Source: Micromonospora sp. M71_S20
Lineage (GTDB): Bacteria; Actinomycetota; Actinomycetes; Mycobacteriales; Micromonosporaceae
NCBI RefSeq assembly: GCF_003664255.1
Contig: NZ_RCCV01000004.1
Span: forward strand, 1 to 64,000
Direction: 5' to 3'
Length of the DNA: 64,000 bases
Position 1 is the first letter of the stretch; each line of letters starts with the position of its first letter. A program made the translations under genes and the position numbers. Positions 1 to 64,000 of this stretch are shown here, in pieces. The notes beneath the pieces are model-generated. The model was given only the letters and a program-made list of their open reading frames with translations, had not been told where the DNA came from and searched no databases.

Positions 1-15
1 GATTCGATGAGCTGG

Positions 16-32
16 TGATGCTGGCGGCATCG
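16..32. repeat. 17-bp palindrome, copy 1 of 4 (TGATGC class)
   Basis: The sequence TGATGCTGGCGGCATCG is an inverted repeat of the form TGATGC-N5-GCATCA with the last base mismatched. Near-identical palindromes occur at 6503-6519, 24720-24736 and 28631-28647, always outside genes. This one lies beyond the 3' end of the cupin gene, so whatever it serves may be left of the window. It could be an operator or a dispersed intergenic repeat. Confidence 0.5.
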
Positions 33-274
33 CGGTTGCTCCGTTCGACGGTTGCTGGGGGCGGGCCGGGCGGGTCGTTATATGAGGCCGGGCAGTGAGC
101 TGTTCCGAGGGCCGCTACGACTGCACCAATGCGATCGGTGCTCAGTGTCCGACCCTTGCGCATTCTGGTTCGCGGGCCGCCGTCACGATGTGCACCCGTA
201 CGTGGCCGGCTTGACGGTATGCGGGCCCGGCTCGCTGTGTGCCGCGTCCTCGGTTCAGCGAGCCGGGCAAGAGG

Positions 275-1024
275 TCAAAGACTGTCGAGGTAGCGGCGTA
301 GCCGCTCGGCGAGCTTGCGGGGCGGGTAGGGGTTCTTGAGCGGCCGGTAGCCCTCGCCGTGGCGTGGTTTCTCGGTGTAGACATCCGACCCGTCGCGCTG
401 CCAGCTGCCGATGATCACCAGCGTGCTGACCGGCCGCTGGGTTTTGACCGGTGCCACGCGATGGAGTTCAGTCAGGTCGAAGGTGTAGTACGTGTTCTCG
501 GCGAAGGTGGCGTTCAGGACCGGGGCGAGCTTGACGGTGGTCACGGCGCTGTTGTCGTACGCGAAGCTGCCGCCGAGCTGCCACGGGTAGTGCAGATACG
601 GCGAGCCCTCGTCCGACTGCCGATAGGTCTGAAAGTTCAGTGCACCGGACAGGAGGCGGGAGCCGAAGCTCCAGGCGTGGTTGTGGATGTCTTCGGTAAG
701 CAGCGGTGCCTCCGGCCACCACACGTGCAGTCGGACGCGGTGGCTCGGGTGGCTGTTCTCCAAGGGGATGGAGTCGAAGCCGTTAGGGTGCGCGAAGGAT
801 TGGTGGGCGATCTCCGCCAGGTGGTCCTCGTCGTTGAGGATCTGCTGGATGGTGTCCACGGCCCAGGACGGCAGGCCGGGGTCGGCGACGAACTCTCGGA
901 TGGCCGACAGCTGGTTCACCGGTTGCGCGGCGAGCCGTTCCAGTTCAGCCGCGAATCCGGGAGGGAGGACCTTGGCCGCCGTGGCGATCAAAGGCGGGGG
1001 GAGGTGGTGAGTCGAGGACAGCAT
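275..1024 (-). CDS. Cupin-like metal-binding protein
   Basis: The protein has 249 residues. The ATG at 1024 is chosen because the frame continues upstream only into the neighbouring aminotransferase. The N-terminal 80 residues are helical; the rest looks like a cupin barrel, with an HNHAWSF segment (His-x-His) and a later ELHRV segment that could supply a third metal ligand. The spacing resembles cysteine-dioxygenase-like and related cupins, but the exact family is not recognised. It is the last of four minus-strand genes, 68 bases after the aminotransferase, so it probably belongs to the same transcript and may act on the product of that set. A catalytic role (oxygenase, epimerase or isomerase) is inference. 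Confidence 0.7.
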   Translation of the reverse strand: MLSSTHHLPPPLIATAAKVLPPGFAAELERLAAQPVNQLSAIREFVADPGLPSWAVDTIQQILNDEDHLAEIAHQSFAHPNGFDSIPLENSHPSHRVRLHVWWPEAPLLTEDIHNHAWSFGSRLLSGALNFQTYRQSDEGSPYLHYPWQLGGSFAYDNSAVTTVKLAPVLNATFAENTYYTFDLTELHRVAPVKTQRPVSTLVIIGSWQRDGSDVYTEKPRHGEGYRPLKNPYPPRKLAERLRRYLDSL

Positions 1025-1092
1025 GGTGACGTCCGTTCGTGGGTGAGGGCCATGAAGGGGCCAAACCGAGGGGTGCCGTGCGAGTACCGGCG

Positions 1093-2217
1093 TCAGCCAG
1101 CGAGGGCGTCGTGCAGAGCGGCTACGACTCGGTCGATGTCGTCGGAACTCAGCGAGGGATGGAACGGCAGGGTGAGGATGCGCTGGCCGATCTCCTCGGT
1201 GGCCGGCAGGCTGGTCGTCCACTGTTCGAAGGCCGGCTGGAGGTGGTTGGGCGGGTAGTGGACACCGACTCCGATTCCTGCGGCCCGCATCTGGTGGAAG
1301 ATCCGGTTGCGGTCGGGTATCTGCACCACGCAGTTGAACGGGACGGTGTGGTCGATGTCGACGTCGGTAAGCTCGACGTTGGGCAGGTCAGCGAGAGCTG
1401 CGGCATACCGGTGCCATAGCTGCTGGCGGATCATGCGTGCCTGATCGAAGTTGGCGAGCTGCACCGAGCCGATCGCGGCATTCATCGATTGCAGGTGAGC
1501 CCGCACACCGAAGCCGATGACGTCGTACGTGGTGGCCTCGGCTCGTTGGGCGAGGGTCTGGGCGATGCCGGTGGTCCGCATCCGGCGCAGCTTTTCGGCC
1601 TGCTCAGGGGTGCGGGGTACGATCGCGCCGCCTTCGCCGCAGGTGAGGTTCTTCATCGGGCCGAAGGAGAAGCACGTCATGATGCGTCGGTTGGTGCCGA
1701 CCAGCCGCCCGTCGAGGTTGGAGCCGAAGGCTTGCGCCGCGTCCTCGATGATGTGGATGCCGCTGTCGTTCAGATGCTCCTGGATGCCGGTGAGGTCGAC
1801 GGCTCGGCCGGAGTAGAGCACGGGCATGACTGCCCTGGTCGTCGAGGTCACTGCGGCGAGGATGTCGTCGGCGCGGACGCAGAGGCTGCTCTTGTCGACC
1901 TCGATGAATACCGGGTTGGCGCCGGTGGCGATGATTGCTTGGATCGTGGAGCAGAACGTTAGCGAGGGGACGATCACCTCGTCGCCGGGGCCGATCCCGG
2001 CGGTGAGCAGTGCAAGCTGCATCGCGACGGTGCCCGTGGCGACGCAGACGACGTCGGGAACGCCGAGGTAGTTGGCGAGGTCTGTCTCGAAGCGTTCGGT
2101 GATCGGGCCGTGGCCGTAGTGCCCGGCGAGCAGAGCGTCGGTGACGGCCTTGATTTCGGGTCCGTACAGGATGGGGCCGGCGTTGCGGCTGGCACCGCCG
2201 GGGAGTGCGATGGTCAT
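1093..2217 (-). CDS. DegT/DnrJ/EryC1/StrS-family PLP aminotransferase
   Basis: The 374-residue length is normal for the DegT/StrS fold-type I aminotransferases that act on nucleotide-linked keto-sugars or on cyclitols. The PLP lysine is K189 in SFGPMKNLTCGEGG, the family hallmark. An EDAAQAFGS segment near residue 160 supplies the aspartate that pairs with the pyridine nitrogen, and the ATGTVAMQLAL region near 60 binds phosphate. The ATG at 2217 overlaps the ATP-grasp stop (ATGA), so the two are translationally coupled. The partner dehydratase upstream suggests amination of a 4-keto sugar, but amino acids or other ketones are possible because the cluster contains no sugar nucleotidyltransferase or glycosyltransferase. 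Confidence 0.88.
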   Translation of the reverse strand: MTIALPGGASRNAGPILYGPEIKAVTDALLAGHYGHGPITERFETDLANYLGVPDVVCVATGTVAMQLALLTAGIGPGDEVIVPSLTFCSTIQAIIATGANPVFIEVDKSSLCVRADDILAAVTSTTRAVMPVLYSGRAVDLTGIQEHLNDSGIHIIEDAAQAFGSNLDGRLVGTNRRIMTCFSFGPMKNLTCGEGGAIVPRTPEQAEKLRRMRTTGIAQTLAQRAEATTYDVIGFGVRAHLQSMNAAIGSVQLANFDQARMIRQQLWHRYAAALADLPNVELTDVDIDHTVPFNCVVQIPDRNRIFHQMRAAGIGVGVHYPPNHLQPAFEQWTTSLPATEEIGQRILTLPFHPSLSSDDIDRVVAALHDALAG

Positions 2218-3251
2218 CGGAGGCCTCCGTTGGGGCTCGGCGATGGCACGGGAGATGGGATCGGCCGGGTAGCGGCCAACGGCGTGGGGCCGGCGACGAT
2301 CGTGTCGACGTACTTGATCAGGTGAATGTCGGGGGTGTAGCGGAGCCGGTCGTGGTTGACGGCCCGGCCGAACATGCCGTTGAGGAACTGACCGATGAGA
2401 TCGGCGCCGGCTGCTTCGCTGATCGGGAACGCGCCGGCGATCCGCCCGTTGACCTCGGTGATGAGGACTCGGCCTGGGTCGTCGGTGAGGAATCCCTGGA
2501 CGCAGCACAGTCCGGTCATGCCGAGGGCGGCGACGGTGGCGGTAACCGTCTTGGCCACCTGGTCGTCGTGGAAGGTGCGCGCGGCCACAGACAAACCGTT
2601 GCGGACTGTGAGCCGGTGGCGGGTGATTGCCGAGACGTTCCCGTCGTGGTCGATGAGGCAGTCGGCGGTGAACTCCGATCCGGAGATTCGTTCCTGCACG
2701 AGTGGGTCGTCGACCAGTTCGCACAGTACGCGCGCCTGGCGCACGGTGTGGCAGATGTGCAGGCCCTTGCCGCCGTGGCCCCGTCGGGGTTTGACGACCA
2801 GATCGATGCCTTCGGGGATCCGGTCGAGTTCGGCTGGCAGCCACGTGCGCGGTGTCGGGACGCCGTGCAGGCGGGCCAGCCGGTGGAACTCGGCTTTGTC
2901 GTGGCAGGCGGTCATCGCTGCGGGCGAGGGGAGCCAGGTCCGTACGCCGAGAGCATGGAGTTGGTCCCGCAGCTCGACGAGCCGCAGAATCTCGCTCTCG
3001 TCGGTGGGAATGAGCGCTGCCGGGCGTTCTGACCGGCAGATGTCGAGTAGGGCGCCGGTGTATCGCGCGTCACGGCTGGGCGGAACCACCCGGGGGGTGA
3101 GGCCGGGCAGGAACAGTCCGGCGGCGAGCGGATTCGTGTCAGTGCCGATGACCTGGTAGCCGGCGAGGTGCAGGACCCGCGCCAGGTCGAAGCCGGGGGC
3201 GCCACCGACGGCGGTGACCAGCAACGGCCGATCGGTGAGGTCAGCCGACAT
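2214..3251 (-). CDS. ATP-grasp ligase (carbamoyl-phosphate-synthase-like)
   Basis: The protein has 345 residues. The N-terminal third is Rossmann-like (LLVTAVGGAPGFDLAR; GTDTNPLAA), as in the pre-ATP-grasp domain of PylC/CarB-like enzymes. The ATP-grasp core follows, with VVKPRRGHGGKG as the ATP lid and ITEVNGRIAG as the Mg-binding strand. Enzymes of this group activate a carboxylate with ATP and join it to an amine. The start at 3251 lies 11 bases inside the dehydratase gene, and the stop overlaps the aminotransferase start, so all three should be co-translated. The product is probably an amide or peptide bond onto the aminated intermediate, but the substrates cannot be read from sequence. 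Confidence 0.85.
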   Translation of the reverse strand: MSADLTDRPLLVTAVGGAPGFDLARVLHLAGYQVIGTDTNPLAAGLFLPGLTPRVVPPSRDARYTGALLDICRSERPAALIPTDESEILRLVELRDQLHALGVRTWLPSPAAMTACHDKAEFHRLARLHGVPTPRTWLPAELDRIPEGIDLVVKPRRGHGGKGLHICHTVRQARVLCELVDDPLVQERISGSEFTADCLIDHDGNVSAITRHRLTVRNGLSVAARTFHDDQVAKTVTATVAALGMTGLCCVQGFLTDDPGRVLITEVNGRIAGAFPISEAAGADLIGQFLNGMFGRAVNHDRLRYTPDIHLIKYVDTIVAGPTPLAATRPIPSPVPSPSPNGGLR

Positions 3252-4317
3252 AGCCGTGCCCGTTCGCGCTGGCACCCATCGCGGCCAACTGCGGGGTGTC
3301 CCACCGGTCGCAGTTGTCGCGGTACCACTGCACGGTCTGGGCCAAGCCAGCCGTCAGCTCCCATGTCGGGTGGTAGCCGAGGTCAGCGCGGACCTTGCTC
3401 GAATCGATGGAGTACCGGATGTCGTTGGAGAGACGGTCCGGGCCGTACTCGACACGATCCCAGGTCGCACCGACCTCGGCGAGAAGCAGAGCTGTCATCT
3501 CTTTGTTCGTCAGGTCGGTGCCGCCGCCGATGTTGTAGGCCTCACCGGGCAGTCCTCGGCGCATGACGAGGTCGATGCCCTGGCAGTTGTCCTCTACGTG
3601 CAGCCAGTTGCGCACGTGCTGGCCCCGGCCGTGCAGAGTCACGTTCTGACCGGAGAGCAGCCGGGTAATGAACAACGGCACCAGCTTCTCGTGGTGCTGG
3701 CCGGCGCCGTAGTTGTTGACCGATCGGGTGATGCACACCGGCACCCCGTAGGTATGGAAGTACGACATCGCGATCTGCTCCGCAGCCGCCTTCGACGCCG
3801 CGTAGGGAACCGTCGGGCACAGCGGGTCGTCCTCGCGGGCCGTGCCGGTGCGCAGCGGGCCGTACACCTCGTCGGTGGAAACGTGCACGAACTTGTCCAC
3901 CCCGTACGTGCGGGCCGCGTCCAGCAGGTGGAAGGTACCCACCACGTTGGTCTGGACGAAGGACCCGGCATCGCCGAGCGACCGCGTCACGTGCGACTCG
4001 GCGGCGAAGTGCACGACGATATCGCTGTCGGAGACCAAACCATCGATCAACGCCCGATCGTCCAGCGTGCCCTTGACGAACGTGACCCGGGAGTCATCCA
4101 GCACAGGACCCAGGTTGCCCAGGTGCCCTGCATAGGTGAGCGCGTCAACCACGGTAATCGTGCTGTCGCCGGCGGCGAGCAACCGCTTGACGAAATGCGA
4201 GCCAATGAACCCCGCACCGCCGGTGACTAGAACCCTCTGCACTGTCCTCTCGTTGGGGGTTTGCGCCGTCCTCGCACCCACCGCCTCCGCGGCCGGCATT
4301 TGCACCGTCATGTGCAT
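3241..4317 (-). CDS. NAD-dependent epimerase/dehydratase, dTDP-glucose 4,6-dehydratase-like
   Basis: This extended SDR has 358 residues. The NAD loop GGAGFIGSH is at about residues 33-41. STDEVYG carries the Thr-Asp-Glu triad typical of RmlB-type 4,6-dehydratases, and YAASK is the Tyr-x-x-x-Lys pair. VRNWLHVEDNCQGI and YNIGGG near the C terminus are also RmlB-like. The ATG at 4317 has GAGG eight bases upstream; an in-frame ATG at 4311 is an alternative. The start faces the HTH-TPR regulator at 4525 across about 200 bases. It is the first gene of the minus-strand operon. The real sugar substrate may differ from dTDP-glucose. Confidence 0.85.
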   Translation of the reverse strand: MHMTVQMPAAEAVGARTAQTPNERTVQRVLVTGGAGFIGSHFVKRLLAAGDSTITVVDALTYAGHLGNLGPVLDDSRVTFVKGTLDDRALIDGLVSDSDIVVHFAAESHVTRSLGDAGSFVQTNVVGTFHLLDAARTYGVDKFVHVSTDEVYGPLRTGTAREDDPLCPTVPYAASKAAAEQIAMSYFHTYGVPVCITRSVNNYGAGQHHEKLVPLFITRLLSGQNVTLHGRGQHVRNWLHVEDNCQGIDLVMRRGLPGEAYNIGGGTDLTNKEMTALLLAEVGATWDRVEYGPDRLSNDIRYSIDSSKVRADLGYHPTWELTAGLAQTVQWYRDNCDRWDTPQLAAMGASANGHGYVG

Positions 4318-4460
4318 GACCCTTTCCTCAACTGATGTGGAGAACCGGCGGTCGCGGTGGCCGAGCCTCCCTGTGCGTCGGCCACCGCGCCGATACGTCG
4401 ACGGTATGGAGCAACACCGATGGCAGGCAGCGTGTGTTCCCGGCGGCAGGTGCGACGGAT

Positions 4461-4488
4461 TCACACAGGGTGTGAGTAGCCCACACCC
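4461..4488. promoter_or_regulatory. Nested inverted repeats in a divergent promoter region
   Basis: Two overlapping perfect inverted repeats lie 37-64 bases before the start of the HTH-TPR regulator. TCACAC-AGG-GTGTGA covers 4461-4475, and GGGTGTG-N7-CACACCC covers 4468-4488. They share the central GTGTGA half-site. Their position between the regulator and the divergent dehydratase operon is what an autoregulatory operator would show. Binding by the neighbouring regulator is inference. Confidence 0.45.
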
Positions 4489-4524
4489 CTACGCCCGCAG
4501 CGCTGCTGTCTCTAGGCTGAACAG

Positions 4525-5856
4525 ATGACGGAGGCGAACATCCTGCTCGATGCTCTCCTCGACCGCGCCGCTATGTCCCACGCCAGCCTGGCCCGGCACC
4601 TGAATGCACTCGACACGGCGCTGCGCTACGACCATGCCTCCGTCGCCCGGTGGATCCGCGACCAGGCCATCCCCCGTCACCCGGTGCCGCTGCTGATCTG
4701 CCGGATCATCGGTGACCGGCTCGGTACCACCGTGACCTTGGCCGACATCGGCATGGCGCCCGACCATGACCACGAACCGGCGACAGTGGCGGGGCTGATC
4801 GAGCGGGCCGCCGCCGTGTGGCGCGGTGACCAGAAAGGCCGCCACCCCACCAAGCCGTTGATCGGCGCCCAAGCCACCGCACCGTTGTGGGAGTGGGAGC
4901 ATCCACCCGACAACGACAACCTCACTCGGACCGGGCCCCGGCGTGTCGACCCGGTCGACGTCATCCGTCTGCGGCTCGCTCGTACCCGCTACCAGGAGAT
5001 GTATCGGCGCGTCGGTGGCCTACCGGTGCGAGCCCGCGTCGTAGACACTCTCACTGGCCAGGCCGCGCCCCTGCTGCGCGCCGCCTACGACAACAGCCGC
5101 GGCCGGGACCTCTTCCAAGCCGTCGCCGGACTCGCCGCGCTTGCCGGTGTCTGCGCCTACGACGCCAACCGGCAAGCCCTGGCTCAGCGCCACCTACTCA
5201 CCGCGCTGCGGCTGGCCAAAGCCTCTGGCGATCGCGCGCTCGGCGCCTACATCGTCGCCGTCATGGCTAACCAGGCACTCCACCTGCGCGAACACCGGCT
5301 CGTCGTCCAGTACACCCAAGCCGCCCTACGCGCCAGCGGCCCCGCTATCTCCCACGCCTTGGCCGCCGACCTGCATGCCCTCGCAGGCAAGGCATACGCC
5401 CGCATGCACGACACAACCAGCAGCCACGACCACCTCCGCCGCGCCGAAGCCCTCGCCGTCCGTCTCGACCCCAGCTCCGGGCCCGTGGAAGTGTCCTACG
5501 TTCAACCCGGCCTGATCGAAACCCAAGTCGCCGAAGCCCTCCGCCGCCTCGGCGATCTCACCGCCGCCCGTAGCTACGCAGACGAATCCGTCCGCACCGC
5601 CACCACCACCCACCTACGCGGACAGGTCCACCGGCACGCCGGCCTCACCCTCGTCCTCACGGCCCAAGGCGACCTCGAACATGCCATCGCGACCGGCCAC
5701 CGCATGCTCGACCGGCTTACCGGCATGGAATCCGGCAGGCTCGCCGACCGTATCCGGCAGGTCACCACAGCTCTGAAGCCACACGCAACCCAACCTGCCG
5801 TTGCCGCGTTCCTCGAACGAGCACACCACCACGCCGACGACCCGACAGGACCCTGA
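4525..5856 (+). CDS. HTH-TPR transcriptional regulator
   Basis: The protein has 443 residues. The first 80 are an atypical helix-turn-helix (SHASLARHLNALD, then YDHASVARWIRDQAIPR) of the kind found in actinomycete XRE/TPR regulators. Residues 130-430 form tetratricopeptide-like helical pairs (for example RDLFQAVAGLAALAGVCAYD and HRHAGLTLVLTAQGDLEHAI). Such proteins usually control development or secondary metabolism and sense through the TPR domain. The stop overlaps the Nudix start by one base (TGATG), so the two are made together. It is divergent from the dehydratase operon and may control it. A shorter relative, reduced to its C-terminal end, is at 11242-11529, there coupled to a phosphotransferase. 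Confidence 0.8.
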   Translation: MTEANILLDALLDRAAMSHASLARHLNALDTALRYDHASVARWIRDQAIPRHPVPLLICRIIGDRLGTTVTLADIGMAPDHDHEPATVAGLIERAAAVWRGDQKGRHPTKPLIGAQATAPLWEWEHPPDNDNLTRTGPRRVDPVDVIRLRLARTRYQEMYRRVGGLPVRARVVDTLTGQAAPLLRAAYDNSRGRDLFQAVAGLAALAGVCAYDANRQALAQRHLLTALRLAKASGDRALGAYIVAVMANQALHLREHRLVVQYTQAALRASGPAISHALAADLHALAGKAYARMHDTTSSHDHLRRAEALAVRLDPSSGPVEVSYVQPGLIETQVAEALRRLGDLTAARSYADESVRTATTTHLRGQVHRHAGLTLVLTAQGDLEHAIATGHRMLDRLTGMESGRLADRIRQVTTALKPHATQPAVAAFLERAHHHADDPTGP

Positions 5857-6389
5857 TGCGCTGGACGATCCACTCCGAACGGACCCTCTACCAAGACCCA
5901 TGGGTCCACCTCGCCAGCGCCGACGTCGAGCTACCTGACGGCCGCCACCTCGACCACCGCCTCATCCGCACCGCCGCACCCGGCGCCGGCCTCGCCATCA
6001 TCATCAACGAAAAAGTGCTCCTAATCTGGCGGCACCGCTTCATCACCGACACCTGGGGATGGGAAATCCCCCAAGGCAGCATCCGACCAGACGAGACGCC
6101 CCCAGCCGCAGCCGTACGCGAGGCACAAGAAGAGACCGGATGGCGCGCCGAAGGTCCGATCACACCGCTGCTATACGTCCAACCCTCCCCCGGACTACTC
6201 ACCAGCGAACACCACATCTACACCGCGACCCACGCACAACACCTCGGCGCACCCGAGGACCACCACGAAAGTCAATCAGTTAACTGGATCGCCCTCACCG
6301 AAATCCCTCACCTCATCGCCAAACGCGACATCGTCGCCGGAACAACGGTGGCCGCTCTTTGCCTCCTGCTTCACACGCGCACTAAATAG
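5856..6389 (+). CDS. Nudix hydrolase
   Basis: The protein has 177 residues. The Nudix box runs from about G74 to W96 (GSIRPDETPP...REAQEETGW) and has all the expected residues, including the REAQEE metal-binding helix. The N-terminal half (VHLASADVELPDGRHLDHRLI) resembles ADP-ribose/ADP-sugar pyrophosphatases. The box is preceded by GWEIPQG, also typical of that group. Likely reaction: cleavage of a nucleoside diphosphate linked to another moiety. It is translationally coupled to the HTH-TPR regulator, so it may supply or remove the ligand that the regulator senses. That link is inference. Confidence 0.87.
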   Translation: MRWTIHSERTLYQDPWVHLASADVELPDGRHLDHRLIRTAAPGAGLAIIINEKVLLIWRHRFITDTWGWEIPQGSIRPDETPPAAAVREAQEETGWRAEGPITPLLYVQPSPGLLTSEHHIYTATHAQHLGAPEDHHESQSVNWIALTEIPHLIAKRDIVAGTTVAALCLLLHTRTK

Positions 6390-6702
6390 GCTGCTACCTA
6401 TTGCGGACGTCGCAAGCGATGCCGGCTGCGTCACGGGCTAGCCATTCAGATAGAATCGCAGGAAACGGTACCGCAAGGGCGTATCCGGCAATGCGCCGCT
6501 GGTGATGCCGCTGGCATCAATCCCGCCCTTGCTTTCGCTTCGCCGCTAACGAAACAACTATGCTGGCGTCAGGCCGCCAGTTGTCGTCGGGAGAATTCCC
6601 ATTCTCCACTATTCCATCAATCGCGTTGTATGGGGCGTCAATCGTCCACCTCGACCGCAGGTTGGTGCGGCACATGGCCTGTTGGTGTACGCCCAGGACA
6701 GG
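6390..6702. other. Intergenic region between convergent genes
   Basis: These 313 bases lie between the 3' ends of the Nudix and GNAT genes. No convincing ORF is seen. The stretch contains the second TGATGC palindrome at 6503-6519. AT content is slightly higher than in the neighbours around 6520-6620. No clear hairpin with a T tract was found. Confidence 0.6.
6503..6519. repeat. 17-bp palindrome, copy 2 of 4 (TGATGC class)
   Basis: TGATGCCGCTGGCATCA has perfect seven-base arms around a three-base spacer. It sits between two convergent genes, which does not suit a promoter operator and leaves a dispersed-repeat or terminator-associated role open. It shares the flanking CTGG with copy 1. Confidence 0.55.
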
Positions 6703-7182
6703 TCACGGTTCAAGTTGACGTTCGTACACCGAACGGTGTTTCCCGGGCCCCTTGTAGTCGTGGGCTACGGACACTCCTTGCTCGACGGCATCGCCAGGGA
6801 GGTTGGTAAATCCCAAGGCGAGCCAAGCCCGATGCGCAGCGCCGTTGTCAGGTTCCGAGGTGAGGTAGAGGCGTCGGCATCCCCAGAGAGCGCCTTGGCC
6901 TTGGACTTCCTTCACGAGCGCCCGCGTGACCCCTTGCCGACGGTGACTGGGGTGCGTCATGACGTCCTGTAGGTAGATCTCTGACGGGTCGACCTGGCTG
7001 CGGAAGGCGATCACGCTGCCGACGACCTGCCCGTTGACGATGGCGAGTGGACAGGTGTTGGCGAACAGCGTGGCGTACAGCCAGTAGTCCGATGAGCCCC
7101 GCAGCCTGATATGTGGCTCTCCCAGCGCGAGCAGTTTTTCGAGGTCGGGGATGCGGTCGACCGTGAGCGAAGTGATGATCAT
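6703..7182 (-). CDS. GNAT N-acetyltransferase
   Basis: The protein has 159 residues. The acetyl-CoA pyrophosphate loop is HRRQGVTRALVKEV near residues 85-100, preceded by YLQDVMTHP. The C-terminal part (GAAHRAWLALGFTN) matches the last GNAT helices and strand. The ATG at 7182 overlaps the stop of the large upstream gene (ATGA), so it is translated from the same message. The acceptor substrate is unknown. Pairing with an HTH-NTPase-barrel protein suggests it is the output enzyme or a modifier in that two-gene system, which is inference. Confidence 0.85.
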   Translation of the reverse strand: MIITSLTVDRIPDLEKLLALGEPHIRLRGSSDYWLYATLFANTCPLAIVNGQVVGSVIAFRSQVDPSEIYLQDVMTHPSHRRQGVTRALVKEVQGQGALWGCRRLYLTSEPDNGAAHRAWLALGFTNLPGDAVEQGVSVAHDYKGPGKHRSVYERQLEP

Positions 7183-10100
7183 GATCGGTGTCCTTCGGCA
7201 AGCTCGATCGATGCGGCGAGGTCCCGTGCGGCGACGGCGGGGTCCAGGGAGTCGGTGACTCCGCGACCGACGACGAGGATGTCCCAGGAGCGTCGTCGGC
7301 TGGCTTCGACGTCGGTGGGTTCGAAGCCGCCGGAGACCGCGACCGGCAGTTTGGTCCACGACCTGATCAGTTGCGCCTGGTCGAGGGGGTGGAAACCGGC
7401 TACGCCCAGGTCGATGTTCGTGGTGATGGCGAAGCCGTCGACTCCCGCGCGTTCCATGTCCTGGACCCAGCCTTGATTCAGCCGGCCGGTGGGGACGTCG
7501 ATGATGACGGGGACGGCGAGGCGCTTGCTGGCCTCGACGGCTGCCGAGACGCTGGCGATACTGGCGGGTCCGATGAGTAGCACGACGTCGGCTCCGGCCT
7601 CGGTCGCGAGGACCACCTGGTCGCGTCCCCAGTCTGCCGACATCATCTCAGCGACGATCCATGCACCTGGTGCTTGTTGCTTGACGGCGCTGATTGCCTG
7701 GACGCCGACGCTCTTGATGAGCGGGTCGCCGATCTCGATGAATCGCACGCCAGCGGTGACGGCGGCCTGCGCGACGCTGATGGCGTAGTCGATGTCGCGG
7801 ACATCGAGTGCGACCTGGAGTGCGCGTCGGTCTCGGAGACGGCGGAAGGCTTCCTTGCTGATGCCTGCGGTCGTGATCGTGCTTGTGTCATGTCCGTCGA
7901 GCAGGTTGGCTTCGGTGCGGACGAGCCAGTCGGTTGAGGTGCCGCCCCGGCGAATCAGGGCGGATTTGACATCCGGAGGGAGCCGTAGGGCACCGGTGCG
8001 GGCTTCTCGAAGTAGGCCGAACAGGGCACCACGAGCTGAGTCTTCGTCGTGGATCGGTTGTCTGCCGGACTTGAGTAGAAGCCGCTGTGCGGCGACTCGG
8101 ACGTTTCGAGGGCCGTGTCGCCAGGCGTCCTGGTTGCTGATGACCAGGTCGGCAGCGGAGTCGTCGTGCCCGGCTCGGGCGGCGAGCCCTTGGAGGAGGC
8201 GTTCGCGGACGTGCCAGTTGCGGTCGTTGAGGAGAGTGGTGAGCAGGTGTTTCGTGCCGGATGCGGTCGAGCGGCCGACAGTGTCGGCCACGGCGGCGCG
8301 AACCTTGTAGTCGCGGTCCGCGACCAACGCTTCCAGGACCTCGGTGATCGTGTGGAGCGGGACAGCACGGCCTGCTCGGATTCCTTCGACGAGGGCGGCG
8401 CGGGCTCGCCAGTCGGGATGGGCCAGGAGTGCCTTCAGCTCGTGAGAACTGCCGTTGTCGGTGGCGAGGAAGACGTGGAAATGCCGGGCGATGAACACCG
8501 CATCCTCTACGGCGTCGAGTTGTGCGAGGCGAACGAAGTCGTGGACAGCGGCGATGGGTAGCTGCCTCTCGACGCACGCCACGATGTCGGACCAGACTGT
8601 CGGGCCGAAGCGGCGCAGCACTCGGAGCATCCATCGGGGGTACTCCGAGCCGAGGGCTGTGGCGGCTGCGCTGGTGTGCAGGAGGGCTCTGGCGAGGGGA
8701 AGCCCATTGTCGTGTAGGCACCGTGAGGCGCATACGCGCAGCACCTCGGCGGTGGCGAAGGCGGGGGCATCGCCGGTGAGTTCGAGCATCATCGGCAGCG
8801 TTTCGGTGATGCTGACCGATGGTGACTGGGCGACGGCGGCCAGCAGCTCCGGTGTCGTGGCGTCCAAGCCCTGCAAGGCGAATTCGAGGACGCCTCGCAG
8901 GTCGCCTGACTGGTTTGTGCGGGTGGCCAGGTCGTTGAGCAGCTCGATGGTGACGGTCGAGCGCCCCTGGGCCTCGATGAGCTGGGCGAGCCAGCGTGCG
9001 AAGAGGAACTCGCGAATGACGTCGTGATAGAACGTCAGGCCGCTGGTCGGTCCGGACCGCACGAGCCCTGTCGCCGAGGACGCGGTGACATCATCAGCAT
9101 TGTCTGAGTCGGCTTGGATCGGGGGGAGCAGGTGGTGAGGCCATGCTGCGGCGAGCTGCCGTCGCGCAAGGGCGGTCAGGGCCGCGGTGGCGCGTTCGAC
9201 ATCCAGGCCTGCGGCTTTCAAGATCGAAGCGACGCAGAATTCCACGAGCCGGTAGGCGTTGGTTTCTCCGAGCGGTTCAGTCGACTTGGCGGCCCGGATG
9301 AGGCTCATGTACAGCGGCAGACGCACCAGGTTGCGGATCTTCGCGGGTAGCGTGTCGAACGAGGGCTCGCCCTCGTGCCGCCGGGCGTTCCACACCTGCC
9401 GAGCGGTGCCAGTGTCCCAGCGTCCGAGCGGTAGCGAGGCACCAACGCCGGGATCCTGACCGGGGACGACCGCTGCCGCCAGGACGGGATAGGGCGCGAG
9501 CTCGATTTCCGGTGGCGTACGCAGCACGAGGAGAAACCGCAAATTCTTCGAGAGCACCTGCCGCAGCGTGGCGTCCAGTTGGCGGCAGACCTTGTCGACC
9601 ACAGCGCGGGACTGCGGACTGTCGATGACGACCAACAGCGGCCGGGACAGGCTCTGGCTCTCGTCTTCCAGAGTCAACAGGGGATCCTCGCCGGCTGGCA
9701 GGGAACCGTAGCGGAGGATCTCTCGCGCCAGATCGAGGTCCCCACTCCACGAGTCCGTGGTCAGCAGCTGAACATCCACACCGGGAACCTGCGCCGCCAG
9801 GTGGCGGGTGAAGCTGGACTTGCCGCAGCCCGGGGGACCGGTGACCAGGAAGACGCGGGAGGTCGAGGCCAACAAGTCCGCCACCAGCCGCTGGACGTCG
9901 GCCGGCGGCACATAGCCAAGGTCGTCGGGATGCTGGACACCGAACGCCGCGAGCACGGCAGCGGTCCGTTCTCTGGTGCGGGTACCGAGGTCTTGCCCTG
10001 TCGGCTGAGGGCCGTCGACGGGTGGCGGCGGTTGGCTTGGCACGGTAGCGGCTGCCGCCTGGAGGGCCTGAGCGAAGCGCTGCCTGACCTCGGTCGATGC

Positions 10101-10307
10101 CCGTGCAAGGTCGACGTCGAGCATCTGCTGGGTCTCGTAGCGCATTCGGCTTGTGGCGCCGCGTTTTTCCCAGTTGGAGACAGCCGTCGGAGTGAGCCCC
10201 AGGTGCTCGGCGAAGCCGCGCACGCTCATACGCAGCGCCAGGCGCAATGCTTTCGCCTCGCGGCCCGTCCACCGCCGTACCGTCTCCACGGGTATCCCCC
10301 AGGCCAT
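7179..10307 (-). CDS. XRE HTH - STAND-like NTPase - HEAT repeats - HPS-like barrel fusion
   Basis: The protein has 1042 residues. Residues 14-60 form an HTH (WTGREAKALRLALRMSVR, then LTPTAVSNWE). A P-loop NTPase follows: Walker A GPPGCGKS at 157-164 and a Walker B-like LLVVIDS at 224-230. A FYHDVIREFLFARWLA segment resembles the end of STAND/NACHT modules. Residues about 480-800 are HEAT-like helical repeats (for example ADRDYKVRAAVADTVGRS). Residues about 825-1035 match the hexulose-6-phosphate synthase/orotidine decarboxylase superfamily (QVALDVRDIDYA, FIEIGDP, AVSGGFEP, ILVVGRGVTDSLDPAVAAR). The catalytic DxKxxD is changed to ExMxxD (VAEMMSAD), so the lysine is absent and the barrel is probably a ligand sensor. 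The downstream GNAT overlaps by four bases. The ATG at 10307 directly precedes the HTH. Confidence 0.85.
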   Translation of the reverse strand: MAWGIPVETVRRWTGREAKALRLALRMSVRGFAEHLGLTPTAVSNWEKRGATSRMRYETQQMLDVDLARASTEVRQRFAQALQAAAATVPSQPPPPVDGPQPTGQDLGTRTRERTAAVLAAFGVQHPDDLGYVPPADVQRLVADLLASTSRVFLVTGPPGCGKSSFTRHLAAQVPGVDVQLLTTDSWSGDLDLAREILRYGSLPAGEDPLLTLEDESQSLSRPLLVVIDSPQSRAVVDKVCRQLDATLRQVLSKNLRFLLVLRTPPEIELAPYPVLAAAVVPGQDPGVGASLPLGRWDTGTARQVWNARRHEGEPSFDTLPAKIRNLVRLPLYMSLIRAAKSTEPLGETNAYRLVEFCVASILKAAGLDVERATAALTALARRQLAAAWPHHLLPPIQADSDNADDVTASSATGLVRSGPTSGLTFYHDVIREFLFARWLAQLIEAQGRSTVTIELLNDLATRTNQSGDLRGVLEFALQGLDATTPELLAAVAQSPSVSITETLPMMLELTGDAPAFATAEVLRVCASRCLHDNGLPLARALLHTSAAATALGSEYPRWMLRVLRRFGPTVWSDIVACVERQLPIAAVHDFVRLAQLDAVEDAVFIARHFHVFLATDNGSSHELKALLAHPDWRARAALVEGIRAGRAVPLHTITEVLEALVADRDYKVRAAVADTVGRSTASGTKHLLTTLLNDRNWHVRERLLQGLAARAGHDDSAADLVISNQDAWRHGPRNVRVAAQRLLLKSGRQPIHDEDSARGALFGLLREARTGALRLPPDVKSALIRRGGTSTDWLVRTEANLLDGHDTSTITTAGISKEAFRRLRDRRALQVALDVRDIDYAISVAQAAVTAGVRFIEIGDPLIKSVGVQAISAVKQQAPGAWIVAEMMSADWGRDQVVLATEAGADVVLLIGPASIASVSAAVEASKRLAVPVIIDVPTGRLNQGWVQDMERAGVDGFAITTNIDLGVAGFHPLDQAQLIRSWTKLPVAVSGGFEPTDVEASRRRSWDILVVGRGVTDSLDPAVAARDLAASIELAEGHRS

Positions 10308-10410
10308 GCACTCAGCGTCAAAGCGACTATCCGCTGATCAGTTTGCACGATGCCCCAGCGACATGGACACGCGACTGCGTGTCCGGCCGGTTCGGGGGTG
10401 GGCCAGCCTG

Positions 10411-10724
10411 ACCCGGTCACACCCTGGACGAGTCCGCTCCGAAGCGGCGTTCGCCGCGCTGGCCGGTGCGGCCCCTACCGGCCTCGTCAGGCAATACCAT
10501 CCGACACCGGCTCAGCCCGCGGCGGTGACCGACGCCTGAGCCGAGCGCTCTACACCGTCGCGCTGGTCCGCATGGGCCACGATGCCCGCACCCGCGACTA
10601 CGTCACCCGCCGCACCAGCGAGGGCCGCACCAAACGCGAGATCATGCGCAGCCTCAAGCGCTACATCAGCAGACAATTCTTCCGGACTCTGAATGGCGCC
10701 AACCCAGCCATCCCCCCCACTTGA
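10411..10724 (+). pseudogene. IS110-family transposase remnant (C-terminal)
   Basis: Two frames together give the conserved end of an IS110 (transposase_20) protein. SHPGRVRSEAAFAALAGAAP is read in one frame. RGGDRRLSRALYTVALVRM and SEGRTKREIMRSLKRYISR are read in another. The frame change falls near 10490. The N-terminal DEDD catalytic half is missing. It is a dead fragment and marks past insertion next to the large HTH-NTPase gene. Confidence 0.75.
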
Positions 10725-11241
10725 CAGCTATAGAAGCATCTCATTGGGTGCATGTGACAAAACGCGCCCGTCCTGGAGCTGCCTCGTGGGGAGGGCCCTG
10801 GCCTCCCACCCGTCGCCCTTTCGGGGGAAGGCCGTGAGCGCCTGGCTGCCACCATGAGCATCACCGTCGCGCAGGCGTGAAATCGACTCAGCAGTTTTTC
10901 GGAAATGGAATTAAATGGTTGGATTGGGTGCGGCGTATCACGGTTGCGGCCAGGGCGAGTGCCGACGATAGAGTGCGGCGGGCTGAGTCAGGAAGTTGTC
11001 CGAGGCAGAGGCCGCTTGCGCTGATCATCTGCCGCAGTGGGCCGTGGTGTTCGGGACCGACGGCTGGGTTTTTGAGGAGTTCACGCGCGGCGTTGGCATC
11101 CTGTTCCTGGAATACCTCTGTGGCCAGCCGATCGATCACGGCGGCTGCGGCGGCTGTGGGAAGGTCGGGGGAAAGGTCGAGGGCGGTGAGGATTAGTCGG
11201 GTGCGAAATAGCGAGAGTCCGGAACCGAGCGCCATATTTGA
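10725..11241. other. Region with little recognisable coding
   Basis: These 517 bases separate the IS110 remnant from the TPR fragment. An imperfect hairpin is centred near 10800 (GTGGGGAGG against CCTCCCAC). The only ORF of note is on the minus strand at 10888-11235 and is listed separately with low confidence. Confidence 0.5.
10888..11235 (-). CDS. Hypothetical protein, doubtful
   Basis: This ORF would give 115 mainly helical residues (for example TAAAAAVIDRLATEVFQEQDANAARELL). I do not recognise a family. The amino-acid composition is plausible for a real soluble protein, but it lies in a decayed stretch and lacks a clear ribosome-binding site. It may be a fragment or chance ORF. Confidence 0.3.
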   Translation of the reverse strand: MALGSGLSLFRTRLILTALDLSPDLPTAAAAAVIDRLATEVFQEQDANAARELLKNPAVGPEHHGPLRQMISASGLCLGQLPDSARRTLSSALALAATVIRRTQSNHLIPFPKNC

Positions 11242-11529
11242 TGCGACGCGGTGCGCTGGGTCACCGACGCGATCAACGCCTTTGGCCCACAGAACACGCG
11301 CAGCACCGTCCTCAACCAGGTCGGTTTGGCCAGCGCGTACTTCCTGGCAGACGCTCCCGACCTAGCGATGCACGCCGGCAACACCGCCCAGAAACAGGCC
11401 GAGACGCTGACCTCGCCGCGCGTGATTGAACGGATCGCCAACCTACGTCGAGACGCCACGCAACACATGCATTTGCCGGAGGTCGCCGACTTCATACGGG
11501 CTCTGCCTCGACCCACCTCAGTCGCATGA
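11242..11529 (+). pseudogene. C-terminal stump of an HTH-TPR regulator
   Basis: About 95 codons remain open, with helical TPR-like text (RSTVLNQVGLASAYFLADAP, then PEVADFIRALPR). The closing pattern resembles the end of the regulator at 4525-5856. An in-frame stop lies just before 11242 and no N-terminal HTH or further TPRs are found upstream, so only the tail survives. Its stop overlaps the start of the phosphotransferase (ATGA), the same coupling design as the intact regulator and Nudix pair. Confidence 0.65.
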
Positions 11530-11732
11530 CAGGCGCAGATGGCCGGTTCACCGCAGCGGCGATGCGGCGTGCACTTGCGAACATCTCCGGCCAGCTCGGC
11601 GTCGATGACGCGGACGCTCGTTTGTTGAGGCTGACGAACAACGCCGTCTTCGCGTTGCCGGCCGCCGGGCTGGTTGTGCGAATCACGCGCACGTATCGGT
11701 TGCACGCACGCGTGCACAAGGTCGCGGAGCTA

Positions 11733-11748
11733 AAGGATGTCTCGTAAC
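11733..11748 (+). repeat. Left terminal inverted repeat
   Basis: AAGGATGTCTCGTAAC follows the TA target bases in the phosphotransferase. It pairs with both 12592-12607 and 13497-13512. Confidence 0.8.
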
Positions 11749-11782
11749 CCAGTGAAGGCGTTGCCTGGCAACGGTGCTGGTG

Positions 11783-12567
11783 TCACCCCGCGAGGATGAT
11801 GTTGTGGAGATGGGCGATGCCGGAAGCGGTGTCGGTCAATGTGCTGGCGGCGCGGCGGTAGTCGCGCAGGATCTTGAAGCACTTCATGCGGGCCAGGGCG
11901 TGTTCGACCTGCGCGCGGACGGTGCGGTGTTGCTTGTTCAGCTCCTTCTTCCACTCGGGTAACTCGCTGCCGTCGGCGGGCTTGCGGTACGGGATGATCA
12001 CGTCGGGGTTGCCGCGGTAGGCACCGTCGGCCATGACAGGCCGTCCGGCCAGCTTCTGGTCGATGCCCGAGGTGCGGTAGACGATGGTGTCGTTGCGGTT
12101 GCCGGGTTGCGGGTCGCCGAGGGCCACGACGAGGCGGGTGTGGGCGTCAATGGCGACCTGCAGATTCGTGCTGTAGCGGTAGTTCTTGCTCGGGGCGGCC
12201 AGCCGGTGGTCCCGGGTCGGGACCAGGGTGCCGTCGACGATGGTGACCTGGTCGACCCGACGCCGGCGCCCCGGCGCCAGAGCGAGCAGGGGTCCGACGG
12301 TGTCGATGACCCGGTGCGCGGCGGAGTGCGACACCCCGAACAGCGGGCCGATCTGCCGCATCGTCAGGTTCGTGCGCCAGTACGCGGCGACCAGCAACAC
12401 CCGATCGGCGAGGTCAAGCGACCACTGCCGGCCCGGCCGTCAGCGATCGCGTCCCCGCCACGCTCGGCGACCAGCCGCACCAGCCTGCGGAACTGGGCGG
12501 GCTGCAGCCCGGTGAACGGAAAGATCCACTCCTGGCGGGCCGCCGAAATCACCTGCACCCCCGACAT
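11783..12567 (-). CDS. IS5-family DDE transposase in two frames
   Basis: The first frame runs 12567-12364 (SAARQEWIFPFTGLQPAQFR, the N-terminal HTH-like part). The second runs to 11783 and includes the whole catalytic half. DDE residues are seen in TIVDGTLVPTRD, VMADGAYRGNPD and QVEHALARMKCFK. Passing from the first to the second frame needs a -1 shift in the GC-rich overlap near 12425-12435. IS427-type elements normally make OrfAB by programmed frameshifting, so this may be functional. No classic A-rich slippery sequence is evident, and an inactivating indel is the alternative. Confidence 0.78.
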
Positions 12568-12591
12568 GATCCACCATGGACCGATCCCCGA

Positions 12592-12607
12592 GTTACGAGA
12601 CGTCCCT
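12592..12607 (-). repeat. Internal right terminal inverted repeat
   Basis: GTTACGAGACGTCCCT is the complement of AGGGACGTCTCGTAAC. It closes the 875-bp IS and is followed by TTAG, as is the outer repeat at 13497-13512. Confidence 0.78.
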
Positions 12608-12699
12608 TAGATGCGGACGACAAGGCCCGGGGGCGGCAGTCGGTGTGTGGTGCGGTCCCTGCGGTTGGAATGTGACGGTGTGTACACCGCCTGGCGAGG

Positions 12700-13428
12700 T
12701 CAGGACCGACGGAGGCGTCGCTTACGCCGTCGCCGCCGGGCTCGACTACCTCCGGTCTCGGAAGCCTCGCGCGGCTGGCGCACCACGACCCTGGGCTTCA
12801 GCGGTCGTCCAGCGAGCATGCAGGCCACGGCGGTCATGGTGAAGGCCACGAGCCAGATGAACACCCCGGAAGGACCATCGACGTCGTCCGGCAGGCGTGG
12901 ATCGACCAGGCCCTCCGGGTCCCGTATCACCGTGACCCGCGCGCCGACCTCGCCTTCGGGATTGTGGCTCGCACCGATCTCCGCGCCCGGCCACACGCCC
13001 AGCTCGCCGGGAATGCGTGTCCCCTCCGGATCCGCCAACGCGTAGTAGAGGTGGCGCCCCTTCTCCCTACCGTCGCGTACCTGCGTCACGGTGGCCTCGA
13101 CCCGCTTGCCGCGCGCTTCGAGGACGGCGGTGTAAAAGCCCATCGCGCTGGCGAATATGAGCAGCCCGGACAAGAGCCACGCCAGGCACAGCATGCCCAT
13201 GCGGGGAGGTTGTGCGGGGGCGGTCACGAGCGCCGCCGCCATCAAGGCGAGGCACCACAGGATCGTGCCCGGCAGGGCCGCCACGTCGGCGCGGATCCAC
13301 GTGGTCGCGACCAAGGCGCCGCCGGCTGCCGACACGACGGTCAACACGCCCAGATACTCCGCGCCGAGCTGATTCACCGGCCGGAAATCGCGAATCAACA
13401 CGAGCCGAAGTGTAGAGCGCCAGTACAA
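12700..13428 (-). CDS. Membrane protein, passenger in the IS5-type insertion
   Basis: The protein has 242 residues. Hydrophobic segments lie near residues 25-45, 52-70, 80-100 and 190-207. Between the third and fourth, a soluble domain (RVEATVTQVRDGREKGRHLY, then GARVTVIRDPEGLVDPRLP) resembles the DUF3592-like domain of actinomycete membrane proteins. A strongly basic tail (about 17 Arg/Lys in the last 30 residues) ends the protein. It lies between the internal and outer right repeats of the mobile unit, so it probably moved with the element. No transposition role is evident. Confidence 0.7.
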   Translation of the reverse strand: MYWRSTLRLVLIRDFRPVNQLGAEYLGVLTVVSAAGGALVATTWIRADVAALPGTILWCLALMAAALVTAPAQPPRMGMLCLAWLLSGLLIFASAMGFYTAVLEARGKRVEATVTQVRDGREKGRHLYYALADPEGTRIPGELGVWPGAEIGASHNPEGEVGARVTVIRDPEGLVDPRLPDDVDGPSGVFIWLVAFTMTAVACMLAGRPLKPRVVVRQPREASETGGSRARRRRRKRRLRRS

Positions 13429-13496
13429 CGCTGCACGGCGCGCGGGATTCGCTTCGCCGGCCGCTGGGTGGTGCAGTTAACTGAGGTTAGCGGTGA

Positions 13497-13512
13497 GTTA
13501 CGAGACACTCCT
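13497..13512 (-). repeat. Outer right terminal inverted repeat
   Basis: GTTACGAGACACTCCT is the complement of AGGAGTGTCTCGTAAC and is followed by TA (13513-13514). The disrupted phosphotransferase resumes immediately after. Confidence 0.8.
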
Positions 13513-14217
13513 TAGGTGTGTGGTTCGAGGAGGTCAATGCACCGACCATCCGGCTCGCCGCCGGTATTGACCAGCCTGTTGCCGGCGGGGATCTGCTCGC
13601 CACTGTGTGGCGCTACGTCGCACCGCAGGAGCCTCCTCCCGACGCCGGTGACCTCGGCGTTACGCTGCGGGCGTTCCATGGCCTCGGCGTCCCTCCGCTG
13701 CACCTGCCCGTGTGGGATCCGATCGACGACGCTCGGCGCCGGCTCGACGACGCCGAAGGGCTCGCCGACGGTGACCGAGACTATCTGCTCGCCTGGTGCG
13801 ACCAGCTTGAACCTCGCCTTCAAGAGTTCGCGGCGGGCGTCGAGCCAGGACTCGTGCATGGTGACGCGCACGAGGAAAACTTGCTTCGCGACGTTTTCGG
13901 CAAGGTATTGCTGTTTGACTTCGATGCGACCTGCATCGGACCGTGGCAGGTCGACCTCGTTCCGCCTCCAGCGAACGAAGTTCGGTTCGGTCGTACTGAT
14001 GGACACCGCAAACTGGCAGCCGCCTACGGTTACGACATCACTCAGGATCCATCCTGGCCCTTGTTGCAAGAAGCACGTGAACTGAAGATGATCGCTGCGG
14101 CCGTACCGCTGCTGTCCAGTGCGCCAGGCGTGGCTGACGAGTTCCAGCTACGGCTGCGATCAGTTCGCACCGGCGACACCGGCATGCGATGGACCGCGTT
14201 TGGCGATCTCCCACGCT

Positions 14218-14352
14218 GATGCCGCGGCCTTCCCAATTGACTACTGTGGCTTTAGCGACGCCGAGATGCTCGGCGTAGGCCCTGATGCTCATCCGCCACG
14301 CTTGACGAAGCACTGCTTCCTCTCGGCCTGTCCAACGCTTTACGATCGCCAC
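14218..14352 (-). pseudogene. HTH stump related to the large HTH-NTPase protein
   Basis: A GTG at 14352 with GAAGGGAG upstream opens about 45 codons (KRWTGREEAVLRQAWRMSIR, then YAEHLGVAKATVVNWE) that match the N-terminal HTH of the 1042-residue protein at 7179-10307. After WEGRG the frame continues to 14038 antisense to the phosphotransferase, with no further similarity. It is the 5' end of a regulator cut off by the phosphotransferase gene. Confidence 0.6.
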
Positions 14353-14994
14353 CCCGGCTCCCTTCTCGTGGCGTGCTCTTGTAGGTATCTCCTCTGATTG
14401 AAAATGCGACGGCTTCCGCATCCTTTTGCTTCATTCACTGTCCCGGTGCACAAATTCTCGGTAGCCGGCGGCGTTGACAAGGCGCAGTTTCCGCAGTAGG
14501 GAAAGATTAAATCGCCTCTGAAGTGGATCCGTTTGCTCGTGCGTCTTGCTGCGTGGAGAGCCTGAGTTTCCTGGCCAGTCCATTTTGCAGTCATTGTGAT
14601 GGGGCTGTCTCCCAGTGTAGGTCGGCGGACGCGTTCTTGATCATGACTGGCAGGGAGGCAGACTGGTACAAGACTAGTACAAGGCTGGTGCATCCTCCGG
14701 TTCCAGTAAGGCTGTCGGGCCGGCATGATCTTCATGGATGACGTGAACGTTCAGGTTGGGCTATGGAGCGCTGAGCGGGATTGTCGGCTCAGGCGGTGAT
14801 CTAGCGCTGCGACAACGGATGATTGCGGTTTTGGTCAGCCGAATTATCGGCCGAGTGGCCAGCGTTGCCACTATCGGCTTTTCCAGGATGTGGCGACTCC
14901 CCGCGCTGCGAGCACTGCGAGCGGGGCTCCGGTAGTGACCATCCTGGCCGTCAAGGCCAGCAAGGTTGATTACCAGCAGAAACCAGGGGGAAGG
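14353..14994. other. Mostly non-coding stretch before the sensor kinase
   Basis: This holds the second HTH stump and a possible SigA-type promoter on the plus strand: TTGACA (14474-14479), 17 bases, TAGGGA (14497-14502). The promoter is nearly 500 bases before the kinase start, so its target is unclear. No other gene was recognised. Confidence 0.4.
14530..14594 (-). pseudogene. Second HTH N-terminal stump
   Basis: From ATG 14594 the text TAKWTGQETQALHAARRTS repeats the WTGxExxALxxAxR pattern seen at 14218-14352 and at the start of the 1042-residue protein, then diverges. It lacks a clear ribosome-binding site. It is a decayed relic of a third gene of this class. Confidence 0.45.
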
Positions 14995-17523
14995 GTGACG
15001 AGTTTCGAGAGCACTGCGAGACAGGGCTCCCGCGTGAGGACGCGTCGACTGGTCGACTGGCCCGTTCGGCTCAAGGCGGCACTGATCGTTGTGCCGATCG
15101 CGCTGGCGGCAGTGCTCTCGACGGGATTCGGTCTCTGGTCTTCGGTCGCGGAGGCAAGCATGGCGCAGCGCGCTGGGGACATGTTCGCCGCGGGTGGGGC
15201 CGCTGCGGAGGTGACGCAGCGGCTTCAGGTTGAGCGGATCGCTGCGGTGGGCCTGCTGCTGCCGGGCTCGACGGTCACTCCAGCCGCTTTCGAGCGTGCG
15301 GTTCAGGACACGGATCGTGCGGTGTCTCGGTTTCACGAGCAGCGTGACCGGCTTGATGACGTGCCGGAGTCTGTGCGACTGGTGTTGACCAGGGTGGACG
15401 CCGGCTTGGTGGACGTGGGGGCGCAGCGGCAGCGGGTGCGAGGCGATGGGCTGGTGTCGTTGTCGGCGGTGGCCTTCGGTTACCGCGGGGTGATTGCTGA
15501 TCTTGATGACTTGCTGCCCGCGGTGGCGCAGAGCGGCGTTACTCCTCAGCTCGCTGACGAGATGCGCGCGGCGGTGGCGTTGTCGCGGGCTCGGGAGTCG
15601 GTGGGTCAGCAGCAGGTGGCGGTGTTGCAGGCGTTGGCGGCTAGGCGGTTGACCCCGGCGCTGCATGCCGAGATCGTGGCCGCCCGGTCCGCGCAGGACG
15701 AGGCGTTGCGTGAGTTTGACGCGTTGGCGCGGCCGTCGTGGCAGGCGTTGCTGGGTCGGACGCTGACTGGCCTGGACGTGCTGGCCGCCGTGCGGCTGGA
15801 TGGGGCGGTGTCCGGCACGGGCGTGTATGAGCCGGTCCGGTTGGCGGGCGGCGCTGAGCAGTGGAGCCGCGTGATGACCACCCGGGCGGACCTGCTGGCC
15901 CAGGTGCAGTCGACCGTGAACGGTGACATCGAGGCTGCCGCTGATGACCTGTGGATGGAGCAGGTTCGGTCTGCCGCGCTCCAGGCCGCTGTGCTGATAG
16001 TGATGCTGGTCGTCGCCGTGGTCACCGCGGTGCGGGTGGCGCGGTCGCTAATCGGCCAGTTGTCGTTGTTGGAACAGGGTGCACGGCGAGTCGCGGACGT
16101 GGAGCTGCCGAGCCTGGTCAGACGGCTGCGGGCGACATCGGATCCTGCGTCGGCGCGTCGGTTGGCCGATGGCGCCGGTGGGGTGGCGGTGCCGGTCGTC
16201 GGTCAGGACGAGGTGGGCCGGGTCGCGGGTGCGTTCAACCTGGTGTTGCGCTCTGCGGTGGACGCGGCAGCGGATCAGGCGCAAAGTCGCGCCCTGGTCA
16301 GCGCGATGATCACCTCAGTCGGGCGGCGAGTGCAGGCGCTCACGGAGCAATTGCTGAACAGCATCGATCTCCTGGAGCGGGACGAGGAGGATCCGGATCG
16401 GCTGGCGATGGCGTTCAAAGCTGACCAGCTGGCGACTCGGTTGCGCCGCTTTGGGCTGAACCTGCTGACCGTCGCCGGTGGTGGCCTGGGACAGCCGCAG
16501 CGCGAGCCGGTGGAGTTGGGCGACCTGGTGAACGCCGCGTTGTCAGAGACCGAGGGGTTCGCCCGTATCAGGGTTGAGCAGCTGGTTGGGGTCGAGATCG
16601 ATGCTCGTGCGGTCAATGCGGTCAAGTCCATCTTGGCGGAGCTGTTGGACAACGCGACCCGCTTCTCCGCTGACCAGGTGCGGGTGTCGTCGGGGTGGAC
16701 GGGGCGTGACCTGCAGATCCTTGTGCTCGACTCCGGTCTCGGGCTGGGCGCGGAGCAGTTGGATCGTGCCAACGCGTTGCTGGCGAGCCCGGAGGTGGAG
16801 GTCACGGTCACCGACCAGATGGGCCTGGTCGTGATCTCGCGGCTCGCCCGCGAGTTCGGGGTCCGTGTGCGCCTGAACTTGACCCGACCGACTGGTATCA
16901 CGGCTGAGGTGACCGTGCCGGCTGAGTACGTGACCCGTGTTCATGTGCGCGAGATTGTGGTGCCCAGCCAGGTTCAGCGCCACGCCCGTCCCGAACTCGT
17001 GCCAGCATCCCACCCGGTTGCCCCGGTGCAGCCTGTGGTTCCGGCGGTGCCGCGGACTGGCGACGGCTGGGCGGGCCCGACCCGGCCATTGCCGACGGTG
17101 CCGGCGCCACCGCCGGACGTGACGGTGGAGTTGCTGCCGGTGCGCCGTGAGCGGGCAGCACGGTCGTTGCCGGCGGGCCGGTCCCGTCCGGCGGACACTC
17201 CGGTGTTTCGTGAGGTCGCGGCCCGCTCGCCGTGGTTGTGGCCGCAGACCGACGACGCAAGCGCGTTCCACACTGCCGCTGACGCGGGCTGGCAGGCGGC
17301 GGCGTCCACCGCTGAGCCGGCCACGGATGGGCTTACGGCGTCTGGTCTTCCTCGGCGTCGCCCCCACGCGCACGTGGTGCCGGGTGGGCTGCCATCGCAG
17401 CGCGCCGGCTCCGAGTTTTCCGCACCGATCGATCCTGCGGCGATTCGCGCGCAGGTCGCCGGAACGATGCGTGGCCTGCGGGCCGCGTCTGTCACTCCTC
17501 CCCTCGCGACAGGAGAACGCTGA
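14995..17523 (+). CDS. Actinobacterial sensor histidine kinase with NIT-like extracellular domain
   Basis: The GTG at 14995 is chosen because AGGGGGAAG lies just before it and the first membrane helix (LIVVPIALAAVLSTGFGLW) then starts about 25 residues in; an in-frame ATG lies at 14890. The 842-residue product has a large outer helical region resembling nitrate/nitrite-sensing (NIT) domains, a second helix (AVLIVMLVVAVVTAVRVARS), a HAMP-like linker and a GHKL ATPase (ELLDNATRFS at about 547; LDSGLGLG). The dimerisation helix (MITSVGRRVQALTEQLLN) lacks the usual phospho-histidine, as is typical of kinases preceding roadblock genes. A Pro-rich tail ends the protein. The stop overlaps the roadblock start (TGATG). 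Confidence 0.85.
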   Translation: MTSFESTARQGSRVRTRRLVDWPVRLKAALIVVPIALAAVLSTGFGLWSSVAEASMAQRAGDMFAAGGAAAEVTQRLQVERIAAVGLLLPGSTVTPAAFERAVQDTDRAVSRFHEQRDRLDDVPESVRLVLTRVDAGLVDVGAQRQRVRGDGLVSLSAVAFGYRGVIADLDDLLPAVAQSGVTPQLADEMRAAVALSRARESVGQQQVAVLQALAARRLTPALHAEIVAARSAQDEALREFDALARPSWQALLGRTLTGLDVLAAVRLDGAVSGTGVYEPVRLAGGAEQWSRVMTTRADLLAQVQSTVNGDIEAAADDLWMEQVRSAALQAAVLIVMLVVAVVTAVRVARSLIGQLSLLEQGARRVADVELPSLVRRLRATSDPASARRLADGAGGVAVPVVGQDEVGRVAGAFNLVLRSAVDAAADQAQSRALVSAMITSVGRRVQALTEQLLNSIDLLERDEEDPDRLAMAFKADQLATRLRRFGLNLLTVAGGGLGQPQREPVELGDLVNAALSETEGFARIRVEQLVGVEIDARAVNAVKSILAELLDNATRFSADQVRVSSGWTGRDLQILVLDSGLGLGAEQLDRANALLASPEVEVTVTDQMGLVVISRLAREFGVRVRLNLTRPTGITAEVTVPAEYVTRVHVREIVVPSQVQRHARPELVPASHPVAPVQPVVPAVPRTGDGWAGPTRPLPTVPAPPPDVTVELLPVRRERAARSLPAGRSRPADTPVFREVAARSPWLWPQTDDASAFHTAADAGWQAAASTAEPATDGLTASGLPRRRPHAHVVPGGLPSQRAGSEFSAPIDPAAIRAQVAGTMRGLRAASVTPPLATGER

Positions 17524-17936
17524 TGAGCGTCACCACTACTGCCACACCCCGTAATCCGCAGCTTTCGACTGTGCTGGACGGGTTGGCGCAGCAGATGCCG
17601 GCCGTGGCGCACGTCGTCGCGGTGTCCGCGGATGGGCTGTTGCTGGCCAGCACCTCCGGCCTGGAGATTGACCGGGGCGACCAGCTCGCCGCGATCGTGT
17701 CCGGGCTGGTGAGTTTGGCCCGCGGTGCCACCGATCTGCTGCTGACCGGGGGTGTGCAGTTCCAGCTGCTGATGATGGCCGACGGGATCCTCGTCGTGCA
17801 GCAGGTGCCCGACGGCACGTCGCTGGCGGCGCTGGCCCGCGTCGACTGCGACCCGTCGCTCGTCGCCTACCAGCTGGCGGCGCTCGCGGCACGCATCGGT
17901 GAGCAGGCGAGACCGGGACCACGCGTGGCGGGCTGA
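17523..17936 (+). CDS. Roadblock/LC7-domain protein
   Basis: The protein has 137 residues. VAHVVAVSADGLLLASTSGL and ARGATDLLLTGG are the hallmark strands and turns of actinobacterial roadblock proteins. Such proteins sit between a histidine-kinase-like protein and a small GTPase in conservon-type operons and probably act as adaptor or GTPase regulator at the membrane. It overlaps the kinase by one base. The DUF742 protein that usually follows in conservons is absent here. Confidence 0.9.
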   Translation: MSVTTTATPRNPQLSTVLDGLAQQMPAVAHVVAVSADGLLLASTSGLEIDRGDQLAAIVSGLVSLARGATDLLLTGGVQFQLLMMADGILVVQQVPDGTSLAALARVDCDPSLVAYQLAALAARIGEQARPGPRVAG

Positions 17937-17941
17937 CCCAG

Positions 17942-18493
17942 GTGCCGGCGGTGACGAGCATGGACTTGGACCCGAGCGTGATTGACGGTCATGCCTCGGC
18001 GGTCACGGTTCTGGTGACCGGAGGCCCGGGGACGGGCAAGACCTGCTTCCTGCGGGCCGCGAGCCACGGCCACTTGGTGCTGGCTGGCCATCCGGGCAGC
18101 GTGTGGGAGGCCGGCTCCGCCACCCTGCCCACCGGCGTCACCGTCACCCTGCGCACCACCCCCGATCAGCGGCGCTGGTGGTGGATGTGGGACCAGCTCG
18201 CCACCGGCGTGTTCGGGGCTGTGGTGCTGGTCGACTCCACCCGCTTGGCGGCCTCGTATCCGGCGCTGGACTACCTCGACGCCCGCCGTCTGCCGTACCT
18301 GGCGGCGATCAACCGGCCCCTCGGTGGCGCGCGTAACCGCCGGGAGATCCGCGAGGCCCTGCGGGTCGCCGGGCGGGTGCCGGTCCTGACCTGCGACGCC
18401 ACCGAGCCTGCCTCCGTCTTGGACGTCCTGCACCACCTCATCACCTCCATACCCGCCAGCTGTCACCCGCCTTCGACGCCCCTTCCTTCCTGA
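17942..18493 (+). CDS. Conservon-type ATP/GTP-binding protein
   Basis: The protein has 183 residues with a GTG start. The P-loop is GGPGTGKT near residues 27-34. VVLVDSTRLAASYPALDYL and INRPLGG occupy the switch/Walker B and NKxD-like positions seen in CvnD-type GTPases. The usual NRFDG is changed to NRPLGG, which may weaken guanine recognition. It follows the roadblock gene by five bases and completes a kinase-roadblock-GTPase set without DUF742. It is likely a signalling switch working with the kinase and perhaps with the transporter that follows. Confidence 0.85.
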   Translation: MPAVTSMDLDPSVIDGHASAVTVLVTGGPGTGKTCFLRAASHGHLVLAGHPGSVWEAGSATLPTGVTVTLRTTPDQRRWWWMWDQLATGVFGAVVLVDSTRLAASYPALDYLDARRLPYLAAINRPLGGARNRREIREALRVAGRVPVLTCDATEPASVLDVLHHLITSIPASCHPPSTPLPS

Positions 18494-18529
18494 CCAGCAA
18501 TGCACTTGGACGAAAGGACTCCGACTCCC

Positions 18530-19861
18530 GTGACCCCTCAAAGAACCACCCGCCGGGCTCGGTGGCGCCTGGCTTTGGCCGCCGCCGTCGCTGCCGTGCT
18601 GCTCGCCGTCTCCGGATGCTCCGGGTCGAGCCTCGGCGGCTCGGACACCGCTGGTGGGGAGATCCGCATCGGCTTGATCGTGCCGAAGTCCGGTCCGTAC
18701 AAGGCGATTGGCGATGACCAGGCGGCCGGGTGGCGGCTGGCGCTGGAGAAGCTGGGCGGCAAGCTCGGCGGCCGACAGGTGAAGGTGATTGAGGCCGACG
18801 AGGGCGACGGTAAAGCCACCGCGCTCGCGTCGGCGCGCAAGCTGATCGAGCAGGACAAGGTTCTCGCCTTGGTCGGCGGGGGCACCGCGGACACGGTGCA
18901 GACCTTGTATCCGTTGTTGAAGGAGTCCGGGGTGCCGCTGATCGGCACTGGCGGCCGGCCCTCCACGGTCGCCGATCCGACGTACCTGTGGTCGACGTCG
19001 TGGTTGAGTCAGGAGACTGGTGCGTCGATTGCCGGCTACCTGCGGCAGAAGGTCGGCGAGGGCCGGGTGTGGGTGATCGGCCCGGACTACATCGGCGGAC
19101 GCGACCAGATCGGCGGGTTCGTCGACGCGTTCCGCAAGGCGGGCGGGAAGCTGGCCAACCCGGGCGGGGAGCCGACGTGGACGCCGTGGGCGCCGGCCCC
19201 GACCACTGAGTTCTCCCCGTACCTGACGAAGATCAAGAACTCTGGGGCGGCAGCTGTCTACACCTTCTACGCCGGCGCGTCCGCGATCGAGTTCGTCAAG
19301 CAGTACCGGCAGTACGGCGTCGATGTGCCGCTGTACGCCTCGGGGTTCCTCACCGAGGGCGCGCCGTTGGCGGCGCTGGGCGCGCAGGCGAAGGGCGTCT
19401 ACACCGCGCTGAACTACTCGACGACGCTGGACAACGCGGCCAACCGGGACTTCGTGCGCCGCTACACGGCGGCCAACGACGGGCGCCTGCCGAACCTCTA
19501 CCACGTCTGTTCCTGGGACGCCGCCCTCGTGCTGGACAAGGCCATCGCCGAAGCGCTCGCCCGCCCGGATGCCCCGGCGGCCACTCCCACCGCCACGACG
19601 TCACCGGTTTCCGGTAGCCCTGCGGCGGCCAGCTCCGCCGCGTCGGCCGCCGCGGCCGACGCGGCGGGCGGTGAGCTGACCTCGCGGTCGCTGCTGGCGG
19701 CGCTGTCGCGGGTCGGGTCGATCGACTCACCCCGGGGCCCCTGGCAGTTCGGACCGACCAACCACACACCCGTGCAGGCGTACTACCTGCGCGAGGTCGC
19801 CCAAGACGGGCAGGTGTGGGTCAACCGCACCGTGCAGACGCTCACCACCCTCGGCTCCTGA
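18530..19861 (+). CDS. Branched-chain amino-acid-type ABC substrate-binding lipoprotein
   Basis: GTG 18530 is preferred because GAAAGGA precedes it and it gives a compact lipoprotein signal (RRARWRLALAAAVAAVLLAV, then the SGC lipobox); an ATG at 18500 is in frame without a ribosome site. The mature part follows the type I periplasmic binding fold (IRIGLIVPKSGPYKAIGDDQ; VKVIEADEGDGKATALASAR; ALVGGGTADTVQTLYPLL). The C-terminal lobe carries an insertion of about 50 residues rich in Ala, Ser, Thr and Pro between the LDKAIAEAL helix and GELTSRSLLAAL, unusual for LivJ/urea binding proteins. It delivers ligand to the two permeases downstream. Confidence 0.88.
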   Translation: MTPQRTTRRARWRLALAAAVAAVLLAVSGCSGSSLGGSDTAGGEIRIGLIVPKSGPYKAIGDDQAAGWRLALEKLGGKLGGRQVKVIEADEGDGKATALASARKLIEQDKVLALVGGGTADTVQTLYPLLKESGVPLIGTGGRPSTVADPTYLWSTSWLSQETGASIAGYLRQKVGEGRVWVIGPDYIGGRDQIGGFVDAFRKAGGKLANPGGEPTWTPWAPAPTTEFSPYLTKIKNSGAAAVYTFYAGASAIEFVKQYRQYGVDVPLYASGFLTEGAPLAALGAQAKGVYTALNYSTTLDNAANRDFVRRYTAANDGRLPNLYHVCSWDAALVLDKAIAEALARPDAPAATPTATTSPVSGSPAAASSAASAAAADAAGGELTSRSLLAALSRVGSIDSPRGPWQFGPTNHTPVQAYYLREVAQDGQVWVNRTVQTLTTLGS

Positions 19862-19879
19862 GAACGAAGGACAGACACG

Positions 19880-20695
19880 ATGACCACGACCACCGCCGGC
19901 GAGCAGACCGCCGGGTACATGTTCGACAACGCCACCGACGAAGCCAAGAACCAGCTTCGCCACCTCGGGGAGATCCTCGACGCCGGCACCCGCCGGATCC
20001 TGGTCGAGGACGGCTTGGCGCCGGGCTGGAGCGTCACCGACGTCGGTGCCGGGGCGGGCACGCTGACCGCCTGGCTGTCCGACCAGGTCGCCCCGGGCGG
20101 GCACGTCACCGCCGTGGACCTCGACCCCCGCCACATCCCCACCGGCCCCAATATCACTGTGCGGGCTGGGGACATCCGGCACCTGAAGCTGGAGGGCTTG
20201 CAGCAGGCGGTCGTGGCGCGGCTGGTGCTGATGCACCTGCCCGAACGTGAGCAGGTCCTCGCCCAACTTACTGAAGCCCTCGCTCCGGGCGGGGTGCTCG
20301 TGGTGGCCGACTGGGACTGCACCTGGCGAGACATGATCCGCCGCAGCCCCAGTCCTCGGGCCACCGAGCTGCTCGAACAGTTCCAGGACGCCCTGCTCGC
20401 CTTCGGCGAGTCGCGTGGGGCGGACATGGGCTGGGCCAAACGGGCACCGGAGGCGATGCTGCGCGCCGGCCTGGTCGACGTCACCAGCCACATCGAGTCC
20501 CGGTCGTGGCGCGGCGGCACCGGCATCTGCCTGCTGCACCGCTCCAACTCCATCCAGCGCGAGGCGGAACTGCTCGACGCCGGCATGACCCGCGAGGACC
20601 TGACCGAGCTGCGGGAGGTGCTGATGGACCCGGAGTTGGTGCTGTCGGGCTACCTGATGCACACCACCGTCGGCCACCGCACCGCCCGGGCCTGA
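19880..20695 (+). CDS. SAM-dependent methyltransferase (class I)
   Basis: The protein has 271 residues. The SAM motifs are VTDVGAGAG (motif I), VTAVDLDPRH (acidic strand), VVARLVLMHLPE and APGGVLVVADWD. The N-terminal helix has YMFDNATDEAKNQLRHL as a cap. The fold resembles UbiE/COQ5-type enzymes acting on small molecules. It is inserted between the binding-protein gene and the permease genes, only 18 bases after the former. A paralogue is at 24766-25521. The substrate is unknown; the context suggests it modifies the transported compound or one made from it. Confidence 0.85.
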   Translation: MTTTTAGEQTAGYMFDNATDEAKNQLRHLGEILDAGTRRILVEDGLAPGWSVTDVGAGAGTLTAWLSDQVAPGGHVTAVDLDPRHIPTGPNITVRAGDIRHLKLEGLQQAVVARLVLMHLPEREQVLAQLTEALAPGGVLVVADWDCTWRDMIRRSPSPRATELLEQFQDALLAFGESRGADMGWAKRAPEAMLRAGLVDVTSHIESRSWRGGTGICLLHRSNSIQREAELLDAGMTREDLTELREVLMDPELVLSGYLMHTTVGHRTARA

Positions 20696-20726
20696 CCGGC
20701 AGACCCAGAGAGAAAGGGGGAGTGCC

Positions 20727-21605
20727 GTGGGCTGGAGCGGGCTCGTCAACGCCTACACGATCACCGCACTGGATGGTGTCGCGTACGGGTTGCTGCTGTT
20801 CACCATCGCCGCCGGGCTGACGTTGATCTTCGGCGTGGCCGGGGTCTTCTCGATGGCTCACGGCACTCTCTACCTCGCCGGTGCCTACCTCGCCTGGCAC
20901 CTCGCCGACGGCGGCTGGACCGGCCTCGCCCTCGCGCTGGCCGCCGCCGTGCTGCTCGGCAGCCTCGGGGGAGCAGGTCTGGCCGCCGCAGTGCGCCCGC
21001 TGACCGATCGGCCCCTCGATCAGGTGCTGGCGACCCTCGGCATCGCCTACATCGCCGCCGACCAGTTCAGCACCGTGTTCGGCGCCGAGCCGCGCTCGGT
21101 CGACCCACCCCGGGCGGTCGCCGGCTCGGTGAGCCTGAGCGGCTTCCAGTACCCGGTCTACCGGCTGCTGTTCATTGCAGTCGGCCTCGCGGTGGTGGTG
21201 TTGTTGTTCTGGATCGTCGAGCGGTCCCGCACCGGAGCGATCGTGCGCGCGGTGGTCGCCGATCCGGGCATGGCCGCCGCCACCGGCCTGCGCACCGGCA
21301 TCGTCCGGACCGGGGTGTTGGTGGGTGGGGGAGTCCTCGCCGTGACCGCCGGGGTACTCGGGGCGCCCGTCATCGGCCCCTCGCCGGGAGTGGACACCAC
21401 CATCCTGGTCTACTCACTGATCGTCTGCGTCGTCGGCGGCCTCGGCAGCATCCGCGGCGCCCTGCTCGCCGCCCTCGGCGTCGGGCAGATCCTCACCCTC
21501 GGCGTCGCCCTCGTCCCCGGGGCCGCTGCATTCGTTCTCGCCGCCGCGATGCTCGCCGCGCTCACCATCCGTCAGCGCACCGCACTGCCGGGACGGCCCG
21601 CATGA
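20727..21605 (+). CDS. Branched-chain amino-acid ABC transporter permease (LivH-type)
   Basis: The protein has 292 residues from GTG 20727, with GGGGGAG just upstream. It has the usual eight or so hydrophobic helices and the opening GVAYGLLLFTIAAGLTLIFG and MAHGTLYLAGAYLAW typical of LivH/UrtB permeases. The loop ATGLRTGIVR and the region VGGLGSIRGALLAALGVGQI are the conserved coupling parts. It overlaps the next permease by four bases (ATGA). Confidence 0.9.
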   Translation: MGWSGLVNAYTITALDGVAYGLLLFTIAAGLTLIFGVAGVFSMAHGTLYLAGAYLAWHLADGGWTGLALALAAAVLLGSLGGAGLAAAVRPLTDRPLDQVLATLGIAYIAADQFSTVFGAEPRSVDPPRAVAGSVSLSGFQYPVYRLLFIAVGLAVVVLLFWIVERSRTGAIVRAVVADPGMAAATGLRTGIVRTGVLVGGGVLAVTAGVLGAPVIGPSPGVDTTILVYSLIVCVVGGLGSIRGALLAALGVGQILTLGVALVPGAAAFVLAAAMLAALTIRQRTALPGRPA

Positions 21606-22594
21606 CCACCACCCTCACCCCCGCCCCCGCGTCCACTGGCACCCCGGCCCGCCGGCCGGTTCGGCTGCCGTCCTGGGCTATACCGACGCTCGGGGCCCTA
21701 GGCCTGGCGGCGGCGGTGGGACTGCCGTGGTTGGTCAACGCCTACCTGATCTCCCTTGCCGCCACCGCCCTGGTCATGGCCGTGCTCGCGATGAGCACCC
21801 AACTCCTGTCCGGGCTCGCCGGGCTCGCGCCGCTGGGACAGGCCGCCTACCTGACCGTCGGCGCCTACACCGCCGCGAGCATCGCCATGCTGACCAGCCT
21901 CGGCACGGTCCAGCTCTTCGCGGCTGCCGCCGCCGGGGCCCTCGCCGCCGCGGTCACCGGCCTGCTGGCGGTGCGCGCCCGGGGCACCACCTTCCTCATG
22001 GTCACCTTCGGCTTGGGTGAGCTCGTCCACGCCGCCGCGAATCAGTGGGCACCGGGCGGCAGCGAAGGCGTCCACACTACGCCTGTCGTGGCGCTGCCCG
22101 GCCTGACCGGGATGGTGCGGCCCGGCTGGGTGTACCTGTATGTGCTGGCCTGCACCCTGCTCATCGGCGTCGCCGTCGCCCTTGTTGTCCGGAGCCGATT
22201 CGCCCTGCTGCTGCGCGGCATTGCCGCCCACGAGCCACGGGTGCAGGCGGCCGGGCAGCATACCGGCCGGCTGCTGCTGGCCGCCTACGTGCTGGCCGGG
22301 GGGATCGCCGGTGCGTCCGGAGCCCTGTTGGTCGCGGTCACCCGGTACGTCTCGCCCGCCGACGCGGCCATGGGCGTCTCCGCCCTCGCCCTGGCCGCCG
22401 CGCTGATCGGATCCGGCAGCATGATCGGCGCCTGCGCCGCCGCCATCCTCCTCGTCGCCGCCCGCGACTGGGCCGGCGGACTACTCGGCGGCCACGGCCC
22501 CACCCTCCTCGGCCTGGCATTCCTGCTGCTGGCCTACCTGCCCCGGCACCGCCTGGCCGGCCTCACTACCCGACTCCCCGGGAGGCGGACATGA
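21602..22594 (+). CDS. Branched-chain amino-acid ABC transporter permease (LivM-type)
   Basis: The protein has 330 residues. Multiple hydrophobic helices, LLSGLAGLAPLGQAAYLTVG and LLLRGIAAHEPRVQAAG match LivM/UrtC permeases. It forms the heterodimer partner of the preceding permease. It overlaps the ATPase start by four bases (ATGA). Confidence 0.9.
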   Translation: MTTTLTPAPASTGTPARRPVRLPSWAIPTLGALGLAAAVGLPWLVNAYLISLAATALVMAVLAMSTQLLSGLAGLAPLGQAAYLTVGAYTAASIAMLTSLGTVQLFAAAAAGALAAAVTGLLAVRARGTTFLMVTFGLGELVHAAANQWAPGGSEGVHTTPVVALPGLTGMVRPGWVYLYVLACTLLIGVAVALVVRSRFALLLRGIAAHEPRVQAAGQHTGRLLLAAYVLAGGIAGASGALLVAVTRYVSPADAAMGVSALALAAALIGSGSMIGACAAAILLVAARDWAGGLLGGHGPTLLGLAFLLLAYLPRHRLAGLTTRLPGRRT

Positions 22595-24090
22595 GCGTCC
22601 CCCTGCTACGCCTGGAGGCCGTCAGCCGCTCCTACGGCGCCCGCCGGGCTGTCGACGAGGTCAGCGTCGACCTGCCGCCCGGGGCCCGGCACGCGATCAT
22701 CGGCCCCAACGGCGCCGGCAAGTCCACGCTGCTGCACCTCATCGCCGGAACCCTGCGCCCCACCACAGGCCGCATCCTCTACGCCGGCCACAACATCGGC
22801 CGCTGGCCTGCGCACCGCCGGGCCCGCGCCGGGATCGCCCGCACCTGGCAACACCCGGCGCTGGCCCGCCCACTCACCGCCGTGCAGAACGTGCTGCTCG
22901 CCGTGCCCGGGCAGCGCCTCGCCGCGCTGCGCCCGCAGCCGCGCGCCGCGATCGCCGCCCGCACGGCGCTGGCGCAGGTCGGCCTGGCCGCACACGCCGA
23001 CCGGCCCGCCGGCCAGCTCGCCTACGGCGACCAACGCCGCCTGGAGATCGCCGTCGCGCTCGCCGCCGGGCCCCGGCTACTGCTGCTCGACGAACCCTCC
23101 GCCGGCCTCGCCACCGACGAGATCACCCGCCTTACGCAGCTGATCCGCGCACTGCCCGCCGACATCGCCGTGCTGCTGGTCGACCACAACCTCGACTTCG
23201 TCGCCGCCGTCGCCGACACCGTCACCGTGCTGCACCACGGCCAGCACCTCGCCACCGGCACCCCCGCCGACATCCGCGAACACCCCGACGTGCGCCGCGC
23301 CTACCTCGGCACCGATGCTCCCACCACCCCAGCCCCGGCCACGGCCGCCGCCACGGCGGTCGGTACGCCGGTCCTGCGTGTGCGGAACCTGGGTGCCAGC
23401 TACACCGGGGCGCGGGTGCTCACCGACGTCACTCTCGACGTGCGGGCCGGACGGGTGACCGCCGTCGTTGGCCGTAACGGCGCCGGCAAGACCACCCTGA
23501 TCAACACCATCGCCGGCCTACACCCGAGCGAGCCCGGCACCGAGATCGTCCTGAACGGTCACCCCGTCACCGAGATCCCGGCACGGCGCCGGGCCCGTGC
23601 CGGCATCGGCCTCGTTCCCCAGGGCCGCCGCCTGTTCGCCGGACTCACCGTCGATGAACACCTCGCCCTGCCCCGACCGCACCCCACCCGCCGCAGGACC
23701 GTCAACGCCCGCCAGGTGCTCGACCTGTTCCCCGCACTCGCGCAGCGACGCCATCACCAACCCCACCAGCTCTCCGGAGGCGAGCAGCAGATGCTCGCCC
23801 TGGCCCGCGCGCTCATCGCCGCCCCCGACGTGCTGCTACTGGATGAGCCGTCCGAGGGACTCGCGCCCGCCGTGGTCGGGCAACTCGCGGCGATCATCAT
23901 CAGTCTCGCCGCCGAAGGCGTCGCGGTCCTGCTCACCGAGCAGCACCTTGCCCTGGCCTGCCAGGTCGCACATGACATCGCCGTGCTCGACCGGGCTCGC
24001 ATCATCCGCCAACTCGCCACGACCGACATCCGCGCGTACCCGACGGAACTGCACGACCTGCTCACCGTCCCGACCACCACACCGACATGA
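22591..24090 (+). CDS. Fused LivG-LivF-type ABC ATPase
   Basis: The start ATG 22591 has GGAGG directly upstream and overlaps the LivM-type stop. The 499 residues carry two complete nucleotide-binding domains that are usually separate proteins. The LivG-like half has Walker A GPNGAGKS at 38-45, LAYGDQRRLEIAVAL as signature, and LLLLDEPSAGL. The LivF-like half begins near residue 260 with GRNGAGKTT, LSGGEQQMLALARAL and LLLDEPSEGL. A short Thr/Ala/Pro linker joins them. This fixes a 1:1 ATPase pair in the importer. Confidence 0.92.
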   Translation: MSVPLLRLEAVSRSYGARRAVDEVSVDLPPGARHAIIGPNGAGKSTLLHLIAGTLRPTTGRILYAGHNIGRWPAHRRARAGIARTWQHPALARPLTAVQNVLLAVPGQRLAALRPQPRAAIAARTALAQVGLAAHADRPAGQLAYGDQRRLEIAVALAAGPRLLLLDEPSAGLATDEITRLTQLIRALPADIAVLLVDHNLDFVAAVADTVTVLHHGQHLATGTPADIREHPDVRRAYLGTDAPTTPAPATAAATAVGTPVLRVRNLGASYTGARVLTDVTLDVRAGRVTAVVGRNGAGKTTLINTIAGLHPSEPGTEIVLNGHPVTEIPARRRARAGIGLVPQGRRLFAGLTVDEHLALPRPHPTRRRTVNARQVLDLFPALAQRRHHQPHQLSGGEQQMLALARALIAAPDVLLLDEPSEGLAPAVVGQLAAIIISLAAEGVAVLLTEQHLALACQVAHDIAVLDRARIIRQLATTDIRAYPTELHDLLTVPTTTPT

Positions 24091-24293
24091 CTACGAACCC
24101 TGACCATCACCGACGCGGCGAGGCCACCCCTGTGCCTCGCCGCCGTCCACCCGGCACGGTGGCCCGGCCGCGCCCGGTGGACACCGCCGCCCACACGGCA
24201 CACCCCGTAGCCGGCGGCGGGGGGTGGTTGGCGACGGCGACCCCGTCGCCAACCACCCCACCTCTCGACGACGTCCGGACGGTGACGCCGTGA
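24087..24293 (+). CDS. Small Pro/Arg-rich ORF, doubtful
   Basis: An ATG at 24087 overlaps the ATPase stop (ATGA), and the 68-codon frame ends overlapping the next GTG start. The product is rich in Pro, Arg and Thr with no recognised fold, and the strong hairpin at 24221-24259 lies inside it. The overlaps fit the local operon style, but the hairpin suggests the sequence may instead be a transcript boundary. Confidence 0.3.
   Translation: MTTNPDHHRRGEATPVPRRRPPGTVARPRPVDTAAHTAHPVAGGGGWLATATPSPTTPPLDDVRTVTP
24221..24259. terminator. Strong hairpin after the ABC operon
   Basis: A perfect 17-base-pair stem (GGGGTGGTTGGCGACGG with its complement) surrounds a five-base loop, CGACC. No T tract follows on either side, so it is not a classical intrinsic terminator. 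In high-GC actinomycetes such hairpins often end transcripts or stabilise 3' ends. It begins 131 bases after the ATPase stop. Confidence 0.55.
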
Positions 24294-24652
24294 CCGGCGA
24301 CGACACCAGCCTGTGGCTGCTCACCGACCTGGCCACGTGTACCACCTGCTGGCAGACACTCCAGCCCTACGCCGCCACCCCACGACGCCGCTTCTACGTC
24401 TGCTTCTGCTTCACCCTCTACAACGCTGAACACCTGGAGGCCCTCGTCGTCGGGCACGCCGCCGCCCACGACCGGCGCACCGCCACCGAACGACCCCTCA
24501 TCACCTACTACCGGTGGCACCAAGCCACCCGAGCGGACCTGCGCCAGCACCTCGTCCGCATGGTCGACCAGGTCCTCGTCCACACACCACACGCCGTCGA
24601 CCTGCGCTGGCACACCCACGTACCCACCGCCACCGCGGCCTACCAACCATGA
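24290..24652 (+). CDS. Small zinc-ribbon protein resembling a serine-recombinase tail
   Basis: The protein has 120 residues from GTG 24290. ATCTTCWQTLQPY and FYVCFCF give a CxxC...CxC zinc ribbon like recombinase zinc-beta-ribbon domains. A helix (RADLRQHLVRMVDQVLVHTP) and a last strand (DLRWH) follow, as at the end of large serine recombinases. No resolvase catalytic domain is present. The same ribbon-plus-strand layout occurs inside the proteins at 27507-28595 and 32500-33594. Its role is unknown. Confidence 0.55.
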   Translation: MTGDDTSLWLLTDLATCTTCWQTLQPYAATPRRRFYVCFCFTLYNAEHLEALVVGHAAAHDRRTATERPLITYYRWHQATRADLRQHLVRMVDQVLVHTPHAVDLRWHTHVPTATAAYQP

Positions 24653-24719
24653 CCCGCAAGAGCCTGACCATCGCTGCCGTGCTGGACCGGCAAGTTCCCG
24701 CGATGACCACCTGAGCACC

Positions 24720-24736
24720 TGATGCCGCCGGCATCA
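24720..24736. promoter_or_regulatory. 17-bp palindrome, copy 3 of 4 (TGATGC class)
   Basis: TGATGCCGCCGGCATCA has perfect seven-base arms around a three-base spacer, 30 bases before the methyltransferase ATG at 24766. This position would suit a repressor operator. Confidence 0.55.
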
Positions 24737-24765
24737 CCAACCACGCCGACACCCGAAGGATTGCC

Positions 24766-25521
24766 ATGACGACCACACTGCCGGCCCGCCCCGGGCCGAT
24801 ACACCAGCTGCTCAACCCGAGCATCCACACTCTCTTGGACCGTCTGGACATCAAGACCAACCAGCGGGTACTGGAGGTCGGCGCCGGTGCCGGCGAGATC
24901 ACCGCCCGTCTGGTGCAGCTCGTCGGCCGCTACGGGGCCGTCACCGCCGTCGACACCGACACCAGCCACCTGACCGGCACCCCCGTCGTCGACGTCCAGC
25001 AGCGCGACCCGAACCGCGACCTCCTGCCCGGCCAGGCCGACAGCTACGACCACATCGTCGCCCGCTGGCCCCACGGCACCCTGCGCGACCCGGCAGACGT
25101 GGTCGAGCAGATGATCACCCGGCTGCGTCCGGGTGGCTGGCTCGTCCTTGCCGACATCACACCGAACGCGCCCCGGGTCTACCGCAGCCCCGACGACGAG
25201 TCCCTCACCCTGATCTCCACCGTCATGGGCCAGGTGCAACGCGCCGTCACCGGCTGGTATGGCGGAACCTGGACCGCCGCTCCCGAAACCCTGCTCCTGG
25301 ACCACGGCTTGGCGCAGCACTGCATCCACGCCGCCACCGAAACCTGGACCGGAGGCGGACCCGGATGCCGGCTACTCGCCGACATCGTCACCCACCTACA
25401 TCCCACCCTGACCGACATCACTCAGGAGGACGCCGACCGATTCGTCGGCCTCATGGCCGACCCCCGCGTACTCCTGGGCTCCTACGAACGCCGGGTCATC
25501 CACGCCCGCGAGCGCACCTAA
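24766..25521 (+). CDS. SAM-dependent methyltransferase (class I), paralogue
   Basis: The protein has 251 residues from ATG 24766, with GAAGGA at a good distance. VLEVGAGAGEI is SAM motif I, VTAVDTDTSH the acidic strand, and LRPGGWLVLADI the post-core strand. It is a divergent paralogue of the methyltransferase at 19880-20695 (same length class and motif spacing). It is the first gene after the palindrome at 24720 and is followed within 13 bases by a lipoprotein gene. Confidence 0.83.
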   Translation: MTTTLPARPGPIHQLLNPSIHTLLDRLDIKTNQRVLEVGAGAGEITARLVQLVGRYGAVTAVDTDTSHLTGTPVVDVQQRDPNRDLLPGQADSYDHIVARWPHGTLRDPADVVEQMITRLRPGGWLVLADITPNAPRVYRSPDDESLTLISTVMGQVQRAVTGWYGGTWTAAPETLLLDHGLAQHCIHAATETWTGGGPGCRLLADIVTHLHPTLTDITQEDADRFVGLMADPRVLLGSYERRVIHARERT

Positions 25522-25534
25522 GGGCGCGTGAACC

Positions 25535-26452
25535 ATGACTCACCTGGCCCTACCGGCGCGCCGACTCCTGGGCGCACTACTCGGCGGCAGCCTCGTCCTC
25601 GTGGTGCTCACCGCGTGCCAGAGCGACGACACTGCCCCTGCCACATCAGGACGAGACGTGAGTCCGCCATCCGCAGAACAGCCGTCCGCCTCACCCGTTA
25701 CGACAGCAACCGCCGCCGGGCTTACTGCTCGGCAGCGCTTGGAACTGCTCGCCAGCACCATCAGCGCCACAACCGCTGACACCACCGCCGAGCTGCCCTA
25801 CACGTACCTGCACCTGCAGACGTGGGCACGCGCGACCAACACGATCGTCCGCACCGACCTACGACGCTGGCGCCACGACACGAACGGCTCAGGCCGGGAG
25901 ATCAGCCGCCGGGCACCGGACCTGCGTGGCGTAAACCACCAGCCCACACCCGACGACCGCGACCAGTTCAGCCGGGCCACGCAGACCACGACCCGATACG
26001 AGGCCGGACAACTGCATCCCTACCTTCCTGGTGCGATCCCGGCCGACCCGGGGGAACTGGCCAAACTGCTCGCGCCGCCCGAGCTGGTCAACGAGCCCGC
26101 CTACCCGAGGCTGCTGGCCGGCGGCGTCGTCGGCCTAGCCACCAGCCAATACCTCAACCAGCAGCAACGCGCCACAGCCCTGCGCATCCTGGCGACAGTT
26201 CCCGGCATCACGTACCGAGGCACGACAAAGGACCTCGCCGGCCGACCCGGACTGCTCTTCCGAGTCGTCGCCGGGGGATCCACCTCGACGTTGGTGATCG
26301 ACTCGGCCACCGGCGAGCTGCTCGCCGCTCAGGAATGGCTCGATGGCGGGCGCCGGCCAGGCCTGTTCTCCTACGTCCTCCTGCTGGAGCGCGGCCGTGC
26401 TGGCACCGACACCCCCACCGCACCACCATCGCCACCATCGCCGCCATCGTGA
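25535..26452 (+). CDS. Lipoprotein of the CU044_5270-like type
   Basis: The protein has 305 residues. The signal (LLGALLGGSLVLVVLTAC) ends in an LTAC lipobox. The mature domain begins LELLASTISATTADTTAELP and continues YTYLHLQTWAR; it ends with LFRVVAGGSTSTLVIDSATG and LLAAQEW, a pattern shared with CU044_5270-family proteins and with the paralogue at 29802-30947. It should be anchored outside the membrane. The function is unknown. It is followed by a GNAT and an HTH/zinc-ribbon/TPR gene, an order repeated later in the window. Confidence 0.7.
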   Translation: MTHLALPARRLLGALLGGSLVLVVLTACQSDDTAPATSGRDVSPPSAEQPSASPVTTATAAGLTARQRLELLASTISATTADTTAELPYTYLHLQTWARATNTIVRTDLRRWRHDTNGSGREISRRAPDLRGVNHQPTPDDRDQFSRATQTTTRYEAGQLHPYLPGAIPADPGELAKLLAPPELVNEPAYPRLLAGGVVGLATSQYLNQQQRATALRILATVPGITYRGTTKDLAGRPGLLFRVVAGGSTSTLVIDSATGELLAAQEWLDGGRRPGLFSYVLLLERGRAGTDTPTAPPSPPSPPS

Positions 26453-26598
26453 TCTACGTGCGGTGACACGCCACCGGTCGCCGAACCCTGGGCGGTAGGG
26501 CGGCGGCCGGTCCTGTGGCCGGCGGCAGCGGTTCCCCCGTTCCCTGCCGCCGGCCACCCATCCCATCAGCAACAAGCCAGCCAGCAAGGGAGTACGAG

Positions 26599-27429
26599 GT
26601 GACACATAAAATTCGAGCCGCCCGATGGACGGAGCAGCACCTTGTCTCCGCGGTGATTGCCGAGGCCCTACAGCCCACTCCTCTTGCCGCTTGGCTGGTA
26701 CCCAACGAGGAACAGCGCGGACGTGTCCTGGCCGATGTCGCCAAAATCTGGGTCGAGCATGCCCTCTTCTTCGGCGACGTCTACGTCGCTACCGGCCCTG
26801 CTACCGACCTCGCTGCCGTCGCAGTCGGCTTCCACCGGTTAGGGCCAATTCCCCCACCGCGCAAATACACCACTCGCCTCGCCACCGCCGCCGGACCGCA
26901 CGCAGAGCGTTTCCTCGCCCTGGACGACATCATCGCCAGCCGGCAACCGACCCACGCCCATCACCACCTCGCGTACCTCGCCGTGCGCCCCACACACCAG
27001 AAGTCCGGCCGGGCCCACGCACTGCTAGCACACCTGACCAGCCGGAACGACCGCATCGACCTACCATCCTGGACCGTCACCCTGCCCGACGGGCAACACC
27101 TTCTCCGCCAGGCCGGCTACGACACCACTCAGCCGACCGTGCAGCCGAGCACCGGCGTGACCATGCACCCGATGAGCCGCAACCCACACCAGCGCAGCGG
27201 CACCTCATCACCAACAGCCCGGGTGGCGAACACCACGACGTCGCCACCGCCTACGCGTCCCGTCACCCCATCCCCGGCCACGGGGCCGCCTGCTCCTACC
27301 GCCTACGCGTCCCGTCACCCCATCCCCGGCCACGGGGCCGCCTGCTCCTACCGCCTACGCGGCATCCCCCACCACATCGACCTGACCGCACACCCGCCGC
27401 ACCGTAGGCACCGGTCAGGTCAGCGCTGA
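26599..27429 (+). CDS. GNAT-family acetyltransferase with low-complexity tail
   Basis: The GTG at 26599 has AAGGGAG eight bases upstream. The first 200 residues form a GNAT domain: LAYLAVRPTHQKSGRAHALL is the acetyl-CoA loop, and HLLRQAGYDTT the closing element. It is a paralogue of 31807-32457. The last 75 residues are Thr/Pro/Ser-rich and coincide with a 52-base tandem duplication (27247-27360) that is read in two frames, so the tail was probably created or lengthened by that duplication. The substrate is unknown. Confidence 0.75.
   Translation: MTHKIRAARWTEQHLVSAVIAEALQPTPLAAWLVPNEEQRGRVLADVAKIWVEHALFFGDVYVATGPATDLAAVAVGFHRLGPIPPPRKYTTRLATAAGPHAERFLALDDIIASRQPTHAHHHLAYLAVRPTHQKSGRAHALLAHLTSRNDRIDLPSWTVTLPDGQHLLRQAGYDTTQPTVQPSTGVTMHPMSRNPHQRSGTSSPTARVANTTTSPPPTRPVTPSPATGPPAPTAYASRHPIPGHGAACSYRLRGIPHHIDLTAHPPHRRHRSGQR
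27247..27360 (+). repeat. 52-bp tandem repeat, 2.2 copies
   Basis: The unit starts CCGCCTACGCGTCCCGTCAC at 27247 and recurs at 27299, with a ten-base third start at 27351. The copies appear identical, so the duplication is recent. Because 52 is not a multiple of three, the two copies encode different residues in the GNAT tail. Confidence 0.9.
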
Positions 27430-27506
27430 GGTTGCCGGCTCCACCAAGTGGCCACCACACCGACCGACCCATTTCAATCACCGTCCATCCGGGGGAGACC
27501 ACTACC

Positions 27507-28595
27507 GTGCCAGCACGGACCGAGACGCCGGCAGCCACGCTCGTCGCCAACATGGTCGCTGCGGTCGAAGACCGCACGGCCGAACTCGGCCGACCGGCCG
27601 CGATCATCGCTGTGGCGCAGGCCCACGGCCTACCAGCCCGCACCGTGGAGAGATGGGCGGGGCGTGCCATCTGCGTCCAGACCGCGCCGGTCCCGCCGGG
27701 GCTGCTCATCTGCCAGCCCTGCGGTCGGCAGATGATCCTGCTGCACGACTCGGACGGGTCCCTGGCCTACCTGTGCGCGCCTGCCTGCGGCCGGGCGCCG
27801 ATGCCCGCCGCCGTCATCCGTGACGAGGTAGCCGCGGCGATCCTGCGCCGCGTCCCGCACCTGGTGCCGAAACGGCAGCGCGATCGGGCCGCCGACTACG
27901 CTACCGGCGCCATCCAGCGTGTCCGTGTGGGCATCACCGGCCTGACGATCGACTGGCGCGAGAGCCTCCTACCGGTCGTCGCGCCCCGCATTTCCATGGC
28001 ACAGCGCCTGACCCGCGCCACGGAGTGCGCCCACGACGGCCAGCACGGCCGTGCCATCGATCTCCTGCGCACCGGACTGGCGTACGTCGATCCCCACCAC
28101 GGGCCCGCGCGTGACGGAGCGAGCGCCCAAGCTGGTGCTCTGCTCGCGCGACTCCTGCTCGCCGACGGCGACGTACACACCGCCCTGCTGTGGGCCACGT
28201 GGGCACACCAATCCCTGCGTCAGCTCCAACCCCACCGTACTGCCGTCGAGACCCGCACCGCGCTGCACGTCCTGGCCGCCGCGCAGCACCGCACCAACCG
28301 CCTCGCCGACGCCACCACCAGCTACATGGACCTCATCGGCCTGCACACCGATGCCGAAGGCCCTACCGCTCGCGCCACCCTGACCGCCCACGCAGCCCTC
28401 GCCGATGTCCTCGCTAACGCCGGCAACTGCGACCAGGCGCAGCGGCTGCTTGTCCGCACGATCACCATCTACAGCCGCTCCTACCCCGATGGCCCCTCGC
28501 GAGCCGCCGTCACACAGATGCGTACAGCGCTGCACCGCATCCGCGCCACCTGCGTCGCCCACCATCCGCATCACCAGGCCACCAGGGCACCCTGA
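27507..28595 (+). CDS. HTH / zinc-ribbon / TPR protein, copy 1
   Basis: GTG 27507 is preferred over a TTG at 27432 because GGGGGAG lies nine bases before it. The 362 residues begin with a short HTH (GRPAAIIAVAQAHGLPARTV, then ERW), then a zinc ribbon (LLICQPCGRQM; YLCAPACGR), a recombinase-tail-like strand (RVRVGITGLTIDW), and TPR-like helices to the end (for example EHRTNRLADATTSYMDLIGL in outline). The paralogue at 32500-33594 has the same order. It is probably a regulator, with the TPRs as sensor; DNA binding is inference. Confidence 0.7.
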   Translation: MPARTETPAATLVANMVAAVEDRTAELGRPAAIIAVAQAHGLPARTVERWAGRAICVQTAPVPPGLLICQPCGRQMILLHDSDGSLAYLCAPACGRAPMPAAVIRDEVAAAILRRVPHLVPKRQRDRAADYATGAIQRVRVGITGLTIDWRESLLPVVAPRISMAQRLTRATECAHDGQHGRAIDLLRTGLAYVDPHHGPARDGASAQAGALLARLLLADGDVHTALLWATWAHQSLRQLQPHRTAVETRTALHVLAAAQHRTNRLADATTSYMDLIGLHTDAEGPTARATLTAHAALADVLANAGNCDQAQRLLVRTITIYSRSYPDGPSRAAVTQMRTALHRIRATCVAHHPHHQATRAP

Positions 28596-28630
28596 CCCCC
28601 GCTGACGTGCCTGCTCATTCATCCGGAACC

Positions 28631-28647
28631 TGATGCTGGCGGCATCA
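28631..28647. promoter_or_regulatory. 17-bp palindrome, copy 4 of 4 (TGATGC class)
   Basis: TGATGCTGGCGGCATCA lies in the gap after the HTH/zinc-ribbon/TPR gene and 127 bases before the ATG of the helicase-associated-domain protein. Its first 16 bases equal those of copy 1 at 16-32. Confidence 0.55.
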
Positions 28648-28774
28648 CTGTTGTCAAGCGTCACCGTCGGCCTTGATCCCGACGTGGCTTTCATACATGG
28701 CCTGCCTGTGCTGCTCGGCCCGGCCACGCGCCGCACTCAGTCAACCCCTGACAGAAAGACGCCATACCCTCGTC

Positions 28775-29521
28775 ATGCCCGCCTACGTTCCCCCCTCCTA
28801 CGCCAACCTCGTCGCTCCCGTGCACGGCCGCAGTCTCGACGACCGCGAAAGGCTTCGACTCCGCGTTGTTGAGCGCCTCAACAACAATCCGCGCACACGC
28901 TGGTGGTTCGCAGGGATCTCCGCCGCTGTGGCCTTCCACGAACGCGAAGGCCACCTGGTGGTATTCCGATATCACCTTGAGGACGGTTACGACCTCGGCG
29001 GGTTCATCCACAACATGCGGAGGCGTTACCTCAGACCACGCGACCACGGTGAGCAACTCGACGCGGAGCAGGTGTGGATCCTGGACGCCCTCGGCATGGT
29101 GTGGCGGATCAACAACGCGCGGTGGGCAGAAATCTACATCCCCGCATTCGCCTCTTTCGCCCGCCGCGAGGGACACCTGCGAGTGCCCCGCGAGCACCGT
29201 GAGGATGGCATCAAGCTCGGCTACGTTACGCACAACACCCGCAAGCAACGCCGACTCGGCAAGGTCCCGCAGTGGCGCATCGACGTCCTCGACGGGCTCG
29301 GCTTCGAGTGGCAGGTCCATGCGCCGAGAGCCCGCCGTGCCATGGCCCCTGCACCCGGGATCGACAGCCCAGCCACGATCCCGGCCTACGGGTCTACCTG
29401 CGCACTCTCGACCGCACATACATCCAGTAGCCACCAACCCCACACCGACAGCCATTCTCCTCCCCCGACCGGCCACGTTCGTGACCGGCCAGCCACGCCA
29501 CTGTCGGACACGTGGGACTAG
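28775..29521 (+). CDS. Protein with helicase-associated (HA) domain repeats
   Basis: The protein has 248 residues. Two repeats match the helicase-associated domain: WFAGISAAVAFHEREGHLVV, then YDLGGFIHNMRRRYL; and FASFARREGHLRVPREHRED, then KLGYVTHNTRKQRRLGKVP. These 65-residue modules usually follow a superfamily 2 helicase, but here no helicase motor is present. The C-terminal 60 residues are low-complexity Pro/Ser/His. It may be a stand-alone nucleic-acid-binding protein. Confidence 0.7.
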   Translation: MPAYVPPSYANLVAPVHGRSLDDRERLRLRVVERLNNNPRTRWWFAGISAAVAFHEREGHLVVFRYHLEDGYDLGGFIHNMRRRYLRPRDHGEQLDAEQVWILDALGMVWRINNARWAEIYIPAFASFARREGHLRVPREHREDGIKLGYVTHNTRKQRRLGKVPQWRIDVLDGLGFEWQVHAPRARRAMAPAPGIDSPATIPAYGSTCALSTAHTSSSHQPHTDSHSPPPTGHVRDRPATPLSDTWD

Positions 29522-29596
29522 GCATGCCCCGCCGGCCGCTGACCCACAGTCGCCGACGCGCACATCGTCGCCCTCCTAGGGGCATCCGGCCCGATC

Positions 29597-29791
29597 GTGG
29601 AGCTGGCCGACGCCGTTCCCGGTGTGCCCGAGGGCGCGGTCCACGACGCGATCAAGACGTGCGGAGGGCGCACTGTCGCGCACCTGCCCAACGGCCAGCG
29701 CGCCGCACGACGAGTCGGCGGACAACAGGTCACCGCCCGGCGACGCCACGCACGCGTCACCAATTGGCACGGACACCCGCACCGTTTTTGA
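29597..29791 (+). CDS. Small HTH-like ORF, doubtful
   Basis: From GTG 29597 the frame gives 64 residues, VELADAVPGVPEGAVHDAIK followed by an Arg-rich tail. In the same frame upstream the text remains protein-like (ADAHIVALLGASGPI) but has no start codon before a TGA, so it may be the end of a decayed winged-helix gene. Confidence 0.35.
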   Translation: MELADAVPGVPEGAVHDAIKTCGGRTVAHLPNGQRAARRVGGQQVTARRRHARVTNWHGHPHRF

Positions 29792-29801
29792 AGGAGTAGC
29801 C

Positions 29802-30947
29802 ATGAAACTCGGCATTGCGGCATCGCCCACACCAGCGTCGACGGGTGCGGCTTCCATGTCCTCACCACCGTCGCCTAGTCCACCGGTGGTAGGTCCGCCC
29901 AGCCCAGGCCTCCACCTGACGCTGTTACAGAGAACCGAGCGTTTCGTCAGCTACCACCCGCTCGACCAGGCTGTCGGCCCCCGCCGGCGTCTCGCCGTCA
30001 TCCGTGCGCGAGGAGTCCACCTCCGGACCGTCGGAGGTCATGCGGCGACGCGGATCCGATCCGGCGCGATGCTGCTCGGGGTGCTGCTCCTCGTGGCCGC
30101 CTGCGCCAGGCCCACGGTGCAACCGCTGGTCTCGATGCCGACTCCGTCGCCCGCCTCGACGTCGAGTAGCGCACCGCCGGTCGCCGCCGGCCCGGTCCTG
30201 ACCCGCCTGGCCGACCGCCTCAGCGACGCGCCAGCCGACACCACTTCCGGCGCCTACCAGTACGTCGAGCGCCGCACCTGGTACCGCGACATCATCGGCC
30301 CGCCCGGACCCGCCGGGTGGCCCGAGCGGGTCCGGTTCGACCAGCTGTGGCGTACCGACGACACCCGCAGCGGCCGACAGCTCAGCGTGCTCGTCGCCGC
30401 CGACAGCTGTACCCCGCACGACGCTGACAGCAGTTGGACCCGACACGCCAGTGACCAGTTTGAGCGAACGCCTCCACGCACGCCGGCTGACCTGCGTGCT
30501 CACCTGCTCATCGGTGCTGGACCGGAGGAGACCAAGCCCCAGCACATCGTCGGCGGGATCGCGGCGCTCTACGAGCACCTGGCGCTCACCCGCCCGGTCC
30601 GGGCCGCAGCGTTACGGCTGCTCGTCCAGCAACCCGGCCTGCTCGTGCAGACCGGCGTCACCGATCGCATCCACCGGCCCGGAATGGACGTCATTCTCCC
30701 GTACACCGACGGCAGTGGTGTGCCACGGCGCGACATCCTCACCATCGATGCGAGCACCGGCGTCCTCCTCGCCGCCTACAGCACCATCACCGGCCCTATC
30801 CCACCCCTGGACCCACGTATGGGGCCTGACGGCGAAGCCGTGATGCTTGCCGAGGCCGCCAGCTACCGCCTCTATGCCGACAGCCGCCGCACCCCGACCA
30901 CCCGCGTCCCGGCGGCTGGCTGCCAGCACCCGGCGGCCCGGCAATGA
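29802..30947 (+). CDS. Membrane-anchored CU044_5270-like protein, paralogue
   Basis: ATG 29802 has AAGGAG five bases upstream, a strong site. About 85 residues precede a hydrophobic segment (AMLLGVLLLVAACARPTV) that also fits a lipobox. The outer domain (LADRLSDAPADTTSGAYQYV, then ERRTWYRD; later VPRRDILTIDASTGVLLAAY) parallels the lipoprotein at 25535-26452. A long cytoplasmic N terminus before one membrane helix is known in CU044_5270-type proteins. It overlaps the next gene by four bases. Confidence 0.72.
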   Translation: MKLGIAASPTPASTGAASMSSPPSPSPPVVGPPSPGLHLTLLQRTERFVSYHPLDQAVGPRRRLAVIRARGVHLRTVGGHAATRIRSGAMLLGVLLLVAACARPTVQPLVSMPTPSPASTSSSAPPVAAGPVLTRLADRLSDAPADTTSGAYQYVERRTWYRDIIGPPGPAGWPERVRFDQLWRTDDTRSGRQLSVLVAADSCTPHDADSSWTRHASDQFERTPPRTPADLRAHLLIGAGPEETKPQHIVGGIAALYEHLALTRPVRAAALRLLVQQPGLLVQTGVTDRIHRPGMDVILPYTDGSGVPRRDILTIDASTGVLLAAYSTITGPIPPLDPRMGPDGEAVMLAEAASYRLYADSRRTPTTRVPAAGCQHPAARQ

Positions 30948-31810
30948 CCCGGCGCACGCTGCGTGCCGTGAGCTGGAACCTGATGTCGTATGGGAAGTCG
31001 GGGTCGGTGACGCGGCGTGGGCAGCACGAACTGCTGCGTTTCCTCCGCCCCGACGTGGTGTGTTTGCAGGAGATCTATGCCGTGGGCGCGGACACGCTGG
31101 AACTCGACCGGCTCGTGGGTGCGATAGCCGAGGCGCTCGGGATGGCGGCCATCGCAGTCCCCGCAGCGCATTCCGACTGCCACTTGGCGATCTTGTGGCG
31201 GCCGGAGTACGCCGTGTTGTCCCAGCGGGCGTATGACCTGCTGATGTGGCACGGCCTGGGTGTTGTCCGGCTCGATGTCGGCGCGGAGGTGTCGCTGACG
31301 GTGGCGGTCACCCACCTCGGCCCGTGGTCGCCCGACAAGCAACTCGCCGACGCCTACACCCTGACCGGGCAACTACCGCTATCGGAGGCGACGATCCTGA
31401 GCGCCGACTGGAACTCCTTCGGCGCCGATCCTAAGTACGACCCTGAGCCAAACTGGTCGGCTCTCCCCGCGGAGTGGATCGCGCGGCATGTCCGGTGGAA
31501 CGACGACCCCGATGCGCCGCCGGTAGCCGACCGACGCCCGTCGCAGATGATGCAGCGCAGTGGCTTCCACGACGCTGCCCCCACCCTGCGGGTGCCGTGG
31601 AAGGCCACCGGCGGTCACCGCGGCGGCTGGAGCCGACGCGAGGACGTCTTCTGGACCACCCGGCCAGCTGCGCTGCGCAGCTACCACGTGATCGACACCC
31701 CAGCAGCACGCAGGCTCTCAGACCACCTGCCAATCGTGGTCGACTTCGATCCGCAGGCGTTGGCGCAGGCACCGACCTCCGCCTCACCCAGGGAAGGGGT
31801 GAAGCCGTGA
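30944..31810 (+). CDS. Endonuclease/exonuclease/phosphatase-family protein
   Basis: The protein has 288 residues. The EEP hallmarks are SWNLMSYG (first Asn), VVCLQEIYA (metal-binding Glu), SADWNSFG (Asp-x-Asn) and RRLSDHLPIVVDF (Asp-His pair at the end). All catalytic positions appear intact. No signal peptide is seen. Family members cleave DNA, phosphoinositides, CoA-type or sphingomyelin phosphodiesters; which applies is not readable. It overlaps both neighbours (ATGA before, GTGA after). Confidence 0.85.
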   Translation: MTRRTLRAVSWNLMSYGKSGSVTRRGQHELLRFLRPDVVCLQEIYAVGADTLELDRLVGAIAEALGMAAIAVPAAHSDCHLAILWRPEYAVLSQRAYDLLMWHGLGVVRLDVGAEVSLTVAVTHLGPWSPDKQLADAYTLTGQLPLSEATILSADWNSFGADPKYDPEPNWSALPAEWIARHVRWNDDPDAPPVADRRPSQMMQRSGFHDAAPTLRVPWKATGGHRGGWSRREDVFWTTRPAALRSYHVIDTPAARRLSDHLPIVVDFDPQALAQAPTSASPREGVKP

Positions 31811-32457
31811 CCGCAGAGCAGGCAGGCGCAGTGGCCAGCCCTGCCCTGACTGCCACGATGCGCAGGGCAACGCCCCGCGACGTCGCCGCGATTACGGTGC
31901 TGCTGGCCAGCGCCCTCGACGCCGACCCCGTCGTGCGGTGGCTGCTGCCCGACTCGACACAGCGCGTCACCGTCCTGCACCGCCTGCTCGCCGTTAACGT
32001 CGACCACGCCATCGAGACCGGGACCGTCGACGTAGCCGTGAACCTTTCGGCAGTCGCGGTGTGGCGTCGCTACGACCCGGACGCCTCTGCCTGGCCGCTC
32101 GGCGCTCACCACCTGACCACCTTCGCCGGCACTGCGGCCCGCCGCCTGCGGCAGCTGACCTCGGTCGTCGACGGCTACCGCTCCTGGGCGCCGCACCACT
32201 GGCTGTCATGGCTGGCCGTGCACCCCGCCTTCCGCCGACAGGGCCTCGCCAGCGAGCTACTACGACGGCATCACGCCGTCGTCGACAGCTCCGGATGGCC
32301 GGCCTACACCGTGGTCACCACCGAGGCCGCCCGCGACCTGCTGCGCGAGCAGGGCTACCACGCCGCCCTGCCGCTGGCCCTACCCGACGGACCGAAACTC
32401 TGGCCCCTGAGCAGGGAAGCCCGACCGGTACGTCCAGCAATCCTCCACCCTGCCTGA
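31807..32457 (+). CDS. GNAT-family acetyltransferase, paralogue
   Basis: The protein has 216 residues from a GTG that overlaps the preceding stop. WLSWLAVHPAFRRQGLASEL is the acetyl-CoA-binding loop. Overall layout and the early WLLPDSTQRVTVL segment match the GNAT at 26599-27429 (AWLVPNEEQRGRVL there). This copy has no low-complexity tail. The substrate is unknown. Confidence 0.8.
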   Translation: MTAEQAGAVASPALTATMRRATPRDVAAITVLLASALDADPVVRWLLPDSTQRVTVLHRLLAVNVDHAIETGTVDVAVNLSAVAVWRRYDPDASAWPLGAHHLTTFAGTAARRLRQLTSVVDGYRSWAPHHWLSWLAVHPAFRRQGLASELLRRHHAVVDSSGWPAYTVVTTEAARDLLREQGYHAALPLALPDGPKLWPLSREARPVRPAILHPA

Positions 32458-32499
32458 CCGCCGAAGCCCGAGCTGTCCTCCACCATCCGAGAGCCCTTG

Positions 32500-33594
32500 A
32501 TGCCCCAGAACATGACCCGGCGCCCGACCGCGTGGACCCCCGCCTTCGTCGCGGACGTGGTAGCCGACGTCCTGAACAGCGGCGAGAGCGCCGGCCTCTA
32601 CCGCGCCACCACACTGACGGCGCAGGACCACCAGATCCCGGCAGCCACCGTATGGCGATGGGTGGCACGCGCCACCGGAATCGAGACGGTGTCACTGCCG
32701 CCAGGGCTGCTCGTCTGCCGACTGTGCGCGCAGCCGATGGTGCTCGTGGATCTGCCTGAGCAAGAGCCGTGCTACACGTGCCGCTCGGCTTGCCCACGCC
32801 GCCCGCTGCCCGCTGCGCAGATCAGCACCCTTATCGCCGAGGCCATGCTGCAACGCGTCCCCCACCTCGTCCCCCGCGGTCGGACCCACGACGCCACCCT
32901 CTACGCACCCGGCATCATCCGCCGCATCACGGTCGGCGCGGCCCCCACAGACCTGCACATCACCTGGCACCCCGCACCACGACGCCTACACCGGCCCGAC
33001 CTGACCGCACAGCAGCGGCTCGACCTCGCCCGCCAGCGGATGGACGCCGGCGACATGACTGACGCACTCGGACTACTAGAGACCGGACTCCTCCAGATCG
33101 ATTCCCACCGCACGGGCGCCACCGCACGCGACGAGACGACCGCCACCGCCGCCGTCCTCTACGCGCAGCTTCTACTCACGACCCACCGCGCCCCGATCGC
33201 TATCGCCTGGGCCGCCTACGGCCACCGATCCCTGCGCAACATCCTTGGTGACCACAACCCGACCACGTGCCACGCGCTGAAGGTCCTCGCCGCCGCGCAC
33301 CGCCACGCCGGTCACACCTCCCAGGCCGCCGACCTGTACGCCGAACTCGCCACACACCTCCACCACGTGCTGGGCCCTCGCGCGCTGCCCACCATCGCGG
33401 CTCACGCCACCCACGCACTACTGCTGTTCGACAGCGGCGACTGCCTCACCGCACGGCAACTGCTCGCAGACACCCTCGCCACCCACAAGACCCAGCGACC
33501 CGAACACCCCGACGGCCCTCGGATGCAACACGAACTCGACCGCATGCGCCGCCACTGCCTCAACAACAAGCACCGACACCCCGCCGATGCCTGA
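32500..33594 (+). CDS. HTH / zinc-ribbon / TPR protein, copy 2
   Basis: The ATG at 32500 is used; one at 32512 is possible. The 364 residues have the same order as 27507-28595: a short HTH (AQDHQIPAATVWRWVARAT), a zinc ribbon (LLVCRLCAQPM; CYTCRSACPRR), a shared QRVPHLVPRG helix end, a recombinase-tail-like strand (RITVGAAPTDLHITWH), and TPR-like helices (AAHRHAGHTSQAADLYAELA). It closes the second lipoprotein-nuclease-GNAT-regulator set. Confidence 0.7.
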   Translation: MPQNMTRRPTAWTPAFVADVVADVLNSGESAGLYRATTLTAQDHQIPAATVWRWVARATGIETVSLPPGLLVCRLCAQPMVLVDLPEQEPCYTCRSACPRRPLPAAQISTLIAEAMLQRVPHLVPRGRTHDATLYAPGIIRRITVGAAPTDLHITWHPAPRRLHRPDLTAQQRLDLARQRMDAGDMTDALGLLETGLLQIDSHRTGATARDETTATAAVLYAQLLLTTHRAPIAIAWAAYGHRSLRNILGDHNPTTCHALKVLAAAHRHAGHTSQAADLYAELATHLHHVLGPRALPTIAAHATHALLLFDSGDCLTARQLLADTLATHKTQRPEHPDGPRMQHELDRMRRHCLNNKHRHPADA

Positions 33595-34056
33595 CGCTCA
33601 TTGGCTCTCAACCGTCTGTCCGTTACTCAAGCCTCTTACGTCAGGCACGCCGTGGCGACCCGCGCTGCCCCGAGGCGATCTTCGCCTCACCGCGAGGTGG
33701 TTGTCACGGCGCCGACTGATTGCTCAGGAGAGCCGGGGTGAATTCGTCTACCCCGCTGTCTTCTTGCTGTCGGCGATGCCCGTGGCGCCCATCAGTCGAT
33801 CCAACCTTCGTGGGATCCGCCTACTTCGCCCCTCTTTAGCCAACGGAAAAGCCGCAGTGCGCGAGTGATGACCAAAAAGACCTTTCATGTTGATTGAAGC
33901 CTATGTGATGGCATATGTTCCCTCTGATCTCGGTCCGGCCTAGGGAGGTGGCAGCATGCGTAAGGGCGTCGAGTGGGGCTGAAGAACCAGTGGTGGGCTG
34001 CTACTGTGGACGACTTGCACGAGAGGACTGGGCCGATGAACACGGGGGCCTGATTG
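33595..34056. other. Intergenic region before the GGDEF/EAL-like gene
   Basis: These 462 bases contain no convincing gene. The GC content is lower around 33860-33930. A G-run (34043-34048) serves as ribosome site for the gene at 34057. Confidence 0.5.
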
Positions 34057-36486
34057 ATGTCAACCCAGCGTGGAAGATGGGCGCTGGTCGCATTGACATC
34101 CATGGTTTGCATTATGGCGCTGGTGTGCCTCGTGTGGGCGGTAACCCATGCGGGGCAACCGGCGCGTTACTATTTCGTGTATCCGCTGATGGGTGCGGCG
34201 CTGATGGCGGTGGGCGCGATCTGTTCGGCGCCATTACCGCAACGGATGCCAATTCGGATCACTCTGACGCCCACCGCGTCGTTGGTGTGTGCCGCGGCGT
34301 TGCCGGCGCCTTGGGTGATCTTGTGTGCGGCCGTCGGCGTGGCGGTGGCACGGATGGTGACGCGGTACCCCCGCGCCTCGGGCTTGCACAAGGCGATCCA
34401 GAACACCAGCATGGACATCGTTGCGGCTGCCGCCGCAGCGGCGGTTTTGTATGCCTTCGGGGTGCGTCCCGGCTTCGTCGAGGCCGACCTGGACACGTCA
34501 GAGTTGGCACGTCTTGGAGCGGGTCTCCTGGTAGCGGCGGCCGTCGTGTTCGCCATCGAAGAGTTGATCACGAGCGCCGCAGTGATGTTGGCAACCAGTA
34601 GACCGTTCGCGCTGGTGCTGCGTACCCTCTGGCGCACCCGTCTGATCGTCGCGCTCGGCGAGATCGTCACTGCCGGCCTGTTCGCGGTCGTTATCGGGCT
34701 CGACAAGCGGGCGATGATCGCCCTGCCTGCGGTGATGCTCGTACTGCACCTCGCGGTGACGTACCGGCTGCGCATTCGTGAAGAGCGGCGCGCCTGGGAG
34801 CACCTGGCAGCGCTGACCGACGCGCTGTCGGCCCGGGACCTGCACACCGTCCTGCACACAGCCGCAGTCGGAGCGGTCGGACTATTCGGCGCCCGGACGG
34901 CCGACATCGAGATTCACGGCGGCGAGCGACTGGTGCGCGCCGACAGCGAGGCGGGGGAGGCAGGAGTCGTGTACGACGGCCCTGCATCCGAAGCTCCCGA
35001 CATAGCTGGCGCCCGAACGGTGGTGCGGCACGAGATCCGGCGCGATGCGACCGGATTGCAGGGCATGGTGCGGCTCTACCTGACAGGCCGGCGTGACGTG
35101 TTGTCAGTGCGTGAGCGGGCAACGTTGCGGGCTTTCGCCGCGAACCTGTCGACCAGCCTGGACGGCGTCCACGCCTACAGACTGTTGGCGGAAGATGCCC
35201 ATCGACACGAGCTGGCAGCCACCCAAGATCCCGACACCCGACTACCGAATCGGACGGCGGTGCTGTCTCGCGTGACGGCGAAGGCGACCGGAACCTGTCA
35301 CGTCGTGGTCGTCCGCCTGGAGAACTACCAGTTCCTGGCCGATGCGATCGGCAGGGACCGCGCGCTCAGGGTGCTCAACGAACTCGCCAGTCGGCTGTGC
35401 CGAGCGGCACGAGACGCGTCTTCCGTTGTCGGTCGCGTCGGCGACGCGGAATTCGCGCTGGTCATGTGGAACCTGTCAAAGGACACCGCCTACCAGCGGG
35501 CATGCTGGGCGGTGGCGGCGCTGCGTCGACTGGTCACCGACGAGCAGGGCCCGTTGAGCGTGCGGGCGAGCGCCGGAATGACGTCGGGACCGGCCGCGCA
35601 GGCGCACGACCTGCTGGATGCCGCGGAGCGAGTGATGTGGCGGGCGGTCCGCGCGGGACAGGACCGCCTGGTGTCCTACCAGGCGGCCCCCGTACCCGGC
35701 ACCTCGTTGGCCCGAGAGCTGCTGGACGCACGTATGTCGATTTCCTGCGAGCCGATCGTGGACCTGACCACCGGCCGCATCGTCATGGTGCAGTCGACGC
35801 CGCGATTCCTCTACTCCCGACACGACGTGTTTGCCGCCGACGAGGACATCTACCAACTCATCGACGATGAGGAAGCCTTGCGGGACCTCGCGCGCAAGGT
35901 GGTCGCACGCTCGGTGTCGGCGGCGACCACCTGGCGGGAGGCGCTGCCGCGGACAGCGTTGATCGTGCCGGTGCCGGCACGTGCGCTGACACCGCAGTTT
36001 GCTGACTCTCTGCGGGAGATGCTGAGCGGCTACGGCGTGGCCGCGTCATCGCTGGTGCTGGAGGTCGCGGAACCGACCGCGCTGCGCGATCGGAACACCA
36101 TTGAGCAGCTGCGGCACTACGGAGTACGGCTGCTGCTGGCGAACTTTGGCAGCGACCAGAACAGCTTCGAGGCACTGAACGCCGCCGACTGGAGCTTCCT
36201 GCGCCTGCACCCGGCCTACGCGCTGGACGCCGGTTGGCGGCCCGCCCGCTCCGTCATCCGCGCGGCGGCCGACCTGTCCATCGACCTGGGCTTCGCGGTC
36301 ATCGCTCCCGGCATAGCAGCCGAAGACGAACGGGATGAGTTGGCTGCCCTCGGCTGTGCTTTGGGCAGCGGCTCACTGTTCGGCGGCGCAATGTTCCCCA
36401 GCCAGTTGAGAAACCACGCGCGGCTGTGGCAGCCACGGGCTCTACCTGGGCGGGCGAGAGTGCTGCGGCTGCACCGCTCGGGATGA
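34057..36486 (+). CDS. Membrane protein with degenerate GGDEF and EAL domains
   Basis: The protein has 809 residues. Six or more N-terminal helices (to about residue 230) are followed by a GAF-like stretch, then a GGDEF domain whose motif reads RVGDAEF (about residue 460) in place of RxGGDEF. The EAL domain has EPIVDLTTGRIVMVQSTPRF, where the EAL triplet is QST. The catalytic residues of both cyclase and phosphodiesterase are therefore missing. It is probably a c-di-GMP receptor or membrane scaffold. Its 3' end overlaps the convergent gene by 45 bases. Confidence 0.83.
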   Translation: MSTQRGRWALVALTSMVCIMALVCLVWAVTHAGQPARYYFVYPLMGAALMAVGAICSAPLPQRMPIRITLTPTASLVCAAALPAPWVILCAAVGVAVARMVTRYPRASGLHKAIQNTSMDIVAAAAAAAVLYAFGVRPGFVEADLDTSELARLGAGLLVAAAVVFAIEELITSAAVMLATSRPFALVLRTLWRTRLIVALGEIVTAGLFAVVIGLDKRAMIALPAVMLVLHLAVTYRLRIREERRAWEHLAALTDALSARDLHTVLHTAAVGAVGLFGARTADIEIHGGERLVRADSEAGEAGVVYDGPASEAPDIAGARTVVRHEIRRDATGLQGMVRLYLTGRRDVLSVRERATLRAFAANLSTSLDGVHAYRLLAEDAHRHELAATQDPDTRLPNRTAVLSRVTAKATGTCHVVVVRLENYQFLADAIGRDRALRVLNELASRLCRAARDASSVVGRVGDAEFALVMWNLSKDTAYQRACWAVAALRRLVTDEQGPLSVRASAGMTSGPAAQAHDLLDAAERVMWRAVRAGQDRLVSYQAAPVPGTSLARELLDARMSISCEPIVDLTTGRIVMVQSTPRFLYSRHDVFAADEDIYQLIDDEEALRDLARKVVARSVSAATTWREALPRTALIVPVPARALTPQFADSLREMLSGYGVAASSLVLEVAEPTALRDRNTIEQLRHYGVRLLLANFGSDQNSFEALNAADWSFLRLHPAYALDAGWRPARSVIRAAADLSIDLGFAVIAPGIAAEDERDELAALGCALGSGSLFGGAMFPSQLRNHARLWQPRALPGRARVLRLHRSG

Positions 36487-37482
36487 CCGGCCGCGCCGGG
36501 CGACGCCCTCAGGCAGCGGCGCCACCGACAGCACCTGCGCGAGAGCCGAGTGGCGTGGCTCGTCGCTCGCGTTGATGGTCGCAACCAGGGGTGCCCAGCG
36601 AGCGACCTCGGCCGCCACCACGGGGGAGTCATGCCATGCGCAGGAGATACGGGCGAGGCGCCGAGTTTCCCCGCGCACATCGGACACGTCGACAGGTGGT
36701 GTCGTGTCGAGCGGGTCGTCGACAACGGGAAGCGCGGCTTGACGCCGGCGCAGCGCGACGGCGAGTGTGGCGGCGTCCGCGACCGCGGCGGCGGTAGCGG
36801 AGTCCAGGCGATAGCGGTGCGCCCGCCGCTGCGCGCTGGCGTGCACCCGCCTGCTGCACCAGGGGCGCAAAAGCCGCAGCGCATCGTGAACCTCGATGAC
36901 GCGGCGGTGGCGATGCCGGCTCCCGCCGACCTCCACCGGCAGGGGTACACCGGTGGTCGTGCTGACGATCGTCGCGTCGGGCATTCCGGCCCGCAGCTTG
37001 ATCCACAGCTGGTTGACGTGCCAGTCCGTACGACGGTCCGCCCACCACGTCGCCGGCCGCCAAGCCCGCAGTCGTGCTGGCTTTTCGCTAGGCCCGCCGC
37101 CGGACTTGGCGGCGGCACGGATCATCTGCTGGTACAGCAGGTCGGCGGCCAATTCCGCTTCGGCCTCCATGGCGGGATCGATGTCGGAGTGCATCGCACT
37201 GCCAGCGTGCCCGAGGACGAGATGCGCGACCTCGTGCAGCACGCTCTGCGTCCGCGCAAGCGTCGGCAAACTCGCGTCAACAAGGATGTAGTCGGCGCGG
37301 TCCAGAGGAACAAGGACACCGGAGGGGTAGTCCGCGCCGAACGGTTCGTTCCGGATGACCAACGGTCGCCCCCGGGAATCTCCGATCGCCTGGCACCACC
37401 CCTCGACTGTGTAGGGCTCGGGCGGCGGTGGCACTCTTGCCTTACGCAGACGCCGCCGCAGACGCGCACGAGCCCACACCAC
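36442..37482 (-). CDS. ImmA/IrrE-type metallopeptidase fused to a DUF6545-like domain
   Basis: The GTG at 37482 has GGGAGG at a good distance. The 346 residues start with an ImmA/IrrE-like zinc-peptidase domain: HEVAHLVLGH at about residue 83 (HExxH) and EAEAELAADLLYQQ as the third-ligand helix. The C-terminal part (RVIEVHDALRLLRPWCSRRV; ATAAAVADAATLAVALRRRQ) resembles the cytoplasmic DUF6545 domain of MAB_1171c-like membrane proteins. These two are normally separate neighbours. No XRE partner lies next to it. Confidence 0.75.
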   Translation of the reverse strand: MVWARARLRRRLRKARVPPPPEPYTVEGWCQAIGDSRGRPLVIRNEPFGADYPSGVLVPLDRADYILVDASLPTLARTQSVLHEVAHLVLGHAGSAMHSDIDPAMEAEAELAADLLYQQMIRAAAKSGGGPSEKPARLRAWRPATWWADRRTDWHVNQLWIKLRAGMPDATIVSTTTGVPLPVEVGGSRHRHRRVIEVHDALRLLRPWCSRRVHASAQRRAHRYRLDSATAAAVADAATLAVALRRRQAALPVVDDPLDTTPPVDVSDVRGETRRLARISCAWHDSPVVAAEVARWAPLVATINASDEPRHSALAQVLSVAPLPEGVARRGRSSRAVQPQHSRPPR

Positions 37483-37659
37483 ACCGACCTCCCGAAACTA
37501 CGATCAGTGATGATCGAAAGGTCAGAGTGTAGCGCCCAAAGGGTCACCTGCGAGTACCCGATCATCGCACCCCGCTGGAACAGCCACGTCGGCTAAGCTC
37601 CCCCTCCTCATCCACCGACACCAACGTGCCACCGCACACGTCCACAAGACGGAGGAGCA

Positions 37660-38490
37660 GTGAGCGACCAGCAACCTGACACACACGCCGCAGCCGGCGG
37701 ACGGGCCACCGTCGCACGCATCTACGACTACCTCCTCGGCGGCAAGCACAACTTCCCCGCCGACCGCGAAGCGGCACAACAGCTCATCCAGGTCGTCCCC
37801 GAAGCGGCCGACATCGCCTGGTCCAACCGCCTGTTCCTGCGCCGCGCCGTCCGAGTGCTGGCCGAGGCCGGCATCACCCAGTTCCTCGACCTCGGCTCCG
37901 GCATCCCCACCCAGGGCAACGTGCACGAGATCGCCCAAGCCATCGACCCCACCAGCAGAGTTCTGTACGTCGACATCGACCCTGTCGCCGTCGTCGCCTC
38001 CAACGAGATCCTGACGGGCAACCCCGGCTGCCGCGCCATCGAGGGCGACTTCAACCGCCCCGACCTCATCCTCGACGCCCTCGACGACGGTGACCCCGCC
38101 ACGGTGATCGACCTCAACAAGCCCACCGCCCTCATCTACTGCGCCGTACTCCAGCAGGTGCCCGACGAGCGCATCAATGACGTCGTCGCGCCGATCCGCG
38201 ACCGGCTCGCCCCCGGCAGCGCCATCGTGATCTCACACCTGAGCGCCGCAGTGACCGACACCTACGGCGAAGACGGCGTGACCACGGCGAAGAACGTCTT
38301 CCGCGCCCGCGCCGCTACCGAGATCACCCTGCGCACCGACGAGCAGATCGCCGCACTACTCGGCGACTACCGCACCCTGGCACCCGGCCTCGTACCCCTC
38401 AACAACTGGCGACCCGAGCTGAGCGAGCCAGACCCCTACGCCACGGCCCCCGGCGGCTCACCGATGCGGGGCGCGGTAGCCACCAACTGA
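37660..38490 (+). CDS. S-adenosyl methyltransferase (PF04672 type)
   Basis: The protein has 276 residues from GTG 37660, with GGAGGAG upstream. ARIYDYLLGGKHNFPADREA and FLDLGSGIPTQGNVHEIAQ are hallmarks of this actinomycete-specific family (formerly DUF574), and VLYVDIDPVAVV is the acidic strand. Family members are numerous in actinomycetes and mostly uncharacterised. It is divergent from the ImmA/IrrE gene. Confidence 0.92.
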   Translation: MSDQQPDTHAAAGGRATVARIYDYLLGGKHNFPADREAAQQLIQVVPEAADIAWSNRLFLRRAVRVLAEAGITQFLDLGSGIPTQGNVHEIAQAIDPTSRVLYVDIDPVAVVASNEILTGNPGCRAIEGDFNRPDLILDALDDGDPATVIDLNKPTALIYCAVLQQVPDERINDVVAPIRDRLAPGSAIVISHLSAAVTDTYGEDGVTTAKNVFRARAATEITLRTDEQIAALLGDYRTLAPGLVPLNNWRPELSEPDPYATAPGGSPMRGAVATN

Positions 38491-38556
38491 GCATCGAGGC
38501 CGCACTCGTGCCGAAAGCCCTGGCCGGTGCCGGAGGTGCTTGCCATACTCTAAGGC

Positions 38557-39135
38557 ATGGCGAACGGGTCGACCTGTCACCACTGTGGAACTACTGGCAC
38601 AGCCCGCGCCCTGCCCGCAGTGCACGCAGCGGGGACACGCATGGCGCGCACATCCACCACCACCACCATCGTCGGGGGCGCAGTCGCCGTCCGCAGTCGC
38701 AGCCGCACCAGGTCATCGAGCCTGCTGGCGACACAACTGCGTCCCCCCGCCGCGCAGCCCTCCGCGTCACGCCCAGCCACAGCGGCAGCAGGATGCGCCG
38801 CGCTGGCCCTCTTCATCCTCTACGGGCTGCTGGCCTCGTCGACGACTTCCACGCAGGACGCCTCAGCAGCGCTGTTCATGGCAGCGGTCCTCACCACGGC
38901 CGCCGCCCTGACGGCAGTCGTGGCGGCTGCACGCTGGCGACGTACGCGGCAGTCAGCCGTGACGACGGCGCGAGCGATGAGCGTCTGGCGCGCAGGCACC
39001 TGGTGCGTCAATTGCCACTACGTGACCTTGCCGATCCCAGGCACCGGCCGCCCGGCCCTGGTGAACGCCGAACACGCTCATCGAGCGATCCGCGACCTCG
39101 CAACCTCCGGCGCCACCGCAGTTGCCCTGCGCTGA
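38557..39135 (+). CDS. Zinc-ribbon membrane protein
   Basis: The protein has 192 residues. An N-terminal STCHHCGTTG and a C-terminal WCVNCHYV are two CxxC pairs that could form one zinc site or two half ribbons. Two hydrophobic helices lie between (AGCAALALFILYGLL and AALFMAAVLTTAAALTAVVA). No family is recognised. Confidence 0.55.
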   Translation: MANGSTCHHCGTTGTARALPAVHAAGTRMARTSTTTTIVGGAVAVRSRSRTRSSSLLATQLRPPAAQPSASRPATAAAGCAALALFILYGLLASSTTSTQDASAALFMAAVLTTAAALTAVVAAARWRRTRQSAVTTARAMSVWRAGTWCVNCHYVTLPIPGTGRPALVNAEHAHRAIRDLATSGATAVALR

Positions 39136-39183
39136 TACGCGGGAGCTGGCCCGTGCCCAGCGGCGACCCAGCCCAGCGAGTTC

Positions 39184-39914
39184 GTGGCCGCTGTCAACGC
39201 CTACTGCGCAGAGAATCAGCACAGCGACAACATCCCTGCCTGCCCGTCCGGCCGACCGCTCCTCAGCCGCCGGTTCCGGCGCACGCTGGCCTGGCACATC
39301 ATCCGCCGCCCTCGCGGGCTGGTGGGCGCCACGATCCAGTACGGCCACGTCCGCACCCAGATCATGCTCGGCTATGGCGGCAGCTTCGCGTCCGGCTTTC
39401 CAGACGTCACTGCCGTCGAGGAGTTCCTCCAACGGCTGGACGAGATCCTGGAGGACCAGCAGCGACTCGAAGACGGTGAACACGTCAGCGGGCCGGCCGC
39501 CGACACCTACCGCCAGCGAGTCGGTGACGCGAAGGCGACCTTCGCCGGCCGCGTCCTACGCAGCAGGCAACAGGTCCACGCCATCACCTCGAACCTCAAC
39601 CTGCAAATCTCCCCCGGCAGAGGCATGACCTGCGTCTTCAGCGCCCCGACCGCCGCTTGCGAGCTTCCCTCTCCACGCACCGCGGACAGCCGCCGCACAC
39701 CTGCCTTGGACGACTGCCGGCCCTACTGCGGCAACATCGCGCGGACCGACCGCGACGTCAATGAGCTCCGCGTTGATGCCAGCCATGTGGCTGATGTCGT
39801 CGCTGACCCTCTCGCGCCACCGATCCGACACCAGCGCGAGGAAGCGACGCTCCACCGGATCACCGAGAAGCACGACGCCGACGCATCGCCCTCGCAGCCC
39901 GACGGAAAGCCGCA
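39184..39914 (+). pseudogene. Tyrosine-recombinase C-terminal fragment
   Basis: The text FRRTLAWHIIRRPRGLVGAT, QYGHVRTQIMLGYGGSFASG and the later ALDDCRPYCGN match the end of the large actinobacterial integrases that occur with a second integrase and a small coiled-coil protein. Only this end is present: there is a stop just upstream of 39150 and no core-binding domain. The frame continues to 40083 over the next gene, so an indel near the end is likely. It marks a former mobile element at the edge of the defence island. Confidence 0.65.
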
Positions 39915-40144
39915 TGACCACGCCAGAAGCAGAGGTCAGGTCGGAGCGAAAGCAGATCGAGGCGGCGATCGAACGTCTGCTGGCCGGAGCACCGCTGCGG
40001 TCCAACGGCGACCTCACCGTCATCCAGCTTGCTCTCGAAGCCGACGTGAAGCGGTGGAAGCTCACGCACCGAGAGCAGCTTGAGAAGACCAACCGAGAAC
40101 TCCGTGAGGAGATCGAGGTGCTCCGGGCGACCGTGAGCTGCTAG
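39914..40144 (+). CDS. Small coiled-coil protein of integrase-module type (DUF6262-like)
   Basis: The protein has 76 residues. SERKQIEAAIERLLAGAPLR, SNGDLTVIQLALEADVKRWK and the following helix RELREEIEVLRATV are what follows the double tyrosine recombinases of actinomycetes. It survives although the recombinase before it is truncated, so it may no longer work. Confidence 0.6.
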   Translation: MTTPEAEVRSERKQIEAAIERLLAGAPLRSNGDLTVIQLALEADVKRWKLTHREQLEKTNRELREEIEVLRATVSC

Positions 40145-40310
40145 GCCCAAGTGATCGACGACCTCAATACCGCGTTCGAGAGTCACAGCCCTCAGAGATC
40201 AGCGCTTGCGAAGCGTCTAATCCGTCTTCTGCGGGTTCCGGTCGTTGTCGCGGTGCGGCACACTGGTCCATCGGCAAGTCGAACGGCGCTATGTTACGGG
40301 GATACAGCCG

Positions 40311-42290
40311 ATGCATCTCAGCAAGTTGGTGATAACCGGGTTCCGAGCCAGCGCCAACGGCGTCCTCGAGTGCACCATCCCAGGACGGTTCTCGGTGCTG
40401 CTCGGTGCCAACAATGCCGGCAAGTCGACGATCTGCGATGCGGTCTTCCTGGGCCACCGGCTGCGGTTTCCCCGCCTTCCCAACCCTCCGTCGACAACTC
40501 TCGGCCCCGGCGGCCGCAGCATCACAGTGGAGTACTCGTACGCCGCGAGCCCCATGGACGAGGGGCCGCTGGGCACCAAACTGCAAGTGGCAGCGGGAAC
40601 GGTTAGCACCGGCATCGCGGGAACCTGGACGTACGGGCTACGCCGGGACCTCGGGCGCGTCGCCACGAACCTGGAACACGCCACCGACCTGATCAACGAC
40701 GTCCGGGTGATCTATCTGCCGGCGTGGCGTAATCCAGTCGACGACCTCGCCCGCCGAGAGGCCCGTGTGCTGGTGGAACTGCTGCGCGCACAGCAGCAGC
40801 GGCTGACCGGCAGCCGTAACTTGCGGACGCTGCGGGGCATGGCGGCAGGCTTGCTGGACACGCTGGCCCAGCACGAAATCTTGCAAAGTATCGAGCAGCG
40901 TGTCGGTGAACATCTGCGGCATCTGACCGCCGGGATCTCACGGCAGTGGCCGTTCGTGCGGGGCCAAGCGGTCAACGACGAATACCTGGCCCGGGTGCTG
41001 GAGCTGATGCTCGCTACGGTCGCAGACCGGGCCGAGGCCCGTCAGCTCGAAATCAGCGGGCTCGGGTACGTCAACCTGTTGCACATCGCGGTGACCTTGG
41101 CCGCGATCCCGGATTCGACAGCCCTGCACGCGGCCGACACGGCCGCAGACGTCAAGGCCATGGCAACCGGCACTGCACCCGGCGGTGAAACCGTCACACC
41201 GGGCATCGATGCACCGATGGTGGTTCCGCCGGAGGGAGACGTCTCGGGCGTGCAGGAACCCGTGGATGATCCGGACGCGCAGGTGGCGGCTGCCACAGCC
41301 AGATTGGCGCAGGCTAAAGCCGAGCGAGACTCGGAGGACGACTCGTTCTTCCCGTCGACGCCGTTCCACGCCACCGTCGTGATCGAGGAACCAGAGGCGC
41401 ACCTGCACCCGCAGCTGCAGCACGCCCTGGCCCGGTATCTTCGCCAGGTGGTCGAGCAGCGTCCGGAGCTGCAGGTAATCCTGTCGAGCCACGCCACCGA
41501 CATCGTCGCCTCCTGCCTGCCCGAGGAACTGGTCGTGGTGCGCCGTACCGCCAGTGGTGCTCACGTGACGCGGCCGGTCGGGCTCCTGCCCCGCGGGGAC
41601 CGTGACAAGGTACTGCGGTTCGCCCGGCTGCACATGGACGCGACCCGGTCAGCAGCGCTGTTCTCCGAACGGGTCCTGTTCGTCGAAGGCGTCACCGAGG
41701 CCGCGGTGCTACGACTGTTCGGCCGGGTCTGGGCCGGCGACGATATCGACAAGGCGGCCTTCGTTGACGCGCTCACGATCACGGTGATGGGCTGGAAAGT
41801 CGGCGAATGGCCGGCGCAGCTGCTCGCGACACCCGGCTACGAACTCGCGACCCGGGTCGCGGTCCTCGCCGACAGCGACAAGCAGCCGGACGCGTCGTAC
41901 GGCCCACCCGCGTGGGTCGGCAGCTACGATCAGGACACGCTGAGATATTTCATTAGCCATCCCACCCTCGAACCATCACTCGTCACCGGCAACGAGGACC
42001 TGTTCACCGCCGCACTGCACGAGACCGGCCTGGACGTGCCCGAGCCGCTCGACGTGGCCGGCGTCTACCGACTGTTCGCCAGCAGAAGCTCCGACGGCAC
42101 CCGCCCGGAGGGCCCCGGCAAGGCGCTGAAGGCGCAGTTCTCCCTCAACCTGGCGCAACTGCTGGAACACCGCGTCCGTACCGACCCGGCGGCGATCACC
42201 GTTCCCGGGCACATCGCAGCGCTCTACGACTTCTTGTCCGATCCGAACGCCGCCCTGCCCGACCCGGTCACCACCGACCTGCCGTTCTGA
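40311..42290 (+). CDS. gajA: OLD-family ATPase/TOPRIM nuclease, Gabija GajA-like
   Basis: ATG 40311 has CGGGG upstream. The 659 residues start with an SMC-like ATPase (LSKLVITGFRA; Walker A GANNAGKST). The ABC core continues with VVIEEPEAHLHPQLQHAL (Walker B and D-loop) and VILSSHATDIV. A TOPRIM domain follows: VLFVEGVTEAAVL (catalytic Glu) and VLADSDK (DxD). All needed residues are present. It is slightly longer than typical GajA, with a charged Asp/Pro-rich insertion before Walker B. The UvrD-like helicase 15 bases downstream supports a Gabija-type phage-defence pair rather than a lone OLD protein. Confidence 0.83.
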   Translation: MHLSKLVITGFRASANGVLECTIPGRFSVLLGANNAGKSTICDAVFLGHRLRFPRLPNPPSTTLGPGGRSITVEYSYAASPMDEGPLGTKLQVAAGTVSTGIAGTWTYGLRRDLGRVATNLEHATDLINDVRVIYLPAWRNPVDDLARREARVLVELLRAQQQRLTGSRNLRTLRGMAAGLLDTLAQHEILQSIEQRVGEHLRHLTAGISRQWPFVRGQAVNDEYLARVLELMLATVADRAEARQLEISGLGYVNLLHIAVTLAAIPDSTALHAADTAADVKAMATGTAPGGETVTPGIDAPMVVPPEGDVSGVQEPVDDPDAQVAAATARLAQAKAERDSEDDSFFPSTPFHATVVIEEPEAHLHPQLQHALARYLRQVVEQRPELQVILSSHATDIVASCLPEELVVVRRTASGAHVTRPVGLLPRGDRDKVLRFARLHMDATRSAALFSERVLFVEGVTEAAVLRLFGRVWAGDDIDKAAFVDALTITVMGWKVGEWPAQLLATPGYELATRVAVLADSDKQPDASYGPPAWVGSYDQDTLRYFISHPTLEPSLVTGNEDLFTAALHETGLDVPEPLDVAGVYRLFASRSSDGTRPEGPGKALKAQFSLNLAQLLEHRVRTDPAAITVPGHIAALYDFLSDPNAALPDPVTTDLPF

Positions 42291-42304
42291 CCGAGCGGCG
42301 ACCA

Positions 42305-43816
42305 ATGGGCGCATCAGCGACCGGATCCGCGACACCCGTAACGCCGGCGGCCACGGGTAAGGGGCTGACCAGCGAACAGCTGCTCGCCGCAGCCGCGACT
42401 GAACCGGCTGTGTTCATCGAGGCGGCGCCCGGCTCCGGTAAGACAACGGTGGCCGCCGAACGGTACGGATTCCTGCACTACAGCACCCTGGCCGACCCTC
42501 GGGCGATCGTCGCAGTCAGCTTCACCCGCGCCGCAACCTGGGAACTGCGCCAGCGCATCGTACGTACCTGGGGCCCCGGAGCTCTGCGGCCACCGAACCG
42601 GGTCGTCACCATCGACACCCTGCTGGTGGAACTACTACATCATCTCCTGCGCCGTGGGGAGCTGACATGGCCGCAAGGACACGCCGACCTGCGGGTGCTC
42701 GACAAATGGAGCACCGCCCACCCTCACGCCCGTACCACCACGAAACAGACGCTGACGCTACGTGACCGAACCATAGTCCGGACCCGGGTGAAGGCCTCCC
42801 TCGAAGCGCGGATAACCGGCCCGCCGTACTGGGAGAACATCCTCGCTGGCACCTGCACCCACGACGACGTACGTGCCGTCGTCGCGGCGGCGTTGAGTGA
42901 CCGGCACCTCGCTGCGTTCCTCGGCGGCTATTTGGCGGCCACCATCCGCGGCCTGCTCATCGACGAGGTCTTCGACGCCAACCAGCTCGACCTCGACCTG
43001 ATCAGCCTGGCCAGGCACCACGGCGTCACAGTGACCCTGATCGGCGATCCGTGGCAGGCACTGTACGAGTTCCGGGGCGCCCGCGCTCACCTGATCACCG
43101 GTTTCGTCATTGCCCAAGGACTACGCACCTATCGACTCACCCGCTCGTTCCGGTTCCGCAGCCCGCACTGCATCGCTCTCACTCGGGATCTGCGTGACCG
43201 GAAACCGGTCGCCGTGCCACCTCGTGACGGCGCTGCCCTCGACGTTGTCCTGGCCCACGAGTGGAAGACCCTATGGACCGCCGGCGGCGATGTTCTGCCG
43301 ATGTCGTTCAACAGCCCCAACACCGTCGAGCGGGCCGCCGCTACTCTGCTGGCGGATCTGGTGACCAGCGCCGCGTTCGGTCAGCATGCCGTGTTCGCCG
43401 AGGAGTCCTACCGGCTGCTCGGCATCACCGACCCGGCAGCCCGTGACCGGCTGCGCCCACACCTGATCGACGTGCTGGACATCCTGCGTTCGCCCGCGAT
43501 GACAGCTGTCAACGACACCTGGGACGCCCTCGTGACAGCGATCGGCACCGAGTCCACCCGCCACTTCCGGCCCCGACACCACGCCTACACCGAACCACTG
43601 AAGTGGCTGCGGGCGTTCCTGCACCGCAACGTCACCCATCCTGTCCCCGGCCTCACAGTGCACCAGGCCAAGGGCCGAGAATGGGAGGCCGTCGGAGTCT
43701 GCCTGACCGGCACGGAGAAGGCAGCACTCGCGGGCGGTCTCGACCCGCTCAACAGCAATCACCGCATCCTCTACGTCGCGCTGACCCGCGCGAAGTCGAC
43801 CATCGTCGCGCTGTGA
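42305..43816 (+). CDS. gajB: UvrD/Rep-type SF1 helicase, Gabija GajB-like
   Basis: The protein has 503 residues, close to GajB length. Motifs: LTSEQLLAAAATEPAVFIEA then APGSGKTT (Walker A), VAVSFTRAAT (Ia), LLIDEVFDANQLDLDLI (II), LIGDPWQALYEFRGA (III), RLTRSFRF (IV), TVHQAKGREWEAVGV (V) and LYVALTRAKS (VI). The DEVFDANQ version of DExxQ is slightly changed but keeps both acids. It should bind and hydrolyse nucleotide and assist the nuclease upstream. Confidence 0.85.
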   Translation: MGASATGSATPVTPAATGKGLTSEQLLAAAATEPAVFIEAAPGSGKTTVAAERYGFLHYSTLADPRAIVAVSFTRAATWELRQRIVRTWGPGALRPPNRVVTIDTLLVELLHHLLRRGELTWPQGHADLRVLDKWSTAHPHARTTTKQTLTLRDRTIVRTRVKASLEARITGPPYWENILAGTCTHDDVRAVVAAALSDRHLAAFLGGYLAATIRGLLIDEVFDANQLDLDLISLARHHGVTVTLIGDPWQALYEFRGARAHLITGFVIAQGLRTYRLTRSFRFRSPHCIALTRDLRDRKPVAVPPRDGAALDVVLAHEWKTLWTAGGDVLPMSFNSPNTVERAAATLLADLVTSAAFGQHAVFAEESYRLLGITDPAARDRLRPHLIDVLDILRSPAMTAVNDTWDALVTAIGTESTRHFRPRHHAYTEPLKWLRAFLHRNVTHPVPGLTVHQAKGREWEAVGVCLTGTEKAALAGGLDPLNSNHRILYVALTRAKSTIVAL

Positions 43817-43970
43817 CGACGTCCGCCGTCAGCACCCGACACCGGCCATGCACGACCACCGCGAAGAGCACGGCTCGCCGAGCCCAACCAAGTGAACGAA
43901 ATCCGCGATCAACTAAAGTGTCAATGCTATGGTTTCCGCATGTCGGTGAAGTGACGTGAAGGGGTCGACA

Positions 43971-44801
43971 GTGGATCATCCGATCGGCGGTTGGGCTCGG
44001 CAACGCTTCGGTGAACGCGCGGAACACATGCGCGATGCCGCGGTAGAGGCATTGCGGGCGGCGGTGATCGACGCGCAGGACGCCCACAAGGAAGGCAAGA
44101 GCGACAAGCTCTACACCTTCGGCTGGACACTCGCAGTGCGCAAGTACGAACGGCTGGTCGAGGCGCTGCGGGACATGGACGACGTCCAGTTGGTCCGCCC
44201 GGCGGGATCGCCGCACAATCTCGTGCTGTTCGGCGACAACTTGTTCTATCCGTTTCGGTACGCCAAGGACGGCGCTACCGCGCTGAGCGACGCCCGGGTA
44301 ACCGACGGCCGGGTCAGCGCGATGGTCACCGAACTGTTCCAGCGGTTCGGTCCCGAACCCACCCACCAGGCCGATCCGTTCCCGCTGTTCGCCCCCGATC
44401 CCGAGCCCAGCGCCGACGACGACGAGTTCCGGTCAGCGCTGGACATGCTGCCGCCGACGACGAAACTGATCCTGGTCGCGTTCGCCTGCAATGAGCACAG
44501 CGGCTTGATCGACGCCGCCTGGGGCGAGGGGGAACTCGTTGACGGCGCAGGCCATCTGCGGTGGCTGCCCGGCTGCTACGAGCCGCTACCGGTCGGCGCC
44601 CCCGTGACCGGTTCGCCGGTATCGGTTCCCGAGCCTCGCGTCGCCGGTGACACCGTAGGCAACACCCGGTTCGACAACGGCACCATGCCGACGGTTCCGC
44701 TGAGTGCGCGGCCCCCGGTCGAGCGAGCCAACAACGACGTGTTCCCGCCAGTAATCGAGCGGGCTCCGGAAACACTCAAGGCTGATGAAGAGGACCGGTA
44801 A
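43971..44801 (+). CDS. Unknown partner of an XRE-ImmA/IrrE gene
   Basis: GTG 43971 is preferred over GTG 43956 because GAAGGGG sits six bases before it. The 276 residues have an alpha/beta N-terminal part (GWTLAVRKYERLVEALRDMD; HNLVLFGDNLFYPFRYAKDG) and a Pro/Val-rich C-terminal half. I do not recognise a family. The end overlaps the XRE-ImmA/IrrE gene by 17 bases, so the two are made together; it may be the factor that is bound or cleaved by its partner. Confidence 0.65.
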   Translation: MDHPIGGWARQRFGERAEHMRDAAVEALRAAVIDAQDAHKEGKSDKLYTFGWTLAVRKYERLVEALRDMDDVQLVRPAGSPHNLVLFGDNLFYPFRYAKDGATALSDARVTDGRVSAMVTELFQRFGPEPTHQADPFPLFAPDPEPSADDDEFRSALDMLPPTTKLILVAFACNEHSGLIDAAWGEGELVDGAGHLRWLPGCYEPLPVGAPVTGSPVSVPEPRVAGDTVGNTRFDNGTMPTVPLSARPPVERANNDVFPPVIERAPETLKADEEDR

Positions 44802-45966
44802 CCGTCAGCTGTCACTGCTGCCCGGCGCGGAGGCCGACGCCGCTCCGACGCCGGGCGCGGTCGCCCAGGTGTTCGACCCGGCACGGCTGACCCAGGCACG
44901 CCATCTGGCCGGTAAGACCAAGAAGGAGGTCGCCGAGGCGGTCGGGGTGACCCCCGCGGCAGTGGGTCAGTATGAGGCCGGAGTCACCAAACCTCGGCCA
45001 GACCTGCTCCCGCGACTCGCTGATGAGCTCAACGTGCCGATCGCCTTCTTCGTCGCCGGCCGGCCGCACGCCCGTATCGACGCGTCGGGGGCGCACTTCC
45101 GTAGCCTCCGCACCGCACGGGCATGGCAGCGGGACAAGGCGATCGCTCATGTCAATCAGGTGGGTGAGCTCACGTTGGCGCTGGAGAAACGCGTGCAGTT
45201 GCCTCTGGTCGACCTGCCTGGGTTCGCCGGCGGGGAGATGCATTCCGGTGTCGAGCTTCCCCGTTCCCCGGTCGAGGCCGCCCGGGCGCTGCGTGCCTAC
45301 TGGGGGCTGGGGGCGGGCCCGATACCGCATCTGGTCCGGCACCTGGAGGCACATGGCATCGTGGTCAACACTCCACCGCCGGATCATGCCGACCGGGAGG
45401 TGGATGCGTTCTCCACCGCCTACCTAAGGCCGATCATGGTGCTCACCGCGAACCGCACCGACGACATCTACCGGTACCGGTTCACTGGTGCCCACGAACT
45501 CGGGCACTTGGTCTTACACGGCGACACCGCACCCGGTGACACACAGCATGAACGGGAAGCCGACACGTTCGCCGCAGAGTTCCTGACCCCCCGCTCCAGC
45601 ATCCTGCCGGAACTGCCCCCTCGCGCCGATCTGCGTCGGCTCGCCGAACTGCAGCGGATCTGGGGAGTCAGCATCGACTCCCTGTTATATCGCTGCCGGG
45701 AGGTCGGTCTGCTGTCCGATCAGGCTGCCGGCCGCGCCTGGCGCCGGCTGGCGCAGCTGCGGCAGGAGACGGGTTTCGCCACCGAGTCGGTAGACCGTTA
45801 TCCCGGTGAACAGCCGGTCATGCTGCGGCAGGCGTTCGAACTCGCCGCACAGGAGACCGGGCTGACCGTTCCTGCGCTGGCTCAGGAACTCGGCTGGTCG
45901 GTGGAACGAACCCGCGAAGTCCTCGGGCTGGTGCATCAGCGTCCGGTGCTGCGGCTGGTTCCCTGA
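44785..45966 (+). CDS. XRE HTH - ImmA/IrrE metallopeptidase
   Basis: The protein has 393 residues. The HTH spans about 35-85 (ARHLAGKTKKEVAEAVGVTP, then AAVGQYEAG). A zinc-peptidase domain has AHELGHLVLHGD (HExxH) near residue 236, and EREADTFAAEFLTPRS supplies the third ligand. The remainder (SIDSLLYRCREVGLLSDQAA) is the usual tail of this fusion class. These proteins cleave partner repressors or sense stress; here the overlapping partner gene is at 43971. Confidence 0.88.
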   Translation: MKRTGNRQLSLLPGAEADAAPTPGAVAQVFDPARLTQARHLAGKTKKEVAEAVGVTPAAVGQYEAGVTKPRPDLLPRLADELNVPIAFFVAGRPHARIDASGAHFRSLRTARAWQRDKAIAHVNQVGELTLALEKRVQLPLVDLPGFAGGEMHSGVELPRSPVEAARALRAYWGLGAGPIPHLVRHLEAHGIVVNTPPPDHADREVDAFSTAYLRPIMVLTANRTDDIYRYRFTGAHELGHLVLHGDTAPGDTQHEREADTFAAEFLTPRSSILPELPPRADLRRLAELQRIWGVSIDSLLYRCREVGLLSDQAAGRAWRRLAQLRQETGFATESVDRYPGEQPVMLRQAFELAAQETGLTVPALAQELGWSVERTREVLGLVHQRPVLRLVP

Positions 45967-46402
45967 CATCCTCGCCGCCGCGGGTTGTGTGAGGGAGCCG
46001 AGCGACGACCTCGGGTCTTGCTCTGCTGTCTGCCTCTGTCGACAGCGGTCCCGGCGACGCCTTCCCTTCCACCACCCAGGCCACGCCGTTCCGATCAAGT
46101 CGCTCGAGTGTCATGATTGCGGACCGACCGGTCACGTAGGACGCAGCGCAGACCACCGCTCCTCGCCGAAGCCGTCTTCTTGACACTCCCGAGGGTGGGC
46201 TTCCGGGCGGTGCTCCTTGGCATTGGGGCCATGGTCGTGCTGACCTGCTGTGAGGTGCGGTGGCCGCGCGGTGTCAGTTGGCGCTGACCGGCTAGCGTTG
46301 CGCGCGACCGGTAATCGTGGAAGTAGGTGCCGGCCCGGGTGGTCGCTGCTGAGATGTCGGCAGGTTATTGGATCTCGTGCTGAACACGTGGGGAAGCTCG
46401 CT
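45967..46402. other. Intergenic region
   Basis: These 436 bases show no convincing coding frame. No hairpin with a T tract was recognised. Confidence 0.5.
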
Positions 46403-47518
46403 ATGACCGAAGGTACGGCTGAGGTTGCCGGCCACGATGACGCTGCTGAGCACGCAGTTGTCGAGTACGAGCGGGCCGAGGTTGAGAGGTTCGCCCAAGG
46501 GCTGCCCTGGGACGACGTCGTGTCAGGTGACTGGTTCGCGAAGCTGCTCGCGCACGCACTGCATACCTACACCGCGAAGGCCAACGCGCAGTATTTCCGG
46601 GACCGATATCCGGGAATGCCGATCGACGGTGTCGTCGATGAGCGGATCAGGGCGGCGGCCCGGAACGCGGCGATCAAAGGCGGACTGTCGGCTAGCGCGT
46701 ACTCGGCTGCCGTCGTTACCACGATCGGATCCCGCGGAGGCGCATCCCGAGCCGCGTTGCCAGCCGCAGCCGCGTCGCTAATCTACGACGTTGCGTTCGT
46801 CACCAGGATGCAGCTCCGCTTGGTCTACGACATCGCGGTCCTCTACCAGATTCCGCTGGACCTGTCGGACCCTGAGGACATGTGGATGCTTGTCCGGGCG
46901 ATCCTGCCGGTCAAAGCCGGCGAGGTTACCCGGTCGGTGGTGATCAAAGCGGCCCCGGAAGCGGCTCGGCAGGTGGTCAAGCGTTTCTACTCCGGTGCGG
47001 CGCTGACCACCGCGAAGAGTTTTCCGATCGTCGGGAAGCATCTCCTGCAGCGGACCGTTATCAAAACCGGCATTCCGGTGCTCGGGGTGCCCACTGCGGT
47101 GGTGATGAACCATCGCACGACCAAGGCGGCGGGCCGGCACGCGAAGAAGATCTTCCGGGAGGAAGCGCGGCTGGTCGAACTGGCGCGCCGGCTGTCGCAG
47201 CGAACCCGGCATCCGGAGTTGATGTTGTGGGTTGCGTGGATGGTTATCCGGGCAGACCAGAATACGTCTGCCGCCGAAAAGACGCTGTTTCGGTACCTCG
47301 GCATGATGGTCCGTGATCAGCACCAGATGTCCGTCGACGAACTCGGGAGCGTTGTTGACTTCCGACCCGGCGACGTGTGGGAACGTCTGGACGCCACGCC
47401 GGGGGATTTGAGCGACATCGTCGCCATGGCGGAGGAGATCGCCGTGGCCGATGGCCCGGCCAACGGCTCGGAGCGTGCGGTCCTTGCCGAAGTCCGGGAT
47501 CGGTGCCGGCGCACCTGA
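46403..47518 (+). CDS. EcsC/TerB-like protein
   Basis: The protein has 371 residues from ATG 46403 (GGGAAGC upstream). The central part (AALPAAAASLIYDVAFVTRM, then QLRLVYDIAVLYQIPLD) resembles EcsC-family proteins with amphipathic or membrane-dipping helices. The last third (WMVIRADQNTSAAEKTLFRY; AEEIAVADGPANGSERAVLA) has the acidic helix pairs of TerB-like domains. No enzyme motif is seen. It lies inside the defence-type island, which may be coincidental. Confidence 0.55.
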   Translation: MTEGTAEVAGHDDAAEHAVVEYERAEVERFAQGLPWDDVVSGDWFAKLLAHALHTYTAKANAQYFRDRYPGMPIDGVVDERIRAAARNAAIKGGLSASAYSAAVVTTIGSRGGASRAALPAAAASLIYDVAFVTRMQLRLVYDIAVLYQIPLDLSDPEDMWMLVRAILPVKAGEVTRSVVIKAAPEAARQVVKRFYSGAALTTAKSFPIVGKHLLQRTVIKTGIPVLGVPTAVVMNHRTTKAAGRHAKKIFREEARLVELARRLSQRTRHPELMLWVAWMVIRADQNTSAAEKTLFRYLGMMVRDQHQMSVDELGSVVDFRPGDVWERLDATPGDLSDIVAMAEEIAVADGPANGSERAVLAEVRDRCRRT

Positions 47519-47744
47519 CACCACGGTCCCACGGGCTCGCCGAGCGAACCGTTGGAGGTTGCGGGCTTCGGGTCGGCGATGGCGTAGTGCGGGTCGGCGC
47601 GCGCCGGCTCCGGCTGCGCGAAGTCCCGGTCCGGCGGCCCTCCGGGGCCGCGATCACGCATTCACGTCCGCAACTCTCAGACCGTCGAGCATATGAGCGG
47701 ATCATCTGCAGTAGAGTGTCATACCTGCTCGGAAATATGATCAT

Positions 47745-48180
47745 GTGACATCAGTGCCGGCCCCGCGCCGTAGCCCGGAAATGACCGGCAGGCCACTGCG
47801 TGAGACCCATCCCCGTCTTCTCGATCAGATTGACCCCGACCTGAACGGCGATCTCGACGTCGCAGCGCTTTCGGCCGGCAGCGGTCGCAAGGTGTGGTGG
47901 CGCTGCCCGAAAGGGCCCCATCACGTCGGGCCGGCACCCGTCTCCGGCCGCACCTAAATGTCCAGCGGCTGCCCGTGCTGCCGAGGACTGCGTCCGTCGG
48001 TGACCAACTCGCTCGCCACACGGTTTCCCCGCGGTCGCCGCCCAGCTGGATCCCGAGCTCACCGACGGGCTCACCCCCGGTGAGGTGGTGGCAGGCAGCA
48101 TCAGGAAGGCATGGCGACGGTGCGCCGCCGGACCAGACCAGTCTGGGAAGCCACCGTCAGCAGCCGAACTCAGGGTGAGG
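47745..48180 (+). pseudogene. Broken zinc-ribbon repeat protein (PF14311-like)
   Basis: The first frame (GRPLRETHPRLLDQIDPDLN, then GSGRKVWWRCPKG) is a treble-clef-like zinc-ribbon repeat and ends at a TAA at 47956. After it, CPCCRG and a second repeat (AAQLDPELTDGLTPGEVV, then SIRKAWRRCAAG) follow in shifted frames. The intact protein would contain several such repeats, as in proteins near some phage-defence nucleases. It is decayed by a stop and frameshifts. Confidence 0.6.
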
Positions 48181-48610
48181 TCCCCCCGCTTTGATGGAGG
48201 GCCATACTCGTGTCAGCCGACAAGGACGGCCAGTTCGCCGGGGATGTGGCGGCGCTTGCTGATGCGGCGAGCGACAGCTGGGCTTCGACATCGCCGACGA
48301 GACCGTCGCGAAAGTCCTGCGATGGACCGTCGCCACTCAGCTAACTGATCAGCTTCGCGCCGGACGGCTGCCCATCTATCGGGTCAGGGCATGCCGGGCA
48401 GCTAGGGCCTGCCCAGCCCACATCCAAGCAGCCCGTCTCCCGTAGCTCCGCGCCTGCAACCGATCCTGTGCATCGCTCTCGTCGGGTCGGCTCCGCCGGC
48501 CCGGCCATGACGAATGAAGCGGCCATTCCGCCGAGGATCAAGTCAACTGGCGGCGACTGCCGAGACTGAGGCCATTCCTCGGTTTGGCCGCCGATCGCCG
48601 TCTTTCTAGG
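48181..48610. other. Decayed sequence upstream of the NTPase-nuclease gene
   Basis: About 90 codons of helical text read in two frames (KDGQFAGDVAALADAASD; then ADETVAKVLRWTVATQLTDQ) suggest the relic of a small gene between 48210 and 48370. The rest shows no coding signal. No promoter could be picked out. Confidence 0.35.
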
Positions 48611-51600
48611 ATGGATGGGCAACGCGGAGCGGAGGGGCTGTTGACCATCGGTGCAGTCGAACGCCATGTCCAGGGTGCGGACGAGGAGCACACGCCGCTG
48701 GACGGGGACGGCTTTCTCGACGGCGCGGCGGCCAGCATCACGCTGGCGGGGGACCTCGCCGGGCGGCCGGGAAGCTTTGTCCTGCTCGCGCCAGGCGGCG
48801 TCGGAAAGTCGATCGTCCTCGACGGTCTGCGGCGGCGGGAGGACGGCTTCGAGGTCGACCTCGTCGGGCTCCGGGGCGCTGACATCGGCCGGGCGATCGG
48901 TGCGGCGATCGCGTCCGGGAAACCGATTTACCTCGATTCTCTGGACGAGGCCATGCTTACCGAGCCGGCCCTTGTCCGGCTGGTTAACCGGGCGATGTCC
49001 GGCCCCGGGACCGATGGGGTCAAGTGGCGGCTCGCGTGCCGCCCTTCGGCCTGGACCAGTGCATTTGTCGACGGCGTCAAGAATTTCGAGAAACTGCGCC
49101 TGCTGCCGATGACGCGTGACGCGGCCCGTCGCCTGCTCGCCTGCCTCGATGTCGACGAGGGCTTTCTGGACGTGCTGGCCGCGGCGGGCCGGAGCCGGTT
49201 GAGCGCCTCGTTGTTGCACTTCATCGCGGCGGCCCGACAGTGGCAGGAGGCGGGTCGTGTTCCCGGCCAGCGCGCGGACGCCCTGGAGTCAGAGGTCCAG
49301 CGGCTGCTGACCGAGCGGGAGGAGCTTCGGCAGCCGTTACGGACGGGCGCGGACATGCGGCGCCGGACGGCCGGCCGGCTGGCCGTCTTCGCTGCGTTCG
49401 GCGGGGTCGGCCGGTTCGCGTTCCGTACTGGCGCGGGTCCGGCCGCCGTCGCGATTGCCGAGTTGCCGACCATGCCCGAGCCGGACCGTCCCGACGCCAC
49501 GATTGGGGGCGGGGTCTACGCGGAGGTGCTGGGCAGCGCGTTGTTCGACACCGCGCCGCGGGACACTGTCGCCTTCCGACACCAGGAGTACGTTGACTAT
49601 CTCGCCGCGAAGTACGTGGTGGACCGAGCGCCCACGCGGTCCCAGGTCACCGCCCTGCTCGGCCTGACCGATGGGGTGCTGCCGCGCTCGATCGTCGCGG
49701 TCGCGGCGTGGATGGTGGCGCTGCGTCCGGAATTCGCGGACCTGGTGGCGCCCGCCAACGCAGCGGCCCTGGTCGAGTCCGAGGTCGACCTGCCGCCGGC
49801 CGCGCGGGCGGCGGTCGTGGACGCGCTGCTCGCGGACGCGCGGGAGCATGACGCGCCACCGCGGTGGTCCCTGGACCTGTCGGTCGTCGTCCACCCCGAC
49901 CTGGCGCGGCAGCTCACCGACCGGCTGGCGGCCGGGGTCGACCAGCCTCTCGAGGCGTGGTGGCTCTGCCGGCTTGCCCTGGCCGGACGAATCTCGGCGG
50001 TCGCCCCCGCGGCACTGACGATCGCGCTCGACGATCGGCTTCCGTCCTGGGTCCGCAGGCCTGCGATCGCCGTGGTGACCGACCTGGGCTCAGCGTCCGA
50101 GCGGTCGGCCCTGCTTGACGGCCTGAAGCTCGACCCGGACGCGGACCCAGACGACGAGCTGCGGGCCGGACTGCTTGACGGGCTCTACCCGCAGCACATG
50201 ACCACCACCCGGCTGCTGCCTTTCGTTACCTGGCCGCGGCGTGTCAACTTCATCGGCGCGTATCGGAAATTCCTCTGGGAGTTCTCCGCCAGGGTTCCGA
50301 ACGCCGATCTGCCCGAGTTTCTCGCCTGGGCGCGTGCGAGCCTCCAGCCCCAGGTCTCCGTCGAGTCCCGCCGATGGTTGAGCGACGTGCCGATTCGGGT
50401 CGTGGAGCGAGCCGTTGCCGCATCCGATGACCCGGCAGTGCTGGGACCCTTGGCCGAACTCGTCGTCGACCTGGCCGGACACATACGCGTCGGCGCGCAC
50501 TGGGTGCTAGACACCGCCCGGCGCCGGCATCTCGCCCTCGCCGCGGCGGCGCGACTCGACGAACAACGATGGACCGTCCTACTCCAACTCGGTCTCGTGA
50601 CCGCCGACGACATCGACTGGCTGACGGACGCGATCAACGATCAGCGAGCCACCGGACAGGATGTCCTGGCGCGGTGCCTTCAGCGGCTGACTGCCCCGCC
50701 TGCCCCGACAGACGACGAGCAGGAAACCGAGGAGCAGGAAACCGAGGACCGGCCCGACGCTACGGCACTGCGAACAGCGATCTCGGCTGCCCGCCAGGAC
50801 CTCGCCGCGTGGGCCGACATCCCGATCGCCCTGATGCCAGATAACGAACAACCTGTACCGCTGTTCTCCTGCGACCTCACTGCCAGGCGGGGCTGGTCGC
50901 TGCTGACTAGCGACGAGCAGCGAGAGGTCCTCAACCGGGGCATCGAGTACGTGACTGGGCGTTCGCCCGACCCGGGCCTGTGGCTGGGCAGGGCCTCGAT
51001 CGGGCTCGACGTCGTCCGCGACTGGTCCGGGGTGTACCTGCTAACGACGCTGGCCCGCCACGCACCAGAGCGCCTCGGCGACCTCCCGCTGACGGCGTGG
51101 GCGCGATGGGCGCCTGCCATCGCCAACGCCTGGGCCCACGACGATAAGGACCTGCTCGGGGATCTCGTCGACCTCGCTCCCGCCGAGGCGACGGCCGAGA
51201 TCCGCAACGCAGTGCGGGTCGCGCTCGACAGCCGCGTCGAATGGCGACGCACACCCCTCTACGAGTACTTCGCCCGGGACCTGGCGCCCGACCTGGCCGC
51301 CATCCTGCCGCAGCGTCGCTACCCTGACGACCAGAACGCCGACGTTCTCGCCTTCCTGATCGAGCATGACCCGCAGATGGCCACTGTCGGGGCCCGATCG
51401 GTAGCGAACGGAGACGACTCGCAGCTGTCCCGCGCCGCGAACCGACACCTCGCCCATATCGACAGCCTCGGTACGATCAACCGCCTGCTGAACGAGCCGA
51501 CCCTACCCGGCGCATTCCTAGAACTCCTTGAGAGTCTGCCGCTGGACACGGTCGACGACGGCCGCCTGGCCGACCTGATCTGCCTTTTGCTCGATCGGCT

Positions 51601-52438
51601 CCCGCTTGCTGACGACCCGCGGGAAAGTGAGGACTCGCTCGACAGCCCGGCGCAGCGGGAAGCCCGCATGCTCAACCACATGGTCGAGATGCTGGCCATG
51701 CGCGGCCTCGCCACGGAGCTCAAGGTGCTGGCCGACGGGCAGCCGCCGCAAGCGCAGGCGCTCATCCGCCACCACCTGCGCAAGGCCCGCCAGATCGCGG
51801 CCGACAATGCCCAGACCCACCTCAACCCGACCAGCCTGCTCGACCTGCTCGGCCGCTCGGATCTACGGCTCATCCGCAACTCCGGTGACCTGATCGGTGC
51901 CCTGATGGACCACCTCGACGACCTGCAGCACGAACTCTCGCGCAACAACGGCTTCCGCGACCTGTGGTCACCGAACGGCAAAAACCTCGGCAGCGAGGAC
52001 GACATCACCGACTGGTTGCGGCGCCGCCTGACCGACCAACTCGGTCGGGACCGCGTCATCCTCACCCGGGAGCCTCAAGTCGAACGCATCGCGGTCAAGG
52101 GCTCCGGCACGCGCATCGACCTGACCGCAGGCACCCCGACCAACACAGCGCCCGTCGGAGTCGCTGGAGCGATCATCGAGGCGAAGCTGGTCAGCAACGC
52201 CGAGGTACCCACCGCACTACGAGATCAGCTCGTGCAGCGATACCTCGCGGCAACCGGCCAGCGGCACGGCATCTATCTCGTGTACTGGCTTCCACCCGAA
52301 CAACGGAGCTCCAGCTCTCGGAAGTACGCCGACAAGGAGGAACTCCTCGACGACATGCGGCGCTGGGCCGCGGAGGTGGCGCCGCAGTTCGACGTGAGCG
52401 TCTACGTGCTCGACGTCAGTTGGCCGAAGCGTCAGTGA
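48611..52438 (+). CDS. NACHT/STAND-like NTPase with C-terminal PD-(D/E)XK nuclease
   Basis: The start is uncertain (TTG 48584, ATG 48611 or TTG 48641); ATG 48611 is used, giving 1275 residues. A P-loop APGGVGKS at about 60-67 and PIYLDSLDEAM near 107 (Walker B, LDxLDE as in NACHT proteins) form the NTPase. RHQEYVDYLAAKYVVD resembles the end of such modules. About 700 residues of helical repeats follow. The C terminus has GTRIDLTAG and AIIEAKLVS (Asp...Glu-x-Lys), with HGIYLVYW after it, a PD-(D/E)XK nuclease. This layout is that of sensor-effector defence NTPases that degrade nucleic acid on trigger recognition. Confidence 0.82.
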   Translation: MDGQRGAEGLLTIGAVERHVQGADEEHTPLDGDGFLDGAAASITLAGDLAGRPGSFVLLAPGGVGKSIVLDGLRRREDGFEVDLVGLRGADIGRAIGAAIASGKPIYLDSLDEAMLTEPALVRLVNRAMSGPGTDGVKWRLACRPSAWTSAFVDGVKNFEKLRLLPMTRDAARRLLACLDVDEGFLDVLAAAGRSRLSASLLHFIAAARQWQEAGRVPGQRADALESEVQRLLTEREELRQPLRTGADMRRRTAGRLAVFAAFGGVGRFAFRTGAGPAAVAIAELPTMPEPDRPDATIGGGVYAEVLGSALFDTAPRDTVAFRHQEYVDYLAAKYVVDRAPTRSQVTALLGLTDGVLPRSIVAVAAWMVALRPEFADLVAPANAAALVESEVDLPPAARAAVVDALLADAREHDAPPRWSLDLSVVVHPDLARQLTDRLAAGVDQPLEAWWLCRLALAGRISAVAPAALTIALDDRLPSWVRRPAIAVVTDLGSASERSALLDGLKLDPDADPDDELRAGLLDGLYPQHMTTTRLLPFVTWPRRVNFIGAYRKFLWEFSARVPNADLPEFLAWARASLQPQVSVESRRWLSDVPIRVVERAVAASDDPAVLGPLAELVVDLAGHIRVGAHWVLDTARRRHLALAAAARLDEQRWTVLLQLGLVTADDIDWLTDAINDQRATGQDVLARCLQRLTAPPAPTDDEQETEEQETEDRPDATALRTAISAARQDLAAWADIPIALMPDNEQPVPLFSCDLTARRGWSLLTSDEQREVLNRGIEYVTGRSPDPGLWLGRASIGLDVVRDWSGVYLLTTLARHAPERLGDLPLTAWARWAPAIANAWAHDDKDLLGDLVDLAPAEATAEIRNAVRVALDSRVEWRRTPLYEYFARDLAPDLAAILPQRRYPDDQNADVLAFLIEHDPQMATVGARSVANGDDSQLSRAANRHLAHIDSLGTINRLLNEPTLPGAFLELLESLPLDTVDDGRLADLICLLLDRLPLADDPRESEDSLDSPAQREARMLNHMVEMLAMRGLATELKVLADGQPPQAQALIRHHLRKARQIAADNAQTHLNPTSLLDLLGRSDLRLIRNSGDLIGALMDHLDDLQHELSRNNGFRDLWSPNGKNLGSEDDITDWLRRRLTDQLGRDRVILTREPQVERIAVKGSGTRIDLTAGTPTNTAPVGVAGAIIEAKLVSNAEVPTALRDQLVQRYLAATGQRHGIYLVYWLPPEQRSSSSRKYADKEELLDDMRRWAAEVAPQFDVSVYVLDVSWPKRQ

Positions 52439-52478
52439 TGACGAGGCGCGACGTAGAGGTCCTGACGGCGGCTGCCGG

Positions 52479-54371
52479 TTACAGCGGCCAGTCAGTAATC
52501 TCGGCGAACAGGGCTTCCGAGTCGATGTTATGGTGTCCCCACCCAAGGGCCAGCTCGTCGAGACCCTCGGCCACAATTCGGCGCTGTGAGGCTCGATTGA
52601 GTCCGAAGGGGCCCACGACCCGCAGCCCTGTCTCTGATCGGAATACTTCCGACGTCTCTCCTAGGATCGAAAGATCAACGGCCTCTGCCAGGCTCAGTTG
52701 GCGATAGCCGCCACCGCTGTCGGCGCGTGTGCCTGCTCGCAGGTGCATTTCGATGAACGGCGGTGCAGCCAGTGGCAGATCGTCGTAGGAGACTGCTAGG
52801 GCAGTCGGCAGGGCAAGCGCGGTGCTCCATGCCGAGGTCAACACCTCGATGACCTCTGGGAGCGAGAGCCTAATGTCCGCTTCCTCTGTTAAGGAGGCTC
52901 CCGAATCCATGAGGGCGTTACGCCACGCAGCCAGACCGATACTCAGATCCACATATCCGATCACAGACGATGAAGAGCGAAGGGTGCCGAGTTGGAGAAT
53001 CGCGTTTGCTGCCAGCGCTTGGGCGCCATCAGGTGCGGCAAGGCGGGCGCGCATATGTGAAGTCGTGCCGGAGTGGTAGGTGTGCTGCCCGTCCGCTGGC
53101 TGCCAAGGCGGTAGGGCGATCCTGGCGCCACGACGGGCGGAAAGGCTTGACAGCACCGCTGCGAACCCGGTGCCTGCCAGCACAGCTTGGTGGTCCGCCC
53201 GAACCGCCCTCGACAAGGAACGAGAGCGCTGCGGATACCCTTGCCACGAGATGTCGAGCACGGCACGGACGACGACGTCTACGTGACCGCCGTTGGGCCA
53301 GTGACTGTTGTAACCTACTTGGAAGTCAAGCTGCGGAATGGGGCGCCACATCCACGGCTCGTGCGGCGATGAGCGGCTAAGGCGGCCTGCTCGCCAGCTT
53401 CCGCCGTCGAGTTCCACTACCGTGGCATCACGGTCAATAATCAACGGCGTCCCGTCGGCTGGCGTTTTTGGCAACCCGATCTTGCTGATGCTGAGTTCTC
53501 GATTCGCATCGCCTCCGGCGCGGCACATGCTCTCCCAGATCTGATCCGGCACGACCGCGCAGCCGTGACCGGGTAACGCGGACAAGATTGCCCCGGGTTG
53601 CTCGCTGTTGCCCGAAAGTGGCTGCATGAAGCCGGGGCCAAGCGGAGTAACGGCCTCGGTTGGGTGACCGAGGACTGATTCACCGCCTGCTGCGGCATAT
53701 GCGGTCTCGAAGTTTCGCCTCATCGCGCCTGACCCAACGCCGACAAGCGGAACCTGTGGCTTCCCCCGCATCGGTAGCGCTGAGGCGACGGCTTCATGAA
53801 GTGCCCGGACGGTGCTCTCCCGCGGGCCGTCCAACGCGTTCCATCCTGCCGAGAGCAGCTTTTGAAGGTCGCCGCGCGAGAGCCAATGCGTGGCGTCGCC
53901 GTCCCGGATGGGCACCCCGACGGCAGTCGGCGCTCTCCTCCCATCGAAAATGTCCGCAATGAACGGCTTGGCCGATTCGTGCTGACGCGGAACATCGATG
54001 GCCAGCACGCCCTTGTCATCATCGATCGGAACGAAGGTGATGTTGAGTCCTCTGATGTGCGGCTGGACCCGTTCCCGCGCCAGCTTGCGGTAGCGGTCAA
54101 GATCCACGAGGCCGCTCGGCACCGGCCGAAGCTTCTCGATGATTTCGCGGCCGCCTTCACGTCGGGTTGAAAACCCGACTAGGAGTAGGCCGCCGCTTCC
54201 GTTCGCGAACGCGGCAACGTCCTTGGCCAGTTCTGCTGCGCTTCCGGGATCATCGAGCCGGTACGGCCCTGACTTGACATCGAGCCAGGCAGATTCGGGC
54301 AAGCCAACAAAGCGAGCCAGCTGACCTGTCAACAGCCAAGTTCGAGCTGACTCAATCCCACCAGTCTCCAC
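52479..54371 (-). CDS. Schlafen/AlbA_2-domain protein
   Basis: The protein has 630 residues. The N-terminal domain (AWLDVKSGPYRLDD; AELAKDVAAFANGSGGLLLV, then GFS) is the Schlafen AlbA_2 fold, a putative nucleic-acid-binding or nuclease domain. HWLSRGDLQKLLSAGW follows at about 160. The remaining 450 residues are not recognised. It is convergent with the NTPase-nuclease gene with only 40 bases between the stops, so the two may form one functional locus or simply share an island. Confidence 0.78.
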   Translation of the reverse strand: METGGIESARTWLLTGQLARFVGLPESAWLDVKSGPYRLDDPGSAAELAKDVAAFANGSGGLLLVGFSTRREGGREIIEKLRPVPSGLVDLDRYRKLARERVQPHIRGLNITFVPIDDDKGVLAIDVPRQHESAKPFIADIFDGRRAPTAVGVPIRDGDATHWLSRGDLQKLLSAGWNALDGPRESTVRALHEAVASALPMRGKPQVPLVGVGSGAMRRNFETAYAAAGGESVLGHPTEAVTPLGPGFMQPLSGNSEQPGAILSALPGHGCAVVPDQIWESMCRAGGDANRELSISKIGLPKTPADGTPLIIDRDATVVELDGGSWRAGRLSRSSPHEPWMWRPIPQLDFQVGYNSHWPNGGHVDVVVRAVLDISWQGYPQRSRSLSRAVRADHQAVLAGTGFAAVLSSLSARRGARIALPPWQPADGQHTYHSGTTSHMRARLAAPDGAQALAANAILQLGTLRSSSSVIGYVDLSIGLAAWRNALMDSGASLTEEADIRLSLPEVIEVLTSAWSTALALPTALAVSYDDLPLAAPPFIEMHLRAGTRADSGGGYRQLSLAEAVDLSILGETSEVFRSETGLRVVGPFGLNRASQRRIVAEGLDELALGWGHHNIDSEALFAEITDWPL

Positions 54372-54617
54372 CGCACCAGTGTGAATCCTCGGCCGGATGA
54401 CGGGTGCAGGGGCCCCGGGGCGGGTAGCAGCAGCATGTCCGTGCGACAGTGGGAGACGTTGAACCTGTACTTAAGTCGAGTGGCGTTCGTAGTTGCGGAT
54501 CAGTCGCCATGGGCGGTCAGCCAGGCCAGACTGCGCTCGACGATCAACCGCGGACGATCACACGACACGGCGCAAATTTGGTCAGATCGCCTACGTAAGG
54601 CCACCGGCGCGTGCCGG

Positions 54618-55472
54618 CTATCGCTGACCGGGTGCCGTGTCGGCCTGCGTCCACAGGTCTCGAAGCGGCGTCCACGAGGATGCCAGATCATTCCAGTAGC
54701 AGGTGAAGACTCCTGCGAGCGGTTTCGTGGGGTCGCTCCACCAGATCGCGGCCACGACGTGTCCAGCTCGATCGCCTGAGGGAATTCGATAGGCGTACTC
54801 GATGTACTGGACCCTTCGGCCGGCGGCGATCTGCTGCTGCGTCGGGGCCGTCACACCTGCCGCCAGGCCCGGAGTGCTCATCGCTTGGATGCGGTATCGA
54901 GCGTGGGCGGCATCCCTGTCGGTGAGGTTGCGATAGGTGATCCAGTAGCTGGCGACGATGCCGGCCGTGCAGCGTGTGCGGGTTGTTTCGCCGTTGCTGC
55001 GCTGGGCCTCGCTGATGGCGTCGGTCGAGCAGCCTCCGATGCCGAGCCAGGGGCTGGCGAAGTCGGCGATTTCGGGTGTCGGCAGGCGGGCGCGGTTGAC
55101 GGCTGCCTGACGTTGGGAGAACAACGCCCCGGCGGGTGGGGTGGGTGCGGTTGCCGCCGGTGTGTGACGGGCCTGAGTCAGTACCCATGAGTGGAGCCCG
55201 AATCCGATGGTGGCGCCGGCTAGCAGAACCGCCAGAGCGAGTGCCGCAGTTCCTCGCGCCCACCGCCGGCGCCGGCCATGCCCAGGGGCGGAGGTATCGG
55301 AGCGTTGGCAGTCGGGGCGCGGTGGGTCCGCCGTTGTGCCCATGCCGTTGTCGGGTGGCGGCGACGCCGCGGGGCGTACGGGTGAGAGCGCAGGCACCCG
55401 GCCGGGCGCGGTTGCCGGGACGTCCTCGGTCGAGGATGGCCAGACTGCCCGGTCCGGGTGCGGCGTCGTCAT
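54618..55472 (-). CDS. Single-pass membrane protein of unknown function
   Basis: The protein has 284 residues. A Pro-rich cytoplasmic N terminus of about 70 residues and RRRRWAR precede one helix (GTAALALAVLLAGATIGFGL). The outer domain (residues 100-284) has Cys in GIGGCST, TRCTAG and FTCYW. No family is recognised. It precedes the LPxTG protein's end by 38 bases in the same direction, so both may be one unit. Confidence 0.65.
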   Translation of the reverse strand: MTTPHPDRAVWPSSTEDVPATAPGRVPALSPVRPAASPPPDNGMGTTADPPRPDCQRSDTSAPGHGRRRRWARGTAALALAVLLAGATIGFGLHSWVLTQARHTPAATAPTPPAGALFSQRQAAVNRARLPTPEIADFASPWLGIGGCSTDAISEAQRSNGETTRTRCTAGIVASYWITYRNLTDRDAAHARYRIQAMSTPGLAAGVTAPTQQQIAAGRRVQYIEYAYRIPSGDRAGHVVAAIWWSDPTKPLAGVFTCYWNDLASSWTPLRDLWTQADTAPGQR

Positions 55473-55510
55473 CGGCTACTCCTTGCTGTCGCAGATGATG
55501 TGAGCGCGGC

Positions 55511-56098
55511 TCAACGGGTCTTGCGGCGACCGGCCATCAGCAAGCCCACACCGGCTACCAGGGCCACGCCTCCGGTGCCGACGAGCGGAGCGACACTGCC
55601 GCCCGTGACCGGCAGCGACGGTCCGGGGTCTGCGCGGGGAGCCTCCCGTCCACCGCCGCTCTGCGCGGTGCCCGCGCCTGGCTGAGGCCCTGTGTCCCCA
55701 CCTCGGGACGGCTGGTTTGACGGCCGAGGGCTTGCCGAGGTCGGCTCCGGCGGGGGAGGGGAGTCGGGCGGTGGGGTGCTCGGATCGGGGCCTGGCGGAG
55801 GGGTCGGCTCCGGCGGGGGAGTGGTGGGATCCGGCGCGGGCGGCGGGTTCGTCGGATCGGGAGCTTCGGTGACTGTCGGCTCCGCCGCCGCAGAGGGCTT
55901 GGTCTCCTCCGGGGATCGCCGCGGCGTGGGTTCATCGGTGCCGACGGTCGTGGCTGCGGCAGCCGGTGGGGTCGCCTCGGCCCAGGCAGGTGACGCGAAC
56001 AACGCCACGGCCGTCAGAGTAGAAGCAATGACCGCTGCGGCAGTCAGGTGTTCTCGCCCCCAGGACGCATAGGAATTCACGAACTCGTACCTCTCCAT
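55511..56098 (-). CDS. LPxTG-anchored Pro-rich surface protein
   Basis: The protein has 195 residues. A signal peptide (AAAVIASTLTAVALFASPAW, then AEA cleavage) leads to a Pro/Thr/Glu-rich stalk with repeated PPPEP- and DPTTPPP-type units. The end has LPVTGG, a hydrophobic helix (APLVGTGGVALVAGVGLLMA) and GRRKTR, the complete sortase signal. No globular domain is present, so it is likely a wall-attached stalk or spacer. Confidence 0.85.
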   Translation of the reverse strand: MERYEFVNSYASWGREHLTAAAVIASTLTAVALFASPAWAEATPPAAAATTVGTDEPTPRRSPEETKPSAAAEPTVTEAPDPTNPPPAPDPTTPPPEPTPPPGPDPSTPPPDSPPPPEPTSASPRPSNQPSRGGDTGPQPGAGTAQSGGGREAPRADPGPSLPVTGGSVAPLVGTGGVALVAGVGLLMAGRRKTR

Positions 56099-56580
56099 CT
56101 CGGAAATGTCATGCGGTGGGGCTCGTTTCGCTGCTGCCGCGACCGCTAATGCCGGTTGGACGCTAGCGCCTCCTGGACTTAAACACTAGTTCGCTCTTCG
56201 TCGGAAACTGCTAGAGAGGCGGCTGTTTCCGCAGCTCAACCTGTCTCTCGAAGGTTGTTGGCATCGCCTGATATGCGGCTAGCTTTAGTCGCATTCATGG
56301 ACACCAACGTGGGTGTTGTGGTGGATTCGTTGCCGGTTGGACCCGGTCCTCGACAAGGGGGGAGGGACGTGGGTCTGTGGCTCGTCGTATTGCTGCGTCG
56401 GGTTGATGTTCTGCGCCCCCAGATTGGTATCGCCGACGAATGAGGATTCGAGTAACTCAACCCGCCGCGGATGTGAGGTGCCGCGGCCGACAACGGGCAA
56501 CCGCCGCACTGGTGTCGGTCGGCACCACCGGGCGACACCGCGCGGCCCCGCCTCTTCACCGGGCTACAGGCAAGCTGCTC
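56099..56580. other. Intergenic region after the LPxTG gene
   Basis: No gene is recognised in these 482 bases. The stretch 56150-56250 is less GC-rich and probably holds the promoter of the LPxTG gene. Confidence 0.5.
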
Positions 56581-56917
56581 GTGCTTTTCAGTCTCACGGT
56601 GTTGGCCCTGATCGGCTGCGCACGGGTCGACGCCAAGCCCCGCTCCGCACCCGCACGCACGTCTGCCGCCTCCTCGCCGGGCACCGCCGGGCGGCGGCCA
56701 GCCGCAAGCTGCCTACCGACGCGTCGACGCGTGGTGCGCGGTACTGGACTCCCGGCCCGCCGGCGAAGTGATGGACCCGGCAAGAACGCGACCACCAGGC
56801 GCCAACGTCCCGCTCACGAAAGAACCACCCGTCACGAACAACGCGACCCTCGGCGCCGACGCCCATCGCAACGACGTGAGGGCCACCTACGACACCAACC
56901 TCTGCCTCGCCGTGTAG
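56581..56917 (+). pseudogene. Frameshifted small lipoprotein
   Basis: From GTG 56581 the signal LVLFSLTVLALIGCARVD has an LIGC lipobox. The protein-like continuation (GQPQAAYRRVDAWCAVLDSR, later GADAHRNDVRATYDTNLCLA) lies in the +1 frame and ends at TAG 56915-56917. The shift falls near 56640-56700. It is either a recent pseudogene or a single-base sequence error. Confidence 0.45.
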
Positions 56918-57085
56918 GCCCGCGGTCCTGCGTGGCAAGGCCGCTTCATACCGAGCCGATGCCACACGAGGCAGCCGTCGCCCTGGCCTCGCGGCACGCC
57001 TGACCCCTCGCACCGATCAGCGCACACCTCCCAGGCACCGCCACACCGCGACAGCGCCGAATCAATCAACGCGGAGGACCACATC

Positions 57086-57808
57086 GTGTCCACGACATCT
57101 CTGCCCGCCGTGCTGCCCGGTCCGGGCCGCACCGACTACGCCCGCTACATGCGCACCGACGAACTGCTGTCACTGCAACGCGGTCCCACCGAGCGGGCCC
57201 ACCCCGACGAGCTGCTGTTCCAGGTCGTCCACCAGGCATCCGAGCTGTGGTTCAAGCTGATCCACGATGACCTGGCGCGGGCGCTCCAGCACATCGCCGC
57301 TGACCAGCCTGGCGCGGCCGACATCCTCATTCAGCGAGCGGCGTTGAGCCTGCGGCTGGTCACCGAGCAGCTGCACATTCTCAGGCACCTGCACCCGGCG
57401 CGGTTCGCCGCCTTCCGCAGCGCCTTGGGCAACGGCTCCGGCTTCGAATCCCCCGGTTGGAAGCATCTGCGCGACGCCACCACCGAACTCGACATCGCCT
57501 TCAGCCGGATGCTCGCCTCCCTCGACCTCACGCCGGTTGACCTTCACCGCGGCGAACCCTCCGACCCGCTGTACCGGCTCGCCGAGACGCTGGTGACCCT
57601 CGATGAGCAGATCGCGTTGTGGCGCACCGAGCACTACACCGTCGCCACCCGCATCATCGGCCACGGTGTACTCGGTACCCGTAACACTCCGGTCGACAGC
57701 CTGGCCCGCCTCATCTCACACCGCCGCTTCCCCACTTTGTGGGAGGCACGTAGCGAGCTGACCGAGTCCAGCCCGCGGGGCCGCCAGAGTCGGCAGGGCC
57801 CGCGATGA
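57086..57808 (+). CDS. Tryptophan 2,3-dioxygenase family haem enzyme
   Basis: The protein has 240 residues with a GTG start. The three family hallmarks are present: DELLFQVVHQASELWFK (H49 is the active-site His), FRSALGNGSGFES (R111 binds the substrate carboxylate) and WRTEHYTVATRIIG (H183 is the haem ligand), with GTRNT replacing the usual GTGGSSG loop. The length is short for TDO (about 280-300). It should open the indole ring of tryptophan to N-formylkynurenine or perform a related oxygenation. It overlaps the class V PLP gene by four bases, the first of three coupled genes. Confidence 0.88.
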   Translation: MSTTSLPAVLPGPGRTDYARYMRTDELLSLQRGPTERAHPDELLFQVVHQASELWFKLIHDDLARALQHIAADQPGAADILIQRAALSLRLVTEQLHILRHLHPARFAAFRSALGNGSGFESPGWKHLRDATTELDIAFSRMLASLDLTPVDLHRGEPSDPLYRLAETLVTLDEQIALWRTEHYTVATRIIGHGVLGTRNTPVDSLARLISHRRFPTLWEARSELTESSPRGRQSRQGPR

Positions 57809-58974
57809 ACGCCGCCACCGCACCCCTGCCAGCAGCGGTCCGCGGCCGGTTTCCGAGCCTGGAACAAACGACGCACTTGGCCGCCTGCAGCATCGCCCCC
57901 CGCAGCAGCGACATGGACCAGGCGCTGACCACGATGTTGGACGACCTGGCCCGCCCCGGCTTCTGGGGCGCCGCCGAAGAGCAGGTATCCGACGCCCGAT
58001 GTCGCTTCGCCCGGCTCATCGGTGCCGAGGTCGATCAGGCGGCGATCCTGCCCAACGTCAGCATCGCCGCCCACCAGGCGGTGTCCGGCCTGCGATGGCG
58101 CCGACGACGCGACCTGCTCACCACCACCGCCGAGTTCCCCGGCGTCGCCCACGTCTGGTTGGCGCAGGAGAAGCGAGGCGCACGGGTGCGCTGGTGCGGC
58201 ACCCCCACCGGCCGGGTCACCTCCGCCGACTACCTGCACGCCATCACCACCGACACCGCGCTCGTGTCCGTACCCGCCGTCACCCACCGAGACGCGACAC
58301 GCCTGAACATCCGACGCATCGCCGACGCCGCCCATGCCGCCGGCGCGACCGTGATCGTCGACGCCTACCAGGCCGCTGGCGTGATTCCGCTGCACGTCGA
58401 CGCCCTGCGCTGCGACTACCTTCTGGCCGGCACCGGGAAATACCTGCTGGGCCTGCCCGGCCTTGCCTTCCTCTACGCCCGCCATCCGAAAGAGTCCACG
58501 CCAGCCCTGACCGGCTGGTTCGGGCGGTGTGACCCGCATGCACTCGACCCGACCCGGCTCGACTTCCCCACCCATGCCCGCCGGTTCGAGACCGGCACAC
58601 CGTCAGTAGCCGCGGCCTACACCGCAGTCGCAGGGCTGTCGCTCATCGAGAACCTGAACCTGGCGGCGGTCCGCACGCACACGCAGCGGCTCCTCGCCTG
58701 CGCCGCAGACCGCCTGACCGCCCAAGGCGAAATCGTGCATCTGCCGCCAACGCCCGACGAGCGTGGCGCGCACCTCGCGCTCATCGAGCCCCACGCCTGG
58801 GCGATGGCCGCATGGCTCGACAACCACGGCATCACCGTCGCACCCCGCCGCAACGTCATCCGCCTCGCCACACACGCCTACACCAGCGACAGCGACATCG
58901 ACGCGCTCTGCGACGCCATCGCCGTCTACCGAGTCAAGTCCCGCACCCGCACCCCGATCGGAGCATCGCGATGA
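57805..58974 (+). CDS. Class V PLP-dependent enzyme, kynureninase/aminotransferase-like
   Basis: The protein has 389 residues. K212 in LLAGTGKYLLGLPG is the PLP lysine, VDAYQAAG gives the Asp (186) for the pyridine ring, and RFETGTPSVAA is the typical class V segment. The spacing suits kynureninase, cysteine-desulfurase-like lyases and isopenicillin-N-epimerase-like enzymes equally; GKY differs from the usual HK. Pairing with the TDO makes action on kynurenine or another tryptophan-derived amino acid the best guess. It overlaps both neighbours by four bases. Confidence 0.8.
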   Translation: MNAATAPLPAAVRGRFPSLEQTTHLAACSIAPRSSDMDQALTTMLDDLARPGFWGAAEEQVSDARCRFARLIGAEVDQAAILPNVSIAAHQAVSGLRWRRRRDLLTTTAEFPGVAHVWLAQEKRGARVRWCGTPTGRVTSADYLHAITTDTALVSVPAVTHRDATRLNIRRIADAAHAAGATVIVDAYQAAGVIPLHVDALRCDYLLAGTGKYLLGLPGLAFLYARHPKESTPALTGWFGRCDPHALDPTRLDFPTHARRFETGTPSVAAAYTAVAGLSLIENLNLAAVRTHTQRLLACAADRLTAQGEIVHLPPTPDERGAHLALIEPHAWAMAAWLDNHGITVAPRRNVIRLATHAYTSDSDIDALCDAIAVYRVKSRTRTPIGASR

Positions 58975-60206
58975 CCACCGCCGAACCCGTGCGCCGGTGG
59001 CTCGCACAGCGCCGTCCCTCGGCCGACCGCTTCCCGTACGACGCGGTCGTCACCGCCTACCAGCACCACGGCAAACACTTCGTACCCGACGAGTGGACAC
59101 GCGCCTTAGCCGCCGCGAGAGACCGACTCCCACAGCTCATCGGCACCAACACCAGGTACCTGTCCGCATTCCTCGCCTGCGCGCTCGACAAGGTCGACGG
59201 GACCTACGACTACCGCTCCTACCTCGGCCTGGCCCTCCTGCGGCTACCCGGTCCCGACCAGGTGCCGCGCACGGCAGCACAGCAGCTCGCCCGGCGCGAC
59301 CGCCTGCACGTAAACCTGCTGACCGACCTCATCGCCTTCGAACTACGAGCCGCCTACAACGAGCACACGCCGCTCCCTCAGATGCGCCCGGCACCCGCCC
59401 TGGTGGCCAAGCGGCTGCGACACGCGGTACGCGCGGCGATGCCGGCACTGCGCCGCCTCAGCCTCGTCGAGCACACCACGGACAGCTCACAGGTCACCCT
59501 GGCCCGGCGCGTCGTTGCCGCCGTCAGCATGGTCCTCACCGCCGAAGACCGACGCGCCCTGCAAGTCAGCATGCTGCCGGTCCACATCGCCCACGACGAG
59601 TGGATGTTCATCCGCGTCCTGCAAGCCTTCGAGACAACCTTCGCGCTCCTGGCCACCGACCTCACCGACGTCATCACCGCCGTGGAGGCCGGACAGGTAC
59701 CGCGAGCCGCGAGCAGGTTGTCCGCAGCGGCATCGCTGCTACGCGAGAGCGCATCGCTCTGGCCTCTGATGGCCACCATCCAGCCCGCCGCGTTCCACGC
59801 CTTCCGCACGTTCACCGAGGGCGCCAGCGCTATCCAGTCCCGCCACTACAAGATCGTCGAGTCCCTGTGCCGTACACCCCGCAACGCACGCCTCAACTCT
59901 CCTGCCTACCTGTCAGTGCCCGAGGTCCGCACAGCGATCATGCACGGCCAGGTCAGCCTCGACGATGCCCTCAACGCCGCCCAGCAGTCGGCACCCGACC
60001 CGATGCTCGGGGCCGCGATGCGCGAGTTCGCCGCAGCGATCAACCAGTGGCGGCAGACCCACTACCGGCTCGCTGTGCGCATCCTCGGACCCGAACGAAG
60101 CGGCACCGGCTACACCGAAGGCACCCCATACCTACGCGACGCCCGCCAGGAACCGGTCTTCCACCACTGCCCCACCGCTCAACCGGATGCCGGAGCGGAG
60201 ATATGA
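58971..60206 (+). CDS. Second TDO/PrnB-fold haem protein
   Basis: The protein has 411 residues. It keeps the TDO-superfamily order in its C-terminal half: HIAHDEWMFIRVLQAFETTF (205-224), FRTFTEGASAIQSR (R279) and QWRQTHYRLAVRILG (H364, likely haem ligand), then SGTGYTEGTPYL. It has an extra helical N-terminal domain of about 190 residues. This recalls PrnB-type and other TDO-fold enzymes of natural-product pathways (indole rearrangement or hydroxylation) rather than true TDO. It is translationally coupled to the PLP enzyme. Confidence 0.75.
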   Translation: MTTAEPVRRWLAQRRPSADRFPYDAVVTAYQHHGKHFVPDEWTRALAAARDRLPQLIGTNTRYLSAFLACALDKVDGTYDYRSYLGLALLRLPGPDQVPRTAAQQLARRDRLHVNLLTDLIAFELRAAYNEHTPLPQMRPAPALVAKRLRHAVRAAMPALRRLSLVEHTTDSSQVTLARRVVAAVSMVLTAEDRRALQVSMLPVHIAHDEWMFIRVLQAFETTFALLATDLTDVITAVEAGQVPRAASRLSAAASLLRESASLWPLMATIQPAAFHAFRTFTEGASAIQSRHYKIVESLCRTPRNARLNSPAYLSVPEVRTAIMHGQVSLDDALNAAQQSAPDPMLGAAMREFAAAINQWRQTHYRLAVRILGPERSGTGYTEGTPYLRDARQEPVFHHCPTAQPDAGAEI

Positions 60207-60376
60207 GCACCGCGCCCGCCTCGCCGGCCTTCTGCCCGGCTCCCGGTGCCGCAGCAGCCCCGGGCGACACCGGCCCTCATGCCCCCGGTCGGTGACGACA
60301 CCCCACGTCTTCCCGACTACCAGCGCGCCGCCCCTCCCGGCCGCTGCAACTGCCCGTACGACAACCAGGAGGACGA

Positions 60377-60868
60377 ATGTTTCCGCTCAACCCCACCCGG
60401 CCCGACGCCGACGGGCCGCAACTCGGCACGAAGACACCGCGGCTCCTGGCCGCCGCGGTCACCCTGCTCCTGACCGCCGCGGCTCTCGTCGTGACGACCG
60501 TACCCGCCCAGGCCGCCTCCGGCTGCCGCAGCGCCCCGTACAGCGCGAAGTTCGGCATGCACGACCCGTACGACATGTTCGTCGGTATGGAGGACGCCTA
60601 CTTCCCACGCTCCGGCAGCTACCGCACCACGAGCCAATGCCGGGACATCCAGGTCAAGAACACCGGGAACGGCGGCGCCTGGGGCGGTCCCTTCTGGGCC
60701 TGCGTGGTGTGGGTCGGCCGGGCAACCTGCGCCAACGGCTGGACCTACATCCCTGCCGGACAGTGGCGCAACCTCGCCACCAACGTCAAGGACGGAACCC
60801 GGTTCTACCTGTTCATGCAGACCAACCTCGGCACCTACAACGCCGCGTACGGGGTCGGTGAATGGTGA
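60377..60868 (+). CDS. Secreted small protein
   Basis: The protein has 163 residues. A 50-residue signal (RLLAAAVTLLLTAAALVVTT, then AQA cleavage) leads to a compact mature domain of about 110 residues with four Cys (SGCRS, SQCRD, WACV, ATCAN), probably two disulfides, and many aromatic residues. The family is not recognised. It follows the haem-protein gene by 170 bases. Confidence 0.6.
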   Translation: MFPLNPTRPDADGPQLGTKTPRLLAAAVTLLLTAAALVVTTVPAQAASGCRSAPYSAKFGMHDPYDMFVGMEDAYFPRSGSYRTTSQCRDIQVKNTGNGGAWGGPFWACVVWVGRATCANGWTYIPAGQWRNLATNVKDGTRFYLFMQTNLGTYNAAYGVGEW

Positions 60869-60990
60869 ACCAGGAAAAGACCGTGCCGGCTGCCCCACCT
60901 CAGCTGGCCGGTGCAGGGGGGATAACGTCCGGACCTCGGTCCGGCGCTGCCCTCCGGGCAGCCAGCGAAGCTCGGCAGGAGCCGGTCGAC

Positions 60991-62097
60991 ATGCAGGGAA
61001 AAATCGCCGTGATCACCGGCGCGAACTCGGGCATCGGCTACCACGCCGCTCGGCAACTAGCCGCAGCAGGCGCCACCGTCGTCCTAGCCTGCCGGCATCC
61101 CGGCAGGATGGCAGATGCCGCCCGAGCCATCCGAAACGCACACCCCAACGCCGAGATCGAACAGGTCACGATCGACCTGGGAAGTCTCCAATCCGTCAGA
61201 GCCGCAGCGAACGCGATCACCAACGACCACCCGCACGTCGACGTGCTGATCAACAACGCGGGACTACTTGGCGAGCCTGGATGGCGCACCCTCGACGGCG
61301 TTGAGTCCTGCTTCGGCGTCAACCACCTCGGCCACTTCGCCCTCACCGGACTGCTGATGGACCGCCTGCTCGCCGCCCCGGAGGCCAGGATCGTCACCGT
61401 CAGCAGCACCGCCCATCGAGTCGCGAACCTCGACCCACAAGACTGGCCCAACCCGCAGGTCACCGACACTTTCCGCGCCTACGCCGCGAGTAAACTGGCG
61501 AACCTCCTCTTCGCCTACCACCTCCACCGCCGGATCATCGCCGCCGGCGTCGCGATGCGCAGCATCGCCTGCCAACCAGGCTGGGCCACCACACAACTCC
61601 TGTCGCCAGGGGCCGGGAGCGTAAGACACCGAGCAGGCCTGGCGACGTTGCGAGCGATCGGCGCAATCGTTGCGCAGCCACCAGAGGCCGGAGCAAGCTC
61701 CCTACTGCTCGCCTCTACCGCCGACGTTTCGTCCGGCGCCTACCTCGGCCCCACACAATGGTGGCGCACCCGTGGGCCGGTCGGCCTCGAAACCTCTAGC
61801 GCCGATTCCCATAACGCTGCTGCGGCGCGTCTGCTCTGGGACTTGTCAGTAGATATATCCGGCGTCGACTTCCCACAACTGTCAACCGCCGCGGCGACTC
61901 GCCCTGCCGTGCCTGAGGGTGTGTCGGCTTGGACGCAACAATCCTGGTCGCCCATCGCAGGTGGGGAGTCAGCAGATAATATCCTAGGACGCTTTAGCGA
62001 TTTTTCGTCAGCTCACACCTGTCGGTGGCCCTTTGGGCTGCTGTTCAGGAACGCCCTGCTGCGATGCTGGCGGACTGTAGGTCGATGGCAGTGCTGA
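60991..62097 (+). CDS. Short-chain dehydrogenase (retinol-dehydrogenase-like)
   Basis: ATG 60991 has GGAG eight bases upstream and starts directly before the NAD(P) motif GANSGIG; ATG 60862, overlapping the previous gene, is an in-frame alternative. NNAGLLG, VSSTAHR and YAASKLANLLF give the catalytic Ser, Tyr and Lys. The SDR core ends about residue 285. A further 80 residues with unusual composition follow to 62097 and may be a read-through extension at the junction with the integrase module. Confidence 0.85.
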   Translation: MQGKIAVITGANSGIGYHAARQLAAAGATVVLACRHPGRMADAARAIRNAHPNAEIEQVTIDLGSLQSVRAAANAITNDHPHVDVLINNAGLLGEPGWRTLDGVESCFGVNHLGHFALTGLLMDRLLAAPEARIVTVSSTAHRVANLDPQDWPNPQVTDTFRAYAASKLANLLFAYHLHRRIIAAGVAMRSIACQPGWATTQLLSPGAGSVRHRAGLATLRAIGAIVAQPPEAGASSLLLASTADVSSGAYLGPTQWWRTRGPVGLETSSADSHNAAAARLLWDLSVDISGVDFPQLSTAAATRPAVPEGVSAWTQQSWSPIAGGESADNILGRFSDFSSAHTCRWPFGLLFRNALLRCWRTVGRWQC

Positions 62098-62118
62098 TAA
62101 GGGAGGTGGGGAGCGCCT

Positions 62119-62595
62119 ATGGGTGGCAATTCGCCTAAACGAGCGCCTGGCATGGGGGAGGGTCACCCGCCCGAGGGGGCGGATGCCGAAACCTCTGTTC
62201 AAATGCGCCATCAAGGTCTTCCCCTTTCGCGTCTTATCGGCAGCGTAGAGAGATCATCAATTTACTATTGCGTCACCCCTATCGACGATCGCGGCCGGTT
62301 GGCCGACCGGTCACCGCTTCGCATTATGCGGTGGCTTCCGATGCAGTCCATCGAATATGCAGTGAACTCGGAATCAGTAACCGTTACAGAATCAGAGTCC
62401 GGAAGATGGAAGATTAACAGGCAAGGCCATCTGTACCTTCCATCTGGGATCCGATTCGCCATCGGGGTGAGACCAATAGATCGTCTACTGATTGCGGCGG
62501 ACCTGCAAGGCGCAAGACTTCACCTATTCACGATGGACAGACTCGATCGGGCGCTCGGGATTCATCAGCCTTCACGAGATGGAGACGGATTGTGA
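62119..62595 (+). CDS. AbrB/SpoVT-like DNA-binding protein of the integrase pair
   Basis: The protein has 158 residues, with GGAGGTGGGG before the ATG. The C-terminal part (RQGHLYLPSGIRFAIGVRPI, then DRLLIAADLQGARLHLF) has the swapped-hairpin AbrB pattern. Such proteins precede tyrosine integrases in actinomycetes and may act as an excisionase-like or repressor partner. The stop overlaps the integrase start (GTGA). The DNA is less GC-rich than the neighbours. Confidence 0.75.
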   Translation: MGGNSPKRAPGMGEGHPPEGADAETSVQMRHQGLPLSRLIGSVERSSIYYCVTPIDDRGRLADRSPLRIMRWLPMQSIEYAVNSESVTVTESESGRWKINRQGHLYLPSGIRFAIGVRPIDRLLIAADLQGARLHLFTMDRLDRALGIHQPSRDGDGL

Positions 62596-63716
62596 CACGC
62601 GACTCAAGTGAGCGATCGGGAGGTGGAGCAGAACTGGAGGCAGTGCGGCTGCTGCTCGAACGGCTGGGGGTGACCGCTGAGGAAGTCTTCAAAGGCGCAA
62701 AGCGCCCAGACAAAATGCCGACGTTTGACGAACAAATCGAAAGGGTTTCCCACGCTGTCTCCGCAGGCACTCGGCGTGTTTATCGAACCTACTGGAAGAA
62801 GGTGGGACAAGTTTGGGGGGACCGGCGTATCGACGAACCGTCCCCCATGGAGATCAGGCAACTCGCTGAATTCGTTAGAAGAAACGTCGTTGTGAGGCGA
62901 AACTCTCGTGGTGGAAGAACCGCTGCAGAGCACTTCATCTCTGCAATGCGCTGCCTATATGCCTACGCGGTGGCCGATGGGCTGATCTCGGAAACGGCCA
63001 ATCCTGCCGCGCGTGTCGCCAAACCCCGTCGCCTAACTAGCACTCGCCGGGCTCTTTCCGACAATCAACTATTGGAGATCAACGAGGCGGCAGCAATGAG
63101 CGGAAACGATCCCCAACTTGACGCTCTCTTGCTCAGGCTGCACGAGGAAACCGCCTGCAGAAGAGCTGGCGCCTTGGCCCTTCGTCCAGACGATCTAGAC
63201 CTGGACGGATGTCTTGTTCAACTTCGCGAGAAGGGTGAGACAGTGCGGTGGCAGCCGATCTCGCCTACATTGGCACGTGCGCTCGCTCATCACAACGAGG
63301 ACCGAGGGCTCAACAACACCGATGGCCAGTTGTTGAGGTATCGCAATGGGGCGCCAATTACGCGTCGACGGTACGACTACATCTGGCAACGGTTGGGCAA
63401 GTCCTTGCCGTGGGTTGCTACGCAGCAGGTCAGCACTCATTGGCTTCGTCATACGACTCTTACCTGGGTAGAGCGCAACTTCGGATACGGCATCGCGCGC
63501 GCCTACGCAGGGCACGACGGTAGGTCTGCTGCGGGGACGACAACAACCTACGTTAAAGCGGATATATATGAGGTAGCGAAAGCGCTCAGCGCGCTCTGCG
63601 GTGAACAGCACCCGCTGGTTGCGGTGCAAGGCTCCGGAGCGGCGTGGCCAAAACCCTCTCGGTGTGCCGACGAACCGCCGGCCGCACCATCATGGTTCGA
63701 GGAGCCCCGGGCCTAA
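62592..63716 (+). CDS. Tyrosine recombinase/integrase
   Basis: The protein has 374 residues from GTG. A SAM-like N-terminal core-binding domain (AVSAGTRRVYRTYWKKVGQV) precedes the catalytic part. ETACRRAGALAL gives the first Arg, STHWLRHTTLTWVERN the His-x-x-Arg, AGHDG the second His, and TTTYVKADIY the nucleophile Tyr. All catalytic residues are present. No attachment-site repeat could be identified within the window. Confidence 0.9.
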   Translation: MTRDSSERSGGGAELEAVRLLLERLGVTAEEVFKGAKRPDKMPTFDEQIERVSHAVSAGTRRVYRTYWKKVGQVWGDRRIDEPSPMEIRQLAEFVRRNVVVRRNSRGGRTAAEHFISAMRCLYAYAVADGLISETANPAARVAKPRRLTSTRRALSDNQLLEINEAAAMSGNDPQLDALLLRLHEETACRRAGALALRPDDLDLDGCLVQLREKGETVRWQPISPTLARALAHHNEDRGLNNTDGQLLRYRNGAPITRRRYDYIWQRLGKSLPWVATQQVSTHWLRHTTLTWVERNFGYGIARAYAGHDGRSAAGTTTTYVKADIYEVAKALSALCGEQHPLVAVQGSGAAWPKPSRCADEPPAAPSWFEEPRA

Positions 63717-63823
63717 GCCTCGATCCACCGATGAAGGTCGGCTCGACCGGACCCGGCTATAGAAAGTCGGCGGAATTGTGATACGCGGCATCGGGTGATC
63801 TTGGTAAGCCGCGCGTGCACCTG

Positions 63824-64000
63824 TCAGGTCACTTGCTCGTAGAGCACCCCGTGCTTGCTCCGCATGAGGGCTTCGATCGACGCGGCGAGGTTGGTGTCGT
63901 GCACCAGCAGCCCCAGTTCGATGTTGGTGTTCTCGGCGCTGTAGGAGAAGTTCGCGCTGGTCAGCAGCGTGATCACGCGGTCGACGACGATGAACTTGGC
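63824..64000 (-). CDS. Phospholipase-D-like protein, 3' end only
   Basis: The last 58 codons of a gene entering from the right edge read AKFIVVDRVITLLTSANFSY, then NTNIELGLLVHD. These are the middle and end of an HKD motif (HxKxxxxD) with the SAN segment typical of PLD-type nucleases. DISARM DrmC-type and other restriction-linked PLD proteins look like this, but the rest of the gene is needed to decide. Confidence 0.65.
   Translation of the reverse strand, partial: AKFIVVDRVITLLTSANFSYSAENTNIELGLLVHDTNLAASIEALMRSKHGVLYEQVT

Follow-up and report, generated by a model that had tools for sequence, protein, structure and literature searches.

The window analyzed here, a 64,000-nucleotide stretch of DNA from Micromonospora sp. 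M71_S20, carries on its minus strand a gene for a large multidomain protein, hereafter the regulator, and behind it a gene for a GNAT acetyltransferase (Table 1). The minus-strand reading frame from 7179 to 10307 is uninterrupted over 1,042 codons. The initial annotation took all of this frame as coding, and its open frame was confirmed; its start at ATG 10307 lies six codons upstream of GTG 10289. The true start is probably GTG 10289, because four of seven close loci (L003, L051, L052, and L062) carry an in-frame stop two codons before the V of the motif V-[ED]-T-V-R-R-W.

Beyond approximately 10320-10350, the DNA of the window ceased to align with the upstream DNA of its relatives. The usual upstream DNA is missing at this copy, and transposase genes are found nearby. 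The open reading frame directly upstream, which we take to be probably the end of an IS110-type transposase, occupies the place of a 15-bp element of close relatives that is described below. On the far side of the GNAT gene, the DegT/DnrJ/EryC1-type reading frame also matched PRK11658 (E = 1.9e-68) and PseC (E = 1.3e-66), both under their cut-offs.

Table 1. Features of the window discussed in the text, with residue numbers of the regulator where applicable.
Feature	Position	Strand	Evidence or remark
DegT/DnrJ/EryC1-type sugar aminotransferase (matched part)	1099..2115	-	29% to neighbour-operon aminotransferase
ATP-grasp/carbamoyl-phosphate-synthase-like	2214..3275	-	PF02655 E = 6.2e-14; NF009405 E = 1.3e-41, below cut-off
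dTDP-glucose 4,6-dehydratase	3241..4464	-	TIGR01181 372 bits, cut-off 365.1
NsdA-family TPR-like regulator, beyond GNAT	4525..5856	+	NF053720 E = 4.2e-100, 336 bits, cut-off 75
NUDIX hydrolase	5856..6389	+	PF00293 E = 1.6e-18
GNAT acetyltransferase, 159 aa	6703..7182	-	PF00583 E = 2.7e-15
Regulator gene	7179..10289	-	1036 aa from GTG 10289; database listing also 1036 aa
HPS/OMPDC-suprafamily barrel, residues 830-1036	7200..7820	-	PF00215, TIGR03128, PDB matches
Altered active-site motif E-M-M-S-A-D-W-G, residues 887-894	7626..7649	-	Replaces D-x-K-x-x-D-x-G
HEAT repeats, residues 624-709	8181..8438	-	HEAT_2 PF13646 E = 1.4e-10, over cut-off
NACHT/STAND-like P-loop NTPase, approximately residues 111-460	8928..9977	-	Motif columns, 117 rows
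XRE-like helix-turn-helix, residues 8-66	10110..10286	-	HTH_3, HTH_Tnp_ISL3 weak here; family members stronger
Open reading frame directly upstream of regulator	10350..10724	+	Pfam: 0 families at E <= 1e-3
DDE transposase	11783..12400	-	PF13359 E = 5.1e-18
Remnant of second HTH copy	14212..14361	-	54% identity to regulator residues 4-53, E = 5.4e-10

A total of 153 proteins matched the regulator at E <= 1e-10, well beyond what chance would give. The family includes at least 116 long proteins, and all named members are from actinomycetes. Residue conservation was read from an alignment of 117 rows, in which the window protein was entered twice, and domains were scanned with Pfam in 45 members. 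From the N to the C terminus, the chain comprises a helix-turn-helix (HTH), a NACHT/STAND-like P-loop NTPase, HEAT repeats, and a barrel resembling 3-hexulose-6-phosphate synthase (HPS). This order, already given in the initial annotation, agreed with the Pfam results, the family members, and the PDB matches. The concern raised there that the barrel might be a separate gene joined by a sequencing error was ruled out, as the architecture is shared by 116 long relatives, all carrying PF00215, and by 19 intact genomic loci.

In the window protein, the HTH was matched near residues 17-49 by HTH_3 (E = 0.0049) and HTH_Tnp_ISL3 (E = 0.0014), both sub-threshold in Pfam. Among the 45 members scanned, HTH_3 was found in 15 and HTH_31 in 14 (E <= 1e-3), and the domain is assigned to the XRE/Cro fold on the matches of the family members, that of the window protein being weak. 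NTPases of the STAND class (NACHT clade) are marked by a Walker A motif, a Walker B motif followed by a small residue, a sensor 1 Arg, a G/L-x-P motif, and H-x-x-x-[RQ]-E-[FY] C-terminal to the ATPase core. The regulator has Walker A at residues 157-164, the Walker B D229, Arg 263, L-P at 330-331, and H-D-x-x-R-E-[FY] at 428-434, and by that definition its NTPase would belong to this clade. These columns were kept in nearly all rows: K163 and P331 in 116 of 117, H428 in 115 of 117, R263 and D229 in 117 of 117, with G or S following D229 in 111. P-loop/AAA matches of the window protein near residues 139-229 were sub-threshold (nSTAND3 E = 0.016, NPHP3_N E = 0.072); at E <= 1e-3, the 45 members included NPHP3_N (13), NACHT (5), nSTAND3 (5), and nSTAND5 (3). 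HEAT repeats were recognized by Pfam in 43 of the 45.

The C-terminal region was identified as OMPdecase/HUMPS (PF00215, residues 830-1029, E = 1.1e-11, over the Pfam cut-off), a domain present in every one of the 45 members scanned. The HPS profile TIGR03128 matched with E = 4.3e-31 and 108.2 bits, short of its curated cut-off of 200. The best sequence match of the last 205 residues was 3-hexulose-6-phosphate synthase (HxlA), and the nearest solved structures were likewise 3-hexulose-6-phosphate synthases, namely 9lj9 (E = 4.3e-27, or 5.3e-41 with the family profile), 3f4w, and 3ajx. The profile comparison suggested in the initial annotation thus returned the expected OMPDC relationship, and these matches place the barrel in the OMPDC suprafamily (HPS/KGPDC/OMPDC fold).

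The Lys and His residues of HPS and KGPDC are catalytic. The replacement of D-x-K-x-x-D by E-x-M-x-x-D, noticed earlier from this one sequence, was found throughout the family: residues 887-892 read E-M-M-S-A-D, and E887, M889, S890, D892, W893, and G894 were invariant in 117 of 117 aligned rows (the window protein counted twice), whereas the equivalent columns were D, K, T, D, A, and G in 29 of 29 HPS controls. A lysine-free site conserved in many orthologues had been named in advance as support for a sensor. Similarly, the column of the catalytic His held T962 in all 116 family rows, as opposed to H in all 29 controls. In 66 proteins (P0123-P0188) from the searches with parts of the chain, the motif E[ML]MS[AS]DWG was present in 54 and missing in 12; the two of these 12 that were inspected, P0154 (EMMSADWR) and P0174 (EMISTDWG), also have no Lys. 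Judged by the Lys and His or by the TIGR03128 cut-off, the barrel does not qualify as a hexulose-phosphate synthase, and its active-site residues contradict the two enzyme names given to it. The term "catalytically dead" used in the initial annotation holds insofar as both Lys and His are replaced; deadness is what these residues would imply, although a new activity could have arisen.

HPS and the regulator barrel have in common D835, E858, G-x-P-L-I-K, D892, D937, and the GG at 993-994; together with D966, the acidic residues among these are retained from the HPS site. They differ in the exchange of Lys for Met, of Asp 887 for Glu, and of His for Thr, in D861 and Arg 1015 where HPS has Thr and Gly, and in the position of the barrel at the end of a longer chain. 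New invariant or near-invariant polar residues are D861, S890, Q897, T962, N964, and R1015. The last of these aligns with the phosphate-site Arg of KGPDC (R192), a member of the same fold family that also has G-R near the barrel end, but whose Lys and His are absent from the regulator. The active-site residues of KGPDC and HPS, including Lys, His, and R192 of KGPDC, are those of Table 1 in PMC5980557.

The HTH and the barrel were the best conserved parts of the protein. Median identity to the window protein was 0.61 for the HTH (114 rows), 0.60 for the barrel, 0.43 for the NTPase, and 0.39 for the HEAT repeats (116 rows each). Median dN/dS was 0.065 for the HTH, 0.109 for the barrel, and 0.24 for the HEAT repeats (28 pairs each), and 0.25 for the NTPase (27 pairs). 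Hence, the strongest purifying selection is on the HTH and the barrel. Mere drift of a dead domain was ruled out by the dN/dS of the barrel and its invariant altered site.

The regulator was patchily distributed, occurring in five of 61 genomes of the genus and 12 of 200 genomes of the family; broken copies also occur, and the patchiness resembles that of many accessory genes. No plasmid match was found at E <= 1e-20, only three of 50,697 phage records matched (barrel part only, 27-30% identity), and the codon-degenerate motif had no occurrence in viral contigs, so a mobile-plasmid or phage gene was rejected. Replication-relaxation and DUF2637 genes lie near the regulator in the loci of four genomes (by Pfam in one, by similarity in the others). 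Travel on integrative elements is possible. An HPS match over the curated cut-off was absent from nine of ten host genomes searched. In the eight Micromonosporaceae among these ten, the regulator's own barrel was the only full-length match, from which it appears that membership of a formaldehyde pathway does not by itself account for the regulator there.

The GNAT protein exceeded the cut-off of PF00583 (Acetyltransf_1; 57.1 bits, cut-off 20.7), and its nearest solved structures were EctA, followed by YqjY and AAC(6'). The translational coupling proposed earlier was borne out: in the window, the GNAT gene begins in the ATGA that spans the regulator stop, and all 19 intact loci have a GNAT gene directly behind the regulator, the GNAT frame being broken in one of them; the exact 4-base overlap is found in 18. 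Distances of GNAT and regulator were correlated (Spearman 0.69, reached in 0 of 2,000 permutations; 19 rows, with L056 in the wrong frame), which is weak evidence, because shared descent yields the same result.

The regulator usually lies next to genes for small-molecule synthesis. The divergent genes upstream of it varied, including aminosugar/nucleoside-type rows, a thymidylate-synthase-like gene with a carbamoyltransferase, and lanthipeptide-type genes (LanB/LanC). For example, one row consists of an amino-acid permease, FmdA, GPP34, a methyltransferase, a dNK-like kinase, a Zn-dehydrogenase, and a DegT aminotransferase. The dehydrogenase of the neighbouring row was present in 11 genomes, seven of which lack the regulator, assuming that both surveys covered the identical 200 genomes. 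Upstream of the regulator, the 15-bp element CTAGTGTTGTCCTAG was found in nine of 18 loci with at most two mismatches. Across eight genomes it occurred with at most one mismatch once in each of six, always before the regulator gene; these six sites were known beforehand, and the search therefore tests uniqueness. A reversed control pattern had two matches in the same genomes. L054 and L056 had four mismatches, equalled by nine and 10 of 200 shuffles, and L057 and all six Pseudonocardiaceae loci had five or more. The element is absent upstream of the window copy, and a k-mer search of ten diverse regulator upstream regions returned nothing above shuffles. With the element missing from L057 and the Pseudonocardiaceae loci and the k-mer search null, one operator common to all members was rejected.

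STAND transcription regulators of the MalT and AfsR type also have a single chain in which a NACHT-like NTPase is combined with superhelical repeats and a domain for DNA binding. The present protein differs from them in its N-terminal XRE-like HTH, in HEAT rather than TPR repeats, and in a pseudoenzyme barrel as the probable sensor end, which is not known from those families. Kaur et al. (2020; PMC7159879) described an OMP-decarboxylase-like domain as a variable C-terminal module of actinobacterial conflict proteins (System 4). In these proteins the domain comes after a caspase domain, and it was interpreted as an effector of a membrane system made up of two genes. The regulator likewise ends in a domain of this type, but the section on System 4 describes no HTH-NTPase-HEAT chain, and the term GNAT does not occur in the text of the paper. 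Our literature searches returned no description of the regulator family, in line with the initial annotation, which knew of none with this domain order.

Taken from sequence, the most probable reading (about 0.6) is that the regulator is a STAND-type transcription switch gated by a metabolite and contained in one protein, with the GNAT as its partner. The barrel would bind a phosphorylated metabolite without turnover, and E858 and E887 might coordinate a divalent ion there. Occupancy of this C-terminal site would be communicated along the HEAT stack to the NTPase, which through its nucleotide state (ATP or ADP) and its oligomerization would position the N-terminal HTH on DNA close to the promoter of the regulator gene and the divergent promoter. 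The GNAT, constant like the pocket, probably acetylates a common amine, be it a signal, a product, or the regulator itself. Since the neighbouring operons vary but the pocket does not, the ligand is probably a sugar phosphate or nucleotide-like compound common in cells, not the product of each pathway.

The conservation of the barrel would also be expected of an active site. D835, E858, D892, D937, and D966 are retained and six further polar positions are newly fixed or nearly so, as would suit a neofunctionalized enzyme that acts on a phosphorylated substrate by another, metal-assisted reaction, with the regulator responding to its turnover and the GNAT performing the next pathway step. This is unlikely given that Lys and His are gone throughout (M889 and T962 in their places). 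In addition, when the N-terminal 600 residues were used as query, 29 of 32 matches carried PF00215 and the remaining three were short (593-804 residues), a pattern more in keeping with a sensor than with an enzyme of a pathway. The database matches also include short barrel proteins. The sole barrel-only reading frame read in its genome (G010) was rejected as a free-standing form, as it is a 5'-truncated regulator remnant followed by a GNAT. Improbable too is a purely structural role as a dimerization module with ligand binding lost. OMPDC-suprafamily barrels are dimers in which the last motif Asp is supplied across the interface, and this residue, D892, is retained; however, a pure scaffold needs no fixed or near-fixed E887, M889, S890, W893, T962, N964, and R1015. 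Furthermore, in the sole relative that lacks both the NTPase and the GNAT (L059), a barrel remains but its pocket motif is gone.

Phage defence had been offered in the initial annotation as the alternative to a transcription switch, and of the two the switch is favoured. In an Avs-like anti-phage STAND sensor, the barrel would detect a phage-made metabolite or protein, with the HTH or GNAT as effector. The STAND-like NTPase with HEAT repeats, the patchy spread, and, at locus L089 alone, a pPIWI-RE gene located approximately 3 kb beyond the GNAT on its downstream side are consistent with such a role, which is nevertheless highly doubtful: PADLOC matches to the regulator were weak and partial (best E = 4e-5), of ten neighbour proteins scanned as a non-systematic sample one matched a defence family strongly and another weakly, the pocket is conserved without diversification, and the few phage matches were confined to the barrel.

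The regulator is best regarded as a probable metabolite sensor that switches adjacent small-molecule genes on or off, and its family is conserved in soil actinomycetes and apparently undescribed. If the sensor reading is correct, the protein would be a test case of how the fold of an enzyme can come to serve as the input of a STAND switch. It would also supply a defined pocket in which to look for ligands and a means of access to the control of natural-product operons. That the pocket stays constant while the neighbours change suggests that the regulator is portable and responds to a phosphorylated metabolite common in cells. More tentatively, at somewhat less than even odds, the family may represent a portable actinomycete module in which an HPS-family pseudoenzyme senses one central phosphorylated metabolite and, with the GNAT, controls the adjacent natural-product operon. 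Such a module would be a previously undescribed class of sensor and would provide a common key to activate otherwise silent clusters of different chemistry.

The regulator had been proposed in the initial annotation to be one polypeptide joining an HTH, a STAND-like P-loop NTPase, HEAT repeats, and a barrel like 3-hexulose-6-phosphate synthase (HPS). This was upheld by the open reading frame, the HEAT repeats (residues 624-709, E=1.4e-10), and the OMP-decarboxylase/HUMPS domain (residues 830-1029, E=1.1e-11), both above the Pfam cut-off. Translation probably begins at the GTG at 10289, which makes the protein 1036 residues long, because an in-frame stop was found two codons ahead of V in the conserved V-[ED]-T-V-R-R-W in four of the seven close loci (L003, L051, L052, and L062). 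The P-loop and HTH Pfam matches of the window regulator itself were below cut-off; among 45 diverse members (Pfam, E<=1e-3), HTH_3 was found in 15, HTH_31 in 14, NPHP3_N in 13, NACHT in five, and nSTAND3 in five. The C-terminal 205 residues were most like HPS (PRK07028 E=3.8e-37; TIGR03128 E=4.3e-31, both scores far under their cut-offs), and matched the solved structures PDB 9lj9, 3f4w, and 3ajx, as expected for the OMPDC-type fold.

Features of the window and of related loci (L-numbers)
Locus	Position	Strand	Feature
Window	7179-10307	-	Regulator ORF, 1042 residues, uninterrupted
Window	6703-7182	-	GNAT acetyltransferase gene
Window	4525-6389	+	NsdA-family regulator, then directly NUDIX hydrolase; transcription runs towards GNAT gene
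Window	13518-14219	+	APH-type phosphotransferase ORF (PF01636 E=4.6e-11), overlapping the broken HTH region
Window	14212-14361; about 14500-14590	-	Two broken starts of the regulator's WTG-type HTH
Window	14663-14677		3-mismatch copy of upstream element
Window	Far side of regulator/GNAT pair		Sugar aminotransferase, ATP-grasp, dTDP-glucose 4,6-dehydratase
L059	7717-9318	-	Regulator relative, 533 residues
L089	15631-18549	-	pPIWI-RE protein downstream of GNAT (PADLOC E=3.9e-95)
Seven-gene row	Genes 1-4		Amino-acid permease, formamidase-like, GPP34, S-adenosyl methyltransferase
Seven-gene row	Genes 5-7		Deoxynucleoside-kinase-like, Zn-dehydrogenase, DegT aminotransferase
L084			Two thymidylate-synthase-like genes, epimerase, NodU-type carbamoyltransferase
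L089			L084's epimerase and carbamoyltransferase; ORFs with beginnings like those of L084
L054			Methyltransferase, epimerase, carbamoyltransferase
L083			Thymidylate-synthase-like gene
L085			Lanthipeptide genes, LanB- and LanC-type; FxLD-system methyltransferase match over cut-off
L090			ORFs nearly equal in length to L085's, with similar beginnings
L082			HMGL-like gene
L051			Amine oxidase
L055			Radical-SAM gene about 1.5 kb away
L058			PhyH genes
L056			AAA protein

A whole-length search, scored over the 7994 candidates with the most words in common, found 153 proteins at E<=1e-10, 120 of which were listed. Of these, the 116 with 850 residues or more (P0035, P0038, P0076, and P0118 excluded) all carried PF00215. 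Together with the window regulator they formed an alignment of 117 rows, in which that regulator occurs twice (P0003 is its own entry).

The Lys and His of HPS are catalytic. In the pocket motif E-M-M-S-A-D-W-G (residues 887-894), E887, M889, S890, D892, W893, and G894 were identical in 117 of 117 rows, and residue 888 was M in 115 and L in two. By comparison, 29 control HPS-like barrels (loci L021-L049 of a phylum search matching 45 of 396 genomes at E<=1e-20) had D, K, T, D, A, and G at the pocket columns in 29/29, confirming the claimed replacement of the catalytic lysine (DxKxxD to ExMxxD). When 116 family rows were compared with these controls (one row with too little barrel was dropped), further fixed or near-fixed differences from controls to family were T to D861, E to Q897, R to W947, H to T962, A to N964, Q to G968, A to W1008, and G to R1015. 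Common to both and (nearly) unchanged were Q831, D835, E858, G860, P862-K865, G868, D892, D937, E952, I965, D966, P988, GG 993-994, and G1014.

The predicted functional residues in Table 1 of PMC5980557 include D8, E30, D59, K61, D64, D109, and H134 of HPS (3ajx) and R192 of KGPDC. These aligned with D835, E858, E887, M889, D892, D937, T962, and R1015 of the regulator, respectively. Hence, the barrel keeps the acidic residues of HPS but has lost its Lys and His, and at R1015 it has a counterpart of the KGPDC arginine where HPS has glycine. From these three features, we infer a phosphate-binding pocket without HPS chemistry.

Constraint was unevenly distributed along the protein. Median identity to the window regulator was 0.61 for the HTH (114 rows) and 0.60 for the barrel (116 rows), and 0.43 and 0.39 for the NTPase and HEAT parts (116 rows each). 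Median dN/dS over pairs among eight close loci was 0.065 for the HTH, 0.109 for the barrel, 0.24 for HEAT (28 pairs each), and 0.25 for the NTPase (27 pairs). The two ends that would contact DNA and ligand are therefore the most constrained.

The coupling to a GNAT, noted from the window alone, recurred across the family: the gene lay directly 3' of the intact regulator in 19 of 19 loci (18 genomes), and its start overlapped the regulator stop by exactly four bases in 18, read back from the GNAT start. The exception was L056, with an 11-base overlap; in L058 the GNAT frame was broken after about two thirds. Thirty-nine GNAT columns were invariant across all loci represented at the column (22 or 23), among them four whose regulator is partial or broken. 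The nearest solved relatives, namely diaminobutyrate acetyltransferase EctA, YqjY, and aminoglycoside acetyltransferases, point to a small amine as the likely substrate.

Among the matches listed, sources of the family included Micromonospora, Solwaraspora, Krasilnikovia, Rugosimonospora, Frankia, Amycolatopsis, Nocardia, Nocardiopsis, Streptomyces, Saccharopolyspora, Actinopolyspora, Actinomadura, and Actinoplanes. The regulator was found in 5 of 61 genomes from the genus, of which one has a fragment, and in 12 of 200 from the family (remnant and variant counted). With partial copies counted, the order gave 11 of 397 genomes and a second family within it 10 of 200; a class search with the barrel at E<=1e-25 matched 1 of 394 genomes, namely the window's own. 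Partial copies were frequent, and some sit at contig ends. A 239-residue barrel with EMMSADWG (P0166) came from a Ktedonobacteraceae bin, by its given name outside Actinomycetota. When the N-terminal 600 residues were searched, with only the best candidates scored, 29 of 32 matches carried PF00215 and the other three were short proteins (593-804 residues), so no joining of this module to another sensor was seen among them. The L059 relative has HTH, HEAT, and barrel, lacks the NTPase, gave no GNAT match, and has lost the pocket motif, a single case tying pocket, NTPase, and GNAT together.

A 15-bp upstream element, CTAGTGTTGTCCTAG, was common to seven close loci, where it ends or lies 101-105 bases ahead of the conserved Trp codon and, in a single locus, carries one mismatch. 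It was exact in L055 (protein 53% identical), about 104 bases before that codon, and had two mismatches in L058 (43% identical), at 79 bases. L054 and L056 showed four mismatches, where 9 and 10 of 200 shuffles were equally good; in the other seven of the 18 loci there were five or more. A whole-genome scan at <=1 mismatch found the element once in each of six of eight genomes, always before the regulator gene, which speaks for uniqueness only, as these six sites were known beforehand; the reversed control pattern gave two matches in the eight genomes. The element was missing before the window regulator, where the DNA no longer aligns with relatives beyond about 10320-10350 and an adjacent ORF resembles the end of a transposase. 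Near 14212-14677, the system may once have had a second copy that decayed, because broken HTH starts and a 3-mismatch element copy (chance expectation in the window 0.37) share this stretch.

Genes transcribed away from the regulator, tabulated above for L051, L054-L056, L058, L082-L085, L089, and L090, differed between loci. Four genomes from the same genus as the window have a divergent seven-gene row (L063, identified by Pfam; L052, L062, and L086, by similarity), and L003, L053, and L057 hold parts of it. Of 200 family genomes, 11 have its dehydrogenase and 12 the regulator; four have both, versus 0.66 expected (hypergeometric P=0.002), at the same locus in three. The link is thus enriched, not obligatory. 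On the far side of the GNAT, L050-L052 and L063 have Replication-relaxation and DUF2637 genes that lie on the other strand and are typical of actinomycete integrative elements.

The component domains and STAND transcription switches are already known. A literature search found no description in print of the barrel as sensor end, the domain order, or the GNAT pairing, in keeping with the initial view that no described family is known to have this order. In the nearest published description found, section 33 of PMC7159879, a caspase domain is followed by an OMP-decarboxylase-like domain, an arrangement different from that of the regulator. Of the two roles first suggested, the transcription switch is favored, whereas a phage-defence sensor is the weaker reading: the best PADLOC match of the regulator had E=4e-5, and of ten neighbor proteins one gave a strong defence match and another a weak one. 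A new enzymatic activity of the barrel is less likely than the switch. The regulator barrel was the only full-length HPS-like match in eight Micromonosporaceae genomes; of two further hosts, one (G1178) had an HPS over cut-off and the other (G1400) a full-length match below it, and the HPS model matched in 12 of 14 control genomes, two of them over cut-off.

Most likely, the regulator would act as a metabolite-responsive switch: a phosphorylated metabolite would bind the barrel, the HEAT repeats and NTPase would pass the ligand signal on to the HTH, and the regulator/GNAT pair would control its own promoter and the divergent one.
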